Origin: Aminobacterium sp. MB27-C1
GTDB taxonomy: Bacteria > Synergistota > Synergistia > Synergistales > Aminobacteriaceae
Length of the DNA: 64,000 nucleotides
Assembly: GCF_030908405.1 (NCBI RefSeq)
Contig: NZ_CP133089.1
Coordinates: forward strand, 2,046,001-2,110,000
Direction: 5' to 3'
A program made the translations under genes and the position numbers. Shown piece after piece: positions 1-64,000 of this stretch; within the stretch, counting starts at the first letter, position 1; every line of letters starts with the position of its first letter. The notes under the pieces were generated by a model. That model was not told where the DNA came from and did not search any database. It saw only the letters and a program-made list of their open reading frames with translations.

Positions 1-1
1 C

Positions 2-1288
2 CCCATAATCGGAACTCGCTATGAAACACCTCTCAAAGAAGGGGGAGACAATCCTCCATATCTTGTCTTTGATGATTTGGGGCAAAACCGACCTCTTTCA
101 AAAGGTCTGGCCCGACGCATTGTACGAACAATACTTGAAAAGAAATACAAAGGGATCTGTCCACCAGAGTATATAAGTATGGTCGTTAACTCATTCAATG
201 ACGATCCTATACGTTTACGTCCATTTGTTTATATAAAAGAAGCACAGGCATCCTTACCTGTTCGAAATATTCCAGATGATGAAAAGATAGCGCTACTTAT
301 GAACAAAGAACATATTATTCATCATGTACATGAAAGAGGTTATGTCGAATCCCCTGTTCGCATTGGTCGAATTCTTTCCCATCTAGAGAAAAGCGGGCTT
401 TTCAAAGAAGAAAGACTTCGCCCTATACCTGATTCATGGCTTCGTAATATTCACGATGGAGATTTTTTAGACTATCTTAAAAAAGTATGCACATCTATAG
501 GCAAAAATCCGTCAGTCTATCCTTATGTTTTCCCCATACGAAATGCAACCCGACCTCCCAAAGAACTTGTTATACGTGCAGGATACTATTGTATAGATAC
601 ATTTACACCTCTAAACGGCCCTGCATGGCAAGCGGCCCGTCAAGCAATAAACTGTGCCATTACTGGAGCCAAGCTTCTCGAAGAAGGCCATCACCTTGCC
701 TATGCCTTAATTCGCCCTCCAGGCCATCATAGTGAACGAAGAGCCTTTGGAGGGTTCTGTTATCTAAATAGTACAGCCGCTGCAGCCCAGTATCTCAGTC
801 ATAGGGGTACGGTAGCCATCCTTGATATTGACTATCATCACGGCAATGGACAACAAAATATTTTCTACAAAAGAAATGACGTCCTCACAATCTCGATTCA
901 CGGTCACCCATCCTTTGCCTATCCCTATTTCAGTGGATTTGAAGACGAAAAAGGGGAAGGGGAAGGAAAGGGATATAACGTTAATATTCCTTTATCGGAG
1001 AATATTGACGGGGAAAAATATGGAGAGGCCCTTCATCGTGCCCTCAAAATAATACGCCGCTTCTCTCCTTCCTTTCTTGTTGTAGCTCTTGGATTCGATA
1101 CTGCACAAAAAGACCCTACAGGAAGTTGGAACTTAACAGCTAAAGATTTTTACGCAAATGGCAGAGATATTGGTAAGGAGAAATACCCTACTCTTGTCGT
1201 TCAAGAGGGCGGATACGATACCAAAAGGATAGGAATAAACGCCCGTTCCTTTTTTACAGGTTTATGGGAAGGAACATTTTTTAGATAA
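2..1288 (+). CDS. Histone deacetylase / acetylpolyamine amidohydrolase family protein, 5' end cut by the window edge
   Basis: Zn-dependent deacetylase-fold hydrolase, probably removing acetyl groups from acetylated polyamines or another small amide. Visible family signatures are RPPGHHS near 711-730, FGGFCYLN near 745, the zinc site DIDYHHGNG near 823-850 (Asp and His ligands), LGFD near 1088 with the third Asp, and the C-terminal QEGGYD near 1203. A TTG at 77 could be taken as the start, but the frame is open without a stop back to base 2 and reads as sensible protein, so the true start lies upstream of the window. The HDAC homology begins only around base 300, so there is an N-terminal extension of at least about 100 residues that I do not recognise. 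The gene ends at a hairpin shared with the convergent MFS gene. Family call is secure; substrate is not. Confidence 0.85.
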   Translation, partial: PIIGTRYETPLKEGGDNPPYLVFDDLGQNRPLSKGLARRIVRTILEKKYKGICPPEYISMVVNSFNDDPIRLRPFVYIKEAQASLPVRNIPDDEKIALLMNKEHIIHHVHERGYVESPVRIGRILSHLEKSGLFKEERLRPIPDSWLRNIHDGDFLDYLKKVCTSIGKNPSVYPYVFPIRNATRPPKELVIRAGYYCIDTFTPLNGPAWQAARQAINCAITGAKLLEEGHHLAYALIRPPGHHSERRAFGGFCYLNSTAAAAQYLSHRGTVAILDIDYHHGNGQQNIFYKRNDVLTISIHGHPSFAYPYFSGFEDEKGEGEGKGYNVNIPLSENIDGEKYGEALHRALKIIRRFSPSFLVVALGFDTAQKDPTGSWNLTAKDFYANGRDIGKEKYPTLVVQEGGYDTKRIGINARSFFTGLWEGTFFR

Positions 1289-1328
1289 AAGACAGGAGGC
1301 ACAAACAATATTCATGCCTCTTGTCTTT
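1288..1328. terminator. Bidirectional terminator hairpin between convergent genes
   Basis: AAAGACAGGAGGC pairs with GCCTCTTGTCTTT with one G-U pair. An A run precedes and a T run follows, so it can serve both the HDAC-like gene and the MFS gene. Confidence 0.75.
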
Positions 1329-1336
1329 AAATCTTC

Positions 1337-2515
1337 TTATTCAGCGGATCGAAACGACTTCATAAAAACCATGGGAAGAGCAAGAAGAGGAAGTGCCGCA
1401 ACCACAAGCATTGTGCTGGTAATTCCAAAGACATCGCCCAACTTTCCTAACGGCCCTGTCAACAAATTGGCTACCCCCCACGATAATCCCATAACAATGG
1501 AACTCGCCATACCTCGAGAATGAGGAACCTGTTCCTGAGCTACTGCCGCCGTTATAGGCATACTTGAATTAAGAAAAGATGTTCCCAGAATATATAATAT
1601 TATTGATGTTTTTCCACCTATATAAGCAGCAGGAATCATACAGATGGGACCAGCGATAAGAACAAATATAAGAACTCGAACCTTTCCCCATCTATCAGAA
1701 AGTTTACCGCTAATAAGCATAGCAATTGTGCTACACAGCATAATCAAAAAGAGAATAGTTCCAACCATACTAATGTTGCCGCCTTCAGAAACAATACGGA
1801 TGGGGAGAAAGAATCGAATTCCCTGGCTCGTTGCATCTCGCGCCATAGAAACCATCCATACTGGATAGATTACTCCAAGCACTGAAAATAAAGAGTGAAA
1901 AAGTCCCCCCTGATTCTTAGGGAACTCGGCCGCTTCTTCACTTAAAACAGGCATATACCGATAAATAGCAATCGCGAGAATAAGAACAGGTACAATGGCA
2001 ATATAAGGGATTTTCTCTACCCCCACTATTTTTGCCAAAGCAACTGCAAAAAGAGGACTTATCGTTACTCCTATATTTCCGGCAACACTAAAAATTGCCA
2101 ATGAAACGGTTAATTTTTCCTGAGGAACAACATGTCCCACTCCTCCATGTCCCTGAGGATGAAAGGTGGCACTACCTACTCCCCAAAGTCCCACTAAAAA
2201 AAGAGCCATTCCATACGTAGGAGAACTTGGAAGAAAGGTTGCCCCGAGACATGTCAAGATGGGCCCAATCATAACTAAGTATGAACGTGCAGTCCGATCT
2301 GAAACATATCCGAGTAATGGCTGAAGAAAAATATGTATAATACCAACCACAGAATTAAGTAATCCCGCCTGAGCCATAGTAATACCAAGTCGAGATATAA
2401 GAGTTGGAACAAATGTCGGGAGAAACGCTGCATAAAGGTCATTGAAAAAATGTCCAATCGAAAGAAGAGAAAGTTTAAATTTAGGACGATCCACACATAC
2501 GGTTCTGTCTATCAT
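1337..2515 (-). CDS. MFS transporter, fosmidomycin-resistance (Fsr)-like
   Basis: Major facilitator with about 12 hydrophobic segments. The N-terminal GHFFNDLYAAFLPT stretch and the GSATFHPQGHG motif are typical of the Fsr/FosR branch of MFS drug exporters. The frame is open to 2560, but I place the start at the ATG at 2515 because AGGGGG lies 9 nt upstream of it; the extra upstream residues are basic and not conserved-looking. The cupin gene lies 77 nt upstream on the same strand, so the two may be co-transcribed. The substrate cannot be read from sequence. Confidence 0.85.
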   Translation of the reverse strand: MIDRTVCVDRPKFKLSLLSIGHFFNDLYAAFLPTFVPTLISRLGITMAQAGLLNSVVGIIHIFLQPLLGYVSDRTARSYLVMIGPILTCLGATFLPSSPTYGMALFLVGLWGVGSATFHPQGHGGVGHVVPQEKLTVSLAIFSVAGNIGVTISPLFAVALAKIVGVEKIPYIAIVPVLILAIAIYRYMPVLSEEAAEFPKNQGGLFHSLFSVLGVIYPVWMVSMARDATSQGIRFFLPIRIVSEGGNISMVGTILFLIMLCSTIAMLISGKLSDRWGKVRVLIFVLIAGPICMIPAAYIGGKTSIILYILGTSFLNSSMPITAAVAQEQVPHSRGMASSIVMGLSWGVANLLTGPLGKLGDVFGITSTMLVVAALPLLALPMVFMKSFRSAE

Positions 2516-2592
2516 GATTTTTTGCCCCCTGAATAACAAAAACTTTTTATATCGTAACACGTCTTAATAAAAAAAAGAACCGTAGGGGTGTA

Positions 2593-2910
2593 TTACTCTT
2601 TCCAAAAAAAAGCAAGCCAAATACACGGTGGCTCTTTTGTAGTGCTGGAGACACGGTGTTTTTCGTGAGGTGAGATAAGAACCCAATCTCCAACTTTTAA
2701 AGTACGTCGAGCCCCATCAGCCCAATCGATTATACCTTCGCCTTGTATTACGCAAACCCACTCGAATTCTTCCTGATCATACCAAAAATCCTTCGGGGAA
2801 GATTGACCTGTAGAAACAATACGTTCAACTCTAACGTTGCTACCTGCCGCTAATATCTCTGAAATCTCTTTACTCCAATCAATATTCTTTTTATCAAAAA
2901 GATTCTTCAT
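2593..2910 (-). CDS. Small cupin-domain protein
   Basis: A 105-residue single-domain cupin. The central beta-barrel contains the first cupin motif region (EFEWVCVIQGEGIIDW) and the second (LKVGDWVLISPHEKHRV) with the metal-binding His pattern mostly kept. Cupins of this size are often metal-binding sensors or sugar/amino acid isomerase-like proteins; the role here is unknown. The start is the ATG at 2910, preceded by GAGGAGGGG at good spacing, rather than an upstream in-frame ATG at 2925. It may be co-transcribed with the MFS gene downstream. Confidence 0.8.
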   Translation of the reverse strand: MKNLFDKKNIDWSKEISEILAAGSNVRVERIVSTGQSSPKDFWYDQEEFEWVCVIQGEGIIDWADGARRTLKVGDWVLISPHEKHRVSSTTKEPPCIWLAFFWKE

Positions 2911-2942
2911 TTTTCCCCTCCTCACCCTATATTATGATACAC

Positions 2943-2973
2943 AAAAAGCGGGTCTTTAAAAGACCCGCTTCTG
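2943..2973 (-). terminator. Rho-independent terminator of the deacylase operon
   Basis: Perfect hairpin AAGCGGGTCTTT / AAAGACCCGCTT with a short loop; on the minus strand it is followed by a T run. It lies just after the stop of the 2996-4165 gene. Confidence 0.8.
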
Positions 2974-2995
2974 AGGGGAACGATCTTATTGTGGA

Positions 2996-4165
2996 TTAAT
3001 CGTAGTAGATGTTTTGAGCTGGTGCATCCTCAGGGTTTTTCATATAGGTGCCCAGCGTGTTCTCTATAACTTCCGTATAGCCTGGAACCCCAGAGATAAC
3101 AACGGGGCGATCAACGGCTGTAAGAGAATAAAATTCAAGCATTTTCTGGAATGTGGAGGAATGGCGTCCCACCCGAACATCGATAGGCCAGCCCCGCTCG
3201 TCGATAGGAGCGTAGAGGAGCTTGTGTTCCCCCGCCTTCATAACAAACTCATCGCGGCCCGTCATGAGCAGATATTCGTCGGTAATGCCACGAATACGGT
3301 CAAGCATGGGTTCGGCAACCTCAACGAGAAGAGACATGGCGTCGGTATGATCGCCGATCTCTCTGTGAGACAAGCCGTGAAGGGCCTTGGGTGAAAACTC
3401 CATGCTCAGGGGCACTTCGAAAAGCTCGGCGGTGAGGGTCATGGATGTCATGGCCGCTACGGCCTGCCCCTTCTCATGGCTTACGATGGTATTTTCCACC
3501 GGATATTCAAGCTCGGCCTCGTGAAGATCCACGGCGATATCCACCTTCTCCTGGCGAATGAGCTGGGTCATGGCCCAGGTGGTTCGCTCTGTAAGGGCGC
3601 CGTTGGGTCGACCCGGCCAGGTTCTGTTCAGGTTTCTGATATCCATATAGGCCAACATCTGACGGCTGGGATAGTGGATATACACTTCGGGATCGGGCCA
3701 CGAGTCCAGTGGATTGGTGCAGCGGTCGCCCATACGGAACTGCTTCTGTCCCCACGGCGTCTTTACGTAGTAGTACGTGGGGTAGGCCTCGCCCATACGA
3801 GTGCATGTAGAAGCGCTTCGGTTCGCCCGAATAATGACGATGAGCCGTCCCTGCTCCACCTTCACGTTCTCGGCGACGAGAAGGGCTCCGAGGTTGCACG
3901 CCGGCTCCTCGGGGTGGGTTCCTCCAATAAGCAGAGCCGTTCCGCCAGGAACACCACTGTCAAAAATGTAGACGTTGCTGTCGTTGGGCGTTCCCTTCAA
4001 CGTCGGTTCGTAGTCTGAGAGTTTCTTCACCTCAGTAAGTGAGGGAGAGGGAACTACCGGTTCCTTGAAATGTCGGTGTCCGTAAAACTCCCGTCCGGCA
4101 ATAGCCACGAAAACAAGGGCTACGACCAACGAAAGTATCTTGATGCCATTCAGTTTTCCCTTCAT
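2996..4165 (-). CDS. Exported or membrane-anchored AstE/AspA-type zinc deacylase (M14-like)
   Basis: Member of the succinylglutamate desuccinylase/aspartoacylase superfamily. An N-terminal hydrophobic segment (residues about 8-24) marks it as exported or anchored. Zinc ligands are visible in GGTHPEE (H and E, residues about 81-87) and VDLHEAE (third ligand His). The C-terminal third resembles the beta domain of these amidohydrolases. It is the third gene of an operon with a small membrane protein (19 nt gap) and a permease, which suggests it acts on an acyl-amino acid or peptide-like compound that the permease handles; that link is inference. The region is visibly richer in GC than its neighbours. 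Confidence 0.75.
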   Translation of the reverse strand: MKGKLNGIKILSLVVALVFVAIAGREFYGHRHFKEPVVPSPSLTEVKKLSDYEPTLKGTPNDSNVYIFDSGVPGGTALLIGGTHPEEPACNLGALLVAENVKVEQGRLIVIIRANRSASTCTRMGEAYPTYYYVKTPWGQKQFRMGDRCTNPLDSWPDPEVYIHYPSRQMLAYMDIRNLNRTWPGRPNGALTERTTWAMTQLIRQEKVDIAVDLHEAELEYPVENTIVSHEKGQAVAAMTSMTLTAELFEVPLSMEFSPKALHGLSHREIGDHTDAMSLLVEVAEPMLDRIRGITDEYLLMTGRDEFVMKAGEHKLLYAPIDERGWPIDVRVGRHSSTFQKMLEFYSLTAVDRPVVISGVPGYTEVIENTLGTYMKNPEDAPAQNIYYD

Positions 4166-4184
4166 CTTCTCTTCACCCCTCTTC

Positions 4185-4349
4185 CTACTTCAGCCGAAGG
4201 ATTCTCAGCACGAAGGGCATGAGCACAATGCTGTAGAGCACTGCTTCCTGGGCATTCCTTGTCTTGATGAAGTTGCAGAGTATGGCGCCTCCGAAGAAGA
4301 GGACCATAGCGTAATACAGGTACATAATGATGGTATTTGCCAATATCAT
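4185..4349 (-). CDS. Small hydrophobic membrane protein (54 aa)
   Basis: A 54-residue ORF that starts with ATG at 4349 and ends at TAG 4185-4187. It encodes a hydrophobic N-terminal helix (ILANTIIMYLYYAMVLFFGG) and a second hydrophobic C-terminal stretch (VLYSIVLMPFVL), so two membrane segments are likely. It sits 6 nt after the permease stop and 19 nt before the deacylase start, tightly packed as in a true operon. A small subunit of the neighbouring permease, comparable to the small subunits of TRAP or tripartite carriers, is a reasonable guess but not shown. Confidence 0.7.
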   Translation of the reverse strand: MILANTIIMYLYYAMVLFFGGAILCNFIKTRNAQEAVLYSIVLMPFVLRILRLK

Positions 4350-4355
4350 GATTCT

Positions 4356-5684
4356 CTAGCCTCCAAGAAATGACAGTCTGGTGCTGAAGATGAGAAAGAG
4401 CGTTCCCAAGATGGCGATGAAGGCCATGGGCACCAGACAGGCTTTCACAAAATCCCCGAAATACCGTCCCTTATACCCCAGTTCCATAACTGTGGCCCGT
4501 CCCACGACGGCGGTTGGCGGCAAACAGTCTCCCAGAGGCCATATGACCGCCATGGCCGATAAGGCGATGATGGGGTCGAGACCGCGCATGTTGAAGAGCA
4601 TGATGAGCGGTACGCCCAGCAACGGAGCAACAGCATACTGCACCAGTCCCTCAGAGAGGGGCAGAATAATGCAGAGGGTGAGGTAGAGCACTCCCAGGGG
4701 AAGGGTAACCACCGCCAGGGAGATGAGCCCTCTCGCTCCGCTCAGGGCCATAATCTGTATAAGTACACCTACAACCACCATGATGCCTACGAGAGGAAGA
4801 AGGCCGTGAACGGTGGAACAGGCGATAGACCAGAACTGAAGTTTGCGCGGGCTGAGAAGCACCACTGCGAAAGAAGCGACCATGAAGAGCAGGGGCAATC
4901 CCAGTACGGGCAGTGAGAAGAACCAGATTCGTCCCGCAATAACGCAAGCCAACAGTAGAATGAATGGGGCAAGAACTCTGAACCAGTTTTGTCCTTCCGG
5001 CGCTTCCGGAAGATTGGCCAGAGCCTGGTCGAGATCAATCTTCTTCGTTCCTCGTCCTGCAAGCCAGAACATGGAGAAGAGCGCTCCGGCAACGGAGAGG
5101 ACAAACAGCGGTTTGCCGAATCCCACGTAGGGCATGTTGGCACCAGCGGCAGCCATCATGGCCCAGAGGTTGATAGGAGGAGCGGCAGCGCTCATGGCTG
5201 CTCCTAAAAAGATGATGGCCGCCCGTTTCGTTTCATCGACACCCATGGCAGCCAGAACAGAACCAACGAGGGCTCCTACGGTAAGAACCGTTGTTGCACC
5301 GGAACCGGTCAGGGCTCCGGGAAGAAGCAGCACGAAGGTGAGCAGCAAAAGGCAGATGGTTCGTCTTGAATGGAAGGTCGAAACGATCTTCCGAACAATA
5401 AAGGCGACGCCGCCACTTTCCCGAAGAAGGGCCATGAAGAAGGTAGCCGTGAGAAAAATGAGGCAGACATCAAAGTAGGTGAAAGCGCCTTCCACAATGT
5501 GACGAATGGGAAGAAGGGCCACGGGATTGTGGGGACTTCCCGTTACGCTGAGCATGATGGAGTGAGCGGCAGCTCCTGCCAAGGCTGCTACGAACATCGA
5601 AAGCTCCGTGCTCAGCTTCATGACTTTCGGAATGATGAAAGCCACGGCTATGACTAATAAAATTACTACTGAGTGTGTGAACAT
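4356..5684 (-). CDS. Ion-transporter-superfamily permease (TRAP large subunit / DctM-like)
   Basis: A 442-residue polytopic membrane protein with about 12 hydrophobic segments. It contains the GSGATTVLTVGAL segment and the APPINLWAMMAA segment typical of IT-superfamily carboxylate transporters, and a second half-repeat near the end (WPLGDCLPPTAVVGRA). Carboxylates, including dicarboxylates and N-acyl amino acids, are the usual substrates of these families. First gene of an operon with a small membrane protein and an exported deacylase. Upstream are an imperfect palindrome and, beyond it, a two-component system on the same strand, which could control it. Confidence 0.7.
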   Translation of the reverse strand: MFTHSVVILLVIAVAFIIPKVMKLSTELSMFVAALAGAAAHSIMLSVTGSPHNPVALLPIRHIVEGAFTYFDVCLIFLTATFFMALLRESGGVAFIVRKIVSTFHSRRTICLLLLTFVLLLPGALTGSGATTVLTVGALVGSVLAAMGVDETKRAAIIFLGAAMSAAAPPINLWAMMAAAGANMPYVGFGKPLFVLSVAGALFSMFWLAGRGTKKIDLDQALANLPEAPEGQNWFRVLAPFILLLACVIAGRIWFFSLPVLGLPLLFMVASFAVVLLSPRKLQFWSIACSTVHGLLPLVGIMVVVGVLIQIMALSGARGLISLAVVTLPLGVLYLTLCIILPLSEGLVQYAVAPLLGVPLIMLFNMRGLDPIIALSAMAVIWPLGDCLPPTAVVGRATVMELGYKGRYFGDFVKACLVPMAFIAILGTLFLIFSTRLSFLGG

Positions 5685-5797
5685 TAGATCCGATCTCCTG
5701 TCATAAAGGATGAGAACATTGATAGTTTAGTAACAAACGTCTCTATTTTAGGTAAGGAAACCTTATTACGACAAGAGATTTGAACCTATTGTTTCAA

Positions 5798-5825
5798 AGT
5801 GTAATGTTTAGTACAATACTACACT
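5798..5825. promoter_or_regulatory. Imperfect palindrome upstream of the permease operon, candidate operator
   Basis: AGTGTAATGTT and AATACTACACT are inverted repeats (9 of 11 positions match) around a 6-nt centre TAGTAC. It lies 114 nt upstream of the permease start in the only non-coding gap between the permease operon and the two-component genes. The size and symmetry suit a dimeric response regulator, but binding is inferred. Confidence 0.45.
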
Positions 5826-5893
5826 GCTTAAAAAAGCTCTCAGGTGCGAGCCCTGCGTATTTCGTAAAAATGAACAAAATGAACAAAATAAAA

Positions 5894-5911
5894 GGGAACC
5901 ATCCGGTTCCC
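5894..5911 (-). terminator. Terminator after the response regulator gene
   Basis: GGGAACC / GGTTCCC stem with a 4-nt loop, followed on the minus strand by TTTTATTTTG. It closes the C69 peptidase/sensor/regulator operon. Confidence 0.7.
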
Positions 5912-5923
5912 AAGTTATAGAAG

Positions 5924-6595
5924 TCAGTACTTATTGATAGGACGGCCGATTTCCTGATACTCTCGCTTCATCGTCGCCTTTCCAGAAGCGACGAGATATT
6001 CAAGATATCTTCGAGCAGTAATACGGGAAACCTGCAAGACTTCTGCCGTTTCCACCGCAGAAAGCGAACAATTGCTTTTTTTTAGTAAGGTGATAACTTT
6101 TTTTAACATCTCGGGGTTGAGTCCTTTGGGAAGAGTCGTCTGATAGTTTTTTCTATTTTTCACCTGAAACAAGCTATCAATCTCTGATTGATCAAAATCT
6201 CCTGATCCTTTTCTAAGCTTACTATCCATTTGCCTAAAAGATTCAAGAGAGGCTTTCAAACGGTCATAAACAAAGGGTTTCACTATATAATCAAAAGCTC
6301 CTGCTTGTATTGCTTCGTTTACTGTATTTGCATCGCGTGACGCTGAGACAATAATGACGTCAACGTTTTTCTTCTGTTCTCTTATTTTACGCAGTGCATT
6401 GAGACCATCAAGTCCGGGAAGGAAAATGTCAAGAATTAATAGCCGTATAGAAAGCGTGTCGAGTAAATCCAGCGCTTTTTGGCCATCTCCCGCGACAGCT
6501 ACAACACGGAACCCTTCAAGTGAATTAATAAAGTTCTGGTGAATTTCTGCCACCATTGGATCATCTTCCACAACGAGAACGTCTATTCTATTCAA
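5924..6595 (-). CDS. Response regulator, CitB/DcuR family
   Basis: Cytoplasmic transcription factor of 223 residues. Residues 1-120 form a receiver domain with the acidic pair in VVEDDPM, the phospho-acceptor Asp in LILDIFLPG, the Ser/Thr in IIVSAS and Lys in IVKPF. The C-terminal part (about 155-223) carries a helix-turn-helix of the CitB/DcuR type (SAVETAEVLQVSRITARRYLEYL). The start overlaps the end of the sensor kinase gene by 8 nt, so the two are translationally coupled. Such pairs usually control uptake of organic acids or amino acids; the nearby permease operon is the obvious candidate target. Confidence 0.88.
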   Translation of the reverse strand: MNRIDVLVVEDDPMVAEIHQNFINSLEGFRVVAVAGDGQKALDLLDTLSIRLLILDIFLPGLDGLNALRKIREQKKNVDVIIVSASRDANTVNEAIQAGAFDYIVKPFVYDRLKASLESFRQMDSKLRKGSGDFDQSEIDSLFQVKNRKNYQTTLPKGLNPEMLKKVITLLKKSNCSLSAVETAEVLQVSRITARRYLEYLVASGKATMKREYQEIGRPINKY

Positions 6596-8543
6596 TCAGA
6601 TCTCCTCCTTCTCCGTTGGGGAGAGTCACTATAAACTCAGTATATTCTCCATATTTGAAATCAAGACAAATATCGCCACCTAAAGCATCAACCATCCGCC
6701 TGATATTATATAGGCCATAACCTGACGTTCGTGGTCGCGCCTTTGTTGAAAAGCCCTTTTCGAAAATTTTCTCTGCATTTTCTTCCGTTAGCCCTCCGGC
6801 ATTATCCCAGACACTCAACATAATCTGGTTCGATTCATCGAAAATGGAAAAGCTGATACGAGGAACCTTTATTGAAGCTTGAAGCATGGCTTCGATAGCA
6901 TTCTCCATAAGATTGCCCACAATAATAACCAGAGCCTGATCACTAATTTTAATTGATTCTCCACAGTAGCTATCTGGGGTAATTTCACAACCTATGCCAA
7001 GCTCTCGGCATCGTCCCATTTTCCCAAGCAAAATACCTCCTACTGCCGGATTCTTAATTCGTTCAGCTATCATAGAAGCCATTGTTTGCCCTGGAGCCTG
7101 TTCCTGAGAAATAAAATTCAGAGCCTTTGTATATTTTCCCAGCTGGATAAGCCCTGCTATAGCTTGCAACTTATTCATAAATTCATGGTTCTGCACGCGA
7201 AGCGATTCAACGTACATGCGCACACCTGTCATTTCTTCAGCCATGGCGTGTATTTCAGACATATCACGAAAACTGGCTATTGCACCGCAAATCTGACCAT
7301 TGATCGTCACTGGAACCTTGTTAATAATCAAAGGGGCGCCACCTACATTTTGTTCAAGGTCATAAACAGCCTCTTTTGAAGAAAGAACTCCCTTCAGATT
7401 AATTTCAGGAACCAATGAGTCGACATCCTCACCTTCAGCATCATAATGAATTCCAAGCAACTTCATAGCTGAATGGTTAATGAGAGTTATACGTCCCACA
7501 GAATCGACAGCCAATATTCCATCTCGAATGAAGTCGATCAACTTTTCTCTCTCTTTCACAACTCGTGCAACCTGTTTTTTCAAAGAGAAATTCCATAAAA
7601 GGATAAGGAAAATGGCAACGACAAAGGCACTGAGTACCTTTATGAGAAGCGTTTTATCAACAAATCCTTCATGCTTAAATTGATCAAACCATTTTTTATA
7701 AAGTTTCTCATATGTCCCGTCACTGTATATTTGACTCAAACCTTGTTTAAGCATTCGAGCCAATGTAATATCCCCATGAGTAATGGTAAATCCCCACTCT
7801 TTGGTAAAAAGAGAGGATTCCAACGGAACTACATTATTGATTTTGAGCTTTTTACACATAGATAATCCCTGATAAAGCCCCATCAGCACAAAGTCATACT
7901 GTCCCGAAGAAACGAGATGTATGCCTTCGACAGGATTATCTACGATTAAAACTTTCGACGTGAGGTAGCTTGATTGAAGATATGCTTTTTCTGCACTTCC
8001 CTGCTCCACAATCACCGTCTTTCCTGCAACGTCACTTAAGCGGCTGCCTTCAAGACCTTTTCTTGTAAAAACAGCGTATGGAACTTTGATGACAGGTAAA
8101 GAAAAATAGAACTCGCCTATTTCCTTACCAGAAACATCAGGCAAAAAAGCTGCTTCTCTCTGAGATACATCTGGAACGGAGGGGATATTTATAATAGGTG
8201 CCATATGGGGGAGAATAGCTGATTCTTCTCTTGCGCTTACCACGCCAAGTATCAAATCAACGCGAGAAGAATAAAGAAGAGACTCCACTTCTGTCCAGTG
8301 CACCATTTGGAAATTAAGAGAAAGATCTTGCTTCTTGGCAATGGTTTCCAAAACATCGATAAAGAACCCCTCTGGCAACTGACGATCGTTAAGATACTCA
8401 AAGGGAGTCAATGCTTTGTCCCCAACAACATAGATCACACGCCCAGAAGATTTGCTCCATCCATGTTGAGGGAAAAGCAGCAAAAACCCTGCCAAAAATA
8501 TTACAACAAGTAAATACAACCCGCATTTTTTCCCAAAGCTCAT
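6588..8543 (-). CDS. Sensor histidine kinase with a periplasmic amino-acid-binding-type domain
   Basis: A 651-residue membrane sensor. Order of domains: signal/TM segment (8-28); an extracytoplasmic bacterial solute-binding protein family 3 domain (about 35-270; FEYLNDRQLPEGFFIDV at its start); a TM helix near 285-303; a PAS domain (about 320-420); a CitA/DcuS-type phospho-acceptor region (RVQNHEFMNKLQAIAGLIQLG); and an HATPase domain with the N box NLMENAIEAM, DNAGG and GYGLYN. The family-3 solute-binding domain implies direct sensing of an amino acid or related molecule. The ATG at 8543 follows the stop of the C69 peptidase gene after a single base, so the peptidase, sensor and regulator form one operon. 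Confidence 0.85.
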   Translation of the reverse strand: MSFGKKCGLYLLVVIFLAGFLLLFPQHGWSKSSGRVIYVVGDKALTPFEYLNDRQLPEGFFIDVLETIAKKQDLSLNFQMVHWTEVESLLYSSRVDLILGVVSAREESAILPHMAPIINIPSVPDVSQREAAFLPDVSGKEIGEFYFSLPVIKVPYAVFTRKGLEGSRLSDVAGKTVIVEQGSAEKAYLQSSYLTSKVLIVDNPVEGIHLVSSGQYDFVLMGLYQGLSMCKKLKINNVVPLESSLFTKEWGFTITHGDITLARMLKQGLSQIYSDGTYEKLYKKWFDQFKHEGFVDKTLLIKVLSAFVVAIFLILLWNFSLKKQVARVVKEREKLIDFIRDGILAVDSVGRITLINHSAMKLLGIHYDAEGEDVDSLVPEINLKGVLSSKEAVYDLEQNVGGAPLIINKVPVTINGQICGAIASFRDMSEIHAMAEEMTGVRMYVESLRVQNHEFMNKLQAIAGLIQLGKYTKALNFISQEQAPGQTMASMIAERIKNPAVGGILLGKMGRCRELGIGCEITPDSYCGESIKISDQALVIIVGNLMENAIEAMLQASIKVPRISFSIFDESNQIMLSVWDNAGGLTEENAEKIFEKGFSTKARPRTSGYGLYNIRRMVDALGGDICLDFKYGEYTEFIVTLPNGEGGDLIE

Positions 8544-8544
8544 A

Positions 8545-10152
8545 CTACCAAGACCTGTTCCACGTATATTTAGCTATAAGGAATGTACAAAAATCCCAGA
8601 ATTTTTGTTTGACTTCGTTCATATTTTTTTCTGTCTCTTCATTTAGAAAACTAACAGCCGCATCCTTATCTTTTTTCAATAAATCAAGAGCCCTCTTCTC
8701 CACTTCTGACTGCCTTTTAAAGATGTCACCTTCTATTGGCCTTCTCATTTCTTCTAAATCACGAAAAGCCTGCTGATATCTCTTATTGACCAAATCTCCC
8801 GTGAGCATAAAAACCCATCGAGCAGAAGAAGGTGAAAACTGATCCATATTGAAATTGCGCCATTCACTTGGAGTTTGCGTCACACCGGCATAAACAGGAA
8901 CATACGTACTCATGTGAGGGTGTCCCAACGAAAACCACATGACTCCACCGACACTATCAGGCAACCACGATCGCGATTGGGAAACAAAGCTATAAGACGT
9001 TCTTGCCGATACAGGTCTGTGATAAGGAATGTTTAGAAGAGTCCGCATGGCCCTATCTGGAAATGGCGTTGCCAACTCACTTTTTGACAAGTGACCATTT
9101 ACATCAGGAACAAGCCACGCCGGATGCTCCTCCATGTTAAATGGAGTTCCTTCAAGGGGAGAACGAAGCAAAGCTATGACGTCTCGAACTCCAAGTTTTT
9201 TCTCTGGTTTAATAGAAAAAGGATAACAGGCGAGATCACCATTGGGATCCCACTCTTTTGAAGGTGCCAATGATTTATAGAGGTAATGCAAACGTTCTCT
9301 TACCCATGGAGCGTACATCGACCAATATCCCGTTTTTGGGGTATAGGCGTTTCTCCAGTTGAAAGATTTTTCCCTTTTAGGGTCGTACCAACCATGTTCA
9401 ATAGCTACATCTATGTAATTCTTTGACGCCATAAAATAATCTGGCTTTGAAAGATCTATATATGTAAGAACGCTACCATTTGTTACAACAGCAACTTCAT
9501 CATCGGGAACACGCCGAGCAGCCCAGACAGCACCTGATTTTTTACTTTCTGGTGTCCAGCCAAAGCCCACACTGCGTATTTCAAAAATCCAGGCTTCATA
9601 GGGATCTGCAATTGTAAGAGACTCCCCCTGGCCTGCACAAGAAGGAAGAAAGCCATATTTTTCAGCCATTGAACCGATAAGACGAATTGCATCGCGAGCC
9701 GTTTTGGTTCGTTGAAGGGCTAAAATCTCAAGTTGCTCTATAGTTAAAATTCCCCTCGCATCTGGTAAGAATGCTTGTAATTCATCTTTCTGCCCCACAG
9801 TACTCTCGCCAATAGAAAGTTGATGTTCATTGAAACATGAATACCCAACATGAAAATAGGTATATGTCTCTTCTGCCTGGGGTATTTGTCCAATAACACG
9901 TGGAGGATTTCTATCTTCTCCCAAAAGGTTTATATAGACATCCATCATTGTTCCTTTTGGATACTTTGCACCTTGAACAACTCTCAAATTAGAATCATAC
10001 CAACTATCTGCCGTATGAGAGTTAATAACCGAACCGTCAATACTCACATCTTTACCAACTAAAACAGTGGTACATGCTTCCGCAAGATATGGATTTACGA
10101 CAAAAAAGACTGCTAAGAAAATCAAAAATAAACCGTGTACACTGCGTTTCAC
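8545..10152 (-). CDS. Exported C69 family dipeptidase (PepD/U34-like)
   Basis: N-terminal-nucleophile hydrolase. A signal peptide (residues 1-26) ends at EA-CTTVLVGKDVSIDGS, so removal would expose Cys27 as the catalytic N-terminal Cys, as in C69 dipeptidases. Further family features are the S-H-T-A-D region soon after and a length of 535, normal for the family. The start is a GTG at 10152 with AAGGAG 8 nt upstream. It probably cleaves dipeptides outside the cytoplasm. It is the first gene of an operon with an amino-acid-type sensor kinase and response regulator, so peptide hydrolysis and sensing of the product may be coupled. Confidence 0.85.
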   Translation of the reverse strand: MKRSVHGLFLIFLAVFFVVNPYLAEACTTVLVGKDVSIDGSVINSHTADSWYDSNLRVVQGAKYPKGTMMDVYINLLGEDRNPPRVIGQIPQAEETYTYFHVGYSCFNEHQLSIGESTVGQKDELQAFLPDARGILTIEQLEILALQRTKTARDAIRLIGSMAEKYGFLPSCAGQGESLTIADPYEAWIFEIRSVGFGWTPESKKSGAVWAARRVPDDEVAVVTNGSVLTYIDLSKPDYFMASKNYIDVAIEHGWYDPKREKSFNWRNAYTPKTGYWSMYAPWVRERLHYLYKSLAPSKEWDPNGDLACYPFSIKPEKKLGVRDVIALLRSPLEGTPFNMEEHPAWLVPDVNGHLSKSELATPFPDRAMRTLLNIPYHRPVSARTSYSFVSQSRSWLPDSVGGVMWFSLGHPHMSTYVPVYAGVTQTPSEWRNFNMDQFSPSSARWVFMLTGDLVNKRYQQAFRDLEEMRRPIEGDIFKRQSEVEKRALDLLKKDKDAAVSFLNEETEKNMNEVKQKFWDFCTFLIAKYTWNRSW

Positions 10153-10196
10153 TATGTCAACTCCTTCCTCACCCCTCAGATACTCATTATATACAA

Positions 10197-10226
10197 AAAA
10201 GCGTCGGAATGTCCTCCGACGCTTTT
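10197..10226 (-). terminator. Terminator of clpB
   Basis: AAAAGCGTCGGA / TCCGACGCTTTT hairpin; on the minus strand it ends in six T residues. Its distal side overlaps the likely promoter of the C69 peptidase gene (TATAAT in the minus strand near 10186-10195). Confidence 0.8.
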
Positions 10227-10258
10227 CTCTATATTACGATCAGTTCTGATCCGAACTG

Positions 10259-12871
10259 TTACTTAGTTTTTGTATCTATTGCAAGAGCCCCGTTTTCAAC
10301 AGTGACAGAAACGACACTCCCTTCCCGTATCTTTCCAGAGATCAGAGCTCGAGCTATACGGGTTTCAAGCTGTCTCACAATGTATCTTTTCAGGGGACGT
10401 GCTCCGAAAACAGGGTCGTATCCAGCATCCGCTATAAATTGAACAGTTTCATCTGTAAGTTCTAGATCGATACGGCGATCTCTTAAGCGATCTCGTAACG
10501 CCTCTGTAAGTAACAACACAATCTTCTCTATCTCTTCTTTCTGAAGAGGCTTAAAAAGGACAATGTCATCAACCCTGTTTAAGAACTCCGGACGGAAAGA
10601 CTGACGAAGCTCTCTCATAACAGCGTTTCGTGCATCTTCCTTAATTTCACCTTGCGCTGTAATTCCGTCAAGAAGATAGGGGGCGCCTATATTACTCGTC
10701 ATAATAATCACGGTATTTTTGAAATCCACTACATGTCCATGACTATCGGTAACACGTCCATCATCAAGAATTTGAAGCAATACGTTAAAAACATCCTGAT
10801 GAGCCTTCTCTATTTCATCGAAAAGAATAACAGAATAGGGTCTGCGTCGAACGGCCTCCGTAAGTTGACCTCCCTCTTCATAGCCCACATATCCGGGAGG
10901 GGCTCCTATAAGACGAGATACAGAAAACTTTTCCATATACTCAGACATATCAATTCGGATCATGTTCTCTTCACTATCAAAAAGAGCCTCTGCCAATGTT
11001 TTGGCAAGCTCTGTTTTTCCTACACCTGTGGGCCCCAGAAAAATAAAGGAACCAACAGGTCGACGAGGATCTTTAATTCCTGATCGTGCCCGTATAACAG
11101 CATCTGCCACAAGATCTACCGCTTCGTTTTGTCCTATCACACGCTTATGAAGAATTTCATCAAGCTTAAGAAGCTTTTCCCGCTCCCCTTCCATAAGGCG
11201 TGTCACGGGAATGCCAGTCCAATGACTAACAATATCTGCGATCTCATCTTCAGTAACTTCTTCTCTTAAAAGCCGGGAACCTCCCTGCCTTAAAGCAAGT
11301 GACTCCTCTTCTTTTTTCAACTGTTGCTGAAGCTCGGGAAGACGTCCATGTTTCAATTCAGCAGCTTTATTCAGATCGTATTCTCTCTCAGCTTTTTCGA
11401 TCTCTCTTTTTACTGTATCTATCTCTTCTCGTAACGAGCGTACACGTGTTATAACTTCTTTTTCACTTTCGTACTGGGCTCTGAGAGTATCTGCTTCTTC
11501 CCGTGCTTCCTGAAGTTCTTTCTGAAGTGTCTTCAGCCGCTCAAGACTTGCTTCATCCTTCTCTTTCTTCAAAGCAGCTTCTTCTATTTCGAGCTGCATA
11601 ACCTTTCGAGATGCTGCATCAAGCTCTGCTGGCAAAGAGTCAATTTCCGTTCGAATCATGGCGCAGGCTTCATCGACCAAATCAATAGCCTTATCTGGCA
11701 AAAAACGGTCAGTAATATATCTATTGGAAAGAACGGCAGCTCCAACCAGGGCATTATCTCGAATACGCACTCCGTGATGAACTTCCAAACGTTCTTTCAA
11801 ACCTCGCAAAATTGAAATTGTATCTTCCACGTCGGGCTGCTCAACTAAAACAGGCTGAAAGCGACGAGCCAAAGCCGCATCTTTTTCTATGTGTTTGCGA
11901 TATTCGTCTACCGTTGTAGCCCCTATACAATGAAGCTCGCCTCTGGCCAGCATGGGTTTTAACATGTTCCCAGCGTCAATTGCCCCCTCTGCCGCCCCGG
12001 CTCCAACGATTGTATGTAGTTCGTCAATAAAGAGGATAATACGACCCTCACTATTTTTTATTTCATTTAGAACAGCTTTTAGCCTCTCCTCAAACTCTCC
12101 CCTGAATTTCGCACCAGCCACAAGTGAGCCCATATCAAGGGCAAAAATACTGCGATCTTTTAACCCTTCAGGAACATCGCCACGTACAATACGTTGCGCG
12201 AGTCCTTCAACTATAGCTGTCTTTCCTACGCCGGGATCTCCGATAAGGACAGGATTATTCTTCGTTTTACGGCTTAAAATACGAACAACTCTTCGTACCT
12301 CTTCATCTCGGCCAATAACAGGATCAAGTTTGCCCATACGAGCCATTTTCACGAGATCCCGTCCATATCTGTCGAGGGCTTCATATGTCTCTTCTGGGTT
12401 TTCACTCGATACACGCTGAGCTCCTCGAACAGCAGTCAACGTCTCTAAAAAAGCCTCTGACGTAATATGGTGCTGAGCAAGAATTCGGCCAGAAACCGTT
12501 GTTGAACCTTCTTCTAAAAGACACGAAAAAATATGTTCGACAGAAACGTACTCGTCCTTTAAACGTTCTGCCCGTTCCTGTGCTTCAATAAGAATCTGGG
12601 AAACTCGCCGTGAAATGTAAATTTTTCCGGGCTCAAGCCCAGGCCCAGAAACTCGCGGTCGTTTCTCCAGTTCTCTTTGCACATCCCTTTTCAAGGCATC
12701 TACAGATACGTCCATTTTCTGAAGAATACGGGGAATCAAACCTTCCGACTGTTCAAGAAGAGCAAGAAGCAAATGCTCGCCATCTACCTCTTGATGACCC
12801 CATCGAAGAGCCATATCCTGAGCAGACGAGAGTGCTTCTTGTGATTTTCGTGTAAATTTCGTTATATCCAT
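10259..12871 (-). CDS. clpB: ClpB/Hsp104 disaggregase
   Basis: AAA+ chaperone that extracts polypeptides from aggregates together with DnaK/DnaJ. Domains in order: N-terminal repeat domain (1-145); NBD1 with Walker A GDPGVGKT and Walker B IILFIDE; a charged coiled-coil middle domain (about 410-530), which separates ClpB from ClpA/C; NBD2 with GPTGVGKTE and ILFDEIE; and a C-terminal domain. Length 870 is normal. The frame is open to 12964, but the ATG at 12871 has GGGGAGG 8 nt upstream and starts the conserved N-domain ([14 protein letters not shown]), so it is the start. A promoter and a CtsR-like box lie upstream. Confidence 0.96.
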
Positions 12872-12916
12872 AATTAGAACCTCCCCGAAAGACCGCCTCA
12901 CTCTATCTTCGACGGC

Positions 12917-12935
12917 TTTGACCTTTACTAACCAA
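12917..12935 (-). promoter_or_regulatory. CtsR-like box upstream of clpB
   Basis: The plus strand reads TTTGACCTTTACTAACCAA; on the clpB strand this is a degenerate heptad GGTTAGT, 3 nt, then GGTCAAA. Tandem GGTCAAA-like heptads with a 3-nt gap are the known CtsR operator layout. It sits directly downstream of the -10 box, and the identical 19-mer precedes cbpA at 21680-21698. No ctsR gene is in the window. Confidence 0.6.
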
Positions 12936-12940
12936 TAAGT

Positions 12941-12968
12941 ATTATAAAGGTCAGGATTGGTCATTCAA
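12941..12968 (-). promoter_or_regulatory. Sigma-70-type promoter of clpB
   Basis: On the minus strand TTGAAT (12963-12968), 16 nt, TATAAT (12941-12946), about 70 nt upstream of the clpB ATG. Inverted copies of TGACCTTTA flank the start region. Confidence 0.6.
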
Positions 12969-13171
12969 GAGAGCAGAGTTTGAACTAATCCATTTTATTT
13001 ATGATTTATTCTATTTACATCTTATTTTCTCTTTTTTTCTTTGTTTTTTAAATTAGGTGAAATTTTATCTTTTAGGCCAATAAAACAAGAGTGGATATAA
13101 TGGAAACAATATTCATCATGTCCATAAGCATGTACAATTAATGGTAGACCTATAGATATGGAGGTACTTCC

Positions 13172-16100
13172 ATGAATAAAAAAATAATTCGTTTTCTGTG
13201 TTTGGGTGTTCTTCTCTCCATTCTTATTTCCGGATACGCCTTTGGAGCAGAAGACTTCGTCGTTACCGACTTTAAACCTCAAGGACAAGTTAAAGAAGGA
13301 ACGCCTCACATTACGGTAGTCTTTTCTTCGCCAGTAACAACCACCGACTCATGGCCCATAATAATCCGGCCTGAGCTTCCTGCAGAAGGAACGTGGAACG
13401 ATTCTCAAACCTTTACTTTAAAGCCTCTCGCTCCACTTTCTCCAGCCACACAATATAACGTGGAACTCAAAGAGAATATTCGTGATCAGAAGGGGAGGTT
13501 GCTTGCCGGACGGCATACATTTTCTTTCAATACGGAACCGTTATCTTTTATGGAAGCCCGTCAAGTTGATTTCACAGAAGATGGAAGCGCTACACTTGAG
13601 CTTATCTTTTCCCTTCCCGTCTCACCCATCAGGCTTAGGGGATTTGCAACTCTAAAAGATTCTCTGGGGCGATCTGTTCCATATGCTGTTATAGGGGAAC
13701 GCCCTTCTCGTTCCATATCTCTTACTACACGTTCTTTTGACGGAGACTCCTTGACTTTAAATATTGCCTCTGGACTTACAAGCGAAAGTGGTCCTCTTCC
13801 ACTCGAAAAGGAAATATTGCAGAAAATTTCTCTTTCAAAGAGGTTAACTATACGTAGTTCCTGGGCATATGCTCAATCTCCACGCCGAGGATCAATTACG
13901 ATGCAGACATCTACTCCGGTTGATGTTGCAAAAGCGAAAAATTATATTTCTCTTGAACCTGAAATACCTTTTACGTTAAATCCAGAGTACAGTGGTTTCT
14001 CTATCGAAGGGGCTTTTCAACCTCGTCAAAGATACGTGGTTACGCTTAAGAAAGGACTAGCTGCCCGTTCAGGAAGCACACTGGAAGAAGATTTTATAAA
14101 GGCTTTTGTTTTTTCAGATATTGATGCAGCTATAGACTTTCCTAACGCTGGGATGTTTCTGACACCGGCAGAAGATCTGAGGATTCCTATTGAAACTGTC
14201 AATATCAATGAAGTTGACCTGACTCTTTGGCGTCTCTACGAAAACAATATTTCCTACGCAATGCTCACAGGCACCAACGCTATCCCAAGAGAGCTCTCTC
14301 GCCTTGTTGTGCAAAAGAAAGCCCGAATTTCCGGCGCTCCCAACAAGATTGAACGACGTGCCGTAGACATTCGCGATTTGGCAAAAGACCATAAAGGCGT
14401 ATTCCTGCTTACTGCTAAAAATGCTGACCCCAACACGTGGCAAGAAGCACAGCAGGTTGTTGCCGTAACAGATATTGGCATTGTGGCAAGAACCTATTCA
14501 GAGGGAATTATGGTATGGGTTAATTCTATTCAGAAACTCACACCTACATCTAGAGCCAATGTCAGAATCTATTCACGAAGTAATCAACTCATAGCAGAGG
14601 GGAAAACGGGCCGAGACGGTGTTTTTATGCTTCATCGAACCTCTCCATGGGATGACAATCAACACCCCTATCTGCTCACCGTAGAAAAAGACGATGATCT
14701 CTCTTTTCTGCGTCTTGACCGAAATATTCTTGCAGATAACGGCTTCGATATATCCGGCCGTCCATATCTCAGAAAGGGATATGAAGCTTTTTGTTTCGCC
14801 CCAAGGAATATATTCAGACCTGGAGAAACAGCTCAATTCAAGGCTATCGTCAGAGATGAGAAACGACAAGCTCCCAAGCCTTTCCCCCTTCTTGTAACTA
14901 TTCGATCTGGCAATGGGAAAGAGCTTGCCCGTTCTACGGCGGAACTATCAAAAGAGGGAACGTTGCTCTATTCATGGGCTGTTCCTGAAAACAGCATGAC
15001 GGGCACCTACCAATTGGCCCTCTCTCTACCTGGAAATGAAAAAGCTCCTCTTGGAACAATGACATTTTATATAGAGGAATTTGCTCCACCTCGTCTTGAA
15101 GTCGCAATAGATGAAAGTATAAAGACTCTTGAACCGGGAGAAGATGTTACTCTTTCCTTCTCCTCTCAGTATCTTTTTGGAGCTCCAGCATCCGATCTTC
15201 CATGGGAGGCGGAGGTTAGGACCATGCCCGTCTCTTTCACTAATTCCCAATGGGCAGCCTACACTTTCGGAGATGCAGAAAAAGAGCATAAGAGTATTAC
15301 AGAATTTATTGGACAAGGCAACCTTGATGAAGAAGGCAAGGGAACACTGAATTACACGATAAAAGAAGGGCTAGAAGCGCCATCAATACTTCACTTTCTT
15401 TTTACCGTCAAAGTCAGAGAAGAAGGTGGACGTTGGGTTCCTGAAACAATAAAGATTCCCTATTATCCCACTCTCTATATGTTGGGAATTGAGAAAAGCA
15501 AAGAGACTCCTGTTCCACAAAAACCATACGAAATGCGCGTAGCCGCAGTAACTCCAGACGGAGGTGCTGCCCCTCTGAACTCTGTTACCGCCTCTGTAGC
15601 CAAAGTAATGAAACACTATACTCTCAAACGCTACGGTGAACAAACTCGTATGGAAGAACAGGAAGAAATCGGAACACCAGATGTAAAAGAAATCGCTCTT
15701 TCAGAAGGCATCGGAACATTTTCTTTTACACCACAAGATCCTGGAGAATATCTCGTCCGTTTTGAAGATCAGGCAACAGGAAGTTCCGCCTCTACACGAC
15801 TTGAGGTATGGTACGCCTTTGGAGAGGGTGATGGAGGATCTCCCCTTATCGATAGAGTGCTTCTCTCAACAGATAAAGAAAAATACGTTCCAGGAGAAAC
15901 GGCAACTATCCAAATCAGATCTCCTTTTGAGGGGCTGCTTCTTTTCACTGTAGAAACAGATAAACAGATCACTCGCAAAATTGAGGAGATAAAATCTGGC
16001 GAAACGACATTAAAGGTAAAAATAACTGATGAAATGATTCCTAATGCTTACTGCACGGCTTGGGTTATTCGGCCGGTTTCTGAAAAAGATTATGATGCTT

Positions 16101-18463
16101 GGGGAGCTCACAGAGCTTTAGGAACAGTACCACTCGTTGTTGACTCACCGGAAAGTCACCTATCTGTTTCTATTGAAAGCTCAGAAGAGGTCGAACCAGG
16201 GAAAACGCTTCCTGTCACCATTCAGCTTAAAAATTATCAAGATAAACCTGTAAAGGGACACGTAGCTCTGGCCTTGGTCGATGAAGGAATTCTTGGTCTG
16301 ACAGGGTATGCGACACCTTCACCTGATACATTTTTCTTAAGTAAAAGAGAGCTGTCGCCCCTGACAAACGATATGTACGACCAATTGATGCCTCTTGAAT
16401 CTCGAAAAACACAGCAGCTTCATCCAGCTGGAGGAGACAGCGCAGAAGCCATGTACAGTGCCGCTATGGGGGGACTACTCTCTCCTCTTCTTACAGGAAA
16501 GTCTTTTACAATATTGTCACTTTTTGAGGGAGACATCGAGACAGATAACGATGGTAAAGCCAGCATATCTCTCGATATTCCTGAATTCAGCGGGAAGGGA
16601 CGTTTAATGGCTATCGCTGCAACAGACTCAGCTTTTGGATCTGCATCCCGCCCCGTCATTATTCAAAGAGATATTGTTGTAGAGACGACTCTTCCTCGAG
16701 CTGTTGCACCAAAAGATTGTCTTATGATGCCCATTACCGTCTTTTCTCGAAGTGATAAGGAACAAAAGGTAACTCTTCAAATTATAGAAACAAAAGGACT
16801 GACCGTTGAAGAAAACAATACGCTGAGCCTTACTGTTCCTGCCAATGGGCGCACACACACAGAAGTACCAGTTTTTATTGGCGAAAAGGCACAAATTGGG
16901 TCCCTTGACATAAAAACAACATGGGGAGAGAAAAGCTTTACGCTTTCAAAAGAGATTACCATCCGGCCACCGTTCCCCAGAATCTCCATTGTAAAAAATG
17001 GCACGATTTCAGAAGAGGGAGATCATTTCCTTCATATTGACACATCATGGTTCCCGGGAACACAGAAAGGCACTCTTCTTCTTTCGGGGCTTCCTACTGC
17101 CAATCTAACAGGGGCTTTCAATTTCGTGAGAACATATCCTTATGATTGTCTGGAACAAACAGTATCAAAGGGATGGCCACTTCTTGTACTGCCCGATCTG
17201 GCTCAAAAACTTGATCCCCTTCTCTCGTCGGAGAAAGAAGTAAAAGACCAACTTGAAGCTATTCTGCGTCGTCTCGCTAACCTGCAACTCTTCGATGGAA
17301 GTTTTGTTTCATGGAGCGGAGATGGAATTGCCAATATGTGGGGCAGCATATATGCTACCCATTTCCTTGTGGAAGCCTCTCAAAAGAATATACCTATTTC
17401 CGAAACCCTTTTGAGCGGAGCGTTATCTTATATGCGCCAAATTCTTTCTTTGAGCGACGAAGAAGGTGCTGATGGCTTCTCTACCCGTGCCTACGCTGCT
17501 TACGTCCTCACCCTTCATGGGGAGCCACCATTGGGATGGATGGAGCATCTTAAAAGTCAGAAAGAGAATATGAAAGACTCGGGACGGATTTTCCTTGCTG
17601 GAGCCTATGCCCTCTATTCTAAAAACACAGCTCCCCTCAAAGAACTTGGGGATGTGGTAGCGCCCACAGATGAAGGAAAGGAAGAGACAACTCCTGGTAA
17701 AACCTTTGAACTCTATTGGAGAAACAGAGCATTACTTCTTCTCATGTGGAATAGTCTTGATCCAATGGCACCGGAAACTACGGCATTGGCTTCTGGACTT
17801 ATACAAAATATGAAAAAAGAGGGCTGGTCAACAACACAGGAAAATGCATTTGCCCTTATTGCTCTCGGACGATATATAGAGAAAACCTACGCTCTTCAAA
17901 AAGAACCCTTTACAGCAGATATTCTCGCTGCTGATGGAACGACACTCGCCAAAACTACAGAAAAAGAGAGTACGGCAATATCTCTTGATGATGTTGCTAC
18001 AGACCTTAAACTTCAAAAACGTGGCAACGGCGTTCTCCATTATGGCATGACTCTTTCTGGTATACCGACAACTCCTCAAGATCCTTATAACAAAGGAATT
18101 GAGGTAGAACGGCTCATAAAAGAACATGCGTCTTTGGGAGAAAAAATCACTGTAGAATTGCACATAAGGCCACAGGCACCAATAACCTCTCTTGTTCTTT
18201 CTGATATCCTTCCTGGCGGCGTTGAGATTGAATCTGCTGGAGAAATCTACTTCATGCCTGCCAGCGGAGCCAATGTGCGAGCAGAGAAACGAGATGATCG
18301 TCTGATACTCTTTATCTCAAACATTGAAGAATCTCTTATCTATCGTTATACAGTGCGCGCTGTAACAAAAGGTACTTTTGCTCTTCCTCCCGTCTATATA
18401 GAAGACATGTACAATCCAGGTGTCAGAAGTTTGAGTCGTGGAGGCATATTCACTATTGAATAA
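13172..18463 (+). CDS. Bacterial alpha-2-macroglobulin (YfhM-like), periplasmic
   Basis: A 1763-residue protease-trapping protein. A signal peptide (1-25, ending ISGYAFGA) has no lipobox cysteine, so it is probably secreted to the periplasm instead of lipid-anchored as in E. coli YfhM. Ig-like MG domains fill the first two thirds. The thioester motif CLEQ lies in PYDCLEQTVSKG near residue 1328, followed by the alpha/alpha toroid complement-like domain, and a C-terminal domain. GGAGGT precedes the ATG. The stop overlaps the start region of the PBP1C gene; this gene pair is a known bacterial arrangement proposed to guard the periplasm after wall breach. Confidence 0.93.
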   Translation: MNKKIIRFLCLGVLLSILISGYAFGAEDFVVTDFKPQGQVKEGTPHITVVFSSPVTTTDSWPIIIRPELPAEGTWNDSQTFTLKPLAPLSPATQYNVELKENIRDQKGRLLAGRHTFSFNTEPLSFMEARQVDFTEDGSATLELIFSLPVSPIRLRGFATLKDSLGRSVPYAVIGERPSRSISLTTRSFDGDSLTLNIASGLTSESGPLPLEKEILQKISLSKRLTIRSSWAYAQSPRRGSITMQTSTPVDVAKAKNYISLEPEIPFTLNPEYSGFSIEGAFQPRQRYVVTLKKGLAARSGSTLEEDFIKAFVFSDIDAAIDFPNAGMFLTPAEDLRIPIETVNINEVDLTLWRLYENNISYAMLTGTNAIPRELSRLVVQKKARISGAPNKIERRAVDIRDLAKDHKGVFLLTAKNADPNTWQEAQQVVAVTDIGIVARTYSEGIMVWVNSIQKLTPTSRANVRIYSRSNQLIAEGKTGRDGVFMLHRTSPWDDNQHPYLLTVEKDDDLSFLRLDRNILADNGFDISGRPYLRKGYEAFCFAPRNIFRPGETAQFKAIVRDEKRQAPKPFPLLVTIRSGNGKELARSTAELSKEGTLLYSWAVPENSMTGTYQLALSLPGNEKAPLGTMTFYIEEFAPPRLEVAIDESIKTLEPGEDVTLSFSSQYLFGAPASDLPWEAEVRTMPVSFTNSQWAAYTFGDAEKEHKSITEFIGQGNLDEEGKGTLNYTIKEGLEAPSILHFLFTVKVREEGGRWVPETIKIPYYPTLYMLGIEKSKETPVPQKPYEMRVAAVTPDGGAAPLNSVTASVAKVMKHYTLKRYGEQTRMEEQEEIGTPDVKEIALSEGIGTFSFTPQDPGEYLVRFEDQATGSSASTRLEVWYAFGEGDGGSPLIDRVLLSTDKEKYVPGETATIQIRSPFEGLLLFTVETDKQITRKIEEIKSGETTLKVKITDEMIPNAYCTAWVIRPVSEKDYDAWGAHRALGTVPLVVDSPESHLSVSIESSEEVEPGKTLPVTIQLKNYQDKPVKGHVALALVDEGILGLTGYATPSPDTFFLSKRELSPLTNDMYDQLMPLESRKTQQLHPAGGDSAEAMYSAAMGGLLSPLLTGKSFTILSLFEGDIETDNDGKASISLDIPEFSGKGRLMAIAATDSAFGSASRPVIIQRDIVVETTLPRAVAPKDCLMMPITVFSRSDKEQKVTLQIIETKGLTVEENNTLSLTVPANGRTHTEVPVFIGEKAQIGSLDIKTTWGEKSFTLSKEITIRPPFPRISIVKNGTISEEGDHFLHIDTSWFPGTQKGTLLLSGLPTANLTGAFNFVRTYPYDCLEQTVSKGWPLLVLPDLAQKLDPLLSSEKEVKDQLEAILRRLANLQLFDGSFVSWSGDGIANMWGSIYATHFLVEASQKNIPISETLLSGALSYMRQILSLSDEEGADGFSTRAYAAYVLTLHGEPPLGWMEHLKSQKENMKDSGRIFLAGAYALYSKNTAPLKELGDVVAPTDEGKEETTPGKTFELYWRNRALLLLMWNSLDPMAPETTALASGLIQNMKKEGWSTTQENAFALIALGRYIEKTYALQKEPFTADILAADGTTLAKTTEKESTAISLDDVATDLKLQKRGNGVLHYGMTLSGIPTTPQDPYNKGIEVERLIKEHASLGEKITVELHIRPQAPITSLVLSDILPGGVEIESAGEIYFMPASGANVRAEKRDDRLILFISNIEESLIYRYTVRAVTKGTFALPPVYIEDMYNPGVRSLSRGGIFTIE

Positions 18464-20687
18464 GAAATGGATAAAAGGGCTGGCTATTGGAACTTCTCTC
18501 TTATTGCTCCTTTGGGCCAGCCCCTCTTTCGTCCCGCTCCAAATTGAAAAAGTGCAACATTGGCCAGTATCGCGAGTCCTTCTTGACAGAACAGGAAAAA
18601 CTTTTTACGTGGGGCTCTCTCCAGAATCAGAATGGTGTATTCCAATACCTTACGAACAGATGAGCCCATGGCTTCCTCAAATAGCCGTAGCTATCGAAGA
18701 CCGAAAATTCTGGTCACATCATGGTGTTGATTTTCAGGCCATTATTCGTGCCGCGTTGCAAAATATAAAGGCCAAAAGAGTTGTTTCTGGAGCCTCTACC
18801 ATTACGAGCCAAGTCATTCGCCTCTCCAATCCCCGTCCTCGAACGATACTTGTCAAGGCGGCTGAATTTCTTCAAGCAATGAAACTCGAACAGGGAGTAT
18901 CAAAAAAAGATATTCTTGAAATTTACCTGAATAGAGCTCCCTTTGGGAGCAATATAAGAGGCGTAGAAGCTGCAAGTCGCATGTGGTTTGGGAAACCAGC
19001 ATCATCTCTCTCTGTGGAAGAGGCGGCTCTTCTCATCGGAATGTTGCGTGGCCCATCTCTCTACCGTCCAGATCGCAACCCTCAAAGAGCAAAAACACTT
19101 CGCGACTCTATATTGAACTCTCTTGTCGAACAGAGGATTATTTCAGAAGAAAAGTGTATCGAAGGGAAAAAAGCACCACTTCCTGAACGCTCTTTTGATA
19201 TGCCCGCTATGGCTTTTCATTTTGCGCATGAAGTTTTGCAGAAAGTAACGAGCTCGCGCATAGAAACGACGCTAGATGTAGAGCTTCAGAATCAGATAGA
19301 GCACACTCTTCAACGAACACTCAACACTCTTCCATCTTCAATTACGGGAGCTGCTTTACTCATTCACAATCCTACCGGTAATATCTTGGCATATGTAGGG
19401 AATGGCCGATTTGGAACCCGCCAGTCGGGAAGCTGGATTGATTGTTGCCAGGCTCTGCGTTCTCCAGGATCAGCTTTGAAGCCTTTTGCATATCTTGAAG
19501 CCTTTAGTCGAGGTATTCTTACCCCTTCTTCTCTTTTAGCCGATACTCCTCTTTCTTTTGGAGGGCTTTCCCCTCGCAACTTCGACTTGCGATATAGAGG
19601 CCCCGTCTCAGCCAGACAAGCCCTGGCCCAATCTTTGAATGTTCCAGCCGTAAGAGTTCTCCGAAAAGTAGGAGGAGAAACTTTGCTCCAAACATTACGG
19701 TCTGCGGGAATCACCTCTTTGAATGAAGATACTCTCTACTACGGAGATTCCCTTATTTTAGGAGGGTGCGAAACAACTGTTATGCAAATGGCTTTGGCAT
19801 ACGAAACTATAGCCAACTTGGGAATTCAGCGACCTCTTCAGATGATTAAAGGTTCGACTCCTTCTTACGAGAAACGAATTTTTGACGAAGCAAGTTCCTT
19901 TCTTATTGCCGATATTCTGAAAGATCAAACCCGTCTCCTCCCCATGCGTAGAGAAGCTTTAGTCGATCAGAATATGAACATAGCCTTTAAAACAGGAACG
20001 TCTTACGGTTTAAGAGATGCCTGGACAGCTGCGTATACCCCTGAATACACTATCGTCGTTTGGTTTGGGGATCCGGCGGGCTTTCCCAATCCTGTTCTTA
20101 CTGGTTTGAAACTAGCTGCTCCTACCGCAATAGAAATGCTGAGCTGGGCAACACAAAACAAAATAAAATGGTATGCTCCGCCAAGTAGTCTAGGTCGCAG
20201 AACAGTCTGCGCTCTATCTGGGCTTCCACCCTCGGAAAGTTGTCCTACACATAGAATTGATTGGTATATTCCTGGAATATCTAGAAATGACCGCTGCTCC
20301 ATTCATCAAATGCGGAGAGGGGAGCCTGTGATTGTCTGGCCTTCCGAACTGGCTCTCATGAGTTCAACAAGAAGAGTTTATACAGAAGATTCTCCTATAA
20401 CAATTACGTCTCCACTAAATAATACCCAGTTTTTTATAACACCGACTGGGGGAAAACAAAAGATTGCCCTTCGCAGCGAAGGTGCAAGTGGCTTCTTGTT
20501 CTGGTATATAGATAATCAATTTTTCGGCAAAATAAAAGCCCCGAAAGAGATTTTCTGGCAACTCTCTCCGGGGCAACATAATATATCCGTAATGGATGAA
20601 AAAGGCCGTTCCGATTCAATCACTATTGAAGTTCTTTCTCTCTCTTCTCCAGCTGTTTTGCCTTTGAAACCTCTGGAGCTTCAATAA
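18456..20687 (+). CDS. pbpC: Penicillin-binding protein 1C
   Basis: Bifunctional murein synthase anchored by one N-terminal helix. The glycosyltransferase domain has EDRKFWSHHGVD and QVIRL; the transpeptidase domain has the SxxK motif in SPGSALKPFAY and KTGTS; the C-terminal BiPBP_C domain contains ITITSPLNNTQFF. A GTG at 18438 is possible, but I prefer the TTG at 18456 because GGAGG (18440-18444) sits 11 nt upstream of it and nothing resembling a ribosome site precedes the GTG. Either way it overlaps the macroglobulin gene, so the two are coupled. Confidence 0.92.
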   Translation: MNKKWIKGLAIGTSLLLLLWASPSFVPLQIEKVQHWPVSRVLLDRTGKTFYVGLSPESEWCIPIPYEQMSPWLPQIAVAIEDRKFWSHHGVDFQAIIRAALQNIKAKRVVSGASTITSQVIRLSNPRPRTILVKAAEFLQAMKLEQGVSKKDILEIYLNRAPFGSNIRGVEAASRMWFGKPASSLSVEEAALLIGMLRGPSLYRPDRNPQRAKTLRDSILNSLVEQRIISEEKCIEGKKAPLPERSFDMPAMAFHFAHEVLQKVTSSRIETTLDVELQNQIEHTLQRTLNTLPSSITGAALLIHNPTGNILAYVGNGRFGTRQSGSWIDCCQALRSPGSALKPFAYLEAFSRGILTPSSLLADTPLSFGGLSPRNFDLRYRGPVSARQALAQSLNVPAVRVLRKVGGETLLQTLRSAGITSLNEDTLYYGDSLILGGCETTVMQMALAYETIANLGIQRPLQMIKGSTPSYEKRIFDEASSFLIADILKDQTRLLPMRREALVDQNMNIAFKTGTSYGLRDAWTAAYTPEYTIVVWFGDPAGFPNPVLTGLKLAAPTAIEMLSWATQNKIKWYAPPSSLGRRTVCALSGLPPSESCPTHRIDWYIPGISRNDRCSIHQMRRGEPVIVWPSELALMSSTRRVYTEDSPITITSPLNNTQFFITPTGGKQKIALRSEGASGFLFWYIDNQFFGKIKAPKEIFWQLSPGQHNISVMDEKGRSDSITIEVLSLSSPAVLPLKPLELQ

Positions 20688-20688
20688 A

Positions 20689-21660
20689 TTACTGCCTTCT
20701 CGGATTAAAAGAAGAGATTTTCGCCAACTCTTCAAACAGTTCTTTTTCACGAAGTGAAAGATTTTTCGGCACAACGATCTCTATCTTCACATACAAATCT
20801 CCAGGCTGAGCCCCCTTACGACGAGGCAATCCCTTTCCCCTCAAGCGAAGAAGCTGACCACTCTGGGTTCCTGCCGGCAATTTCATCGTTACGCCGCCTT
20901 CCAACGTTTCAATATTCAGAGACGTTCCCAAAGCCGCTTCCCACGGAGTAACCTTCACAACTGTCGTCAGGTCGTACTGATTCACTTCGAAACGAGAATC
21001 CTCTCGCAATTTAATAGTAATGTAAAGGTCTCCATTAGAGGCATTTCCTATTCCTCTGCTTCCCTTTCCAGGAAGGCGAATGCGACTTCCATCAGTCATT
21101 CCTTGGGGAAAATTCACCGTCAATGTCTGTCTTCGGGGAATCCTCCGCCCATCAGAAGTCACGTCATGCTTTTCTATTGAAATAGATTTTGGCTCACGGC
21201 GAATAACATCTATCAGGGAAAGTTCCATCTGAACTTCAATATCCTCCCCCTTACGCCGGCGAGGGGCCCCTCCGAAGAAAAAGCTCTCAGCCCCACCCGT
21301 CGAGCCATTAAATCCTCCAAAGATGGTTTTGAAAAAATCGCTGAAATCTCCCAAACCGCCACTTCCATTACCGAAGTCCATACGGAATGTGCCACCATCT
21401 CCCCATCCGGGAGGCGGTGTAAAATTCTGACCTTCACTCCATTGGTTCCCTAAAGTATCATATCGTTGCCGCTTATCTTGATCTTTCAAAACTTCGTAAG
21501 CTTCATTAATCTCTTTATAGCGTTCTTCGCTTCCCGGCTCTTTGTTTACATCAGGATGATATTTTTTCGCTAAAGCTCTATAGGCTTTACGAATTTCATC
21601 CTGAGAAGCTTTCCGATCAACACCGAGAATAGCGTAGTAATCTTTATATGTAACAGGCAT
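20689..21660 (-). CDS. cbpA: CbpA-type DnaJ co-chaperone
   Basis: J-domain protein of 323 residues. The J-domain (about 3-68) carries the HPD motif (KYHPDVNKE). A Gly/Phe-rich linker follows (about 75-130). The two C-terminal beta-barrel substrate domains are present, but there is no CxxCxGxG zinc-finger cluster, so it is a CbpA-type and not DnaJ proper. The ATG at 21660 has AAGGTGG 5 nt upstream; the GTG at 21669 lacks spacing. It shares its promoter-proximal 19-bp box with clpB, which suggests common stress control. Convergent with pbpC, whose stop is 2 nt away. Confidence 0.92.
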
Positions 21661-21679
21661 ATTTACCACCTTCTTTTAA

Positions 21680-21698
21680 TTTGACCTTTACTAACCAA
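21680..21698 (-). promoter_or_regulatory. CtsR-like box upstream of cbpA
   Basis: Identical 19-mer to that at 12917-12935 in front of clpB (TTTGACCTTTACTAACCAA on the plus strand) and in the same place, just after the -10 box. Confidence 0.6.
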
Positions 21699-21700
21699 AG

Positions 21701-21729
21701 ATTATACGACAAAAAAAGAGCCCGGGCAA
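21701..21729 (-). promoter_or_regulatory. Sigma-70-type promoter of cbpA
   Basis: On the minus strand TTGCCC (21724-21729), 17 nt, TATAAT (21701-21706). The -35 region is part of the terminator of the upstream CDF gene. Confidence 0.55.
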
Positions 21730-21747
21730 CTCTCTGTCCAGGCTCTT
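21716..21747 (-). terminator. Terminator of the CDF transporter gene
   Basis: AAGAGCC...GGCTCTT hairpin with partial inner pairing, followed on the minus strand by seven T residues. It overlaps the cbpA promoter. Confidence 0.75.
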
Positions 21748-21759
21748 ATCTTCCTCTCT

Positions 21760-22713
21760 TTAGTGAGAAGAGACTGCTTCATTCGTTACATGATCGTCAT
21801 TGTGATTGCCGCCTTTTTCAGGCAAAGGTTCCACATGAAGAGAAATGAGAGTCTCAGACCCAAATTCGTTATGAATTCTATCTTCAATTGTAGAGGCAAT
21901 ATTATGAGCCTCTACAAGCCCCATTGTACGATCTACAAGAATATGAGTTTCCATGGCAATATACGGTCCGACCCGACGAGTACGAAGACGATGAACATCA
22001 CGTACTTCCTTCGATTCCCGTATAAGAGCCATAATTCGATCTTCAGTCTCTTTATCCAAAGAACCTTCCAGAAGCTCGTTCAGGCTCTCCATCATAATAG
22101 GCAAAGATACTCGAATAATAAAGAAACTCACTACTGCCGCCGCAATAGGATCAAGAATGCGTCCTCCCGCACCAAAAAAACGAGCGCCAACAATGCCAAA
22201 AAGAACACCAATGGAAGAAAAGGCATCTGAACGATGATCCCAAGCCTTCGCCATAAGAGCCGGGCTGTTTATATTAGTAGCCCAGACAGCCGTATAGCGA
22301 TATAAAACCTCTTTCACAACTATAGACACAACCGCAGCTCCTATAGCAAGCAATCCGGGGCGCGGAAAGGTTTCTCCCTTTAAAACTAAGAGAATTTTAT
22401 GCACCGCCTCAAGAAGAATACCTGTTCCAGCTATAAAGAGAACAACGCCACACAAGGAAGCCAATAGCGTTTCAACTTTACCGTGTCCATATCTGTGGCT
22501 GCTATCTGCAGGCTTATTTACAACTTTAAAGCCAAAAAATACAACCACATCGGTTATCAAATCTGAAAGGGAATGAGTTGCGTCAGCAACCATGGCTCCG
22601 CTATGGCCGACAAAACCTGCAATATACTTCAGAATAGTGAGGATCAAATTGACCCAGAAACCTCGCAGCGTCACGGCTAGGGCGCGATCTCCCCTGTTGA
22701 TTTCCACCAACAC
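21760..22713 (-). CDS. Cation diffusion facilitator (CDF) metal exporter
   Basis: A 317-residue inner-membrane metal/proton antiporter. The N-terminal six-helix unit contains the HSLSD metal site of helix II (VADATHSLSDLITD) and the HRYGHGK region after helix III; the C-terminal cytoplasmic ferredoxin-like metal-binding domain is about residues 215-300. The tail is His/Asp-rich (NHNDDHVTNEAVSSH). The GTG at 22713 follows GAGGGG. Metal specificity (Zn, Mn, Fe or Co) cannot be set from the motif alone. It has its own terminator. Confidence 0.9.
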   Translation of the reverse strand: MLVEINRGDRALAVTLRGFWVNLILTILKYIAGFVGHSGAMVADATHSLSDLITDVVVFFGFKVVNKPADSSHRYGHGKVETLLASLCGVVLFIAGTGILLEAVHKILLVLKGETFPRPGLLAIGAAVVSIVVKEVLYRYTAVWATNINSPALMAKAWDHRSDAFSSIGVLFGIVGARFFGAGGRILDPIAAAVVSFFIIRVSLPIMMESLNELLEGSLDKETEDRIMALIRESKEVRDVHRLRTRRVGPYIAMETHILVDRTMGLVEAHNIASTIEDRIHNEFGSETLISLHVEPLPEKGGNHNDDHVTNEAVSSH

Positions 22714-22808
22714 CTATCCCCTCTTTTCATTCTTTCAATCAAAATCTTAAAATAGTTGCAGTATATAATGAAAAGGGTGTAACAAGCAACAAAGGGGGGA
22801 ACTGATTT

Positions 22809-24632
22809 ATGAAAATGCAAATGGTACACGTAAATCTCTCTTCAAAGGCGATTGAAACATTCTCCGTTGAAGAAAGCATTGCTCGTCGCTATATTGGCGG
22901 CTCAGGCCTCGGCACTTATTTCTTTTTCAAATACTCTCAGCCCGAAGTTGAACCTTTAAGTCCAGAGAATTCACTCATATTCATGAACGGCCCCTTTCAG
23001 GGGACAGGCATTCCAACCTCTGGACGACACCAAATCATTTCGAAATCACCTTTAACGGGGACATTCGGCGAATCGGATGCCGGAGGCACCTTTGGATATC
23101 ATCTCTTACGAAGCGGCTATTACGGAATAATTATTGAAGGTGAAGCTGATACACCTCTCTATCTCTCTATTCGAGATGGTGAAATTTCTCTTTGCGACGC
23201 TTCGTCTCTCTGGGGAAAAGACTCTTTTGAAACGGAAGAATTTCTCAAAAAAGAGTTTAATGCGCCCTGCGGGGTTTCATGCATTGGACCGGCTGGAGAG
23301 AAGCTCGCCCTGATTGCTGGAATAATGCACGACGGTTCCCATGCCAGAGCTGCAGGAAGATGTGGCCTCGGTGCTGTTATGGGAAGCAAAAAACTCAAAG
23401 CTATAGTTGCTGGAGGATCTTATCGTCCCGATCTTTTTGACAAAGAAGAAGTTAATGCTCTCTCAAAGGAAAAACATCTTCTTTTTTCGCAAAAGCTGAA
23501 AGGCATGACTCGTTTCGGAACAGCAGGAGGCGTTTCGCTTGCTGAAGAATATGGAGACCTGCCAATTAAAAACTGGCAACAGGGTTCTTGGAAACCGGAA
23601 GTGTCATCACTCACTGGAGAAGCCATGGCCGATACTATTCTTACAGAAAATTACGGATGTATGGCATGTCCTATTCGTTGCGGTCGGGAAGTCGCCTTCG
23701 ATACTGTCGCAGGAGCTGGCCCTGAATACGAAACGATTGGTATGCTTGGAAGCAACTGCCTCGTGAATGATCTTAAGGATGTTGCCCGTGCTGCCGATCT
23801 TTGTAACCGTTACGGCCTCGACACTATTTCAACTGGATCTGTCATAGCCTTTGCCATGGAGCTTTTTGATCGCCACATTATTACAGAAGAGGAAATTGGC
23901 TTTCCTCTTCGATGGGGAGATGGAAAAGCTGTTATTCGAATGGTAGAAACCATTGGGAAAAGAGAAGGAATCGGCGCTATTCTCAGTTTGGGAACTCGAA
24001 AAGCTGCTGAAAAAATTGGTAAGGGTGCCGAGCACTATGCCATTCACGTAAAGGGACTTGAATTGCCCGCCCACGACCCTCGCTGTTATAAAAGTCTCGC
24101 CACCGGATATGCCACGTCAAATAGGGGAGCCTGTCATCTCTCTGGCTATACCTACGCTTGCGAACGTAATGCAACATACCCTGATTTTGGCATCACAGAA
24201 GTTCTCGACAGATCAACAGATGAAGAGAAAGGAAAATTGAACGTTCCTTTTCAAAATTACATGGGAATTCTCGACTCACTGAAGATATGCAAATTTCCAT
24301 TTCTGGCTACCGTATCGATCAACGATCTTCTCACGTGGATTCACGGTATTACAGGCTGGGAAATGACACGAGAAGAGCTCGAAGAAATTGCCGACCGGAT
24401 ATTCACATTAAAGCGACTATTCAATGGCCGGTGTGGTCTTACAAAAAAAGATGACACCCTGCCCGAAAGGATTCTCAAGGAACCACGCAAAACAGGAGGA
24501 GCAGCAGATACCCTACCCGACCTTGAAAAGCAACTAAAAGAATACTATAGCCTTCGGGGATGGAATGAAGATGGGCTCCCTACCTATGAACAACTGAAAA
24601 GACTTGGTATTGAAGAATTTTTAGCCATATGA
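22809..24632 (+). CDS. aor: Aldehyde:ferredoxin oxidoreductase (tungsten/molybdopterin enzyme)
   Basis: Oxidises aldehydes to carboxylic acids with ferredoxin as electron acceptor, as expected in amino acid fermentation where 2-keto acids yield aldehydes. N-terminal domain RRYIGGSGLGTYFFF and GPFQGTGIPTSGRHQ; [4Fe-4S] ligands in CMACPIRCGR (near residue 284) plus a late Cys in LKICKFP; the pterin-contact regions AGPEYETIGMLGSNC and HDPR. Length 607 is normal. GGGGG precedes the ATG. Followed by a strong hairpin. The nearby MoaD-like carrier could serve cofactor synthesis, though it is not in this operon. Confidence 0.93.
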   Translation: MKMQMVHVNLSSKAIETFSVEESIARRYIGGSGLGTYFFFKYSQPEVEPLSPENSLIFMNGPFQGTGIPTSGRHQIISKSPLTGTFGESDAGGTFGYHLLRSGYYGIIIEGEADTPLYLSIRDGEISLCDASSLWGKDSFETEEFLKKEFNAPCGVSCIGPAGEKLALIAGIMHDGSHARAAGRCGLGAVMGSKKLKAIVAGGSYRPDLFDKEEVNALSKEKHLLFSQKLKGMTRFGTAGGVSLAEEYGDLPIKNWQQGSWKPEVSSLTGEAMADTILTENYGCMACPIRCGREVAFDTVAGAGPEYETIGMLGSNCLVNDLKDVARAADLCNRYGLDTISTGSVIAFAMELFDRHIITEEEIGFPLRWGDGKAVIRMVETIGKREGIGAILSLGTRKAAEKIGKGAEHYAIHVKGLELPAHDPRCYKSLATGYATSNRGACHLSGYTYACERNATYPDFGITEVLDRSTDEEKGKLNVPFQNYMGILDSLKICKFPFLATVSINDLLTWIHGITGWEMTREELEEIADRIFTLKRLFNGRCGLTKKDDTLPERILKEPRKTGGAADTLPDLEKQLKEYYSLRGWNEDGLPTYEQLKRLGIEEFLAI

Positions 24633-24644
24633 ATAAACACATCG

Positions 24645-24687
24645 AAAAGAGCCATATGAAGAGATTCTCTCTTCATATGGCTCTTTT
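24645..24687. terminator. Strong bidirectional terminator (20-bp perfect stem)
   Basis: AAAAGAGCCATATGAAGAGA pairs perfectly with its reverse complement across a TTC loop. It separates the convergent AOR and tag genes. Confidence 0.9.
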
Positions 24688-24694
24688 ACAAACC

Positions 24695-25279
24695 TTATTT
24701 TTCCCTGGAATAACAAAAACAGTCAACGAGATGATCGTTAATCATTCCTATAGCCTGCATATACGAATAACAAATAGTGGAACCTACGAAGGTAAACCCC
24801 CTTCGCTTCAGTTCTTTGCTCAGCTTCTCTGAAAGAGGAGTAGTTGCTGGAACGTCGCGTTCATCTCTCCAATGATTCTTAATCGGATTTCCATCAACAA
24901 AATTCCATAAAAATGTAGAAAAGGAACCAAATTTCTCCGCTGTATCAATAAAAAAGCGAGCATTTTTGACAGCTGACGCGATCTTCAGCCTATTTCGAAT
25001 GATACCGGGGTGATTACACAATGTTGCTATCTTCTCTTGATCAAAGGCAGCAACTTTGTCTACATCAAAATTTTCAAAGGCCTCTCTATAAGCCTCTCGT
25101 TTCTTCAGAACGGTAAGCCAGCTTAATCCAGCCTGAGCTGATTCAAGAATTAAAAGTTCAAAGAGACGCCGGTCATCATAGAGTGGAATACCCCACTCCT
25201 CATCGTGATACGCCATCAATAATGGATGCCCCTCAGCCCAAGGACATCGATTCAACACGGTCTTATCTTGATTCTTCAT
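24695..25279 (-). CDS. tag: DNA-3-methyladenine glycosylase I
   Basis: Base-excision repair enzyme that removes 3-methyladenine. Typical Tag sequence: RCPWAEGHPLLMAYHDEEWG at the N-terminus with the first zinc-site Cys, FELLILESAQAGLSW, and the C-terminal zinc region DHLVDCFCY with His/Cys. Length 194 matches. The open frame reaches 25336 inside thiF, but the ATG at 25279 overlaps the thiF stop as ATGA, the normal coupling, so it is the start. Last gene of the isc-like operon, which is an unusual place for a repair gene. Confidence 0.92.
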   Translation of the reverse strand: MKNQDKTVLNRCPWAEGHPLLMAYHDEEWGIPLYDDRRLFELLILESAQAGLSWLTVLKKREAYREAFENFDVDKVAAFDQEKIATLCNHPGIIRNRLKIASAVKNARFFIDTAEKFGSFSTFLWNFVDGNPIKNHWRDERDVPATTPLSEKLSKELKRRGFTFVGSTICYSYMQAIGMINDHLVDCFCYSREK

Positions 25280-25962
25280 AGCTCGATAGTCTCCATACTC
25301 ATCATAGCGAGATCTATAAAAGTTAAAGTTCCCCATCTCACAGATTCTACCCCAGCCAGATATTTTATAGCTTCCGATGCTTCGAGAGAGCCTATCACAA
25401 AAGGCGTAAAACTAGGAGTTCCCAAATCTTTTTCTATTCCCTGATTCGGCAGGGGATTTTCAAAGAGATCGAAATGAGTCTTCTGCCACGGTTTATATCG
25501 CCCAACTTGCCCAATCATGCCTCCAAGAGCCCCGTGAATAACCGGAATCTTCGCTGACGCGCACTCACGATACAAAATCTGTCTCGCATCATTACTATCG
25601 AGAGCATCAATAACCAGATCTACGTTCTGTAAAAAATCCCGACAATTTTGTTCAGATAACATAAAAGGAATAACACGAGTCTGCACTTCACTGTTGATAG
25701 CCGAAACTCTTTTTTGCGCAACTTCAACTTTGAGCGTTCCTATATCCTTTTCTCTGGCTAAAAGCTGGCGATTCAAGTTGCTCTCTGAAAAAACATCTCC
25801 ATCAACTAACGTAAGCATCCCGACACCCGCCCTGGCCAGAATTTCAACAACAACTCCACCTAAACCGCCACATCCTACGACAAGAACACGGGATCGAAAG
25901 AGCCGATCCTGGCCTTCGATCCCCAATGTTCCACGATTTCGATCATAGCGGTGAAAAGACAT
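25276..25962 (-). CDS. ThiF/MoeB/HesA-family E1-like adenylyltransferase
   Basis: A 228-residue ATP-dependent activating enzyme. N-terminal Rossmann motif GCGGLGGVV, LVDGDVFSESNLNRQ (the R finger region), and DALDSNDARQ. It would adenylate the C-terminal Gly-Gly of a small sulfur carrier. I see no CxxC zinc pair, which places it nearer the short HesA/ThiF types. It starts 2 nt after the iscU stop and overlaps tag by 4 nt. The divergent MoaD-like gene at 28198 encodes a possible partner, and IscS could supply the sulfur; this pairing is inference. Confidence 0.85.
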   Translation of the reverse strand: MSFHRYDRNRGTLGIEGQDRLFRSRVLVVGCGGLGGVVVEILARAGVGMLTLVDGDVFSESNLNRQLLAREKDIGTLKVEVAQKRVSAINSEVQTRVIPFMLSEQNCRDFLQNVDLVIDALDSNDARQILYRECASAKIPVIHGALGGMIGQVGRYKPWQKTHFDLFENPLPNQGIEKDLGTPSFTPFVIGSLEASEAIKYLAGVESVRWGTLTFIDLAMMSMETIEL

Positions 25963-25964
25963 AA

Positions 25965-26408
25965 CTATTCGTGATGATGAACGTGGTGGCTATGTTCATC
26001 CACCAGTTCATCGTGGCTTTTCTCGCTCCAGGGTTCAAGTTTCTGACGTCGGCGATAATCATTAATAGCTGCATGAATTGCTTCTTCCGCCAATACAGAA
26101 CAGTGCATTTTAACAGGAGGCAAACCATCAAGGGCATCGGCAACAGCTTTATTCGTCAGATTCCATGCCTCCTCTATAGTTTTCCCCTTAACAAGTTCAG
26201 TAGCCATGCTTGAAGAAGCTATAGCAGAAGCACACCCAAAGGTTTTAAATTTAATATCGACAATGCGATTATCTTCTACTTTGAGATAGATCTTCATAAT
26301 ATCTCCACACTTGGGATTTCCTGCCTCTCCTATTCCATCGGCGTTCTCTATCTCTCCCACGTTACGGGGATTCTGAAAATGGTCCATTACAATTTCACTA
26401 TAAAGCAT
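25965..26408 (-). CDS. iscU: IscU/NifU-like Fe-S scaffold
   Basis: Scaffold on which Fe-S clusters are assembled from IscS-derived sulfur. Three cluster-ligand Cys are visible: NPKCGD (with the conserved Asp), FGCASAIASSS and KMHCSVLAEEA. Length 147 includes a C-terminal extension that ends in a His cluster (HSHHVHHHE), which normal IscU lacks. It lies 2 nt after iscS. Confidence 0.93.
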   Translation of the reverse strand: MLYSEIVMDHFQNPRNVGEIENADGIGEAGNPKCGDIMKIYLKVEDNRIVDIKFKTFGCASAIASSSMATELVKGKTIEEAWNLTNKAVADALDGLPPVKMHCSVLAEEAIHAAINDYRRRQKLEPWSEKSHDELVDEHSHHVHHHE

Positions 26409-26410
26409 AC

Positions 26411-27601
26411 TTAATTACTCCTCTCTTGAGCTTTTATGAAATCTTCCCACAGCGGCGACATGTTACGACGGCGTTCGACAATTCCTATTAATTTCTCCAC
26501 TACGTAGTCTATATCTTCTTTCGTTGTCGATTCTCCAAGACTAAGACGAAGCGAGCCGTGAGCCTGTTCGTGACTTAAACCTATTGCCATAAGCACATGA
26601 GATGGATCAAGAGAACCTGACGAGCAGGCACTTCCAGTGGAAGCCGAAATTCCAAACATGTCGAGATCCATAATTAACGTTTCCCCTTCAACTCCAATAA
26701 GACTGACATTGACGTTATTGGGAAGTCTGTTTTCCCCCAATGCGCCGTTAAGCTTGGCATATGGAATCCGGTTCATGATTTCAGCTATAAGATTATTTCT
26801 CAACTCAGAAAGGCGTCTTCTCTCTTCTTCCATTTTCAGATTTGCTCGCTCTATAGCCGCTCCTAAACCAACGATACCTGCTACATTCTCTGTCGTAGCC
26901 CGGCGACCTCGTTCCTGACCTCCGCCGTGAATATAGTTGTCGAGCTTAACACCTTTTCTGATATACATAACGCCAGTTCCCTTAGGGCCATAAAATTTGT
27001 GGGCCGAAAGAGAAAGCATATCAACATTCATAGCTTTCACATCGATAGGAACATGGGCTACAGCCTGTACTGCATCGGTATGAAAAAGGATACCCTTTTT
27101 ATGGCACAATTTTCCTATCTCTGCGATTGGCTGAATCGTTCCAATCTCATTATTTGCAAACATAATTGAAACGAGAATTGTCTTATCTGTAATGGCCTTC
27201 TCTACATCCTCTACAGAAACTCGGCCTTCAGAATCTACATCAAGATACGTTACGTCATATCCCAACTTGGCTAGATATTCGGCAGAATGTAGTATCGCAT
27301 GGTGTTCAATCTTTGTTGTAATAATGTGGTTTCCCTTACTGCGATACGTAAATGCCGTTCCCTTAAGAGCCCAGTTATCAGACTCTGTTCCTCCACTTGT
27401 AAAATAGATTTCGTCTGGTGATGCATTCAAAACTTTCGCTACCTTTTCGCGGGCAGCAGTTATTGCTTCTTTGTTCTTCTGACCCACTGTATAAAGAGAC
27501 GATGGATTCCCAAAAGATTCAGTAAAGTAAGGTATCATCGCATTGAGAACATCTGTAGCCACTGGCGTTGTTGCTGCATGGTCCATATAGACTTGTCGCA
27601 T
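26411..27601 (-). CDS. iscS: Cysteine desulfurase
   Basis: PLP enzyme that converts cysteine to alanine and delivers persulfide sulfur. YMDHAATTP at the N-terminus, FTSGGTESDN, the PLP-Lys segment SLSAHKFYGPKG, and the sulfur-carrying Cys in STGSACSSGS. The in-frame start at 27658 would overlap iscR; the ATG at 27601, which begins MRQVYMDHAATTP, is the family start. Second gene of the operon, 28 nt after iscR. Confidence 0.95.
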   Translation of the reverse strand: MRQVYMDHAATTPVATDVLNAMIPYFTESFGNPSSLYTVGQKNKEAITAAREKVAKVLNASPDEIYFTSGGTESDNWALKGTAFTYRSKGNHIITTKIEHHAILHSAEYLAKLGYDVTYLDVDSEGRVSVEDVEKAITDKTILVSIMFANNEIGTIQPIAEIGKLCHKKGILFHTDAVQAVAHVPIDVKAMNVDMLSLSAHKFYGPKGTGVMYIRKGVKLDNYIHGGGQERGRRATTENVAGIVGLGAAIERANLKMEEERRRLSELRNNLIAEIMNRIPYAKLNGALGENRLPNNVNVSLIGVEGETLIMDLDMFGISASTGSACSSGSLDPSHVLMAIGLSHEQAHGSLRLSLGESTTKEDIDYVVEKLIGIVERRRNMSPLWEDFIKAQERSN

Positions 27602-27629
27602 TATTTTTAGCCTGCCTTTCTTTATAAAT

Positions 27630-28046
27630 CTATTCGAGAGACTCTTCGTCTTCTGCAAGATCCTTAAGAGTTGTTGACATTAAAACCTCATCCATACTCT
27701 CTCGAAGCCTGACCCAAAGTTTACGAGCCGGGCATACTCCTTCACGCAAGCATTCTGTTCCTTCCAGACAATCTGCTATTTGAATTGGTCCTTCAAGAAC
27801 TTCGACTATTTCTGAAATTGTTATTTCTTCAGGGGAGCGGCTCAAAAGATAACCGCCTTGAGGGCCACGAATGCTCTCTATCAATCCTTGCCGTCTCAGT
27901 TTCAAAAAGAGCTGCTCAAGATATCGCTCTGAAATATGTTCCCTTGACGCTATATCGACAATACTTAAAGGTGTACGCCCATTATATTGTCGAGCCAGCT
28001 CAATCATGGCCCGAAGACCATACCGCGTTTTAGTTGAAAGTTTCAT
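27630..28046 (-). CDS. iscR: Rrf2/IscR-type transcription regulator
   Basis: Winged-helix regulator of 138 residues. The N-terminal HTH is KLSTKTRYGLRAMIELA through RGPQGGY. Three Cys spaced CX5CX5C (DCLEGTECLREGVC, near residue 88) match the [2Fe-2S] ligands of IscR. AGGTGG lies 6 nt before the ATG at 28046. It heads the isc operon and probably represses it when its cluster is occupied. Confidence 0.9.
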   Translation of the reverse strand: MKLSTKTRYGLRAMIELARQYNGRTPLSIVDIASREHISERYLEQLFLKLRRQGLIESIRGPQGGYLLSRSPEEITISEIVEVLEGPIQIADCLEGTECLREGVCPARKLWVRLRESMDEVLMSTTLKDLAEDEESLE

Positions 28047-28084
28047 ACGATTCCACCTACTTTTTCTCAACTTCTACATAGGTA

Positions 28085-28113
28085 TTCATACTATACCCTA
28101 CTAGATTTGTCAA
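28085..28113 (-). promoter_or_regulatory. Promoter of the isc operon
   Basis: On the minus strand TTGACA (28108-28113), 17 nt, TATGAA (28085-28090). A degenerate inverted repeat at 28093-28117 (ATTCTTGAC and GTAGGGTAT) covers the -35 and spacer, a fitting site for autorepression by the Rrf2-type regulator. Confidence 0.55.
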
Positions 28114-28197
28114 GAATAAACAGCTCTATATTTGCAATCTATGTCTCGAAAATAGATAATGATATAAATAGAGAAACAGATAAAAGGAGGAAAGCAC

Positions 28198-28479
28198 ATG
28201 ATACTTCGTTTACATGCTTTTCTTATGTACGTTGCAGGGCAAAGAGAATTTTCTATAAAAGCCCCTGCTACTGTGAAAGAACTTTTAGAAAAACTCTCTG
28301 CCGAATATGGAGAAAAATTTGATAAATGGATCTGGTCGGAAGAAGAAGATGGCAAAAAACTCATGATGGGCACTATTATCATGGTCAATGGCAAACACAT
28401 AGCTCATCTTAATGGGATTGACACTGCCCTTTGTGATGATGACGTCGTTAATATTTTTCCACCTGTCGGAGGCGGCTAA
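28198..28479 (+). CDS. MoaD/ThiS-like sulfur carrier
   Basis: A 93-residue beta-grasp protein that ends in FPPVGGG, the C-terminal Gly-Gly needed for adenylation and thiocarboxylation. GGAGG precedes the ATG. It is divergent from the isc-thiF operon and 23 nt upstream of an aminotransferase. It may feed molybdopterin synthesis (needed for the AOR), thiamine, or another sulfur transfer. Confidence 0.85.
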   Translation: MILRLHAFLMYVAGQREFSIKAPATVKELLEKLSAEYGEKFDKWIWSEEEDGKKLMMGTIIMVNGKHIAHLNGIDTALCDDDVVNIFPPVGGG

Positions 28480-28502
28480 AATAAGGTAAGGAGGAAAAGC
28501 AC

Positions 28503-29624
28503 ATGAAACTTCCAGCTTTTGAACTTGAACGATACTTCGCCCGCTACGAATTTAAAACCGAATTTAACCTTTGCCCATCGGATTGTGAAAGTTTTTCTCT
28601 CTCAGAACTCTTGAGTATGGCTGATGATGAAAGCCGTACTCTTTGGGAAAATCTACGGTTGGAATACACAGAATCGCAAGGGCTTCCTCTGCTGAGAAAA
28701 GAAATAGCATCCCTCTACACTGGCCTTTCGAGCGAAAATATATTGCTTGCTGTTCCCGAAGAGGGAATCTTTCTAGCCTTTAACAGTATACTAGAACCTC
28801 ACGATCATATTATTGCCCTTACACCAGCCTATCAGTCTCTTTATTCCATTCCAGAAAGCATGGGATGTACAGTAACTTCCTGGCCTGTCAGAGAAGAAAA
28901 GGGAGAATGGACTATAGATATAGATGGACTTGAAGCTCTTATCAGGCCAACAACTAAAATGATTGTTGTAAATTTTCCCCACAACCCAACAGGATATATG
29001 CCGACTGAGAAGGATTTTTTAAAAATAATTGATATTGCATCTCATCATGACCTCTACCTTTTCTCAGACGAAATGTACCGCTTTTTAGAGTTTGATGAAG
29101 CTTCCCGCCTTCCTTCTCCTTGTACCCTCTACGAGAAAGCCATTACGTTGGGCGGACTTTCGAAAGCTTTCGGCCTTCCAGGTTTGCGTATGGGATGGTT
29201 GGCCAGTCAAAACTCCACATTCCTTAATATATGTGCTCAGCTTAAGGATTACACAACTATCTGTGCAAGCTCCCCGGCAGAAATTCTTTCTCTTATAGGG
29301 TTGCGAAACAAAGAAAGAATTCTGCATCGAAACAGAACTCTTCTTGCCAAGAATCTTAAAGAAGTAGAAAAACTTTTTAGCGAATATGGGAATTTATTGC
29401 ACTGGACACCGCCAAAAGGCGGTTCTATCGCCTATCCTGAATTGAAAAGTGATATTTCTATTGAAACCTTCTGCCAAAAAGCTATTGAGCAATATGGAGT
29501 TATGATCTTGCCAGGCACTGTATTCGGCTCAGTAGAAAATCGGTTCAGAGTCGGTTTTGGACGGGCATCTTTTTCTGAGGCGTTGAAACAGTTTGCAGTC
29601 TTTCTGAAGAACTGGAAAGGGTAA
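28503..29624 (+). CDS. Class I/II PLP aminotransferase
   Basis: Fold-type I aminotransferase of 373 residues. VNFPHNPTGY holds the NPTG motif; FSDEMYR the PLP-contact Asp/Tyr; GGLSKAFGLPGLRMGW the Schiff-base Lys; and FRVGFGR the substrate-carboxylate Arg. Substrate unknown; the family also contains C-S lyases. It probably shares a transcript with the MoaD-like gene. Confidence 0.85.
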   Translation: MKLPAFELERYFARYEFKTEFNLCPSDCESFSLSELLSMADDESRTLWENLRLEYTESQGLPLLRKEIASLYTGLSSENILLAVPEEGIFLAFNSILEPHDHIIALTPAYQSLYSIPESMGCTVTSWPVREEKGEWTIDIDGLEALIRPTTKMIVVNFPHNPTGYMPTEKDFLKIIDIASHHDLYLFSDEMYRFLEFDEASRLPSPCTLYEKAITLGGLSKAFGLPGLRMGWLASQNSTFLNICAQLKDYTTICASSPAEILSLIGLRNKERILHRNRTLLAKNLKEVEKLFSEYGNLLHWTPPKGGSIAYPELKSDISIETFCQKAIEQYGVMILPGTVFGSVENRFRVGFGRASFSEALKQFAVFLKNWKG

Positions 29625-29645
29625 ACGCTACTCAAGAGAGAAAGA

Positions 29646-29680
29646 ATCAGGAGCCTGTATTTGAACAAAAGGCTCCTGAT
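29646..29680. terminator. Hairpin between convergent aminotransferase and livF genes
   Basis: ATCAGGAGCC (29646-29655) pairs with GGCTCCTGAT (29671-29680). T-rich on both sides, so possibly bidirectional. Confidence 0.65.
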
Positions 29681-29696
29681 CTTTATACGTACTCGC

Positions 29697-30440
29697 CTAC
29701 AATAGACCCTTTTTTCGCCCTGTTCCGAGATAAGCATCCCGAATATCAGCGCTATTCAAAAGATCTTCAGAAATTCCTGTCATAACGATATTGCCTGTTT
29801 GTAAAACGTAGCCTCTGTGAGAGAGCAACAACGCCTGACGAGCATTCTGCTCTACCAAGAGGATAGTTACTCCTTCAGAATTTATTCGCCGAAGCTCCTT
29901 AAAAATATCTTTAATAATGATTGGAGCCAGCCCTAAAGAAGGTTCGTCAAGCAATAAAAGACGAGGCCTCGACATGAGAGCCCTGCCAATAGCAAGCATC
30001 TGCTGTTCTCCTCCAGAAAGAGTTCCAGCATACTGATTCTGCCTCTCCTCTAAGCGAGGAAAGAGAGAGTAGACCCATTCGAGGTCTTCTTGCACTTTAT
30101 TGGAATCCTTGCGGGGGAAAGCTCCCATCATCAGGTTTTCGTACACACTTAGCGGCGCAAAGACCCGCCGCCCCTCAGGAACAAGGGAAATGCCCTGTTT
30201 CACCACATCGTAACTTCGCTGAGCTAAAGGAATGCCATTAAAAAAGACATTTCCCTTCTCTCTATGAACCTCTGCCATAAGAGCGTTCATTAATGTGGAT
30301 TTACCTGCTCCATTAGCACCAATGACACATACAATTTCACCTTCGTACACTTGAAGAGAAACGCCACGAAGAGCTCGTATTGCACCGTAACTGACATGCA
30401 AATTCTGTACATTCAGCAAGGCTTGTTTTTCGTCGCTCAT
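29697..30440 (-). CDS. livF: Branched-chain amino acid ABC transporter ATP-binding protein
   Basis: ABC ATPase of 247 residues: Walker A GANGAGKST, signature LSGGEQQ, Walker B LLLDEPSLGL, H-loop near VEQNARQ, as in LivF. Its start overlaps the end of livG by 4 nt. Last gene of livKHMGF. Confidence 0.93.
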   Translation of the reverse strand: MSDEKQALLNVQNLHVSYGAIRALRGVSLQVYEGEIVCVIGANGAGKSTLMNALMAEVHREKGNVFFNGIPLAQRSYDVVKQGISLVPEGRRVFAPLSVYENLMMGAFPRKDSNKVQEDLEWVYSLFPRLEERQNQYAGTLSGGEQQMLAIGRALMSRPRLLLLDEPSLGLAPIIIKDIFKELRRINSEGVTILLVEQNARQALLLSHRGYVLQTGNIVMTGISEDLLNSADIRDAYLGTGRKKGLL

Positions 30441-31210
30441 TCCTCGTCCTCCTCTCCAAGGTAGGCTTTCAACACTTCTGGGTTATTTTGTATTTCTTCA
30501 GGAGTTCCCTCTGCTATCTTCGCCCCGAAATTCATACAGATTATACGAGGACAAATTTCCATAACGAGATCCATATGATGTTCAATAACTAAAATAGCGA
30601 GCTGAAACTCTCTGTGAATTGTCTGAATCAATTCGTTCAATCCCAAAACTTCTTCTGGATTCATTCCTGCAGCTGGCTCGTCAAGAAGTAACAAGCGCGG
30701 TTCCAAGGCCAGGGCTCGTGCTATCTCCAGACGGCGCTGATATCCATAAGGCAACGTTCCGGCAGGTTGAAGAGCTCGGTCAGCAAGGCCGACACGGCTG
30801 AGCAACTCCATACTTTGATCTCGTATAAATGTTTCTTTCGTTCGCCAACGTCCAAAGTGAGAAACAGCTTCCAAAAAGGAATAAGCCTCGTGCTGCTGCG
30901 TTGCTGTCATCACATTTTCAAGAACAGACGACCTCGGGAAAAGCCGTAAATTTTGAAAGGTTCGCGCGATTCCCCTTCTGATAACTTGATATGTTTTCAG
31001 AACTGATATATCTTCTCCGTCGAAAAAGATTCGTCCTCTATCAGGCGAATACACACCGGTAATAACGTTGAAAACTGTCGTTTTTCCAGCACCATTGGGA
31101 CCAATTAAACCAACAACCTCTTTTTCGCTCAAAGCAAAGCTCATATTCTGAACAGCATGAACACCACCAAAAAACTTATCGACGTCTTTAAGTTCAAGCA
31201 GTGCCGCCAT
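30437..31210 (-). CDS. livG: Branched-chain amino acid ABC transporter ATP-binding protein
   Basis: ABC ATPase of 257 residues: GPNGAGKTT, signature-like LPYGYQRRLEIARAL, Walker B LLLDEPAAGMN, H-loop VIEHHMDLVM. The frame is open to 31252, but the ATG at 31210 has AGGAGG 7 nt upstream and begins the family-typical sequence. It overlaps livM by 17 nt. Confidence 0.93.
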   Translation of the reverse strand: MAALLELKDVDKFFGGVHAVQNMSFALSEKEVVGLIGPNGAGKTTVFNVITGVYSPDRGRIFFDGEDISVLKTYQVIRRGIARTFQNLRLFPRSSVLENVMTATQQHEAYSFLEAVSHFGRWRTKETFIRDQSMELLSRVGLADRALQPAGTLPYGYQRRLEIARALALEPRLLLLDEPAAGMNPEEVLGLNELIQTIHREFQLAILVIEHHMDLVMEICPRIICMNFGAKIAEGTPEEIQNNPEVLKAYLGEEDEE

Positions 31211-32060
31211 GGTCTTTCCTCCTAAAAACCTTCTTCGCCAGCCATCTGCCATCTAAACCGCCCATAATTCCCTCAGGGCGAAGAACCATGATAATGACAA
31301 GAACGGCTCCGTAGATAAGCATTCGATATTGGGAAATAGGTCTGAAAAGCTCTGTAACCAGAGTTATAATGAGAGTTCCCACCAACGTTCCCACCATAGA
31401 CCCAAGACCGCCAAAAACGACCACTGCCGTTAATTCCGTGGATTTAAGCATATCAAACATAATCGGCTGGATAAAAGAAAGGAATCCTGCGAGCAATGCC
31501 CCTGCCACACCACAATAAAATGCTGAAATAACCAGACTCAACACTCTGAGTCTCGCCGTATGAAAACCAAGCAGTGACGCAGCCATATAGTCATCACGAC
31601 ATGCTTTGAACGACCTGCCGTAATGACTATTAATAAGATTGAACATGCAAAGCCCCATTATTACGAAAAAAGAGAGAGCCACCGGTAATGTTGTATAAGG
31701 TTCGATTCCCGGGTATCCTCTCGCACCTCGGGTTAGAGACTGCCAATTTTCGAGAATGAGACGAATAGCCTCTCCCAAGCCAATAGATGCTATGGCAAAA
31801 TAATCTCCCATCAGACGAAGAGTGGGAACACCGATGCCATATGCAACAATAACAGCAACCCCACCACCTAATAAAACAGCAGGGAGCCAATGAATTCCAT
31901 ACTGTACTGTGAGAATAGCAGACGTATAGGCTCCTAAAGCCATATATGCCGCATGTCCCAACGTAAAGATACCGGTAAATCCAGTAAGGAGAGATACCCC
32001 CATTGCCGCAATAGCATTAATACAAAGAAGTGTAATAATTCCCTCTGTATAGCCAGACAT
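31194..32060 (-). CDS. livM: Branched-chain amino acid ABC transporter permease
   Basis: Polytopic permease of the LivM type (GFTGIFTLGHAAYMALGAYTSA; GAVLVIIMVLRPEG at the end). A GTG at 32069 or the ATG at 32060 can start it; AGGTG lies 6 nt before the ATG, and overlaps the livH stop, so I chose the ATG. Confidence 0.9.
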   Translation of the reverse strand: MSGYTEGIITLLCINAIAAMGVSLLTGFTGIFTLGHAAYMALGAYTSAILTVQYGIHWLPAVLLGGGVAVIVAYGIGVPTLRLMGDYFAIASIGLGEAIRLILENWQSLTRGARGYPGIEPYTTLPVALSFFVIMGLCMFNLINSHYGRSFKACRDDYMAASLLGFHTARLRVLSLVISAFYCGVAGALLAGFLSFIQPIMFDMLKSTELTAVVVFGGLGSMVGTLVGTLIITLVTELFRPISQYRMLIYGAVLVIIMVLRPEGIMGGLDGRWLAKKVFRRKDHGGTA

Positions 32061-32069
32061 GGGAAGCAC

Positions 32070-32951
32070 CTATATCTTTTCGCTCATCTGCTTGCCAAAA
32101 AGGCCCGTCGGCTTGATGAGCAAAGTAATTACCAACAATGAAAAGACCACTAAATCCCGCATTTGGCTCGAAATAAAACCAGCCGCCAGCATTTCTGCCA
32201 GCCCAAGAATCAAACTGCCGACAACCGCCCCAGGCAGAGAACCCAATCCCCCAATGACGGCCGCCACAAACGCCTTGATGGTAATAACCCCCAGCTGAGG
32301 ATAGAGGGTATAGCGAACTGAAAGAAAAATTCCACCAATAGCAGCTAAAGCTCCTGCTGTGAAAAAGACAATGGCGATAAGCAAATTTACATTAACCCCC
32401 ATAAGACCGGCTGTTCGCAAATCACACGCAGCCGCTCGAATGGCAAGTCCCCACTTTGTTCGCGAGAGGAAAAGCTGAAGGCATCCGAGAGCAACAAGGG
32501 CTACAACAAAAGAAAGAAGGTCAAAAGCACTTGTTGTGGCAATATTGAAGATCTGAACAGGATGAGTGGGAATAACCGGTGGCAAGGCTCTGAAACGCCC
32601 ACCAGCAACAATAACAAAAATATTTTCTATGACGATACTCATTCCCATCGATGCAATAAGAAGATATAAGGTTACATTCGTTCGTTCTCGAATAGGCTTA
32701 TAAGCTATTCGTTCTGTTAAAACAGCCGCAATGCCTGCCCCCACAAGGGAGAGGAGGGATGCCATCCAAATATTCAACCCCATTGTCTTCAATGCGACAT
32801 AACAAATATATCCTCCAATAACAAGAAAACCACCGTGGGCAAAATTAGAAAAAAGCAAAATAGAATAAACTAATGAATAGCCAACAGCAATGAGGGCATA
32901 TACTGATCCAAGAGAAAGTCCGTTAATAACCTGTTGCAAAAAAGTGGCCAC
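32070..32951 (-). CDS. livH: Branched-chain amino acid ABC transporter permease
   Basis: Permease of the LivH type (NGLSLGSVYALIAVGYSLVY; FSNFAHGG; AVIGGLGSLPGAVVG near the C-terminus). GTG at 32963 and GTG at 32951 are both possible; the latter has GAGGTGA at proper spacing and gives the usual N-terminus. Confidence 0.9.
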   Translation of the reverse strand: MATFLQQVINGLSLGSVYALIAVGYSLVYSILLFSNFAHGGFLVIGGYICYVALKTMGLNIWMASLLSLVGAGIAAVLTERIAYKPIRERTNVTLYLLIASMGMSIVIENIFVIVAGGRFRALPPVIPTHPVQIFNIATTSAFDLLSFVVALVALGCLQLFLSRTKWGLAIRAAACDLRTAGLMGVNVNLLIAIVFFTAGALAAIGGIFLSVRYTLYPQLGVITIKAFVAAVIGGLGSLPGAVVGSLILGLAEMLAAGFISSQMRDLVVFSLLVITLLIKPTGLFGKQMSEKI

Positions 32952-32978
32952 AGATGATCTCACCTCTTTCCTGAGGAT

Positions 32979-33005
32979 GGGGGCAGATTGTCGATTTCTG
33001 CCCCC
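32979..33005 (-). promoter_or_regulatory. Hairpin between livK and livH without T-tract
   Basis: GGGGGCAGA / TCTGCCCCC stem, no T run on the minus strand. Such a hairpin can shield the livK message end and reduce expression of the permease genes compared with the binding protein; function inferred. Confidence 0.55.
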
Positions 33006-33028
33006 TCAAATTTGACCGATCAACAAAC

Positions 33029-34204
33029 CTACGGCTTGATTTTCTTGTAAAACTGTCCTTTGCCGTCTTTAGCGACTAACACGACGCCATCTTTATCTTT
33101 GGGAGTATTATTTTCAGGATCAACTGTAATTGTGGCATGGTGAAGTTTAAGATTTGTAGTTGAAGCAAGTGCATCTCGAATGGCTTTAGGATCGTCGCTT
33201 CCGGCACGACCGATAGCATCGACAAGCCAATAAATGGAATCGTACCCTAAAACTCCATTTACGAACTCTTTGCATTCATCGTTCCATTTCTCTTTATAGG
33301 CCTGGAAAAAGGGTTGCATCGCAGGGTCTTCCGGAGCAACGTGATTGATCCAATAAGAATTCTCCATAGCATCTCCGGCAATCTCCCACATAAATTCGCC
33401 GTACCCATCGCCACCGACAAAGATAATGTCGTCCATACCGAGTTCCCGAGCCTGTTTCATAATAAGAGCCATCTCTTTACCCATATTGGGAAGGATTAAT
33501 ACATCGGCTTTTTTATCCCGAATCTCTGTAAGCTGAGCTCTGAAGTCTACGTCTTGCCCGCCTCTGAAACCAAGATCAGCTACGACCTTTCCGCCATATT
33601 CCCCGTAACTCTTCATAAAAAACTCTCTAAGGCCATGAGAGTAATCGTTACCCACATCATAAAGTATGGCTGCATTCATTCTCTGAAGTTCTTTCGCTGC
33701 AAAATAGGCTATAAGCTTGCCCTGGTAGGGATCTGTAAAACAAATTCTGAAAGAGAAGGGACGTACTTTACCTTTTTCATCTACTGTAACCAATGGGTTT
33801 GTAGAAACAGTTCCTATTTGGGATACCCCGTATCGATTAACCAAGGGTGCTGTTGCAATATTGATTCCACTTCCATTCGCGCCAACAATAGCAACAACCT
33901 TGTCTTCTTCGATCATTCGCCTGACAGCATTCACTGCATCTTCGGCCCGTGTTCTGAAATCATAAACTATAAGCTCAATCTGTCTTCCCAGAACGCCACC
34001 CTTTGCATTCAGCTCATCGACAGCCAAACGAGCAGATTTCTCTTCTGTCTGCCCATAGGCAGCCCAGTCTCCTGTAAGTGCTGCCAAATATCCGATCTTA
34101 ACAGGCTTTTCCTGTGCCAATGCTGAGGTAACACCAAGAACTCCGATAAGAAGGGACACTATTAAAAAACATATCGCCCCACGCCACCTCTTTCCTCTCT
34201 TCAC
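33029..34204 (-). CDS. livK: Periplasmic branched-chain amino acid binding protein
   Basis: Receptor of the Leu/Ile/Val ABC transporter. A signal peptide (residues 1-30, ...SALAQ) precedes a periplasmic-binding-protein type I fold that starts VKIGYLAALTGDWAAYG; NGSGINIATAPLVNRYGV is the ligand loop. Start GTG at 34204 behind AGGAGG. First gene of livKHMGF. The real ligand may be another amino acid. Confidence 0.92.
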   Translation of the reverse strand: MKRGKRWRGAICFLIVSLLIGVLGVTSALAQEKPVKIGYLAALTGDWAAYGQTEEKSARLAVDELNAKGGVLGRQIELIVYDFRTRAEDAVNAVRRMIEEDKVVAIVGANGSGINIATAPLVNRYGVSQIGTVSTNPLVTVDEKGKVRPFSFRICFTDPYQGKLIAYFAAKELQRMNAAILYDVGNDYSHGLREFFMKSYGEYGGKVVADLGFRGGQDVDFRAQLTEIRDKKADVLILPNMGKEMALIMKQARELGMDDIIFVGGDGYGEFMWEIAGDAMENSYWINHVAPEDPAMQPFFQAYKEKWNDECKEFVNGVLGYDSIYWLVDAIGRAGSDDPKAIRDALASTTNLKLHHATITVDPENNTPKDKDGVVLVAKDGKGQFYKKIKP

Positions 34205-34294
34205 TACCTACCACCTCCTAAAAAGGGTTTTTATCATGATGTATAATCATTGTGATCATTGTACAGAGAAAGCCGCAAGTAATGCAATTAAAAA

Positions 34295-34323
34295 TTGTAG
34301 CAATTTTATTTATTTTATATAAA
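34295..34323 (+). promoter_or_regulatory. Promoter of the ornithine cyclodeaminase homologue
   Basis: TTGTAG, 17 nt, TATAAA, about 20 nt before the ATG at 34343, in the divergent gap with livK. Confidence 0.45.
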
Positions 34324-34342
34324 TTCATAGGGGGAGAGTCAT

Positions 34343-35431
34343 ATGGCTTTTCAATTGCCAACATATATGGAACCGGACTTCGACAAAGAACCCTTTCTTT
34401 CTGCACCAAATGCCGAAGTGAACGAGGTTGTTATAGAAGGCGTTGCGCCTGCCAACTATCACGCCCTATCTATCTACCCCGAATATTTCAAAATCGATGG
34501 CCAATGGGTTCTCATAAGCGAGAGTCGAATGGATTGTGTTCCTGTAATACGAGACGAAAATACTGTGGAAGCCGTAGAATTTAGAAATCTGAAAGTCGGA
34601 GACCGTGTTGTTGTTGGACGTACTGAGAATGGTAGCGATGGGATATACCTCCACGCAAACTCATTCAAAACCACACAAAAAAAATGTGATGTTTTTTCTT
34701 TCAGAACAGGGCGGTCTCGTGAAACAGCCTATTCGAGAGATTACGACACCCTTTATGAAGTATTGCGCTACGAACGGGAACATGGATATATTGTCTGGGT
34801 TCTCGGCCCTGCTGTCGTTTTTGACCACGATTCCAAGAAGGCTTTATCAGAACTTATAGAACATGGTTATGCCCATGCACTTCTCGCTGGAAACGCACTG
34901 GCCACCCATGATCTGGAAGGCAGTATGATGCAAACAGCGCTAGGGCAGGATATATACACCCAAGAGCAGCGCCCTCTCGGCCATTATAACCACCTTGATC
35001 TCATCAATACCGTGCGCCGATACGGATCTATAGAAGCATTCATAAAAGGTGAGAATATCCAAAACGGCGTTATCTATTCTGCCATTAAAAAACAGATTCC
35101 CGTTGTTCTTGCAGGCTCCATTCGCGACGATGGCCCGCTTCCACCAGTGATGGGGAATGTATACGAGGCTCAAGACGCAATGAGATTTCATACACGAAAG
35201 GCCACAACAGTTATCGCCTTGGCCACTCAGCTTCATACTATCGCCACTGGAAACATGACTCCGGCCTATACTAGAAAAGAAGGCGCCATACGCCCTGTAT
35301 TCATTTACTCTATTGACGTTTCTGAGTTTGCCGTGAATAAGCTTCGAGACAGAGGAAGTCTGTCTGTTACGCCCATAGTAACGAATGTTCAGGATTTCTT
35401 GGTTCATTTACGCAATAATCTTGTTCCTTAA
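34343..35431 (+). CDS. LOR/SDH-domain protein (TIGR00300), archaeal-type ornithine cyclodeaminase homologue
   Basis: A 362-residue member of the family first defined by the linker region of plant lysine-ketoglutarate reductase/saccharopine dehydrogenase and later found to include archaeal ornithine cyclodeaminase. Diagnostic stretches: GPAVVFDHD, LAGNALATHDLEGSMM, HYNHLDLIN, VLAGSIRDDGPLPPV, AQDAMRFH and ATQLHTIATGNMTP. It likely binds NAD. Ornithine to proline conversion would fit the convergent RocB-like gene, but activity is not proven. A short UGA-containing ORF follows 18 nt after its stop. Confidence 0.8.
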   Translation: MAFQLPTYMEPDFDKEPFLSAPNAEVNEVVIEGVAPANYHALSIYPEYFKIDGQWVLISESRMDCVPVIRDENTVEAVEFRNLKVGDRVVVGRTENGSDGIYLHANSFKTTQKKCDVFSFRTGRSRETAYSRDYDTLYEVLRYEREHGYIVWVLGPAVVFDHDSKKALSELIEHGYAHALLAGNALATHDLEGSMMQTALGQDIYTQEQRPLGHYNHLDLINTVRRYGSIEAFIKGENIQNGVIYSAIKKQIPVVLAGSIRDDGPLPPVMGNVYEAQDAMRFHTRKATTVIALATQLHTIATGNMTPAYTRKEGAIRPVFIYSIDVSEFAVNKLRDRGSLSVTPIVTNVQDFLVHLRNNLVP

Positions 35432-35449
35432 ATAAGGGGAGATTGATCT

Positions 35450-35557
35450 ATGAAGTGGAGAAAATTTCTCGCAAGTTGCCCACCCTGACTTTTTCTCTAC
35501 TTTTTCCTGGCCGTTGTGTTGGGAATTATGTACATAATACGCTTGCTAAAAAACTGA
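35450..35557 (+). CDS. Candidate small membrane selenoprotein (35 codons, in-frame UGA at codon 13)
   Basis: ATG at 35450 is preceded by AAGGGGA at 9 nt. The frame reads MKWRKFLASCPP, then TGA at 35486-35488, then a strongly hydrophobic helix LFLYFFLAVVLGIMYIIRLL and a stop at 35555. The arrangement basic N-terminus, CPP-U, membrane helix is coherent only if the TGA is read. Just downstream, 35504-35525 can form an 8-bp stem with G-U pairs and a 6-nt loop CGTTGT about 16-24 nt after the UGA, the right place and kind for a bacterial SECIS. Selenium-linked yedE and sirA-like genes lie 6 kb away. selA/B/C/D are not in the window. Alternative: decayed or random ORF. Confidence 0.55.
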
Positions 35558-35563
35558 CAAAGA

Positions 35564-35590
35564 AGGGCCTTCTTAATCGTAGAAGGCCCT
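35564..35590. terminator. Bidirectional terminator after the UGA ORF and rocB
   Basis: AGGGCCTTCT (35564-35573) pairs with AGAAGGCCCT (35581-35590). It includes the last codons of the minus-strand peptidase gene. Confidence 0.75.
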
Positions 35591-37228
35591 ATATAATTTA
35601 GGAATCCTCTCTATGGCCTTCACGAAAAGACTTGGCAGAATATGAAGCGCATAAGAAAGGTCAAGACGTTCTGTAAATTGATGGGCGTCCTTCCCGATGG
35701 GGCCCAAATTCATCACGGACACGTTGAGGTTTTTCAGATCATCAGTTGGGAATGTGTAGTCAACATTCCAAAGTGGCGTATTGGCAGCTACAGCTTCTAT
35801 ATCGCTACTCTCGCCTTGGAATCCCATATAGCTAAGATCCATAATACCTTCAAAAATCTCTTTTATTTCGATAGGCTCTTTCGATAAAGATGAGCTGTAA
35901 TCAACAAGTTCCTGCGCAACCTTTCGTAAAACTTTTTCCCCCCTCTCCTCATCTCTGTTGCAACGAGGAGGATACCACGGCGGAAGAAAACCCAAGACAA
36001 TAAGGGGGCCACGTTTCCCCGACGCTCTGAGAAGGGCATGCACAATTTCAATACCTCTTTCATGCTCTGATGCTCTCGGAGAAAAAGAAGCGTTCATCTC
36101 TGTAATTACCTGAAGAGAGGTACATTTTTTCTCTTTGGCAACATCCTCAACAAGCTCTTCAAAAGTAATTACGAGAGGCTCGCCTTCTGATTTCAAATAT
36201 GAGTCAGGAAACAATTTCTTCTCTGAAAAAGCTCGAAGAGCTAGCGCTTGTGCTAATGCCTGCTTCGCTTTTTTCTTCATATAGGCAAGAATATCACTGG
36301 GCGTTTTCTGCACCACCATGCTATTAAAAAAAGCAATTGCCATATCTGGAACAGTCACAGCGTAGTTTCTTCTGAGATCAGCAAGTTTCAGACACGCCAT
36401 GGGAGGAAAAGAACGCCCCTTCCACGAATCGGAGCTCTCCGCATCTCCCTCGACAAGGGTAGTAAGACATGAAGCAATGAGAGGAGCACTTATTCCCTTA
36501 AAGTATTCTCCTACATGGGCTTCTCTCCCCACACATAGGAAAAAAGGCATAATTTTACCGATCGTCCCCAAATAAAGGGACCCTCGCTCTTCTACCTCTC
36601 CTACAGAAGGTTCAGTATTGATACATGCTAAATAATCAAGTTTTCTTCGCTTCTGAAAATCTCTAAGCCAGGGAACAACACTTCGCATTCCAGCAGACAT
36701 ATTTTCCTCATCACAGACGGCAACAAAGAGAAGATTAGCATGGAGTTTTTCGGGGAATTTTGAATACTCTTCTATGAGAGCCATTTCAAGGGCAAGTCCA
36801 TATTTCATATCAGCAACACCACGACCAAAGAGATAGTATCCTTTTTCGTAGTCAAGGCGAGCCTTCGTAGGCAAAAGCTCTTTTTTCAAACGTTCCGTAT
36901 AGGCCTGCGGACGAAAAGCTAATGATTCGAGAGGGCCAAATCCTTTCGTATCGACAACATCAAAATGTCCCGTAATGATTATCGTCTCTTTACACGGAGG
37001 ATCCGCCTCAAGAAAAGCAGCAACACAGAATCGATTCAAGCTATCATTTTTAATTGGTACTATAAAAATATTCCCGGAGTTTTTCTCAAAATAAGGTACA
37101 TGGCGCAACCAGCGCTCAATAAAGAGAGCCGCCTCATTTTCACTACCAACCTTCCCCGTAATGCTCGGGATAGATACCAGTTCTGTGCATAATGAGAAAA
37201 GTTTCTCTGGCGAAGGAACAAAAGGCAT
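35573..37228 (-). CDS. rocB: M20-family peptidase, RocB-like
   Basis: A 551-residue metallo-hydrolase like the arginine-utilisation protein RocB. Metal motifs: ITGHFDVVD (His/Asp), FGRGVADMKYG (bridging Asp), and CDEENMS (Glu pair); a lid domain follows. Longer than ordinary M20 peptidases, as RocB is. The ATG at 37228 overlaps the stop of the MscS gene (TGATG). A TTG directly before it is an alternative. Together with the convergent ornithine cyclodeaminase homologue it points to arginine/ornithine use. Confidence 0.85.
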   Translation of the reverse strand: MPFVPSPEKLFSLCTELVSIPSITGKVGSENEAALFIERWLRHVPYFEKNSGNIFIVPIKNDSLNRFCVAAFLEADPPCKETIIITGHFDVVDTKGFGPLESLAFRPQAYTERLKKELLPTKARLDYEKGYYLFGRGVADMKYGLALEMALIEEYSKFPEKLHANLLFVAVCDEENMSAGMRSVVPWLRDFQKRRKLDYLACINTEPSVGEVEERGSLYLGTIGKIMPFFLCVGREAHVGEYFKGISAPLIASCLTTLVEGDAESSDSWKGRSFPPMACLKLADLRRNYAVTVPDMAIAFFNSMVVQKTPSDILAYMKKKAKQALAQALALRAFSEKKLFPDSYLKSEGEPLVITFEELVEDVAKEKKCTSLQVITEMNASFSPRASEHERGIEIVHALLRASGKRGPLIVLGFLPPWYPPRCNRDEERGEKVLRKVAQELVDYSSSLSKEPIEIKEIFEGIMDLSYMGFQGESSDIEAVAANTPLWNVDYTFPTDDLKNLNVSVMNLGPIGKDAHQFTERLDLSYALHILPSLFVKAIERIPKLYRAFYD

Positions 37229-39540
37229 CAACGTAAAGCATCTCCTTCGTTATGACCATCCTTTTTTTCATTATCAGCAACGGAAACGCGAAGTGGAATA
37301 TCTGTATCAAAATGGAGATCCAACTGAGGGAAAGCGATCTCTATATTATTTTCAGCAAAAAGTTCCATTATTTTGTAACGAAGATCACTCTGAACTACAA
37401 AACGCGCAGCCCTCCGCATATCCACCCAAAAGTAAAGATCAAAATCAAGAGTACTCGCTCCAAAATCTTTAAAGATGGCATATGGCTCTGGCATGGTCAA
37501 GATATTATTATGAGAAGACGCAGCCACAAGCAGCAGACGTTCAACATCCCGCACTGGGGAACCGTAAGCCACGCCAACACTGACCTTCCCTCGAATAATC
37601 TGATCGGTTCTATTCCAATTTATAATGCGGTTCTCTAAAAAATATCTGTTTGGAACAAGTACGTCGACATTATCAAAGGTTCGAATTCGAGTCGACCTCG
37701 ATTCTATCTCTTCTACCGTTCCGAGAATATCATCTATCTGAACGGTATCGTGAATCCTGAAAGGTTTGCTTATAAATAGAATGAATCCGCTAATCAGATT
37801 GCTGAATATATTCTGAGCGCCAATACCAATACCAAGAGCAAGGGCACCACCGAGAAAGGCGAAAGCCGTCAACGGGATATTGACCATATCTAAGGCAATG
37901 AGAATAAAGGCAACGATCAGCGCAAAAAAGATTAGCTTTTGTAGAGCCATGGCCGCCGTAGGGTCCATATCAAAACGGTCAAGAAGGCGTTGCTTTACCC
38001 CTCTCGTAAGTTTACGACTTATCAAAAAACCAAAAAGAACGATAACTATTGCCAATATCAATTTCTTTACTGAGATGGAATAGCCATCGCCAGACCACAA
38101 CTGAAAATTCAATATGGTCTTCAATCGTTCCAACCCAGCCAAAGAAACCTTTTCTGTTAATGTTACAGATGAGAGCCATCCTTCAAGTTCTTCAAGTAAT
38201 CTGCTGTTGAGCATGGAAACACTCAGCAAACTCGTCATATACTGTGTATTAAGTTCTATTTGTTTCTTTAACGCTTCACTTTCTCTACGCAAGGCCCTGA
38301 AAATAGAAGAACCTTCCTGTTCTGCCGAAATTGCGCCATCAAGGGTTAAAAGTCTTGATTGAAGAGATACTTGCTGCTTCTGCAAACCCAGCAAAACATT
38401 ATCAAGGTCTTTTTTTCTCCCTTCTGCCTCTGTACTCAACTTTATAAGCTCAGCTGTAGGAAGTTCCTTTTGAAGCAATGAATATCGAGTTTCCCAAATT
38501 TCCCGGGTTTCCTCAGCCCAAATCTGAGCCTGCTCTGCCTGATCCAACGCCGATTGATAGTAGGCATACCACGCCTCTTTTTCTTTTTGTTGCGCTCTAT
38601 ATACAGGAGCATTTTCCGAATCAGTCTCAGACTCTACTTTCGTCTGGGCGTTTACAAGCTCTTCTCGTGCCCGATCTACCTCTTTACGCAAAGATGAAGC
38701 CTGCTTCTGAAGCTCTTCCTCTCTTTCTTTTATCTGACTTACCTGACGCTTGAGATCCGCCTCGTCATATTTTAAATTTTGGGATATCCACTTTAATCCT
38801 TCAAGAACGTTCTTTCGCTCAGTCTCAAGCATACTGAGCCGAACGCTGTTTTCCTCTACACTTTTTTCTCGAAGTGCAAGAGTAATACGTTCCTTTTCGA
38901 GTTGTAACTGAGATTTCTGCATCTCCCACTCGAAGATTGGCGTATCACTTTGTTCTTCCTTCAACATCTGAATTCGTTGCTCTGCCTGGCGAATTTTATC
39001 ATTCGACGACGAAATAGCACTCTCAGACAAACGGCGGGCATACGTAATCGTCTCCATCTCTTGAGAAAGAGTATCGAGACGACCGCGGTAATTTTCATAA
39101 AAGCCAAGAGAATAAGGAGGTGAATCGGGTACAAAAGCCGCAATATCTTTTTGGACGTCTGCTTGTTGTCTTTCGTAGTCACCTTGCACCTTCTCAAGAC
39201 GCTCAACAAAAGAAACGTACCGTCGATAAAGAGCAATGAGGGATTCGATTAGATTCTGACGTTCGTCAATCTGAATTTGTGTCAATCCAACCTGTTCAGA
39301 AAGCAACAATGATTGAGAAGAGCGCAAGGTATCAATATCCTTCTGCAACTCCTCTATCCGTTGTTGAATTATTTCCGGTGTAAAAACAGATTGCCCCTCA
39401 TCTTCTTGAGTGTTTGTAGTTAAAGAAGGAATCCCCTGAATTGGAACAAGTGCAGCTGAACTGGTGTGTGCAAGAGGCAAAAGGCAAAGATATAAAAAAA
39501 GGCATAAGAAAAGAGGCTTAATCACCAATGATCTTTTCAT
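37228..39540 (-). CDS. Large MscS-type mechanosensitive channel with coiled-coil N-terminus
   Basis: A 770-residue protein. Signal peptide (to about residue 30), a long periplasmic coiled coil (about 60-420, many Glu/Gln/Arg heptads), several TM helices (about 480-580), and the MscS core with pore helix ALALGIGIGAQNIFSNLISG, then the beta domain (IDDILGTVEEIESRSTRIRTFDNVDVLVPNR). The frame is open to 39648, but a terminator hairpin lies inside that extension; the ATG at 39540 with GGGAG is the start. It is coupled to rocB. Confidence 0.88.
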   Translation of the reverse strand: MKRSLVIKPLFLCLFLYLCLLPLAHTSSAALVPIQGIPSLTTNTQEDEGQSVFTPEIIQQRIEELQKDIDTLRSSQSLLLSEQVGLTQIQIDERQNLIESLIALYRRYVSFVERLEKVQGDYERQQADVQKDIAAFVPDSPPYSLGFYENYRGRLDTLSQEMETITYARRLSESAISSSNDKIRQAEQRIQMLKEEQSDTPIFEWEMQKSQLQLEKERITLALREKSVEENSVRLSMLETERKNVLEGLKWISQNLKYDEADLKRQVSQIKEREEELQKQASSLRKEVDRAREELVNAQTKVESETDSENAPVYRAQQKEKEAWYAYYQSALDQAEQAQIWAEETREIWETRYSLLQKELPTAELIKLSTEAEGRKKDLDNVLLGLQKQQVSLQSRLLTLDGAISAEQEGSSIFRALRRESEALKKQIELNTQYMTSLLSVSMLNSRLLEELEGWLSSVTLTEKVSLAGLERLKTILNFQLWSGDGYSISVKKLILAIVIVLFGFLISRKLTRGVKQRLLDRFDMDPTAAMALQKLIFFALIVAFILIALDMVNIPLTAFAFLGGALALGIGIGAQNIFSNLISGFILFISKPFRIHDTVQIDDILGTVEEIESRSTRIRTFDNVDVLVPNRYFLENRIINWNRTDQIIRGKVSVGVAYGSPVRDVERLLLVAASSHNNILTMPEPYAIFKDFGASTLDFDLYFWVDMRRAARFVVQSDLRYKIMELFAENNIEIAFPQLDLHFDTDIPLRVSVADNEKKDGHNEGDALR

Positions 39541-39562
39541 TACTTCATCACTCCCGAATAAT

Positions 39563-39589
39563 AAAGAGCGGGCATTTCGCCCGCTCTTT
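39563..39589 (-). terminator. Terminator of the nitronate monooxygenase gene
   Basis: AAAGAGCGGGC / GCCCGCTCTTT perfect stem, then TTATTATT on the minus strand. Confidence 0.8.
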
Positions 39590-39625
39590 ATTATCTCACA
39601 GTCTTTTAGTAGAAAAAAAGTGATT

Positions 39626-40720
39626 TTACTCTTTTTCTTCAGCACCAAATAATTCAGCGATAATATCTGCCACGTACTCTTTCTTAGTGATCCTCGCTAC
39701 ATTAGATCCGCAGAAGAAAAGCCCTTCTTCCCAATTTCCCATAAAAGCATCGATAAGCGCTTGAGCAATACAAAACGTTTTACGTTCTGTACGATAACGA
39801 CAATGGGTAAGACAATTGGCAATACATGGCTTACTTTCCACAAATCCATTCAAATATTTCTCGATGAAAGGTGAACGAAGAGCTCGACCAGGAAGTCCAG
39901 CAGGGCTCTGAATAATGACTACATCATCTTCAGTAGCGTCAATATAAGCCTGTTTGAATCGTTCAGAAGCATCGCCTTCATAGGTACAGGCAAAACGAGT
40001 TCCCATCTGCACTCCATTTGCGCCAAGATCGAAAGCATGTTCAATGTCTTCTCGCGTCCAAATTCCACCAGCGGCAATTACGGGAATGGGGCTCTTCAAC
40101 TCTTTCTCTATGTACTCTACAAGTTCAGGAATAACCCGTTCAAGGGAAAACTCTTCACTCTCAACCTGCTCCATTTTCGTAACGCCAAGATGGCCTCCTG
40201 CGTAGAGAGGAGTCTCTACAACAAATCCGTCAGGAAGACGATGATAAAGTCTCTCCCAACGACGAGCGATAAGACTCGCTGCTTTAACAGAACTCACAAT
40301 CGGAACAAGGGCCACATCTGGATAATCTTTCGTATAGTCAGGAAGCTTTATAGGCAATCCTGCTCCAGAAATGATAACGTTTACGCCACCTTCACATGCA
40401 GAACGCACGTGAAGCTCATAATCGGTCAAAGCTACCATACAGTTTACGGCGAGTACTCCATCTTCTCCGGCTATCTCTCGGGCTTTTACTAGCCCCTCTC
40501 GCACTGCTCTCTGATTCGCCTCAAAATAGTTACGACCTGTGTAATACGGCTGATTACAAGCCAGTCCTACACTGGCTATGGTGCCGACCCCTCCATGTAG
40601 CGCCACATGACCAGCCAAATTTGGGCCAGAAATAGCGACGCCCATCCCCCCTTGGATTAGGGGATAACGCGGTTGGTATTTTCCTAATTTTAAAACAGGA
40701 ATGGAACGGCTCAACAACAT
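39626..40720 (-). CDS. Nitronate monooxygenase / FabK-like FMN enzyme
   Basis: FMN TIM-barrel oxidoreductase of 364 residues: YPLIQGGMGVAISGPNLAG at the N-terminus, AAGGIWTREDIEHAFDLGANGVQMGTRFACT as the FMN phosphate site, and a Cys-rich segment near the C-terminus (CIANCLTHCRYRTERKTFCIA). The Cys-rich tail suggests a cluster or metal and is seen in some clostridial-type members. GAGGAG precedes the start closely. Single-gene unit with its own terminator. Confidence 0.85.
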   Translation of the reverse strand: MLLSRSIPVLKLGKYQPRYPLIQGGMGVAISGPNLAGHVALHGGVGTIASVGLACNQPYYTGRNYFEANQRAVREGLVKAREIAGEDGVLAVNCMVALTDYELHVRSACEGGVNVIISGAGLPIKLPDYTKDYPDVALVPIVSSVKAASLIARRWERLYHRLPDGFVVETPLYAGGHLGVTKMEQVESEEFSLERVIPELVEYIEKELKSPIPVIAAGGIWTREDIEHAFDLGANGVQMGTRFACTYEGDASERFKQAYIDATEDDVVIIQSPAGLPGRALRSPFIEKYLNGFVESKPCIANCLTHCRYRTERKTFCIAQALIDAFMGNWEEGLFFCGSNVARITKKEYVADIIAELFGAEEKE

Positions 40721-40813
40721 CTCTCCTCTTTATACATTGATCTTGTTCTAATTTTAAAACAAGCTTGCTTATTCTATCCTAAAAAGGAGAGAACCATCAA
40801 GAAAATAATTCAA

Positions 40814-40845
40814 AAAAACTGCCAAGAGAACAATTTTCTCCTGGC
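40814..40845 (-). terminator. Terminator of the yedE/sirA-like operon
   Basis: GCCAAGAGAA / TTCTCCTGGC stem with one G-U pair in the minus-strand RNA, followed by a run of seven T. Confidence 0.65.
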
Positions 40846-40884
40846 TGCCTTCTAAAGTAATGATATTTTAATATTTTAGCGACT

Positions 40885-41106
40885 TTATTTCGTTAAAATA
40901 ACCTTATATCCACCTTCAAACTCTTCTGCAGTAACATTCCATTTTTGACTTCTGGCAAATCTCGAAACATTTTCACGTGATGTAACTGTATCTACAAGAA
41001 TCTCTATTTTTCCAGAAGGATGGTCTTTAATAGCTTTTCTTGTTTCCAAAACAGGTTGAGGGCAAGAAAGGCCTCTTGCATCTACACATACAGATTCACT
41101 CATCAT
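40885..41106 (-). CDS. SirA/TusA-like sulfur (selenium) transfer protein, YedF N-terminal type
   Basis: A 73-residue IF3-fold protein with the CPxP motif (ARGLSCPQPVLETRKAI), whose Cys carries persulfide in TusA. AGGAGG precedes the two ATG codons. It follows yedE after 9 nt; yedE/yedF pairs have been linked to selenium metabolism by comparative genomics. Confidence 0.85.
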   Translation of the reverse strand: MMSESVCVDARGLSCPQPVLETRKAIKDHPSGKIEILVDTVTSRENVSRFARSQKWNVTAEEFEGGYKVILTK

Positions 41107-41115
41107 GTATTCCTC

Positions 41116-42207
41116 CTAATCAAGGCGCTGCCGCATAATCAGACCAACAGCCAAACAGAAAATCAAACCAACTATTGTCGCAGCTGGACCAAAAGCACCG
41201 GGGCCAGCCGGAGAACTTGCTAAATTGAAGTTATGGCTAAAGGCAGCACCCACAAGCATGCCAAAGACAAACACTGCGGCATCGCCGTCGCCTTCTCCAC
41301 TCATTATCAGCTGACGACCAGGGCAACCTCCAGCCAGAGTAAAGGCAAGTCCGGCAAGTACCATTCCCATAAAGTTCCATAATGTATTGGTATGAGCAAC
41401 AGGCTGTCCTTCAAATCCGGGATGGAATTGTCCCAAAGCCACATTGGCAATAAGAGCTACAGCAATAAAGGCTAAAACACCGTTCAAAAGGTGAGAGTCT
41501 CGCAACATAACAAAATCACGAATAGCTCCCACAGTGCAAAAACGGCTTCGCTGAGCCATCCACCCGACAACAAGGCCAACGATAAGAGCTATCATTATTG
41601 GGGCGTGGGCTGCACCTGGACCTTTCTCAGAGAAAAAGATCGGGGCAGCACCGTCTTTACCAAATGTAGGGGCCATAATAACAAGAACAAGCAACGCCAC
41701 AGCAGCAAGTGGCATGAAGAGTCCCGTTCCCTTAGGAGCTTCGTAGGAACGCCCCAAACTGAACCCCTTCCAAAGAAAAGCAATGCCAATGCCAATACCG
41801 GCAATAAGACCAATAATACCAGCAATAGAATTCCAATCTCCGCCTGCTAAACGAAGATAGGCACGCCAAGGGCATCCGAGAAAAACAAGGGCGCCGATCA
41901 TGGCAAACATACCTAAAAAGAAGCGGATAACAGGAGCAGAACCACTTCTGGGAACATATTCACGATACAAAAGGGCAGAAATAAAAGAACCGAGGATGAA
42001 ACCAGCTATTTCGGGACGAAGATACTGCACAACTGCTGCACGGTGAAGCCCTAGAGCTCCTGCAATATCTCTGGTGAAGCACGCGACGCAAATTCCCATG
42101 TTCCCGGGGTTACCCCAATGGACAAGAAGCGCTGCCAATAAACCAACAACTCCTCCCGTGATTATGGGGCCAAGCCGAGACATAAGAAGAGAATTAAGAC
42201 CTTTCAA
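41116..42207 (-). CDS. yedE: YeeE/YedE-family membrane transporter, selenium-metabolism type
   Basis: A polytopic membrane protein of two similar halves; Cys motifs sit in GICVACFT, FLGCPWRAYLRLAGGD and GGCPGRQLIMSGEGDGD, the latter two as CPxR. The family imports thiosulfate or related sulfur species; the YedE/FdhT branch is tied to selenium use. The frame is open to 42333; I favour the TTG at 42207 with AGAGGTG 6 nt upstream, an ATG at 42183 being possible. Operon with the sirA-like gene. Confidence 0.82.
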   Translation of the reverse strand: MKGLNSLLMSRLGPIITGGVVGLLAALLVHWGNPGNMGICVACFTRDIAGALGLHRAAVVQYLRPEIAGFILGSFISALLYREYVPRSGSAPVIRFFLGMFAMIGALVFLGCPWRAYLRLAGGDWNSIAGIIGLIAGIGIGIAFLWKGFSLGRSYEAPKGTGLFMPLAAVALLVLVIMAPTFGKDGAAPIFFSEKGPGAAHAPIMIALIVGLVVGWMAQRSRFCTVGAIRDFVMLRDSHLLNGVLAFIAVALIANVALGQFHPGFEGQPVAHTNTLWNFMGMVLAGLAFTLAGGCPGRQLIMSGEGDGDAAVFVFGMLVGAAFSHNFNLASSPAGPGAFGPAATIVGLIFCLAVGLIMRQRLD

Positions 42208-42382
42208 CCTGAACACCTCTCTTAAAAAATATAAATACACCATATTACATATTTTTATATTAATTATTACCACTAATGGACATTTTGTGCAACTAAGAAG
42301 TGATTGTGCATTTTTGTTATTATTTGATATCATTAATAAAGTAGTCGTACTATTATTGGGGGAAGAAGGTGAATGTTAGCTC

Positions 42383-42850
42383 ATGGCTGAACAACAACTT
42401 GTTGTCTTTGCTCTTGGCAAAGAAGAATTTGGCATTGAAATTTCAAAGGTTCGAGAAATTGTACGCACTCAGGAAATTACGAAAATTCCCCAGGCGTCAA
42501 ATTTTATCGAAGGAATTGTTAACCTCCGTGGTCAGATTGTACCTATCGTTGACCTGTGCAAACGTTTTGGTATTGGTTCTGACGAAGAGAATGACGAAGC
42601 TCAGCGACGTATTATCGTAGTCAATATGGAATCGCAGCTTGTCGGAATTCTTGTGGATGGAGTAAGTGAAATTTTGAGAATAACAGAAGAATCTGTAGAA
42701 GCCCCTCCTCTCATGGTTGCTGGCGGTATGGATAGAGAATTTATTACAGGAGTGGCAAAAGTAGATAAACGCCTCATTATTATCCTTGATCTTAACCGCG
42801 TCTTTTCTTTTGAAGAGCAGGCGGAACTTGAAAAGGTGAACGACGACTAG
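42383..42850 (+). CDS. cheW: CheW chemotaxis coupling protein
   Basis: Adaptor that joins chemoreceptors to CheA. 155 residues with typical LVVFALGKEEFGIEISKVREI, NFIEGIVNLRGQIVPIVDL and GILVDGVSEIL. It stands alone here, without cheA or receptors nearby. Ends at a hairpin shared with the convergent HD gene. Confidence 0.93.
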   Translation: MAEQQLVVFALGKEEFGIEISKVREIVRTQEITKIPQASNFIEGIVNLRGQIVPIVDLCKRFGIGSDEENDEAQRRIIVVNMESQLVGILVDGVSEILRITEESVEAPPLMVAGGMDREFITGVAKVDKRLIIILDLNRVFSFEEQAELEKVNDD

Positions 42851-42870
42851 CCCAATAAAGAATAAAAAAA

Positions 42871-42897
42871 TGAAGCTGCCTTTTTAAGGCAGCTTCA
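42871..42897. terminator. Bidirectional terminator hairpin
   Basis: TGAAGCTGCCTT / AAGGCAGCTTCA with TTT loop, overlapping the 3' end of the HD-domain gene. Confidence 0.75.
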
Positions 42898-43672
42898 TTA
42901 GTTGTGCAGAAACATGAGCATCAGCTTTTTCTAAAAAGAAATGAATCTCTTCTATGTTGTTTAATCTATCAAGAAGCCAAGAAACACTCTTTCTTTCTTT
43001 AAGTATTTCAAAAGTTACGGGATAGTTGATATCAAAAACCCAACTTAGTTGCAAAACCAAAAAATCTGAGAGTGTTCTTACATTCTTGTATGAAGAGTCG
43101 TATCCTACTTTAAGTTCTTTCAATAATCCCGCAGAAATTCTCTCTTCCATCTGTAACCCAGGAATAATATCAGTAATTTTTTCTTCTTTTACATATCTGC
43201 GAATCAGATCGAAGATATCGAGCTTATCTGCATCACGAACAATTCGAGCCATAGGCAGTACAGAGGATTCCTGCACATCTTTCAGGTTCTTTTTGTTATG
43301 GAAGCGTACCCCTTCCACAATCATGTTTTTTACATCTTGACGAATTCCATCCCACGGGAAAGATTGCGCTAAAAGACCAGCTCCTTCTTCTCCATGATCT
43401 ATAGATGTCGCATCAAAAAAAGTTCCATAATTGGAATACTGGGGAAAGCGCCCTACATCATGCAAAAGTCCAAGGGCATCTGCGATGCGGATATCATCTG
43501 TTTTCCACTCAAGCATTGTTGCAATAGAACTGCTATTTGCTTCTACCCGATAGCTGTGCTCTTTTTTGAGACGAAGCAACGGCGAGAGAGTTCCATCTGA
43601 AGAAACAAAGCTGTCAGCAAAATTCTCAAACCACTTTCTTGCGAGGATAAGGTGCTCAACTTTCATAGGCAT
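42884..43672 (-). CDS. HD-domain phosphohydrolase
   Basis: A 262-residue metal-dependent hydrolase. The HD signature LGLLHDVGRFPQY, a later His (GVRFHNKKN) and the closing Asp in RDADKLDIFDLIRRY give the full H-HD-H-D set. Substrate (nucleotide or other phospho-ester) unknown. Two in-frame ATGs (43672 and 43666) could start it. Confidence 0.85.
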   Translation of the reverse strand: MPMKVEHLILARKWFENFADSFVSSDGTLSPLLRLKKEHSYRVEANSSSIATMLEWKTDDIRIADALGLLHDVGRFPQYSNYGTFFDATSIDHGEEGAGLLAQSFPWDGIRQDVKNMIVEGVRFHNKKNLKDVQESSVLPMARIVRDADKLDIFDLIRRYVKEEKITDIIPGLQMEERISAGLLKELKVGYDSSYKNVRTLSDFLVLQLSWVFDINYPVTFEILKERKSVSWLLDRLNNIEEIHFFLEKADAHVSAQLMKLP

Positions 43673-43802
43673 ATCGACCTTCTTTACTCAACATCTGTAA
43701 ACGAATATTATACAGTAAAGCCTAAATAAATGGTTTCGCTTCTTTTATGAGGAACTGCGCTAAAATAAGAATAGCCAATACTTTTGAAAGGAGTGCTGAG
43801 TA

Positions 43803-44852
43803 ATGAGAAAAATATTCATGTTTTTTTTCGCCGTACTTTTTCTGTTTGCCAGCATTCAGCCAGGTTTTGCCGAGTATGTAGAACCTCTATGGCAATTTGA
43901 AGCGGGAATGCCCCTCACTGGCACCCCCGCCTACAAAGATGGGGTTGTCTATATAGGGGATAAGGGAGGCACAGTATACGCTCTCAACGCCCAAGACGGA
44001 CAAGTAAAATGGCAATATGATGCCGGCACATCAATTAATGGAGCCCCCGCTATGAATGAAAAAGCCCTCTTCGTTGGCGGAACAGATGGCCGAATTTTTG
44101 CTATTGAAATGAGCTCTGGAACCCTTTTGTGGCAGACCCTTCTGGGTACGGATTTAGCACCTGGCGCCATATGGGGATCACCTGTCTACGGAGCAGACTC
44201 TCTTTTTGCCGCTAGTGCAGACGGACGAGTCTATGCTTTCAATCCTGAGACGGGAGCCGTTCTCTGGACGTTTGATACTGGCCGAGAACTGCGTTCCACT
44301 CCCCTTTACCACGAAGGTCTTCTCTTTATAGGAGACCACTCTGGCCTTTTCCATGCTTTAGATCCTAAGACAGGAAAAAAGCAGTGGGGCGGCGGTTCGG
44401 GAGGCCCTATTGATACGGCCTCAACAACATGGAAAGGGTTTATCTATTTTGGAAGCTGGGATGGCAAGCTCTCGTCTGTCAAAATAAAAGGCATTATCCC
44501 TCAGTGGAAATTTACAGCTGATTCTGCCATTACTACATCAGCCATACCAGAAGATGGACGCCTTTTCTTTGGAACGCAAAAAGGAACGCTTTACTGCATT
44601 GACGCCATAACAGGTCGAAAACTCTGGACATACGGTAGTGAAGGGGCAATGCAAGCCACGCCAACTATTTTCGACAAAACCGTCTATATAGGAACAGCAA
44701 CAGGAAAAGTGGTTGCTCTCTCTGCGACAGAAGGGGAAGAGCTATGGTCGTATCAAACTGAACGTGAAATACTGGCTTCCCCCGCTATAGGTGGCGGCAT
44801 GGTCTTTGTAGGAAGTATGGACGGGAAAGTATACGCCTTCAAAGCTAAATAA
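43803..44852 (+). CDS. Exported PQQ-type beta-propeller protein
   Basis: Signal peptide (1-23) then about seven to eight PQQ_2-like repeats with the recurring G-x-V-Y-A-L/F...G-x-x-W pattern (for example VVYIGDKGGTVYALNAQDG and GKVVALSATEGEELWSY). Likely a soluble periplasmic or outer-membrane-associated scaffold, BamB-like in architecture but without a lipobox. No catalytic function can be assigned. Confidence 0.85.
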   Translation: MRKIFMFFFAVLFLFASIQPGFAEYVEPLWQFEAGMPLTGTPAYKDGVVYIGDKGGTVYALNAQDGQVKWQYDAGTSINGAPAMNEKALFVGGTDGRIFAIEMSSGTLLWQTLLGTDLAPGAIWGSPVYGADSLFAASADGRVYAFNPETGAVLWTFDTGRELRSTPLYHEGLLFIGDHSGLFHALDPKTGKKQWGGGSGGPIDTASTTWKGFIYFGSWDGKLSSVKIKGIIPQWKFTADSAITTSAIPEDGRLFFGTQKGTLYCIDAITGRKLWTYGSEGAMQATPTIFDKTVYIGTATGKVVALSATEGEELWSYQTEREILASPAIGGGMVFVGSMDGKVYAFKAK

Positions 44853-44868
44853 CGAAAGTAGATAAAAA

Positions 44869-44900
44869 AACGAGAGGCCTATTCATTTTGGCCTCTCGTT
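44869..44900. terminator. Terminator between the propeller gene and metK
   Basis: AACGAGAGGCC / GGCCTCTCGTT hairpin with A run before and T-rich sequence after; suited to both convergent genes. Confidence 0.8.
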
Positions 44901-44930
44901 TCTATTACAGACTATATTACTAATTTTTTA

Positions 44931-46139
44931 TTACAGATTTTTTGCGTCTCTCGCCAAAGCCTCTGCACGATCTGTCTTTTCCCAAGCAGGAATCGGATCA
45001 AGATCAATACGTCCCATATGCCCGTAAGCGGCAAGACGACGATATTGAGGTTTCCTCAAGTCAAGATCTCGAATAATAGCTGCCGGTCTGAAATCAAAAT
45101 GTTTCTCTACAAGATCGGTAAGAGCGTCATCAGAAATCTTACCTGTGCCAAATGTATCAACCATAACCGAGACAGGCTCAGCTACGCCAATAGCATAGGC
45201 AATCTGAATAAGGCATTTTTCTGCCAAACCTGCTGCGACAACATTCTTCGCCGCATATCTGGTCATATAAGCTCCTGAACGGTCCACTTTTGTGGGGTCC
45301 TTGCCGGAAAAAGCACCGCCTCCGTGAGAAACCCAGCCGCCGTATGTATCTACAATGATTTTTCGGCCAGTCAAACCAGTATCCGCCATAGGGCCACCTT
45401 TAACAAAGCGCCCCGTCGGGTTGATAAGAATTCGTGTTTCAGGTTTCATTAAATATTCAGGTATAACAGGTGCAATAACGTGTTCAATAATATCGTTTCG
45501 AATCTGAGTCTCTGTTGCACCAGGATGATGCTGGGCAGATACAACAATAGTTTCTGCCATAATAGCCTGACCGTCTACATATTCAAGGGTAACCTGCGTT
45601 TTTCCATCGGGGCGAAGATAGGGTATTGTTCCATTTTTACGAACCAGAGATAAACGACGTGCAAGGCGATGGGCCAAAGCGATGGGCATGGGCAGATATT
45701 CTTCTGTCTCGTTACAGGCATATCCAATCATCATACCCTGGTCACCTGCTCCGATCTTTGATACTTCCGCCTCTCCAAGTGCTGCCTGAGCACGAACCTC
45801 GAGAGCTGAATCTACTCCCTGTGCTATGTCAGAAGACTGTTCATCTATAGCGGTAAGAACGGCGCACGTATCACCATCAAAACCATATTTGGCTCTGGTA
45901 TATCCTATCTCTTTCACGATATCCCGTGCTAACTTTGGAATATCCACATACGTGGATGTACTAATTTCTCCTGCAACCATAACCATTCCAGTTGTTACAA
46001 GAGTCTCACACGCAACTCGCCCCATAGGGTCGTCTGCTAAAATTGCATCAAGAATTCCATCGGAAATCTGATCTGCAACTTTGTCAGGGTGTCCTTCTGT
46101 TACGGATTCAGACGTAATCAGAAACTTTCTGTCTGCCAT
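44931..46139 (-). CDS. metK: S-adenosylmethionine synthetase
   Basis: Makes SAM from ATP and methionine. All signatures visible: [26 protein letters not shown], and [19 protein letters not shown]; length 402 is slightly above the usual 385-400. Preceded by a SAM-I riboswitch and terminator, so transcription is shut off when SAM is abundant. Confidence 0.97.
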
Positions 46140-46170
46140 TTAGCAACCTCCAATACTACAGATATAATAA

Positions 46171-46207
46171 AAAAAGAGCCCATTCCCCAAGAGGAAGAGC
46201 TCTTTTC
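46171..46207 (-). terminator. Intrinsic terminator of the metK riboswitch
   Basis: On the minus strand AAGAGC...GGCTCTTTTTT hairpin between the SAM-I aptamer and the metK ATG; the off state of the switch. Confidence 0.75.
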
Positions 46208-46230
46208 ATATACAAAAAGTAACACTTTCC

Positions 46231-46336
46231 TCTCTTATCATCCAGCTATGCAGCTGCAGGTATTGGCACCATACCTTGTTGCTGGCAGGTTGCCGGGCTT
46301 CATCGGGCCAGTCCCTCCACCTCTCAGGATAAGAGA
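46231..46336 (-). ncRNA. SAM-I riboswitch (S box)
   Basis: Minus-strand RNA shows the S-box core in order: P1 strand TCTTATC, GAGAGGTGGAGGGACTGGCCC, the GATGAAGCCCGGCAACC core, and the closing GATAAGAGA. About 90 nt upstream of metK with a terminator downstream. Confidence 0.95.
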
Positions 46337-46370
46337 TACATTTGTAAAGTATCGAAACATCAGCTTAAGA

Positions 46371-46399
46371 ATTATAGAGCATATTCTGAAAGTGTCAAC
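46371..46399 (-). promoter_or_regulatory. Promoter of metK
   Basis: Consensus sigma-70 promoter on the minus strand: TTGACA (46394-46399), 17 nt, TATAAT (46371-46376), just upstream of the riboswitch. Confidence 0.75.
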
Positions 46400-46466
46400 A
46401 GGCAAACTAACTTTCATTACGATATACTTAGAGTAAGTATAAAAGAGAGACGGAGAGACGATTAGA

Positions 46467-47261
46467 ATGAAAATTTTTAGAAGAAAGAAAAAAATCGGTT
46501 TGGCACTCGGAGGTGGCGCAGTTCTTGGGGCAGCCCATATAGGGGTACTCAAAGTCTTTGACGAATATAATATACCGGTCAGCTATATTGCAGGAACAAG
46601 TATCGGAGCCGTTATCTCTGCTTTTTTTGCTTTCGATAAAGGATGGCAAGAGATCGAGAAGATAGCGAAAGGGCTCAATTGGCTCGATATATCTGCTATC
46701 TCTCCATCGCAATTTGGCCTAGGCCTGCTTTCTAATAAAAAACTCGGCAAATTTATAGTAGATAATCTTGGAGATGTGTCCTTTGATGAGGCACATATCC
46801 CCCTAGCAATGATAGCCACTGATATTACGAATGGAGAAAAAGTAGTGTTAAAAAAAGGGAATGTAGCGACTGCCGTAATGGCAAGCACGTGCATTCCCGG
46901 TATTTTTGCACCTGTCGAAATAGATAACCGCCTTCTCGTTGATGGCGAACTTGTTGAAAATGTTCCGGTGACACCCTTAAAAGAGATGGGGGCTAATTTC
47001 ATTATCGGTGTTGACCTCTTTGCCAAATTCAAACAAAAGAGACCAGAAAACATTATAGAAGTGCTATTGAAATCTTTTCATATCTCTCTGCAAACAGCTA
47101 CAAAATTGCAAACGGAAGAAGCCAATATTCTTATCAGGCCCGACCTCTCCCCTTTCAATACGTTCTCCGTTGAGCAAACCGATGCCTTAATTGAAATAGG
47201 TTACAAAGAAACCCAAAAAATTTTTACAGAAAAAAATCTCTTCAGCAGGGCTTTTCTATAG
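46467..47261 (+). CDS. Patatin-like phospholipase (RssA-like)
   Basis: A 264-residue patatin-fold hydrolase. Oxyanion loop GGGAVLGAAHIG, nucleophile elbow GTSIG and the dyad Asp in LVDGELVENVP (DGE in place of the usual DGG). Probably hydrolyses membrane lipids or acyl esters in the cytoplasm. Confidence 0.88.
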   Translation: MKIFRRKKKIGLALGGGAVLGAAHIGVLKVFDEYNIPVSYIAGTSIGAVISAFFAFDKGWQEIEKIAKGLNWLDISAISPSQFGLGLLSNKKLGKFIVDNLGDVSFDEAHIPLAMIATDITNGEKVVLKKGNVATAVMASTCIPGIFAPVEIDNRLLVDGELVENVPVTPLKEMGANFIIGVDLFAKFKQKRPENIIEVLLKSFHISLQTATKLQTEEANILIRPDLSPFNTFSVEQTDALIEIGYKETQKIFTEKNLFSRAFL

Positions 47262-47488
47262 CTTCCAATCAATAGATTGTTGCCTTGGTAATTTTCTAGA
47301 ATCTTTTTTAATTAATTATGATAGTATTTAATATAAACGTACGATATTTAAAGTTATTAAAAACTGTTAACCTTCATAATTATTAAATTCAACAACTTAT
47401 TCTAGTCTGCAATTCTCTTCTATCCAGCATTCTTCTACTCACTCTATAGAGAATGATATAAAAATACATCGTGATAAGGAGCGTAAAA

Positions 47489-49768
47489 ATGCATTCAAAA
47501 TCTCGAAAAGTATTAATGCTTTGTAATGTGGGAATTTCTGCAATGTATAATTTTTTCTCCCGTAATGATGATCCTCAAAAGGAAAAAAAAATAGTTGATA
47601 AAATAACAAATTGTTATGAATGTCGCAAAAAGGAAATGCAAGATAAAACATCTTTCCCCTTTCAAGATTTCGCCAATGACGTAATTAAGCAGCTTCATCC
47701 TGAAAAACAATCTACACTAACGGAAGATTTTTTATGCGGCAATGACAATCTCAAAGAAAAAGACCTACGTAAAGAGCATTATCCATCTGCTGAATGCCAA
47801 AGTATTGTGGGATGGCTCTTAGATAATGCAAATAAAAACGATCAAAGGATGGATCTTACCATTTATTTCTTTCCTTCAAAAGAATCGGTTGAATCTAAAT
47901 TTACGGCAGGATTTAATCATTTATTCCTAGAAAGTAAAGGAATGTCACTGGTTTTTCCAAATTTAAATGTGAATTGTAAAATACATCCACTAGACATACA
48001 AGTTAGAACAACTGAAAATTTTTTTAAAAGCGTTGATTTGCTATATAAAGAATATGAAAACATAAAAAAGGAATATGAAGGGAAAAATGAAAATATCGAA
48101 ATAATTATTAATAGCACCGGGGGATATAAATCCATCTCTGCTTATGCTTCGCTGTACGGTCAAATTAACAACATCCCATTGATTTATACATTTGAAAAGG
48201 AAACACGAAGCATAGAACTCACATCTCTTCCTATTTCATATGCTATAGGTGCTATGGATGAAGAGATATCTATGCTACGAGGATTAAACAAAATAGACCC
48301 AACTTATCGAAGTGAGTTAAAGAAAAAGGGAAATCTTCCACGCTGGATAGAAAGTCTTTTTCTTGGAGAATCAAACTCTAACCTCATTGACATACTCATA
48401 AATCAATACGACAGTGGGCATTATAAATTAACAGGAGTAGGAACGGGACTTATCAACCGATTAAGCGAAAAGAACGCTCCTCTTGGCTTTTATTTTAAAG
48501 AACTCGTAACAGGCATATGGAGTGAACTCTGGATAGGAGATCAGATACCAGAAACAGTAGAACATTCTCGTCGCCATTCTAAACGGCTTATGGAAATAGC
48601 GGAAAATTTTTTCCGTAGTGCCGAAACATTTTTCCATACAATGCAACTTGATGAAGACTTTCCCCTAGCACTTTTAACAGCAGCTATCTATCTTCATGAT
48701 ATTGGACACACAGCTGCCATATTTCCTGTAGATCCTCAAGAAAAAGTCCAAGGACATTTTCCATTGGGAATGTTTCCTTCAGCAGTAAGAGAAATACATC
48801 ATCTTCTTTCATATGAATTAATAAAGTTTAAAAGCAATGACTTATTTCCGCCTCATGATAGTTTTGATAATAAATCAAACACAATTCTAGAAGACATAAA
48901 GAGAGCAGTTCCCTTTGTATGCGCATACCACAGAGGTTACACTCCACTAAGAAAAAATCTAAATTTAGAGGAATTTAAAAAAAGCGGGAAAAAAACCATT
49001 TACGAAATTGCAAGTTTTTTAAACGAAGAAAAATTTGAAATGAGTTTAAAATCTCTAGCAGAACAAATTGAGAACAAAGATTTTTCAGAAAAACAAAAAA
49101 AACAAATCATTAAAGTGACAGCATTGCTTCGACTAGTTGATGCTTGTGATATGCAATCAGACAGAACGGGGAGCAAAACATTTCTTAATGCTCGACTTAA
49201 GCGTACACAAACTGAGGCTAAAGCGCTATGGACTCAACTAGAACATCTACTCGAAATTCTCTCTGAAAACGACAAAGAAAGAACGGACTTAGAAAAGCTT
49301 ATTAACTACATAAAAACAATAAGAAAAGCTGGAGAAAGTTTCTCTCCTCAAGATGCTATTAACGGCACATTAAACCCCAAAACACAAAAAGACATTGATG
49401 AGACAACTAAAGAGCTATATCCATTAATTTTTCAAGTGTTAAAAGATACTAGAGAAAATCAATCTCTCAACCAGTTATTTGAAAACCCTAAAACGTCACA
49501 AATAGTATTTATATTGTCTCTTATAAATCGAATAGCTTTTAAATGGGAACAATTTATCCATTTCTATAAACACCGCGCTATTGATTTTGTTTTACCTGTA
49601 TCTAACGATACAAACAATGGAATAGATATCCAAATTTTGGGGAACAATAACGAACTCTTAAAAAAAGCCAAAAAAGAGATTGATAAAGAGTACGCTGCAG
49701 TAAAAGACGTATTAGAAGAACTCTCTTTTACTGTAAAAACACAGTGCCATAAAGGAGGCGTGAAATAA
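47489..49768 (+). CDS. CARF-HD ancillary protein of the type III-B CRISPR system
   Basis: A 759-residue protein with no close match to a named Cas family. The N-terminal 245 residues form a CARF domain of the Csm6/Csx1/APE2256 kind: KVLMLCNVGIS first strand and INSTGGYKSISAYASLYGQ near residue 207, then IPLIYTFEK. The second half has an HD hydrolase: VEHSRRHSKRL (near 357), YLHDIGHT (near 400), REIHHLLSYE and VCAYHRGYTP (near 480), and RLVDACDMQSDR (near 552), giving the H-HD-H-H-D metal site. No HEPN RxxxxH pair is apparent. The start is the ATG at 47489 (AGGAG 8 nt before). It ends 1 nt before cmr1. Expected to be switched by cyclic oligoadenylate; whether HD cuts nucleic acid, a nucleotide or the messenger itself is open. 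Confidence 0.8.
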   Translation: MHSKSRKVLMLCNVGISAMYNFFSRNDDPQKEKKIVDKITNCYECRKKEMQDKTSFPFQDFANDVIKQLHPEKQSTLTEDFLCGNDNLKEKDLRKEHYPSAECQSIVGWLLDNANKNDQRMDLTIYFFPSKESVESKFTAGFNHLFLESKGMSLVFPNLNVNCKIHPLDIQVRTTENFFKSVDLLYKEYENIKKEYEGKNENIEIIINSTGGYKSISAYASLYGQINNIPLIYTFEKETRSIELTSLPISYAIGAMDEEISMLRGLNKIDPTYRSELKKKGNLPRWIESLFLGESNSNLIDILINQYDSGHYKLTGVGTGLINRLSEKNAPLGFYFKELVTGIWSELWIGDQIPETVEHSRRHSKRLMEIAENFFRSAETFFHTMQLDEDFPLALLTAAIYLHDIGHTAAIFPVDPQEKVQGHFPLGMFPSAVREIHHLLSYELIKFKSNDLFPPHDSFDNKSNTILEDIKRAVPFVCAYHRGYTPLRKNLNLEEFKKSGKKTIYEIASFLNEEKFEMSLKSLAEQIENKDFSEKQKKQIIKVTALLRLVDACDMQSDRTGSKTFLNARLKRTQTEAKALWTQLEHLLEILSENDKERTDLEKLINYIKTIRKAGESFSPQDAINGTLNPKTQKDIDETTKELYPLIFQVLKDTRENQSLNQLFENPKTSQIVFILSLINRIAFKWEQFIHFYKHRAIDFVLPVSNDTNNGIDIQILGNNNELLKKAKKEIDKEYAAVKDVLEELSFTVKTQCHKGGVK

Positions 49769-49769
49769 A

Positions 49770-51068
49770 TTGCCACGAACAATAAAAACCTTAGCTCCTC
49801 AATTGCCTAAATTAGCCCCTAATAACGATAATTACATTAAAAAAAGCTACGACATTACCGTCGTAACCCCCCTCTTTGGTGGTGGAGTTGAAGCTGGTAA
49901 AGTTGATACGAAGCATCCTATTCGTGAAACCTCTATTCGAGGGCAACTGCGTTTCTGGTGGAGAGCCACCGTAGGGCAAAGATATGAAACACCTGAAAAG
50001 CTAGCAGAAGCAGAGAGTGAGCTATGGGGATCAACGGAAAAAGCAAGCAAAGTAAGGGTAAAAGTAACAAAAACGGATAAATTGTCTTATAGAAATCATG
50101 ATAAAAATTATAATTTCGATCAGAATTCCCCTAAATTATATGCTCTTTTTTCTGCAAAACAAAATAAGAACAATATTGCCAAAGAGGGTTTTACTTTTAA
50201 TTTGGAAATCGCTTTGGAAAAAAGGATTAATATCGACTCTCCCCAAGATGCCCCCGATCAACACAAAAAAAATTCAGAAGATATTTTAAAAGCACTAAAA
50301 GCCTGGGTAAATTTTGGGGGAATAGGCGCCAGAACTCGAAGGGGATGCGGGGCTCTTTATTGTCGCGAGCTTTCACCCTCAGAAAACGAAGACATTTTAG
50401 CATGGCTAAAAACAAACTTCGGAGAATATTTGAACTCTAAGAAAACACGCCCTTGGCCCACTATGGCTCACACTATAATTGCTAAAAAATCAAATCCCAT
50501 GGAGAACATACAAGCGTGGGAAAATGTTATTTCTTTATATAAGAGTTTTCGCCAAGGAAAGCACTTTAGACGTAATGAAGGTCAAGAAAGAAACAATCCA
50601 GAGCACTCACGCTGGCCAGAACCTGACTCAATTCGAAAGATAGCAACGGCCCTCAAAAGTAACCCAACTGACATCGATAAACTGGTTGTTTCCGCCGCTT
50701 TCGGCCTGCCTATCGTAACCAAGTTTAAAGACAAAGGAGATCCTGAAGAAACAACTCTATACCCTATATACAAAAAAGAGCAAAAAGAACGCATGGCAAG
50801 CTCTCTTATTCTAAAGCCCCTTGCTATTTCTTATCATAAAGGTATCCCTATTGTAGTTCAACTTCGTGCCCCCTTACCAGAAACTTTAAAGATAGAGGGA
50901 GAAAAAGAAATTAGCTATTCTGTACCAATCCCAGACGCTAACGTTCCTCATCAGGCGACCAAATATCATAACTCTCCTATGGGGGCAGACTGCTTCAATA
51001 GCGGAAAGGCTCTGGAGGCTTTTATATCTTATATGAAAGAAAACGAGTTTGCGGAGGTGGAAGCATGA
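49770..51068 (+). CDS. cmr1: Type III-B RAMP protein Cmr1
   Basis: Cas7-like subunit at the head of the Cmr complex, near the 3' end of the crRNA. YDITVVTPLFGGGVEAGKVD and the Cmr1 signature RETSIRGQLRFWWRA are clear; the C-terminal glycine-rich GGIGARTRRGCGALY is the RAMP loop. Start TTG at 49770 with AAAGGAGG upstream; translationally linked to the CARF-HD gene before it and to cmr2 (ATGA overlap). Confidence 0.95.
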   Translation: MPRTIKTLAPQLPKLAPNNDNYIKKSYDITVVTPLFGGGVEAGKVDTKHPIRETSIRGQLRFWWRATVGQRYETPEKLAEAESELWGSTEKASKVRVKVTKTDKLSYRNHDKNYNFDQNSPKLYALFSAKQNKNNIAKEGFTFNLEIALEKRINIDSPQDAPDQHKKNSEDILKALKAWVNFGGIGARTRRGCGALYCRELSPSENEDILAWLKTNFGEYLNSKKTRPWPTMAHTIIAKKSNPMENIQAWENVISLYKSFRQGKHFRRNEGQERNNPEHSRWPEPDSIRKIATALKSNPTDIDKLVVSAAFGLPIVTKFKDKGDPEETTLYPIYKKEQKERMASSLILKPLAISYHKGIPIVVQLRAPLPETLKIEGEKEISYSVPIPDANVPHQATKYHNSPMGADCFNSGKALEAFISYMKENEFAEVEA

Positions 51069-52882
51069 ACTTCGACAAATATTTATTTAACTTTTCAATA
51101 GGCCCCGTCCAACCATTTATTGCCGCTGCGAGAAGAACGAGAGATCTATGGTTTGGTTCTCAACTTCTTTCGGAACTCAGTTTTATTGCTGCTAAAACTA
51201 TTAGCGAAACTGGAGGAGAACTCATCTTCCCCCACCCTAATGTTCTTGAATTTGCGGATAAATCAGAGATCAACGTAGCAAATATCATTTTGGCTGAAAT
51301 TCCAAAAGAAGGCAAAACACCACAGCAAATGGTAGAAAAAACTGAAAATGCAGTTAAAGAGAAGTGGAAAGAATGTGCAAAGAAAGTCTTCGAAAAGTAT
51401 CAAGAAATAATTGACCAGGAAATATGGGATTCCCAAATCAACGACGCTTTGGAATTTTTTGCAGCATGGGTTCCCATTTATAACAACGACTATAAAGCGG
51501 CAAGGGATAGACTGAATGAAATTTTTGCCGCTCGCAAAAATAGCAGAGATTTCAATCAACCTTCTTTAAATGCTAATGAACGCTACCTTGAAAAATCCCC
51601 ACTAGACGGACGAAATGAAACAATTCTCGATACAAATAGTGGGAAATCTTTTGACCCCGAAAAACTCCCAGAAGAAATTCAACGTCAACTTCGCTTAAAG
51701 AAAAATGAATTTCTAGATGCTATAGGTATGATAAAAAGGGGGTCAGAAATAAAACAATTTCCTTCTGTTGATAGAGTCGCAATTGATCCCTGGATTCGCC
51801 ATATTGCAAAAAACTCGAACAGCACCAAGAAACTAGAAGAAATCAAAAAAATTTGCGAAAAACTTCCACAAGTGATTAAAGTGAAAAGCCAAGCTTATAA
51901 AACTTTTCCTTTTGAAGGCTCTATTCTCTATCTCAACCGTCATAAGAGTATAAAAGAAGAACTCAGCTTTAAAAAGGACTCCATTGAAGAAAAAAAGCTA
52001 GAAGAGATAGCTAAAATACTCGAAAAACTCTATAAAGTAACATACAGACCTTCGTCTTATTTTGCAATGATAAAAGCAGATGGAGACAAAATGGGCAATA
52101 CTATATCGAAAATTACAACTAAAGAAGGACTCAAAAACTTCTCTTCTGCCCTCTCTGACTTTGCTTTAGTAGCACCCCAAATTGTTACAGAAAAAGGAGG
52201 AGCTTGTATTTATGCGGGAGGCGACGACGTCTTTGCCTTCTTACCTCTTGATACGTGCCTATCTTGCGCCCGAAAACTCAGAGAAGAATTTAAGAAAAAA
52301 ATGAGTAAAATAAAAAAAGATTCAACTCTCTCGGTAGGCATCTCTATTGGTCACTTTTTAGAACCAATGGACTCTCTTATCCATTTCGCTAATCAGGCTG
52401 AAAAAATGGCCAAAGAGGGCGAAAAAAAAGAAGATGAACGAAATGGGCTCGCTATAACAGTTCAAACCCGAGGCAATGCCCCCATCGGAGTTAGAGAGCA
52501 ATGGAAAGATGAAAAAGATGCAGAGTCTCTAGATAATAGAATTATGTCTTGGAGAAACGCCTTCAAAAATAACTCTTTGCCGTTCAATTTCCCTTATAGC
52601 CTGCACATTTTAGAGGAATACTATTTAAATTGGAGCAATGAAACGCTTGTCAATAAAGCCTTACCTGCAGATCTATTAAGACTTTTCAAGCGGTCTACTA
52701 AATCAAATACGCAGAAAGGGGAAAATACCATGTCAAACAACGATAAGGAAAAAATCACTAAAATACTAGAAAACACCTATTCTGTAGACTGTCTAAAAAA
52801 GTTAACGAATGAAATACTTATTGCGAGGCATATAGAACGCACGCTCTCTTTTCCTACCCCAAGGGATGGTGGAGATCAATGA
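51065..52882 (+). CDS. cmr2: Cmr2 / Cas10 without HD nuclease domain
   Basis: Large subunit that makes cyclic oligoadenylates. The first recognisable motif, FSIGPVQPFIAAARRTRDLW, begins at residue 9; in full Cmr2 proteins this follows an HD domain of roughly 200 residues, so HD is missing. Two palm domains are present: SSYFAMIKADGDKMG near 338 and the catalytic GGDD in YAGGDDVFAF near 385. 605 residues is correspondingly short. The missing DNase domain means the complex relies on Cmr4 RNA cleavage and cOA signalling. Confidence 0.94.
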   Translation: MNFDKYLFNFSIGPVQPFIAAARRTRDLWFGSQLLSELSFIAAKTISETGGELIFPHPNVLEFADKSEINVANIILAEIPKEGKTPQQMVEKTENAVKEKWKECAKKVFEKYQEIIDQEIWDSQINDALEFFAAWVPIYNNDYKAARDRLNEIFAARKNSRDFNQPSLNANERYLEKSPLDGRNETILDTNSGKSFDPEKLPEEIQRQLRLKKNEFLDAIGMIKRGSEIKQFPSVDRVAIDPWIRHIAKNSNSTKKLEEIKKICEKLPQVIKVKSQAYKTFPFEGSILYLNRHKSIKEELSFKKDSIEEKKLEEIAKILEKLYKVTYRPSSYFAMIKADGDKMGNTISKITTKEGLKNFSSALSDFALVAPQIVTEKGGACIYAGGDDVFAFLPLDTCLSCARKLREEFKKKMSKIKKDSTLSVGISIGHFLEPMDSLIHFANQAEKMAKEGEKKEDERNGLAITVQTRGNAPIGVREQWKDEKDAESLDNRIMSWRNAFKNNSLPFNFPYSLHILEEYYLNWSNETLVNKALPADLLRLFKRSTKSNTQKGENTMSNNDKEKITKILENTYSVDCLKKLTNEILIARHIERTLSFPTPRDGGDQ

Positions 52883-54117
52883 CAAAAAGCCCTAAAACTA
52901 TAAAAATAACTCCCAGAGACCCTTTAGTTGCAAGGGACGGTCGGCCTTTTTCCGAAGGGAAACGCATGAAATCGCTTGATTGGATTCGGCCATCAGTAGT
53001 AATTGGCTCGTTACGTACTCTTGTTGGGAAGTTAAACCAAAAAGGATTTAATAAAAATACAATAAAGGAACTCAAAGATATTTCTATAACTGGGCCTTTT
53101 CCTTATGTGAATAATAAATTATATTTTCCCACCCCTTTAGATATGGTGTTAAAGGAAGAAGGAACTCAAAACTCCGAAGGAGAAAAATCTACTTATACAA
53201 GTATCCATCAACTAAAACCAGGCAAATATAATGAAGGGGAGGGCTCAACTCTTCCACGATACTTATCACCAGCAATGCTTTATCCAAAAGAACAATTCAA
53301 GCCATTAAAAAGACCTGCGTTCTGCTCTAAAAATCAAATGACTCAATGGCTTTTAACCAAAGACATCAAAACATCTGAATTGAATAAATTACTTCAATAT
53401 AATAAAAAAGATGGTTCTTTTTTTAATAATAACAACGTTATCAACTTTCCTAAAAAAGAAGAACGGATTCACCTTAAAATATGTCCTGAATCTGGATCTG
53501 CAGAAGAAGGGAAGCTCTTTTCATCTATTGGTCTTGATATGAACATACATGACAATAATGGGGACATTCTCCCTCTTGAAATGTTAGCCAAATTAGATAC
53601 AGATATTCCCCAAAATGAATTATTTAAAATCATTTCTAAGCTTAATCATATCCATCCTTGCGGAGGAGAGAGAAGACTTGTCAAATGGAATATATGTAAC
53701 AACTTAGAAAAAATATGGGAATGCCCTAAAGAAATACAAGAAGCCATTAAAAGAGAAAAGAAACTTCGAATGGTTCTGGCAACACCTGCTATTTTTGAAA
53801 ATGGATGGTTGCCTGGTTGGCTTACAATCAAAGAAGAACATGAAACAAAATGCATAGGTACCATTCCAGGAACAGAAATAGAAGTTCAACTCGTATCTGT
53901 GGTTAATGAAAGATGGCAGCCTCTTTCCGGTTGGTCTTACGAACGTAATAAACCCAAGCCAATATCTCGAATGGTTCCCGCTGGAAGTGTTTATTTCTTT
54001 AAAATTACAAACTCTGTTTCTGATGAAGATATCGCTAACATGTGGCTTCAATCTGTATGCGATGATACGCAACTAAAAAAAGACGGATTTGGTCTTTCTC
54101 TTTGGGGAATTTGGTAG
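52879..54117 (+). CDS. cmr3: Type III-B RAMP protein Cmr3
   Basis: Cas5-like subunit that binds the crRNA 5' tag. ITPRDPLVARDGRPFSEG and RPSVVIGSLRTLVG are the Cmr3 N-terminal signature. 412 residues, overlap ATGA with cmr2. Confidence 0.94.
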   Translation: MTKSPKTIKITPRDPLVARDGRPFSEGKRMKSLDWIRPSVVIGSLRTLVGKLNQKGFNKNTIKELKDISITGPFPYVNNKLYFPTPLDMVLKEEGTQNSEGEKSTYTSIHQLKPGKYNEGEGSTLPRYLSPAMLYPKEQFKPLKRPAFCSKNQMTQWLLTKDIKTSELNKLLQYNKKDGSFFNNNNVINFPKKEERIHLKICPESGSAEEGKLFSSIGLDMNIHDNNGDILPLEMLAKLDTDIPQNELFKIISKLNHIHPCGGERRLVKWNICNNLEKIWECPKEIQEAIKREKKLRMVLATPAIFENGWLPGWLTIKEEHETKCIGTIPGTEIEVQLVSVVNERWQPLSGWSYERNKPKPISRMVPAGSVYFFKITNSVSDEDIANMWLQSVCDDTQLKKDGFGLSLWGIW

Positions 54118-54147
54118 TCTCAAAACAAAAAATAGGAGATGAAATTC

Positions 54148-55071
54148 ATGTCAGAAAAAAACGATAAAACCATTAATTTTTGGATTCATGCACTCTCGGC
54201 AATTCATGTAGGCACGGGAAAAGGTGCCGGATATATTGATCTTCCAATATCACGAGAGAAAGTAACCAATTGGCCTTATATTCCAGGAAGTACAATTAAG
54301 GGAGTTATTGCCGATTACTATGATGCAAGTGACAGCGGGGATAGACGCGAAAAGGATAAAAAGAAAAAAGCAGCATTCGGTATCGCTGGAGATAATAATA
54401 GTTCTGCTGGTTCACTTGTATTTACCGATGCTCGAATCGTATGTCTTCCCGTTCAAAGCCTTTATGGCACTTTCGCATGGTGTACTTCAGAACTCGTTCT
54501 ACGCTCTCTTTCAAGAGATCTAGAATGGGGCAAACTTTGTTTAGAAGAAGAAATTCCTGTCGCGCCAGAAAATAAAGTTCTTGTTATTGAAGGCTCAAGT
54601 CTCATTGAAAAAAGCAACAAAAAAATATATTTACAGGAACTAGATATGGATACCCAAATTTGCGAAAAAACTGAAAGATTAGCTGAAAAAATTGCAAATC
54701 TCGTGTTCCCTGATGATGAGGAATGGCGAAAGAAATTTAAAGAGAGATTCACAATACTCCCAGAAAATGTATTTAACTATTTTTCCGAAATGGGAACTCA
54801 GGTAGAAGCCAAAATTCGAATAGATCCTAACACAAAAGTTGTAGATAAAGAACAAGGTGGACTATGGTACCAAGAAGCCCTTCCTGCTGAAACCATTCTA
54901 ACTGGGATGGTATGGTGCGACAAAGTTTATGAGGAAAACATCCAAGCCAAAGAGCTTACAGACAAATATTGCACAGGTAAAAAAACGATACAAATTGGCG
55001 GAAAAAACACAACGGGACAAGGAAGAATAACGTTATCCTTCATGGAAGCTAAAAATAAAAAGGAGGATTAA
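54148..55071 (+). CDS. cmr4: Type III-B backbone RNase Cmr4 (Cas7)
   Basis: Backbone subunit repeated along the crRNA that cleaves target RNA. The loop HVGTGKGAGYIDLPISRE holds the catalytic Asp (D before LPISRE); WPYIPGSTIKGVIADYY follows; GGKNTTGQGRI is the C-terminal Gly-rich loop. The ATG at 54148 has AGGAG 9 nt upstream; an ATG at 54139 abuts that site and is unlikely. Confidence 0.95.
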   Translation: MSEKNDKTINFWIHALSAIHVGTGKGAGYIDLPISREKVTNWPYIPGSTIKGVIADYYDASDSGDRREKDKKKKAAFGIAGDNNSSAGSLVFTDARIVCLPVQSLYGTFAWCTSELVLRSLSRDLEWGKLCLEEEIPVAPENKVLVIEGSSLIEKSNKKIYLQELDMDTQICEKTERLAEKIANLVFPDDEEWRKKFKERFTILPENVFNYFSEMGTQVEAKIRIDPNTKVVDKEQGGLWYQEALPAETILTGMVWCDKVYEENIQAKELTDKYCTGKKTIQIGGKNTTGQGRITLSFMEAKNKKED

Positions 55072-55074
55072 GCC

Positions 55075-55473
55075 GTGGTTGAAGATAAAACTCCCACAAC
55101 CTTAGAACAAAAATGGGCGCAAAGAGCTTTCTGCGCTGTTGATAAAGTGAGCCATAAAAGCGACTCTGGGGATTTCAAAAAGAGTGAGTATTTAAGTTTC
55201 GCAAAATCATTTCCTAACCTTATTCATTCTTGTGGGTTAATACAAGCTCTCGCTTTTGCGCAATCAAAAAACAAAACTGTTTTTCTTGCTGATCTCAGTT
55301 TTGTCATGAATGGTGAGAAAAAATACGAGCTGATTATAGAAGAAAGTAGAAAAGCAACCATTACGAAATATCTTCAACTAAGCCGCCATACTCTTGCTGC
55401 CGCTGAATGGATAAAGCGTTATGCTGAAGCTCTGTTAAAAGAAGATGGTGATCATAATGACTCTTGCAGTTAG
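55075..55473 (+). CDS. cmr5: Type III-B small subunit Cmr5
   Basis: A 132-residue all-helical protein: EQKWAQRAFCAVDKV near the start is characteristic, with a C-terminal LSRHTLAAAEWIKRYAEAL helix. GTG start after AAGGAGG, 3 nt past cmr4. Confidence 0.92.
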   Translation: MVEDKTPTTLEQKWAQRAFCAVDKVSHKSDSGDFKKSEYLSFAKSFPNLIHSCGLIQALAFAQSKNKTVFLADLSFVMNGEKKYELIIEESRKATITKYLQLSRHTLAAAEWIKRYAEALLKEDGDHNDSCS

Positions 55474-56317
55474 AGAAGAAATTAATAACGATTTTAAAAA
55501 TATTGATAAAATTGATAAAATTGATAAATTAGAATGGGCTCACCCTGGGCTAATACTGCAAAGATACCTTATAGAGCAAAAAGATGACACGGATTCGTCA
55601 ACTAACGAAAGAGATAAATTATTCACCAGAATTATCTATGCCCAAAAAAAAGCACAAGACGTCTATAAGATGGCCTATGAACGATGGGAAAAATCTTTTG
55701 CTACAGAAACAATAAACGTATCTGGACTTATTTTTTCCACTCTCGGCAAACTAATTTGCGGACTTGGCTTAGCTAGCTCTATTGAGACAGGAATAACTCT
55801 TCATCACACGTATGGTTTCCCCTTTATTCCGGGCAGCAGCTTAAAAGGCATTGCTTCTTCTTATTATTGTGATCACTATTTGAGTAAAGAAAATCCTTGT
55901 TTTAAAGAAAACAAGGAGTATTTCAATATTCTATTTGGATCAAATGAAAGTGCCGGTCATATTATCTTTCACGATGCATGGCTAAAACCAGGCAGTGATT
56001 TTCTCGAAAAAGATATTATGACACCCCATCATAGAGATTACTACACCCAAAAAGGCAAGGAAGATGCTGCTCCAACAGACTTTGACTCTCCAGTTCCAGT
56101 TCCATTTTTATCTGTTAGCGCTAACACAAAATTTCTTGTTATTGTAAGCTGCTATGATTCTTCAGAAAACGGTAAAAAATGGACTAATCTTGCTTTGGAA
56201 ATACTCGAGGAAGCTCTTCTTAAATTAGGCGTTGGTGGAAAAACCAGAAGTGGTTATGGACAAATGAAAAAAGTCAATGAGTGGAATCCTCCTAAACGTG
56301 ATCCCTACGCAAAATGA
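55457..56317 (+). CDS. cmr6: Type III-B RAMP protein Cmr6
   Basis: Cas7-like subunit at the 3' end of the complex. YGFPFIPGSSLKGIASSYY, SAGHIIFHDAW and the Gly-rich loop GVGGKTRSGYGQM. Overlaps cmr5; ATGs at 55445 and 55457 are both possible. The N-terminus has a triple IDK repeat from a 9-nt tandem repeat. The frame continues after the TGA for 66 more codons (next entry). Confidence 0.92.
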   Translation: MTLAVREEINNDFKNIDKIDKIDKLEWAHPGLILQRYLIEQKDDTDSSTNERDKLFTRIIYAQKKAQDVYKMAYERWEKSFATETINVSGLIFSTLGKLICGLGLASSIETGITLHHTYGFPFIPGSSLKGIASSYYCDHYLSKENPCFKENKEYFNILFGSNESAGHIIFHDAWLKPGSDFLEKDIMTPHHRDYYTQKGKEDAAPTDFDSPVPVPFLSVSANTKFLVIVSCYDSSENGKKWTNLALEILEEALLKLGVGGKTRSGYGQMKKVNEWNPPKRDPYAK

Positions 56318-56518
56318 GCAATAATAGAAATCACAAGAATTAAAGACAACAAAAAGAAGAAGCGTATGGAATTTGAAGCAGATAACAAAACTTTATGCTT
56401 GTTTAAAAAAGGTACAGGACCAAAAGAATCAGCAGTTCCTATTAGAGGGAAAATTAAAGTAAAAATTGATAAGATAGAAACTTCTCCCGATATACGTTTT
56501 ATAGTTACTCCGCTCTAA
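56318..56518 (+). pseudogene. 66-codon open continuation of the cmr6 frame after its TGA
   Basis: Directly after the cmr6 TGA (56315-56317) the same frame stays open to TAA 56516-56518. It reads like real protein: a basic stretch with KDNKKKKRMEFEAD, then VPIRGKIKVKIDKIE and a final IRFIVTPL. Three explanations fit: an interrupted C-terminal extension of Cmr6, a separate small gene from the ATG at 56366 (50 residues, only a weak GAAGAAG upstream), or a gene with a non-standard start such as ATA. I do not recognise a domain. Confidence 0.45.
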
Positions 56519-56525
56519 GAACAAT

Positions 56526-56573
56526 GTTGTGTCGACCCCCAATAGCGTTAAAATCCCGGGGGATCGACACAAC
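56526..56573 (+). repeat. Long inverted repeat after cmr6, copy 1
   Basis: GTTGTGTCGA + CCCCC pairs with GGGGG + A + TCGACACAAC (15 bp with a bulged A). No T run follows. A near-copy lies at 63561-63608 after cas2. Confidence 0.8.
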
Positions 56574-56625
56574 ACTATAAAATGGCACAAAATAAGTATT
56601 CATCAGGAAAATGCAATTTTAATGT

Positions 56626-56694
56626 ACCTTGAAAACATAATATTGGTTCCTTCGACAAAATACGCAAATATAGTAGAATGAAGAGACTGAACGG
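56626..56694 (+). promoter_or_regulatory. CRISPR leader of array 1
   Basis: 69-nt block directly before the first repeat, about 94% identical to 63662-63730. It holds TTCGAC (56651-56656), 17 nt, TAGAAT (56674-56679), a plausible promoter that would start transcription close to the first repeat. It marks the left side as the leader end. Confidence 0.8.
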
Positions 56695-59600
56695 ATTTCG
56701 ATACTTCCTATAAGGGATGGAAACTCTTTTGTCTGCTCCGTATTCTGGAGGGTGGACTGAATTTCGATACTTCCTATAAGGGATGGAAACTCACTTTTGA
56801 TCAACTTAATAACGATACTATCCGTTATTTCGATACTTCCTATAAGGGATGGAAACATGCTAGCGCACCTACACGAGGACCAAATTCCTCAAAATTTCGA
56901 TACTTCCTATAAGGGATGGAAACCATCTATTTATGCTGGCGGTACACAACCGGATTTAAATTTCGATACTTCCTATAAGGGATGGAAACAATTCGAAGCC
57001 AATCGAAATTGTCGACGCGTATCCGATTTCGATACTTCCTATAAGGGATGGAAACGCACAGCGTGCCCAACGTGCAGCGAGTGCGACAGTCCATTTCGAT
57101 ACTTCCTATAAGGGATGGAAACTAAAAAGATAGAGGAGGAATAAAAAATGGAAGGATAATTTCGATACTTCCTATAAGGGATGGAAACAACCTATTTTAA
57201 ATGAAGCAGGCGAACAGCTTTCAGATTTCGATACTTCCTATAAGGGATGGAAACACTGCATCGAACAAGCAGGGCTAACGCCAAACGATGCATTTCGATA
57301 CTTCCTATAAGGGATGGAAACAAAGAATCATAGCCGCTGACACGATTTCTTCGTCTGATTTCGATACTTCCTATAAGGGATGGAAACATGTAGGCACTCA
57401 AACTATCATTGAGCATATTGCACATTTCGATACTTCCTATAAGGGATGGAAACTAGTTCAGGCTACAGAAGCCGTAACATCTTCTGGAGCCATTTCGATA
57501 CTTCCTATAAGGGATGGAAACGAAGGTTCCGCGAATGCTTCAGAAAATATCGGCACCGATTTCGATACTTCCTATAAGGGATGGAAACTAAATTCGTGAA
57601 CCCCCTCCCCCATAAGGGTGGCTGATTTCGATACTTCCTATAAGGGATGGAAACAAACGATAAGTTCTGTATCCACGCCTTACCAGAGCCCAGATTTCGA
57701 TACTTCCTATAAGGGATGGAAACGCAAGACACGGAGGAGGAACGACAATGAATGAAGTGATTTCGATACTTCCTATAAGGGATGGAAACCCACCTTTACG
57801 CTACTCACGGATGGGGCGGCGGGCGATTTCGATACTTCCTATAAGGGATGGAAACTCGGCTTTAATAAGGTCGATTATGGCTACGAGATGGATTTCGATA
57901 CTTCCTATAAGGGATGGAAACCCCACACCGTGCAACGCCATGTGGCAGGCGTGGCACAAATTTCGATACTTCCTATAAGGGATGGAAACTATACAAAATT
58001 GAAAGGGGGAGAAGGGCATAAGAGAATTTCGATACTTCCTATAAGGGATGGAAACCACCCACAGGCTGGGCAATCCCACCCGTTCCGATCTATTTCGATA
58101 CTTCCTATAAGGGATGGAAACTTGAAAGTAGGAGGTAGGGCGGGAAATGACCAGAAAATTTCGATACTTCCTATAAGGGATGGAAACGGAAATCTAACAG
58201 AGCTTGAATGGCCATATCGCTTAATTTCGATACTTCCTATAAGGGATGGAAACATTACAAATGGGCGAGGGGCGAAGAAGACATAGAGAATTTCGATACT
58301 TCCTATAAGGGATGGAAACTGTTACTCATTTTTATTCCTCCTTAATTTGGTCTCATATTTCGATACTTCCTATAAGGGATGGAAACGGGGAATCCCGTTG
58401 ATTTCCCCTACTTGCTGCTCCACATTTCGATACTTCCTATAAGGGATGGAAACCAGGATTCTAGGGGGTGCAAACATGAGACAAGATGAATTTCGATACT
58501 TCCTATAAGGGATGGAAACTAAAAAACACGGTAAGCGGAGATATCCCAAGGAGGGATTTCGATACTTCCTATAAGGGATGGAAACATACTTTTTCGCGGT
58601 CAATCTGGATGACAACGAATCATTTCGATACTTCCTATAAGGGATGGAAACGGGGGGTAATCGAATGGCACAGCCCTCTGAATCTGCCATTTCGATACTT
58701 CCTATAAGGGATGGAAACAACCAAATGGGAGGGATTCCTGGTAGCAAAGCTGAAATTTCGATACTTCCTATAAGGGATGGAAACTTATACATCACACGTG
58801 TAATAATGCAATGGGCATAAAATTTCGATACTTCCTATAAGGGATGGAAACTTCGCTCAAGGCGAAGATCTATACATAGAAATAACAGATTTCGATACTT
58901 CCTATAAGGGATGGAAACATAAAATAACGTTCCCGGAAGAGACGGTGTCTAGCCCATTTCGATACTTCCTATAAGGGATGGAAACTTCTCGAGGCGGGAT
59001 GAATTGAGAGGAAGCGATGACATTTCGATACTTCCTATAAGGGATGGAAACGGGAGTTTATGCTCGTTTGTAACATTCAAAAAATCGATTTCGATACTTC
59101 CTATAAGGGATGGAAACTAGGAAATATAGGCTGATTATTTGGTGCTTTAGCTAATTTCGATACTTCCTATAAGGGATGGAAACTGTTTCTCCTTGTATAG
59201 ACTTCATAAATGCTATCTTATTTCGATACTTCCTATAAGGGATGGAAACCACATGAAGATTCACCTGGTACTTGTTCAACATTGATTTCGATACTTCCTA
59301 TAAGGGATGGAAACTTACATCAGCTATATCTTCTATCCATTGCATCAACTATTTCGATACTTCCTATAAGGGATGGAAACAATCTTAAAGCTGGTAATTC
59401 ATATTTGCTAATAGCATTTCGATACTTCCTATAAGGGATGGAAACTCCCCAGACCAACATAATATCCTCGAAAAAAGTGTACATTTCGATACTTCCTATA
59501 AGGGATGGAAACTAAAAAAAGCAGCAGATGTAGGAGATGCTGTAGCTAATTTCGATACTTCCTATAAGGGATGGAAACAATCGTTAAGATCGCTTTCTAC

Positions 59601-60635
59601 GTAGGGGGTATCTAATTTCGATACTTCCTATAAGGGATGGAAACAGTATCGCAAAATAGAGGTCAGTAGCACTCTTTGACATTTCGATACTTCCTATAAG
59701 GGATGGAAACAATCGTTAAGATCGCTTTCTACGTAGGGGGTATCTAATTTCGATACTTCCTATAAGGGATGGAAACAGTATCGCAAAATAGAGGTCAGTA
59801 GCACTCTTTGACATTTCGATACTTCCTATAAGGGATGGAAACACATAAATCCAGGGAAAAGTGCTTCTTTTGTAGCAAATTTCGATACTTCCTATAAGGG
59901 ATGGAAACTCAATATCAAACTTGGGGATCTCCTTTTCTAGAGGTAATTTCGATACTTCCTATAAGGGATGGAAACCGAAGCTCATGATAGAAGCCTCTGA
60001 AATTATGGAAATTTCGATACTTCCTATAAGGGATGGAAACAGAAAAGGAGCGGATTACATCCGCTCCTCGTAAGTTATTTCGATACTTCCTATAAGGGAT
60101 GGAAACTTCGTCTTGTCGCAGCGATAAGGCTAATTGAATCATCATTTCGATACTTCCTATAAGGGATGGAAACGGAAACTAACTGATATTACTCGTGTGA
60201 CGCAGTGTCATTTCGATACTTCCTATAAGGGATGGAAACTATTGTCTCTCATCACTTTAGTAAGAGTCTCCAAAGCATTTCGATACTTCCTATAAGGGAT
60301 GGAAACCAAGTGAGGATGAAACAGCGATTCAAAATATTACTTATTTCGATACTTCCTATAAGGGATGGAAACGCTACTATTGAAAGAGCACTTCAGACCT
60401 CTGTAGATGATTTCGATACTTCCTATAAGGGATGGAAACGAAGTGTCACTTTCCCGACGATATAAAAAAGTCCCATATTTCGATACTTCCTATAAGGGAT
60501 GGAAACGAAAAGAGATGGGGCTTGAAACCATAAACGAACTTCATTTCGATACTTCCTATAAGGGATGGAAACTTCCGTGCCAGATCTCGCGAACGATTTC
60601 TGATAGTCTCATTTCGATACTTCCTATAAGGGATG
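56695..60635 (+). CRISPR. CRISPR array 1: 60 repeats, 59 spacers
   Basis: 30-nt repeat beginning ATTTCGATAC and ending GGGATGGAAAC, with spacers of about 36-38 nt and a period of about 66 nt. I count 59 full repeats from 56695 to the one at 60543, plus a final repeat at 60611 whose last 5 nt are changed (trailer end). Leader on the left, so transcription is rightward. The ending ATGGAAAC would form an 8-nt 5' tag after Cas6 cleavage. Repeat family resembles type I-B/III repeats. Confidence 0.98.
59579..59842 (+). repeat. Tandem duplication of a two-spacer unit in array 1
   Basis: Spacers at 59579-59614 and 59645-59680 recur exactly at 59711-59746 and 59777-59812, in the same order. The unit is 132 bp (two spacers and two repeats), duplicated head to tail. 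Confidence 0.95.
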
Positions 60636-60686
60636 TCTTTCTGTATAACGGAGATATTTTTGTAAAGCTGTTCTATGATTTATAGA

Positions 60687-60716
60687 TTGGACTTTTTAGT
60701 CTATTCACGTTATAAC
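60687..60716 (+). promoter_or_regulatory. Promoter of the cas6-cas4-cas1-cas2 operon
   Basis: TTGGAC, 18 nt, TATAAC, 62 nt before the cas6 ATG, in the gap after the array trailer. Confidence 0.5.
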
Positions 60717-60777
60717 AAACAGAGAATTCCGATATTAATTATTGAACTACAACAAAAAATCAGGAGTGAATGCTTTA

Positions 60778-61551
60778 ATGAAAATTAATCTTATTTTTGG
60801 TGTTATTGGAGATAAAATTTTACAGCTTAAACGCAAACATCAGTATCAAATTCAAGCTATGGTATACAACCTTCTCGACAAAGAGTATGCTCGTTTTTTA
60901 CACAATGAAGGGTTTATTTATGAAGGGAAACGTCATTTTAAATTATTTTGTTTCTCAAAACTTTTTGGGAACGGCCCTATAAAACGAGAAAAAGACTTTT
61001 TATATATTCCTTCCCCCGTGAAACTTTCAATAACCTCTCCTGTTAACGCCATTCTTGAACAACTTGCTAATAACGCTCTTTCCCTGGGAGAAATAAGACT
61101 AGGAAATAATTTCCTTCAATGTAGAGAAGTAACTGTTGAAAACCCCCAAGCAAAATCAGAAGAGATACTAGTACAAACCCTCTCTCCAATAGTCTGCTAC
61201 TCTACCCTTAAAAAATATGACGGAAGCAATTTTACTCACTATCACTCTCCTTACGACCAGGAATTCGGAGAACAAATACATGCAAATCTCATAAAAAAAT
61301 TCACTCTAATAACATCAGAAAAAAGTGAACTAAATCAAACAGTAAAAATAGAAAAATTGGGACGGATATGGGAATCGATAAGATTTTTTAGCCCTGAAGA
61401 CAACAGACCAATCAAGGGGTGGAACGGCAACTTTCGACTTACAGGTTCTCAAGAACTCTTACAAACAGCTTTAGACGCTGGTCTCGGTGCAAAAAATAGC
61501 TCTGGATTCGGATGTGTTGAACTTGTAGAACGAGAAAGGAGGTATAAATAA
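60778..61551 (+). CDS. cas6: CRISPR RNA endoribonuclease Cas6
   Basis: Processes the array transcript inside each repeat. 257 residues; tandem ferredoxin-like RAMP fold with the C-terminal Gly-rich loop GLGAKNSSGFGCVE. An N-terminal HQYQIQAMVYNLL stretch has the typical Cas6 helix with a His. The start is ATG 60778 (GGAG upstream), although the frame is open from a TTG at 60742. It precedes a fragmentary cas8b and cas4-cas1-cas2, the usual type I-B order. Confidence 0.92.
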   Translation: MKINLIFGVIGDKILQLKRKHQYQIQAMVYNLLDKEYARFLHNEGFIYEGKRHFKLFCFSKLFGNGPIKREKDFLYIPSPVKLSITSPVNAILEQLANNALSLGEIRLGNNFLQCREVTVENPQAKSEEILVQTLSPIVCYSTLKKYDGSNFTHYHSPYDQEFGEQIHANLIKKFTLITSEKSELNQTVKIEKLGRIWESIRFFSPEDNRPIKGWNGNFRLTGSQELLQTALDAGLGAKNSSGFGCVELVERERRYK

Positions 61552-61794
61552 TTGGGATTTATTAACGCCACCTATGAATTAGGTAAATTAGTTTCAAATA
61601 AATTAAACGACCCTGAATTTATAGATATCGAAAGTTATTTACAACTCCCCATGCCCGTAATCGAAGACAAAGAAAGATCAGGTAGAGTAATTAGAATATG
61701 GCTTAATGTAACAGACAGCACCGCAGAATGTATCAGAGAACCAACAGGGGTAGCAACCCCAGTGGATTCCAATGATGACGGCTTCATTCTCTGA
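61552..61794 (+). pseudogene. 80-codon ORF resembling the N-terminus of type I-B Cas8b (Csh1/TM1802)
   Basis: TTG start behind GGAGG. The sequence MGFINATYELGKLVSNKL, the acidic ESYLQLPMPVIED and then GRVIRIWLNVTDS look like the opening of the Cas8b/Csh1 family, which normally has 500-700 residues; the frame stops after 80. cas7, cas5 and cas3, which should follow, are absent. I read it as what remains after an internal deletion, with cas4 starting inside its 3' end. A small functional protein cannot be excluded. Confidence 0.55.
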
Positions 61795-62290
61795 ATCCCC
61801 TCGTTTAGGAGGAACCCTTGTCTGGTACTTTACTATATGCAAACGAGAGGTGTGGCTCATGGCTCGAGGAGTAGAACCAGACAGAGATGACGAATTTCTC
61901 GCTTTGGGGCGACTTATAGATAAGACAACTTATAATCGAGATCGACATTGCATTGACTTCGGAAATAGCAAATTCGACATCATGCGCGAAGAAAAAGGAA
62001 CATTAGTAGTAGGAGAAATTAAAAAAAGTAGTCGTTCCATTGATGCCGCACGATTACAACTAGCACACTACCTTTATGAACTCCAAAAAAATGGAGTCGA
62101 AGCTAGAGGGGAATTATTATTCCCAAAAGAGAAAAAACGCGAAGAGGTGCTACTCTCTGAAGAACTAAAAACGCATCTTGACCAAGTTTATCAAGAGATT
62201 ATTGCAATAACATCTCTTGAATCCCCTCCTTGTGCGAAAAAATGTAAGTACTGTAGAAACTGCGCTTACAATGAATTGTGTTGGAGCTGA
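61772..62290 (+). CDS. cas4: CRISPR-associated exonuclease Cas4
   Basis: RecB-like nuclease that trims prespacers. Fe-S Cys: TICKREVW at the N-terminus and CAKKCKYCRNCAYNELC at the C-terminus; nuclease residues in FDIMREEKG and VVGEIKKSSRS (E-x-K). 172 residues is the family length. It overlaps the cas8b-like ORF by 23 nt. Confidence 0.94.
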   Translation: MMTASFSESPRLGGTLVWYFTICKREVWLMARGVEPDRDDEFLALGRLIDKTTYNRDRHCIDFGNSKFDIMREEKGTLVVGEIKKSSRSIDAARLQLAHYLYELQKNGVEARGELLFPKEKKREEVLLSEELKTHLDQVYQEIIAITSLESPPCAKKCKYCRNCAYNELCWS

Positions 62291-62295
62291 TAAAA

Positions 62296-63294
62296 ATGGG
62301 AAAAACACTCTATGTACTTTCGTCAGGAGAACTTAAACGAAAAGAAAATACCATTATTATAGAAGGTTTAGAGGGTAGAAAATTTATTCCTGTAGAAACA
62401 ACAGACGAAATGCTTATTTTCGGAGAAGTAGATTTAAACAAGCGTTTTTTAGAATTTTGTACTGCCAATAAAGTAATGCTGCACTTCTTTAATCACTATG
62501 GATATTATCAAGGAACATTTTACCCTCGTGAACACATGAATTCAGGAGCTGTAATTCTTGCACAAGCTAAACATTGTCTTGATGACTGTAGAAGGCTTCT
62601 TATAGCTAAAAAGTTTGTAACAGGTGCTATAGAAAACATGAAGAAAGCATTACAATATTATTCTCGACGTGGAAATATTGAGCTCGACTCCATAATTGAA
62701 AAACTTACTGTTTTTAGTAATTATGCAAAAGAACAAATTGGGATATCAGAACTTATGGGGATAGAAGGCAATGCACGAGATTGTTATTACACAGCGTTTG
62801 ATCTAATAACGGGTGGAGGTTCCTTCTCTATGAAAAAAAGAAGTAGAAGACCCCCTCAAAATCGTATAAATGCTCTTATAAGTTTCTTAAATTCTATGTG
62901 CTATGTCACAACTTTAGCACAAATTTACAAAACACATATTGACCCCCGCATAGGTTTTCTTCACGAAACTAACTTCCGCCGTTTCAGCTTAAACTTAGAT
63001 ATAGCAGAAATATTTAAACCAATAATTGTAGACAGACTCATTTTTTCTCTTTTAAACAAGAAAGAAATTCAAGCGAAGCACTTCGGAGCTCAGTCTGGGG
63101 GAGGAATATTCCTCTCAGAAAAAGGGCGGCCTATAGTTTTAAAAGCATGGGAAGAACGTTTAAATTCTACTATTGAACATCCTCGTCTTAAAAGAAATGT
63201 AAGTTATCGAAGCCTTATTAGAATGGAAGCGTACAAAATTGAAAAGCATATACTCCACGATGAGGAGTATCAACCTTTTGCCATGAGGTGGTAA
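62296..63294 (+). CDS. cas1: CRISPR integrase Cas1 (type I-B-like)
   Basis: Integrates spacers with Cas2. Catalytic Glu in LMGIEGNARDCYY, His in IGFLHETNFRR and Asp in SLNLDIAEIFKPIIVD. 332 residues. The ATG at 62296 (GGAG 9 nt before) is preferred over an upstream ATG overlapping cas4. Confidence 0.97.
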   Translation: MGKTLYVLSSGELKRKENTIIIEGLEGRKFIPVETTDEMLIFGEVDLNKRFLEFCTANKVMLHFFNHYGYYQGTFYPREHMNSGAVILAQAKHCLDDCRRLLIAKKFVTGAIENMKKALQYYSRRGNIELDSIIEKLTVFSNYAKEQIGISELMGIEGNARDCYYTAFDLITGGGSFSMKKRSRRPPQNRINALISFLNSMCYVTTLAQIYKTHIDPRIGFLHETNFRRFSLNLDIAEIFKPIIVDRLIFSLLNKKEIQAKHFGAQSGGGIFLSEKGRPIVLKAWEERLNSTIEHPRLKRNVSYRSLIRMEAYKIEKHILHDEEYQPFAMRW

Positions 63295-63297
63295 GCC

Positions 63298-63561
63298 ATT
63301 TTTGTCTTAATGATTTATGATGTAGGTGTAAAACGAGTCAATAAAGTTTTAAAAATAGGTCGAAAATATTTAAGCTGGGTACAAAACTCTGTCTTAGAGG
63401 GAGAGCTTACTCCGGCAACTTTTACTGCTCTTAAAATTGAAGTAAACAAAATCATTAAAGACGATTACGATAGCGTAATCTTTTATGTATGGAGAACAGA
63501 ACGATATACTTCAAGAGAAATTATGGGCAAAGAAAAAGGTGGCGCGAGTATCTTTGTATGA
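63298..63561 (+). CDS. cas2: CRISPR adaptation protein Cas2, apparent ATT start
   Basis: 87-residue Cas2 if read from ATT 63298: the first strand FVLMIYDVGVKRVNKVLK is then complete. The first ATG (63310) would cut into this strand, and the ribosome site GAGGTGG (63285-63291) is 6 nt from the ATT but 18 nt from that ATG. Conserved catalytic-type Asp in IYDVG and the EGELT segment are present. Confidence 0.9.
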   Translation: MFVLMIYDVGVKRVNKVLKIGRKYLSWVQNSVLEGELTPATFTALKIEVNKIIKDDYDSVIFYVWRTERYTSREIMGKEKGGASIFV

Positions 63562-63608
63562 TTGTGTCGACCCCCAATAGCGCTAAAATCACGGGAGATC
63601 GACACAAT
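63561..63608 (+). terminator. Hairpin/terminator after cas2 (copy 2 of the inverted repeat)
   Basis: ATTGTGTCGA pairs with TCGACACAAT; about 44 of 47 nt match the hairpin at 56526-56573. Here a run of six T follows, so it works as a terminator for the cas operon. Confidence 0.75.
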
Positions 63609-63661
63609 CTTTTTTCTAGCAGCAAATCCAGTACTCATCAATATAAAGACTATATACATGC

Positions 63662-63730
63662 ACCTTGAAAACATAATATTGATTCCTTCGACAAAATACG
63701 CAAATATAGTAGAATGAAGGGGTTGAACGG
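63662..63730 (+). promoter_or_regulatory. CRISPR leader of array 2
   Basis: Near-copy of 56626-56694, including TTCGAC (63687-63692), 17 nt, TAGAAT (63710-63715), ending directly at the first repeat. Confidence 0.8.
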
Positions 63731-64000
63731 ATTTCGATACTTCCTATAAGGGATGGAAACGCGTATACTATTTAGAATTTTACCGAATATACCATAATTT
63801 CGATACTTCCTATAAGGGATGGAAACTCATGAGGTACATTGCCTCTTTGTCCACGTGTGGATCATTTCGATACTTCCTATAAGGGATGGAAACTTGTTGG
63901 TGCATACGATACCTCTTCAACAAAATAAGATTTCGATACTTCCTATAAGGGATGGAAACACTGTACAGCATCTGCGATAACGCCTGTATCATTTGATTTC
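63731..64000 (+). CRISPR. CRISPR array 2, continues past the window
   Basis: Same 30-nt repeat as array 1 at 63731, 63797, 63864 and 63930, and the first bases of a fifth at 63996. Four spacers visible. Confidence 0.97.

Follow-up and report, generated by a model that had tools for sequence, protein, structure and literature searches.

A CARF-HD protein as the candidate effector of a type III-B CRISPR operon in Aminobacterium sp. MB27-C1

The type III-B CRISPR locus of Aminobacterium sp. MB27-C1 raises the question of what a protein composed of a CARF domain and an HD domain does when it is encoded directly before the genes of a Cmr complex whose Cas10 subunit has no HD domain. The reading preferred here, to which a probability of about 0.6 is assigned, is that this CARF-HD protein is a cyclic-oligoadenylate-activated HD phosphohydrolase forming the effector arm of the system, with a CARF domain that could act as a self-limiting timer.

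The locus was analysed in a 64,000-nucleotide stretch of the genome, referred to below as the window, in which the CARF-HD, cmr and cas genes are on the forward strand. The CARF-HD gene (47489–49768) encodes 759 residues. A GTG at 47471 provides an alternative start, giving an open reading frame at 47471–49768 of 765 residues; the ATG at 47489 is preferred because an AAGGAG ribosome-binding site lies directly upstream of it. Residue numbers of CARF-HD follow the 765-residue form. The stop codon ends at 49768 and is separated by 1 nt from the TTG start codon of cmr1 at 49770, which is preceded by AAAGGAGG. The genes cmr1 (49770–51068), cmr2/cas10 (51065–52882), cmr3 (52879–54117), cmr4 (54139–55071), cmr5 (55075–55473) and cmr6 (55445–56317) follow, cmr1 being identified by domain profile searches and cmr3 to cmr6 by profile searches, and as judged from the sequence they constitute a type III-B CRISPR operon together with the CARF-HD gene. 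Downstream are a first CRISPR array (56695–60572, no strand assigned) of 59 perfect 30-nt repeats and a degenerate end repeat, cas6 (60742–61551) and cas4 (61772–62290), both found by profile searches, cas1 (62278–63294), named because of its place within the cas6-cas4-cas1-cas2 cluster and because it resembles open reading frames adjoining cas4 in related loci, cas2 (63310–63561), named by position, and the start of a second array (63731–63959, no strand assigned) with four repeats inside the window. A megablast search of the array 1 spacers against phage records gave no match. A patatin gene upstream of the operon was considered as an effector and set aside, as it is not next to CARF-HD in the relatives examined.

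The open reading frame, Pfam and PADLOC agree on the description given in the initial annotation, a 759-residue CARF-HD protein. The PADLOC profile CARF7--CARF_HD (PDLC01933) spans residues 12–752 of 765 with an E-value of 2.5e-185, a whole-length match with the same CARF-then-HD order in a type III-B locus, and by this match the protein belongs to an already catalogued class. CARF-HD fusions have appeared in surveys, according to the initial annotation, without a known settled activity, and no characterised activity for the class was found in the papers searched. Pfam places a Cas_APE2256 CARF domain above its cut-off (E 8.8e-12) in the N-terminal half (about residues 11–300, positions 47501–48370). 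Together with catalytic residues that are invariant across three phyla, these E-values rule out a chance match. What is unusual about the window copy is that no CARF-RelE partner was found; it also stands without the polymerase cassette described below.

The complete single-contig genome encodes no APE2256-type CARF protein besides CARF-HD, and neither Csx1/Csm6 nor CARF-RelE was found in it. CARF-RelE is present in most genomes with CARF-HD relatives, where CARF-HD could therefore be accessory, and its absence here leaves CARF-HD as the only CARF effector detected. The proposal that it is the only visible downstream enzyme of the system holds for detected CARF effectors. Activator and substrate could accordingly be tested here free of interference from a second such effector.

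The GxS and TGGxK motifs of the CARF domain are kept, with S23 present in 14 of the 15 aligned rows that cover the position and K220 in 16 of 17. Structural comparison of the CARF model gave Sis0811 as the best alignment (Z 17.0), followed by the cA4-binding CARF-RelE protein Cami1 (Z 16.9, 247 residues). S23 and K220 align with S12 and K169 of Sis0811, the residues mutated in solved ring nuclease entries, and the Crn1-type ring nucleases Sis0811 and Sso1393 have in common with CARF-HD both the fold of the CARF domain and the catalytic Ser/Lys pair. One clear difference is that these enzymes have no HD domain, while CARF-HD carries a fused HD domain of 433 residues and is no more than a candidate for cyclic oligoadenylate turnover. 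The pair, the top structural match and the fact that the genome encodes no further APE2256-type ring nuclease would all suit a protein that is mainly an off-switch, in which the CARF domain, and perhaps the HD domain too, degrades cyclic oligoadenylate without toxic output. Such a role is considered very unlikely, as it would leave the genome with a signal but no detected CARF effector, Cami1, which is an effector, fits the CARF domain equally well, and conservation is higher in the HD domain than in the CARF domain (pairwise 45% vs 34%; 77 vs 16 invariant positions).

Cmr2 of the window (605 residues) has GPVQ at residue 13 and retains GGDD at residue 385, and Pfam recognised only Cmr2_N (7–106) and palm2 (332–456) with no HD match, in line with the initial annotation. 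HD-bearing relatives have around 170–185 additional N-terminal residues with an HDP motif. No second Cas10 was found in the complete genome, the other Cas10-palm match being weak, nor was a stand-alone Cas10-type HD domain; two Cas3-HD hits, considered as a Cmr2 HD domain encoded elsewhere, look like a YhaM-like exoribonuclease (339 residues) and a PgpH-like protein (707 residues). A recognisable HD domain is present in 39% of 1113 loci, so an HD-less Cas10 is ordinary (PMC11229360). Among Synergistota HD-less Cmr2 is usual with or without CARF-HD, occurring in at least seven genomes that have no CARF-HD match, and CARF-HD is also found beside HD-containing Cas10 (L106, L111 and L171). The pairing of CARF-HD with HD-less Cmr2 is therefore not specific, and since both mismatched combinations exist, the compensation for a lost Cas10 DNase that had been implied for this locus was rejected as a rule.

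The C-terminal half of CARF-HD (residues 333–765, positions 48467–49765) matches Pfam HD-CE (PF24391) with an E-value of 3.1e-14 and a score of 53.7 bits (cut-off 27), and the same family is matched by 17 of 17 HD domains; this separates the protein from Cami1, which has the same CARF type (PDB 8phb, 8phj) and is activated by cA4, but has RelE as its effector domain. HD-CE is a Pfam name, and we know of no tested function for it. The candidate metal ligands H365, H369, H409-D410, H413, H443, H487 and D557, which make up a complete HD metal site as described in the initial annotation, are invariant in all 17 relatives from three phyla. Beyond the metal site, six arginines and one lysine are invariant as well. 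A separate model of the HD domain (pLDDT 89.4) was closest in fold to domain III of Ppx/GppA (Z 13.7, 193 residues, rmsd 4.0), followed at a Z of about 9.9 by the class I cyclic-nucleotide phosphodiesterases, which have an HD fold, although in an all-helical domain matches at such Z scores may reflect merely a common arrangement. Sequence identity to these neighbours is 13–17% and 5–12%, respectively, and the shared fold shows no function in either case; the Ppx/GppA Pfam profile gave 22.9 bits against a cut-off of 27.3. Foldseek returned no match at E < 0.001 for the HD model among PDB and viral models, dGTPase, SAMHD1, Cas3 and HD-GYP folds were absent among the HD-model matches listed, and the SAMHD1-like structure 2o6i reached at best an E-value of 0.11 by sequence.

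The HD domain scores above the HD-CE cut-off, while Cas3''-type profiles fell below their curated cut-offs (TIGR01596, 19.5 bits vs 43.45; PF18019, 12.0 vs 23.1). The weak Cas3 matches that remain (TIGR01596, E 7.8e-4; PADLOC Cas3, E 3.6e-5) point towards a nuclease and against the phosphohydrolase preference. HD-family DNases are listed among cyclic-oligoadenylate-activated effectors in a 2025 classification (PMC12669027), and with a Cmr2 that has no HD domain the protein may, along the lines of the initial annotation, be an activated DNase or RNase standing in for the DNase function that Cas10 has lost. This is regarded as possible but distinctly less probable than the phosphohydrolase reading, as the Cas3 matches lie far under the cut-offs, profile comparison with the Cas10 HD domain gave an hhalign E-value of 0.4 (from a small alignment of only four Cas10 HD sequences), and neither HD-less Cmr2 nor CARF-HD is confined to the company of the other.

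The reading of CARF-HD as an activated phosphohydrolase effector is supported by the retained cyclase motif of Cmr2, the retained Ser/Lys pair of the CARF domain and its structural match to Sis0811 and the cA4-binding Cami1, the invariant HD ligands, the stronger conservation of the HD domain, the lack of any further APE2256-type CARF protein or Csx1/Csm6 found in the genome, and the association of the family with Cmr2, which is present in 19 of 21 Synergistota genomes with CARF-HD vs 17 of 167 other genomes. In the proposed mechanism the Cmr complex would meet its target RNA and the GGDD palm of Cmr2 would make a cyclic oligoadenylate, most likely cA4 going by the CARF family. Binding of this molecule to the CARF domain of what is probably a dimer would switch on the HD domain, a metal-dependent HD-CE phosphohydrolase whose activity would damage or starve the infected cell. 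The CARF domain, having kept the ring-nuclease Ser/Lys pair, may gradually break down the molecule that activates it. As substrate, a phosphorylated small molecule (NTP, dNTP or alarmone-like) is slightly favoured over DNA or RNA, because of the invariant arginines and lysine and because the nearest folds are those of Ppx/GppA domain III and the cyclic-nucleotide phosphodiesterases. Cad1, Can2/Card1, Cam1 and Cat1 likewise join a CARF sensor to a non-HEPN output, though their output domains differ from that of CARF-HD.

When viral and genome collections were searched with a single sequence, no relatives of CARF-HD emerged, while an alignment query recovered them in genomes; none were found in viral contigs, even by the alignment query, or on plasmids. 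The CARF-HD family is linked to an RNA polymerase cassette, an association absent from the initial annotation. Of the genomes with CARF-HD, 15 of the 21 from Synergistota and all 19 from Thermotogota also carry a single-chain beta-beta' polymerase of around 1250–1700 residues with intact catalytic motifs. Its usual companions are an acidic protein of ~300 residues and an AAA+ sigma54-activator-like protein, and many loci have the CARF-HD and polymerase genes side by side or overlapping within a single operon. The cassette is absent from the genome of the window. Copies of CARF-HD without the polymerase, including that of the window, are interspersed with polymerase-linked ones across the tree. 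Like the genome counts and the gene order, this would fit a protein whose main role is as partner to, or regulator of, a dedicated polymerase module and which survives here as an orphan after the polymerase was lost. That interpretation is judged unlikely, as the window copy retains every invariant residue without a polymerase, the polymerase-less copies at L029, L031 and L032 lie directly upstream of cmr1, and the polymerase also occurs in eight Thermotogota genomes that have no CARF-HD.

It appears slightly more likely than not that CARF-HD takes part in a type III CRISPR response with its own transcription machine (the single-chain polymerase, the ~300-residue partner and the AAA+ protein), of which the window would hold a stand-alone derivative, CARF-HD being sufficient there by itself. 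Transcription of defence genes or CRISPR arrays could be maintained by the polymerase once a phage disables that of the host, or alternatively the polymerase could be under CARF-HD control. In two phyla an apparently dedicated RNA polymerase is tied to type III CRISPR, and no earlier description of it was found in the papers searched. Should the link prove functional, a transcription enzyme of its own would be part of CRISPR immunity. Viral multisubunit RNA polymerases were considered as the source of the cassette polymerase and set aside: matches at 23–42% identity lie on 46 contigs and are mostly ordinary separate subunits, with a few fused chains of about 2300 residues, and the partner genes were recognised on none of these contigs.

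The open reading frame of CARF-HD extends over 47471-49768 on the forward strand and encodes 765 residues from a GTG start, or 759 residues from an internal ATG at 47489. The ATG is preceded by AAGGAG, so the 759-residue length given in the initial annotation is likely; residue numbers used here are those of the 765-residue form. The frame closes with a stop codon ending at 49768, and cmr1 opens with a TTG codon at 49770. Residues 12-752 were matched by the PADLOC profile CARF7--CARF_HD (E 2.5e-185), while Pfam assigned a Cas_APE2256 CARF domain to residues 106-250 (E 8.8e-12) and an HD-CE domain to residues 360-602 (E 3.1e-14). A patatin-like phospholipase gene (46467-47261; Pfam Patatin, E 3.3e-29) is located upstream on the same strand and weakly matches defence phospholipase profiles.

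The whole CARF-HD protein was modelled with a mean pLDDT of 79.5. The CARF domain of this model resembled the ring nuclease Sis0811 (Z 17.0, 247 residues, rmsd 5.0) and the CARF-RelE effector Cami1 (Z 16.9, 247 residues, rmsd 4.2). Mutants S12A and S12G/K169G are named in the PDB titles of Sis0811 entries, and S12 and K169 align with S23 and K220 of CARF-HD. Modelled alone, the HD domain gave a pLDDT of 89.4 and a pTM of 0.91. It came structurally closest to domain III of Ppx/GppA (Z 13.7, 193 residues, rmsd 4.0) and, at a Z of about 9.9 (215 residues, rmsd 6.0), to class I phosphodiesterases, values that leave kinship unproven for a helical domain; Foldseek returned nothing for the HD model at E below 0.001. 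The HD subtype comparison proposed initially gave HD-CE by sequence for 17 of 17 domains, with weak matches of the HD domain of CARF-HD to Ppx-GppA_III and Cas3 HD.

A search of genome contigs revealed relatives of CARF-HD in Synergistota, Thermotogota and Caldisericota. The family was matched in 24 of 188 Synergistota genomes, three of which (G107, G110, G112) contain only a CARF-less HD protein, giving 21 genomes with CARF-HD, including two with fragmentary or decaying copies (G081, G082). Conservation of the candidate metal site in homologues, on which the initial annotation had made its reading depend, was observed: H365, H369, H409, D410, H413, H443, H487 and D557 are invariant in 17 sequences from the three phyla, as are D560 and seven basic residues (R372, R440, R488, R565, R575, R578, K691). 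Conservation is stronger in the HD domain than in the CARF domain. CARF-less relatives of the HD domain, of 457-460 residues, are encoded at L048:9362-10744, L049:9343-10716 and L050:1409-2791. A DUF3089 hydrolase gene adjoins those of L048 and L049, and no Cas10 was recognised near the three genes.

The genome of Aminobacterium sp. MB27-C1 is a single contig of 2.43 Mb (99.95% complete) with one Cas10, a second match being weak and GGDEF-like on reading. Its sole APE2256-type CARF protein is CARF-HD itself, and no Csx1/Csm6 was found in it. CARF-RelE (Cami1-type) is also present in most related loci and was not found in this complete genome, leaving CARF-HD as the only CARF effector detected there; the initial annotation had seen it as the only visible downstream enzyme of the system. 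This argues for an effector rather than a helper. The best-supported reading is that CARF-HD is an HD phosphohydrolase effector that would be gated by cyclic oligoadenylate (cOA), with a CARF domain that is possibly self-limiting. A nucleic acid substrate is suggested by the weak Cas3 matches, and a 2025 classification lists HD-family DNases among cOA-activated effectors (PMC12669027), for which no test was found. Slightly more probable, at near-even odds, is a phosphorylated small molecule as the HD substrate, a lean that comes from the invariant Arg and Lys residues and from the structural neighbours.

The Cmr2 of the window (605 residues) is HD-less as first described: its sequence opens with the motif (GPVQ, residue 13) that comes after HD in other Cmr2 proteins, and GGDD is retained at residue 385. 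The proposal that CARF-HD is specifically paired with an HD-less Cas10 did not hold, since both mismatched combinations occur among relatives. Synergistota Cmr2 proteins are nearly all HD-less (that of G014 carries HD), HD-less Cas10 is common in surveys (PMC11229360), and seven genomes combine an HD-less Cmr2 with no CARF-HD match (G093, G020, G049, G035, G044, G059, G086), although in G020 the end of a polymerase cassette lies at a contig edge and CARF-HD may merely be unassembled. CARF-HD accompanies an HD-containing Cas10 in L106, L111 and L171; in L168 the Cas10 HD motif is mutated. CARF-HD itself does go with Cmr2, Cmr2 being present in 19 of the 21 Synergistota CARF-HD genomes versus 17 of 167 others (Fisher p 2.8e-14, relatedness uncorrected). 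In Pyramidobacter (L031:8264-10140, and L032) and in L040:6520-8101, the Cmr2 sequence is divided between two ORFs, so that decay of these systems is possible, as is read-through. In the palm of the Athalassotoga Cmr2 (L112:12230-13918), AGGED stands in place of the AGGDD of others, even though CARF-HD and CARF-DUF2103 occur there; synthesis of the signal may be altered.

The neighbour of CARF-HD in most relatives is a gene for a fused RpoB-RpoC-like RNA polymerase (among others L030:2882-7960, L036:4710-9023 and L112:2655-6518, all outside the window), of about 1350-1700 residues in Synergistota and 1240-1430 in most Thermotogota. Next come an acidic protein of ~300 residues with no family assignment and an AAA+ protein similar to sigma54 activators/RtcR. 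The polymerase looks catalytically intact from its sequence, as (N/G)ADFDGD, the beta motif GDK.TGR.GNKG and the IGERGTQL.MK.F element are kept. The GAYTGA/GAFTGA loop, a signature of sigma54 activators, is present in the AAA+ proteins of L092:9310-10668 and L168:13713-15011; the plain motif is absent in most others. The cassette is linked to type III CRISPR and CARF-HD in both phyla. The polymerase was found in 15 of 21 Synergistota CARF-HD genomes versus 2 of 167 others (p 1.2e-15; in these two, G020 and G056, it lies at a contig end), and among 103 Thermotogota genomes in 27, including all 19 with CARF-HD (p 9.0e-15); these p values ignore shared ancestry, and draft genomes can hide neighbours. 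The two phyla differ in the order and strand of the genes, and CARF-HD and the polymerase are tens of kilobases apart in some genomes (G215), so they are not one frozen operon. The genes cas1, cas4, cas6 or CARF genes lie near several polymerase-only cases, though not in every stretch examined (L163, L165). Housekeeping rpoB and rpoC are the only such polymerase genes in the genome that contains the window. CARF-HD copies lacking the polymerase branch at scattered places in the tree (at least four changes), which suggests repeated loss. No close relative of the polymerase with its partner genes was found in viral contigs, and no description of the cassette in the literature searched, whose coverage was incomplete.

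CARF-HD is surrounded in the window by cmr1-6, cas6, cas4, cas1, cas2 and two CRISPR arrays. Array 1 has 59 perfect repeats and contains an exact 132-nt duplication (59549-59812), with two spacers present twice each. A 46-nt palindrome-like element precedes both arrays (56527-56572 and 63562-63607) and a 116-nt stretch is likewise repeated, at 93% and 91% identity respectively; these are probably duplicated leaders. An 80-residue ORF without a family match between cas6 and cas4 (61552-61794) may be what is left of a type I cas gene.
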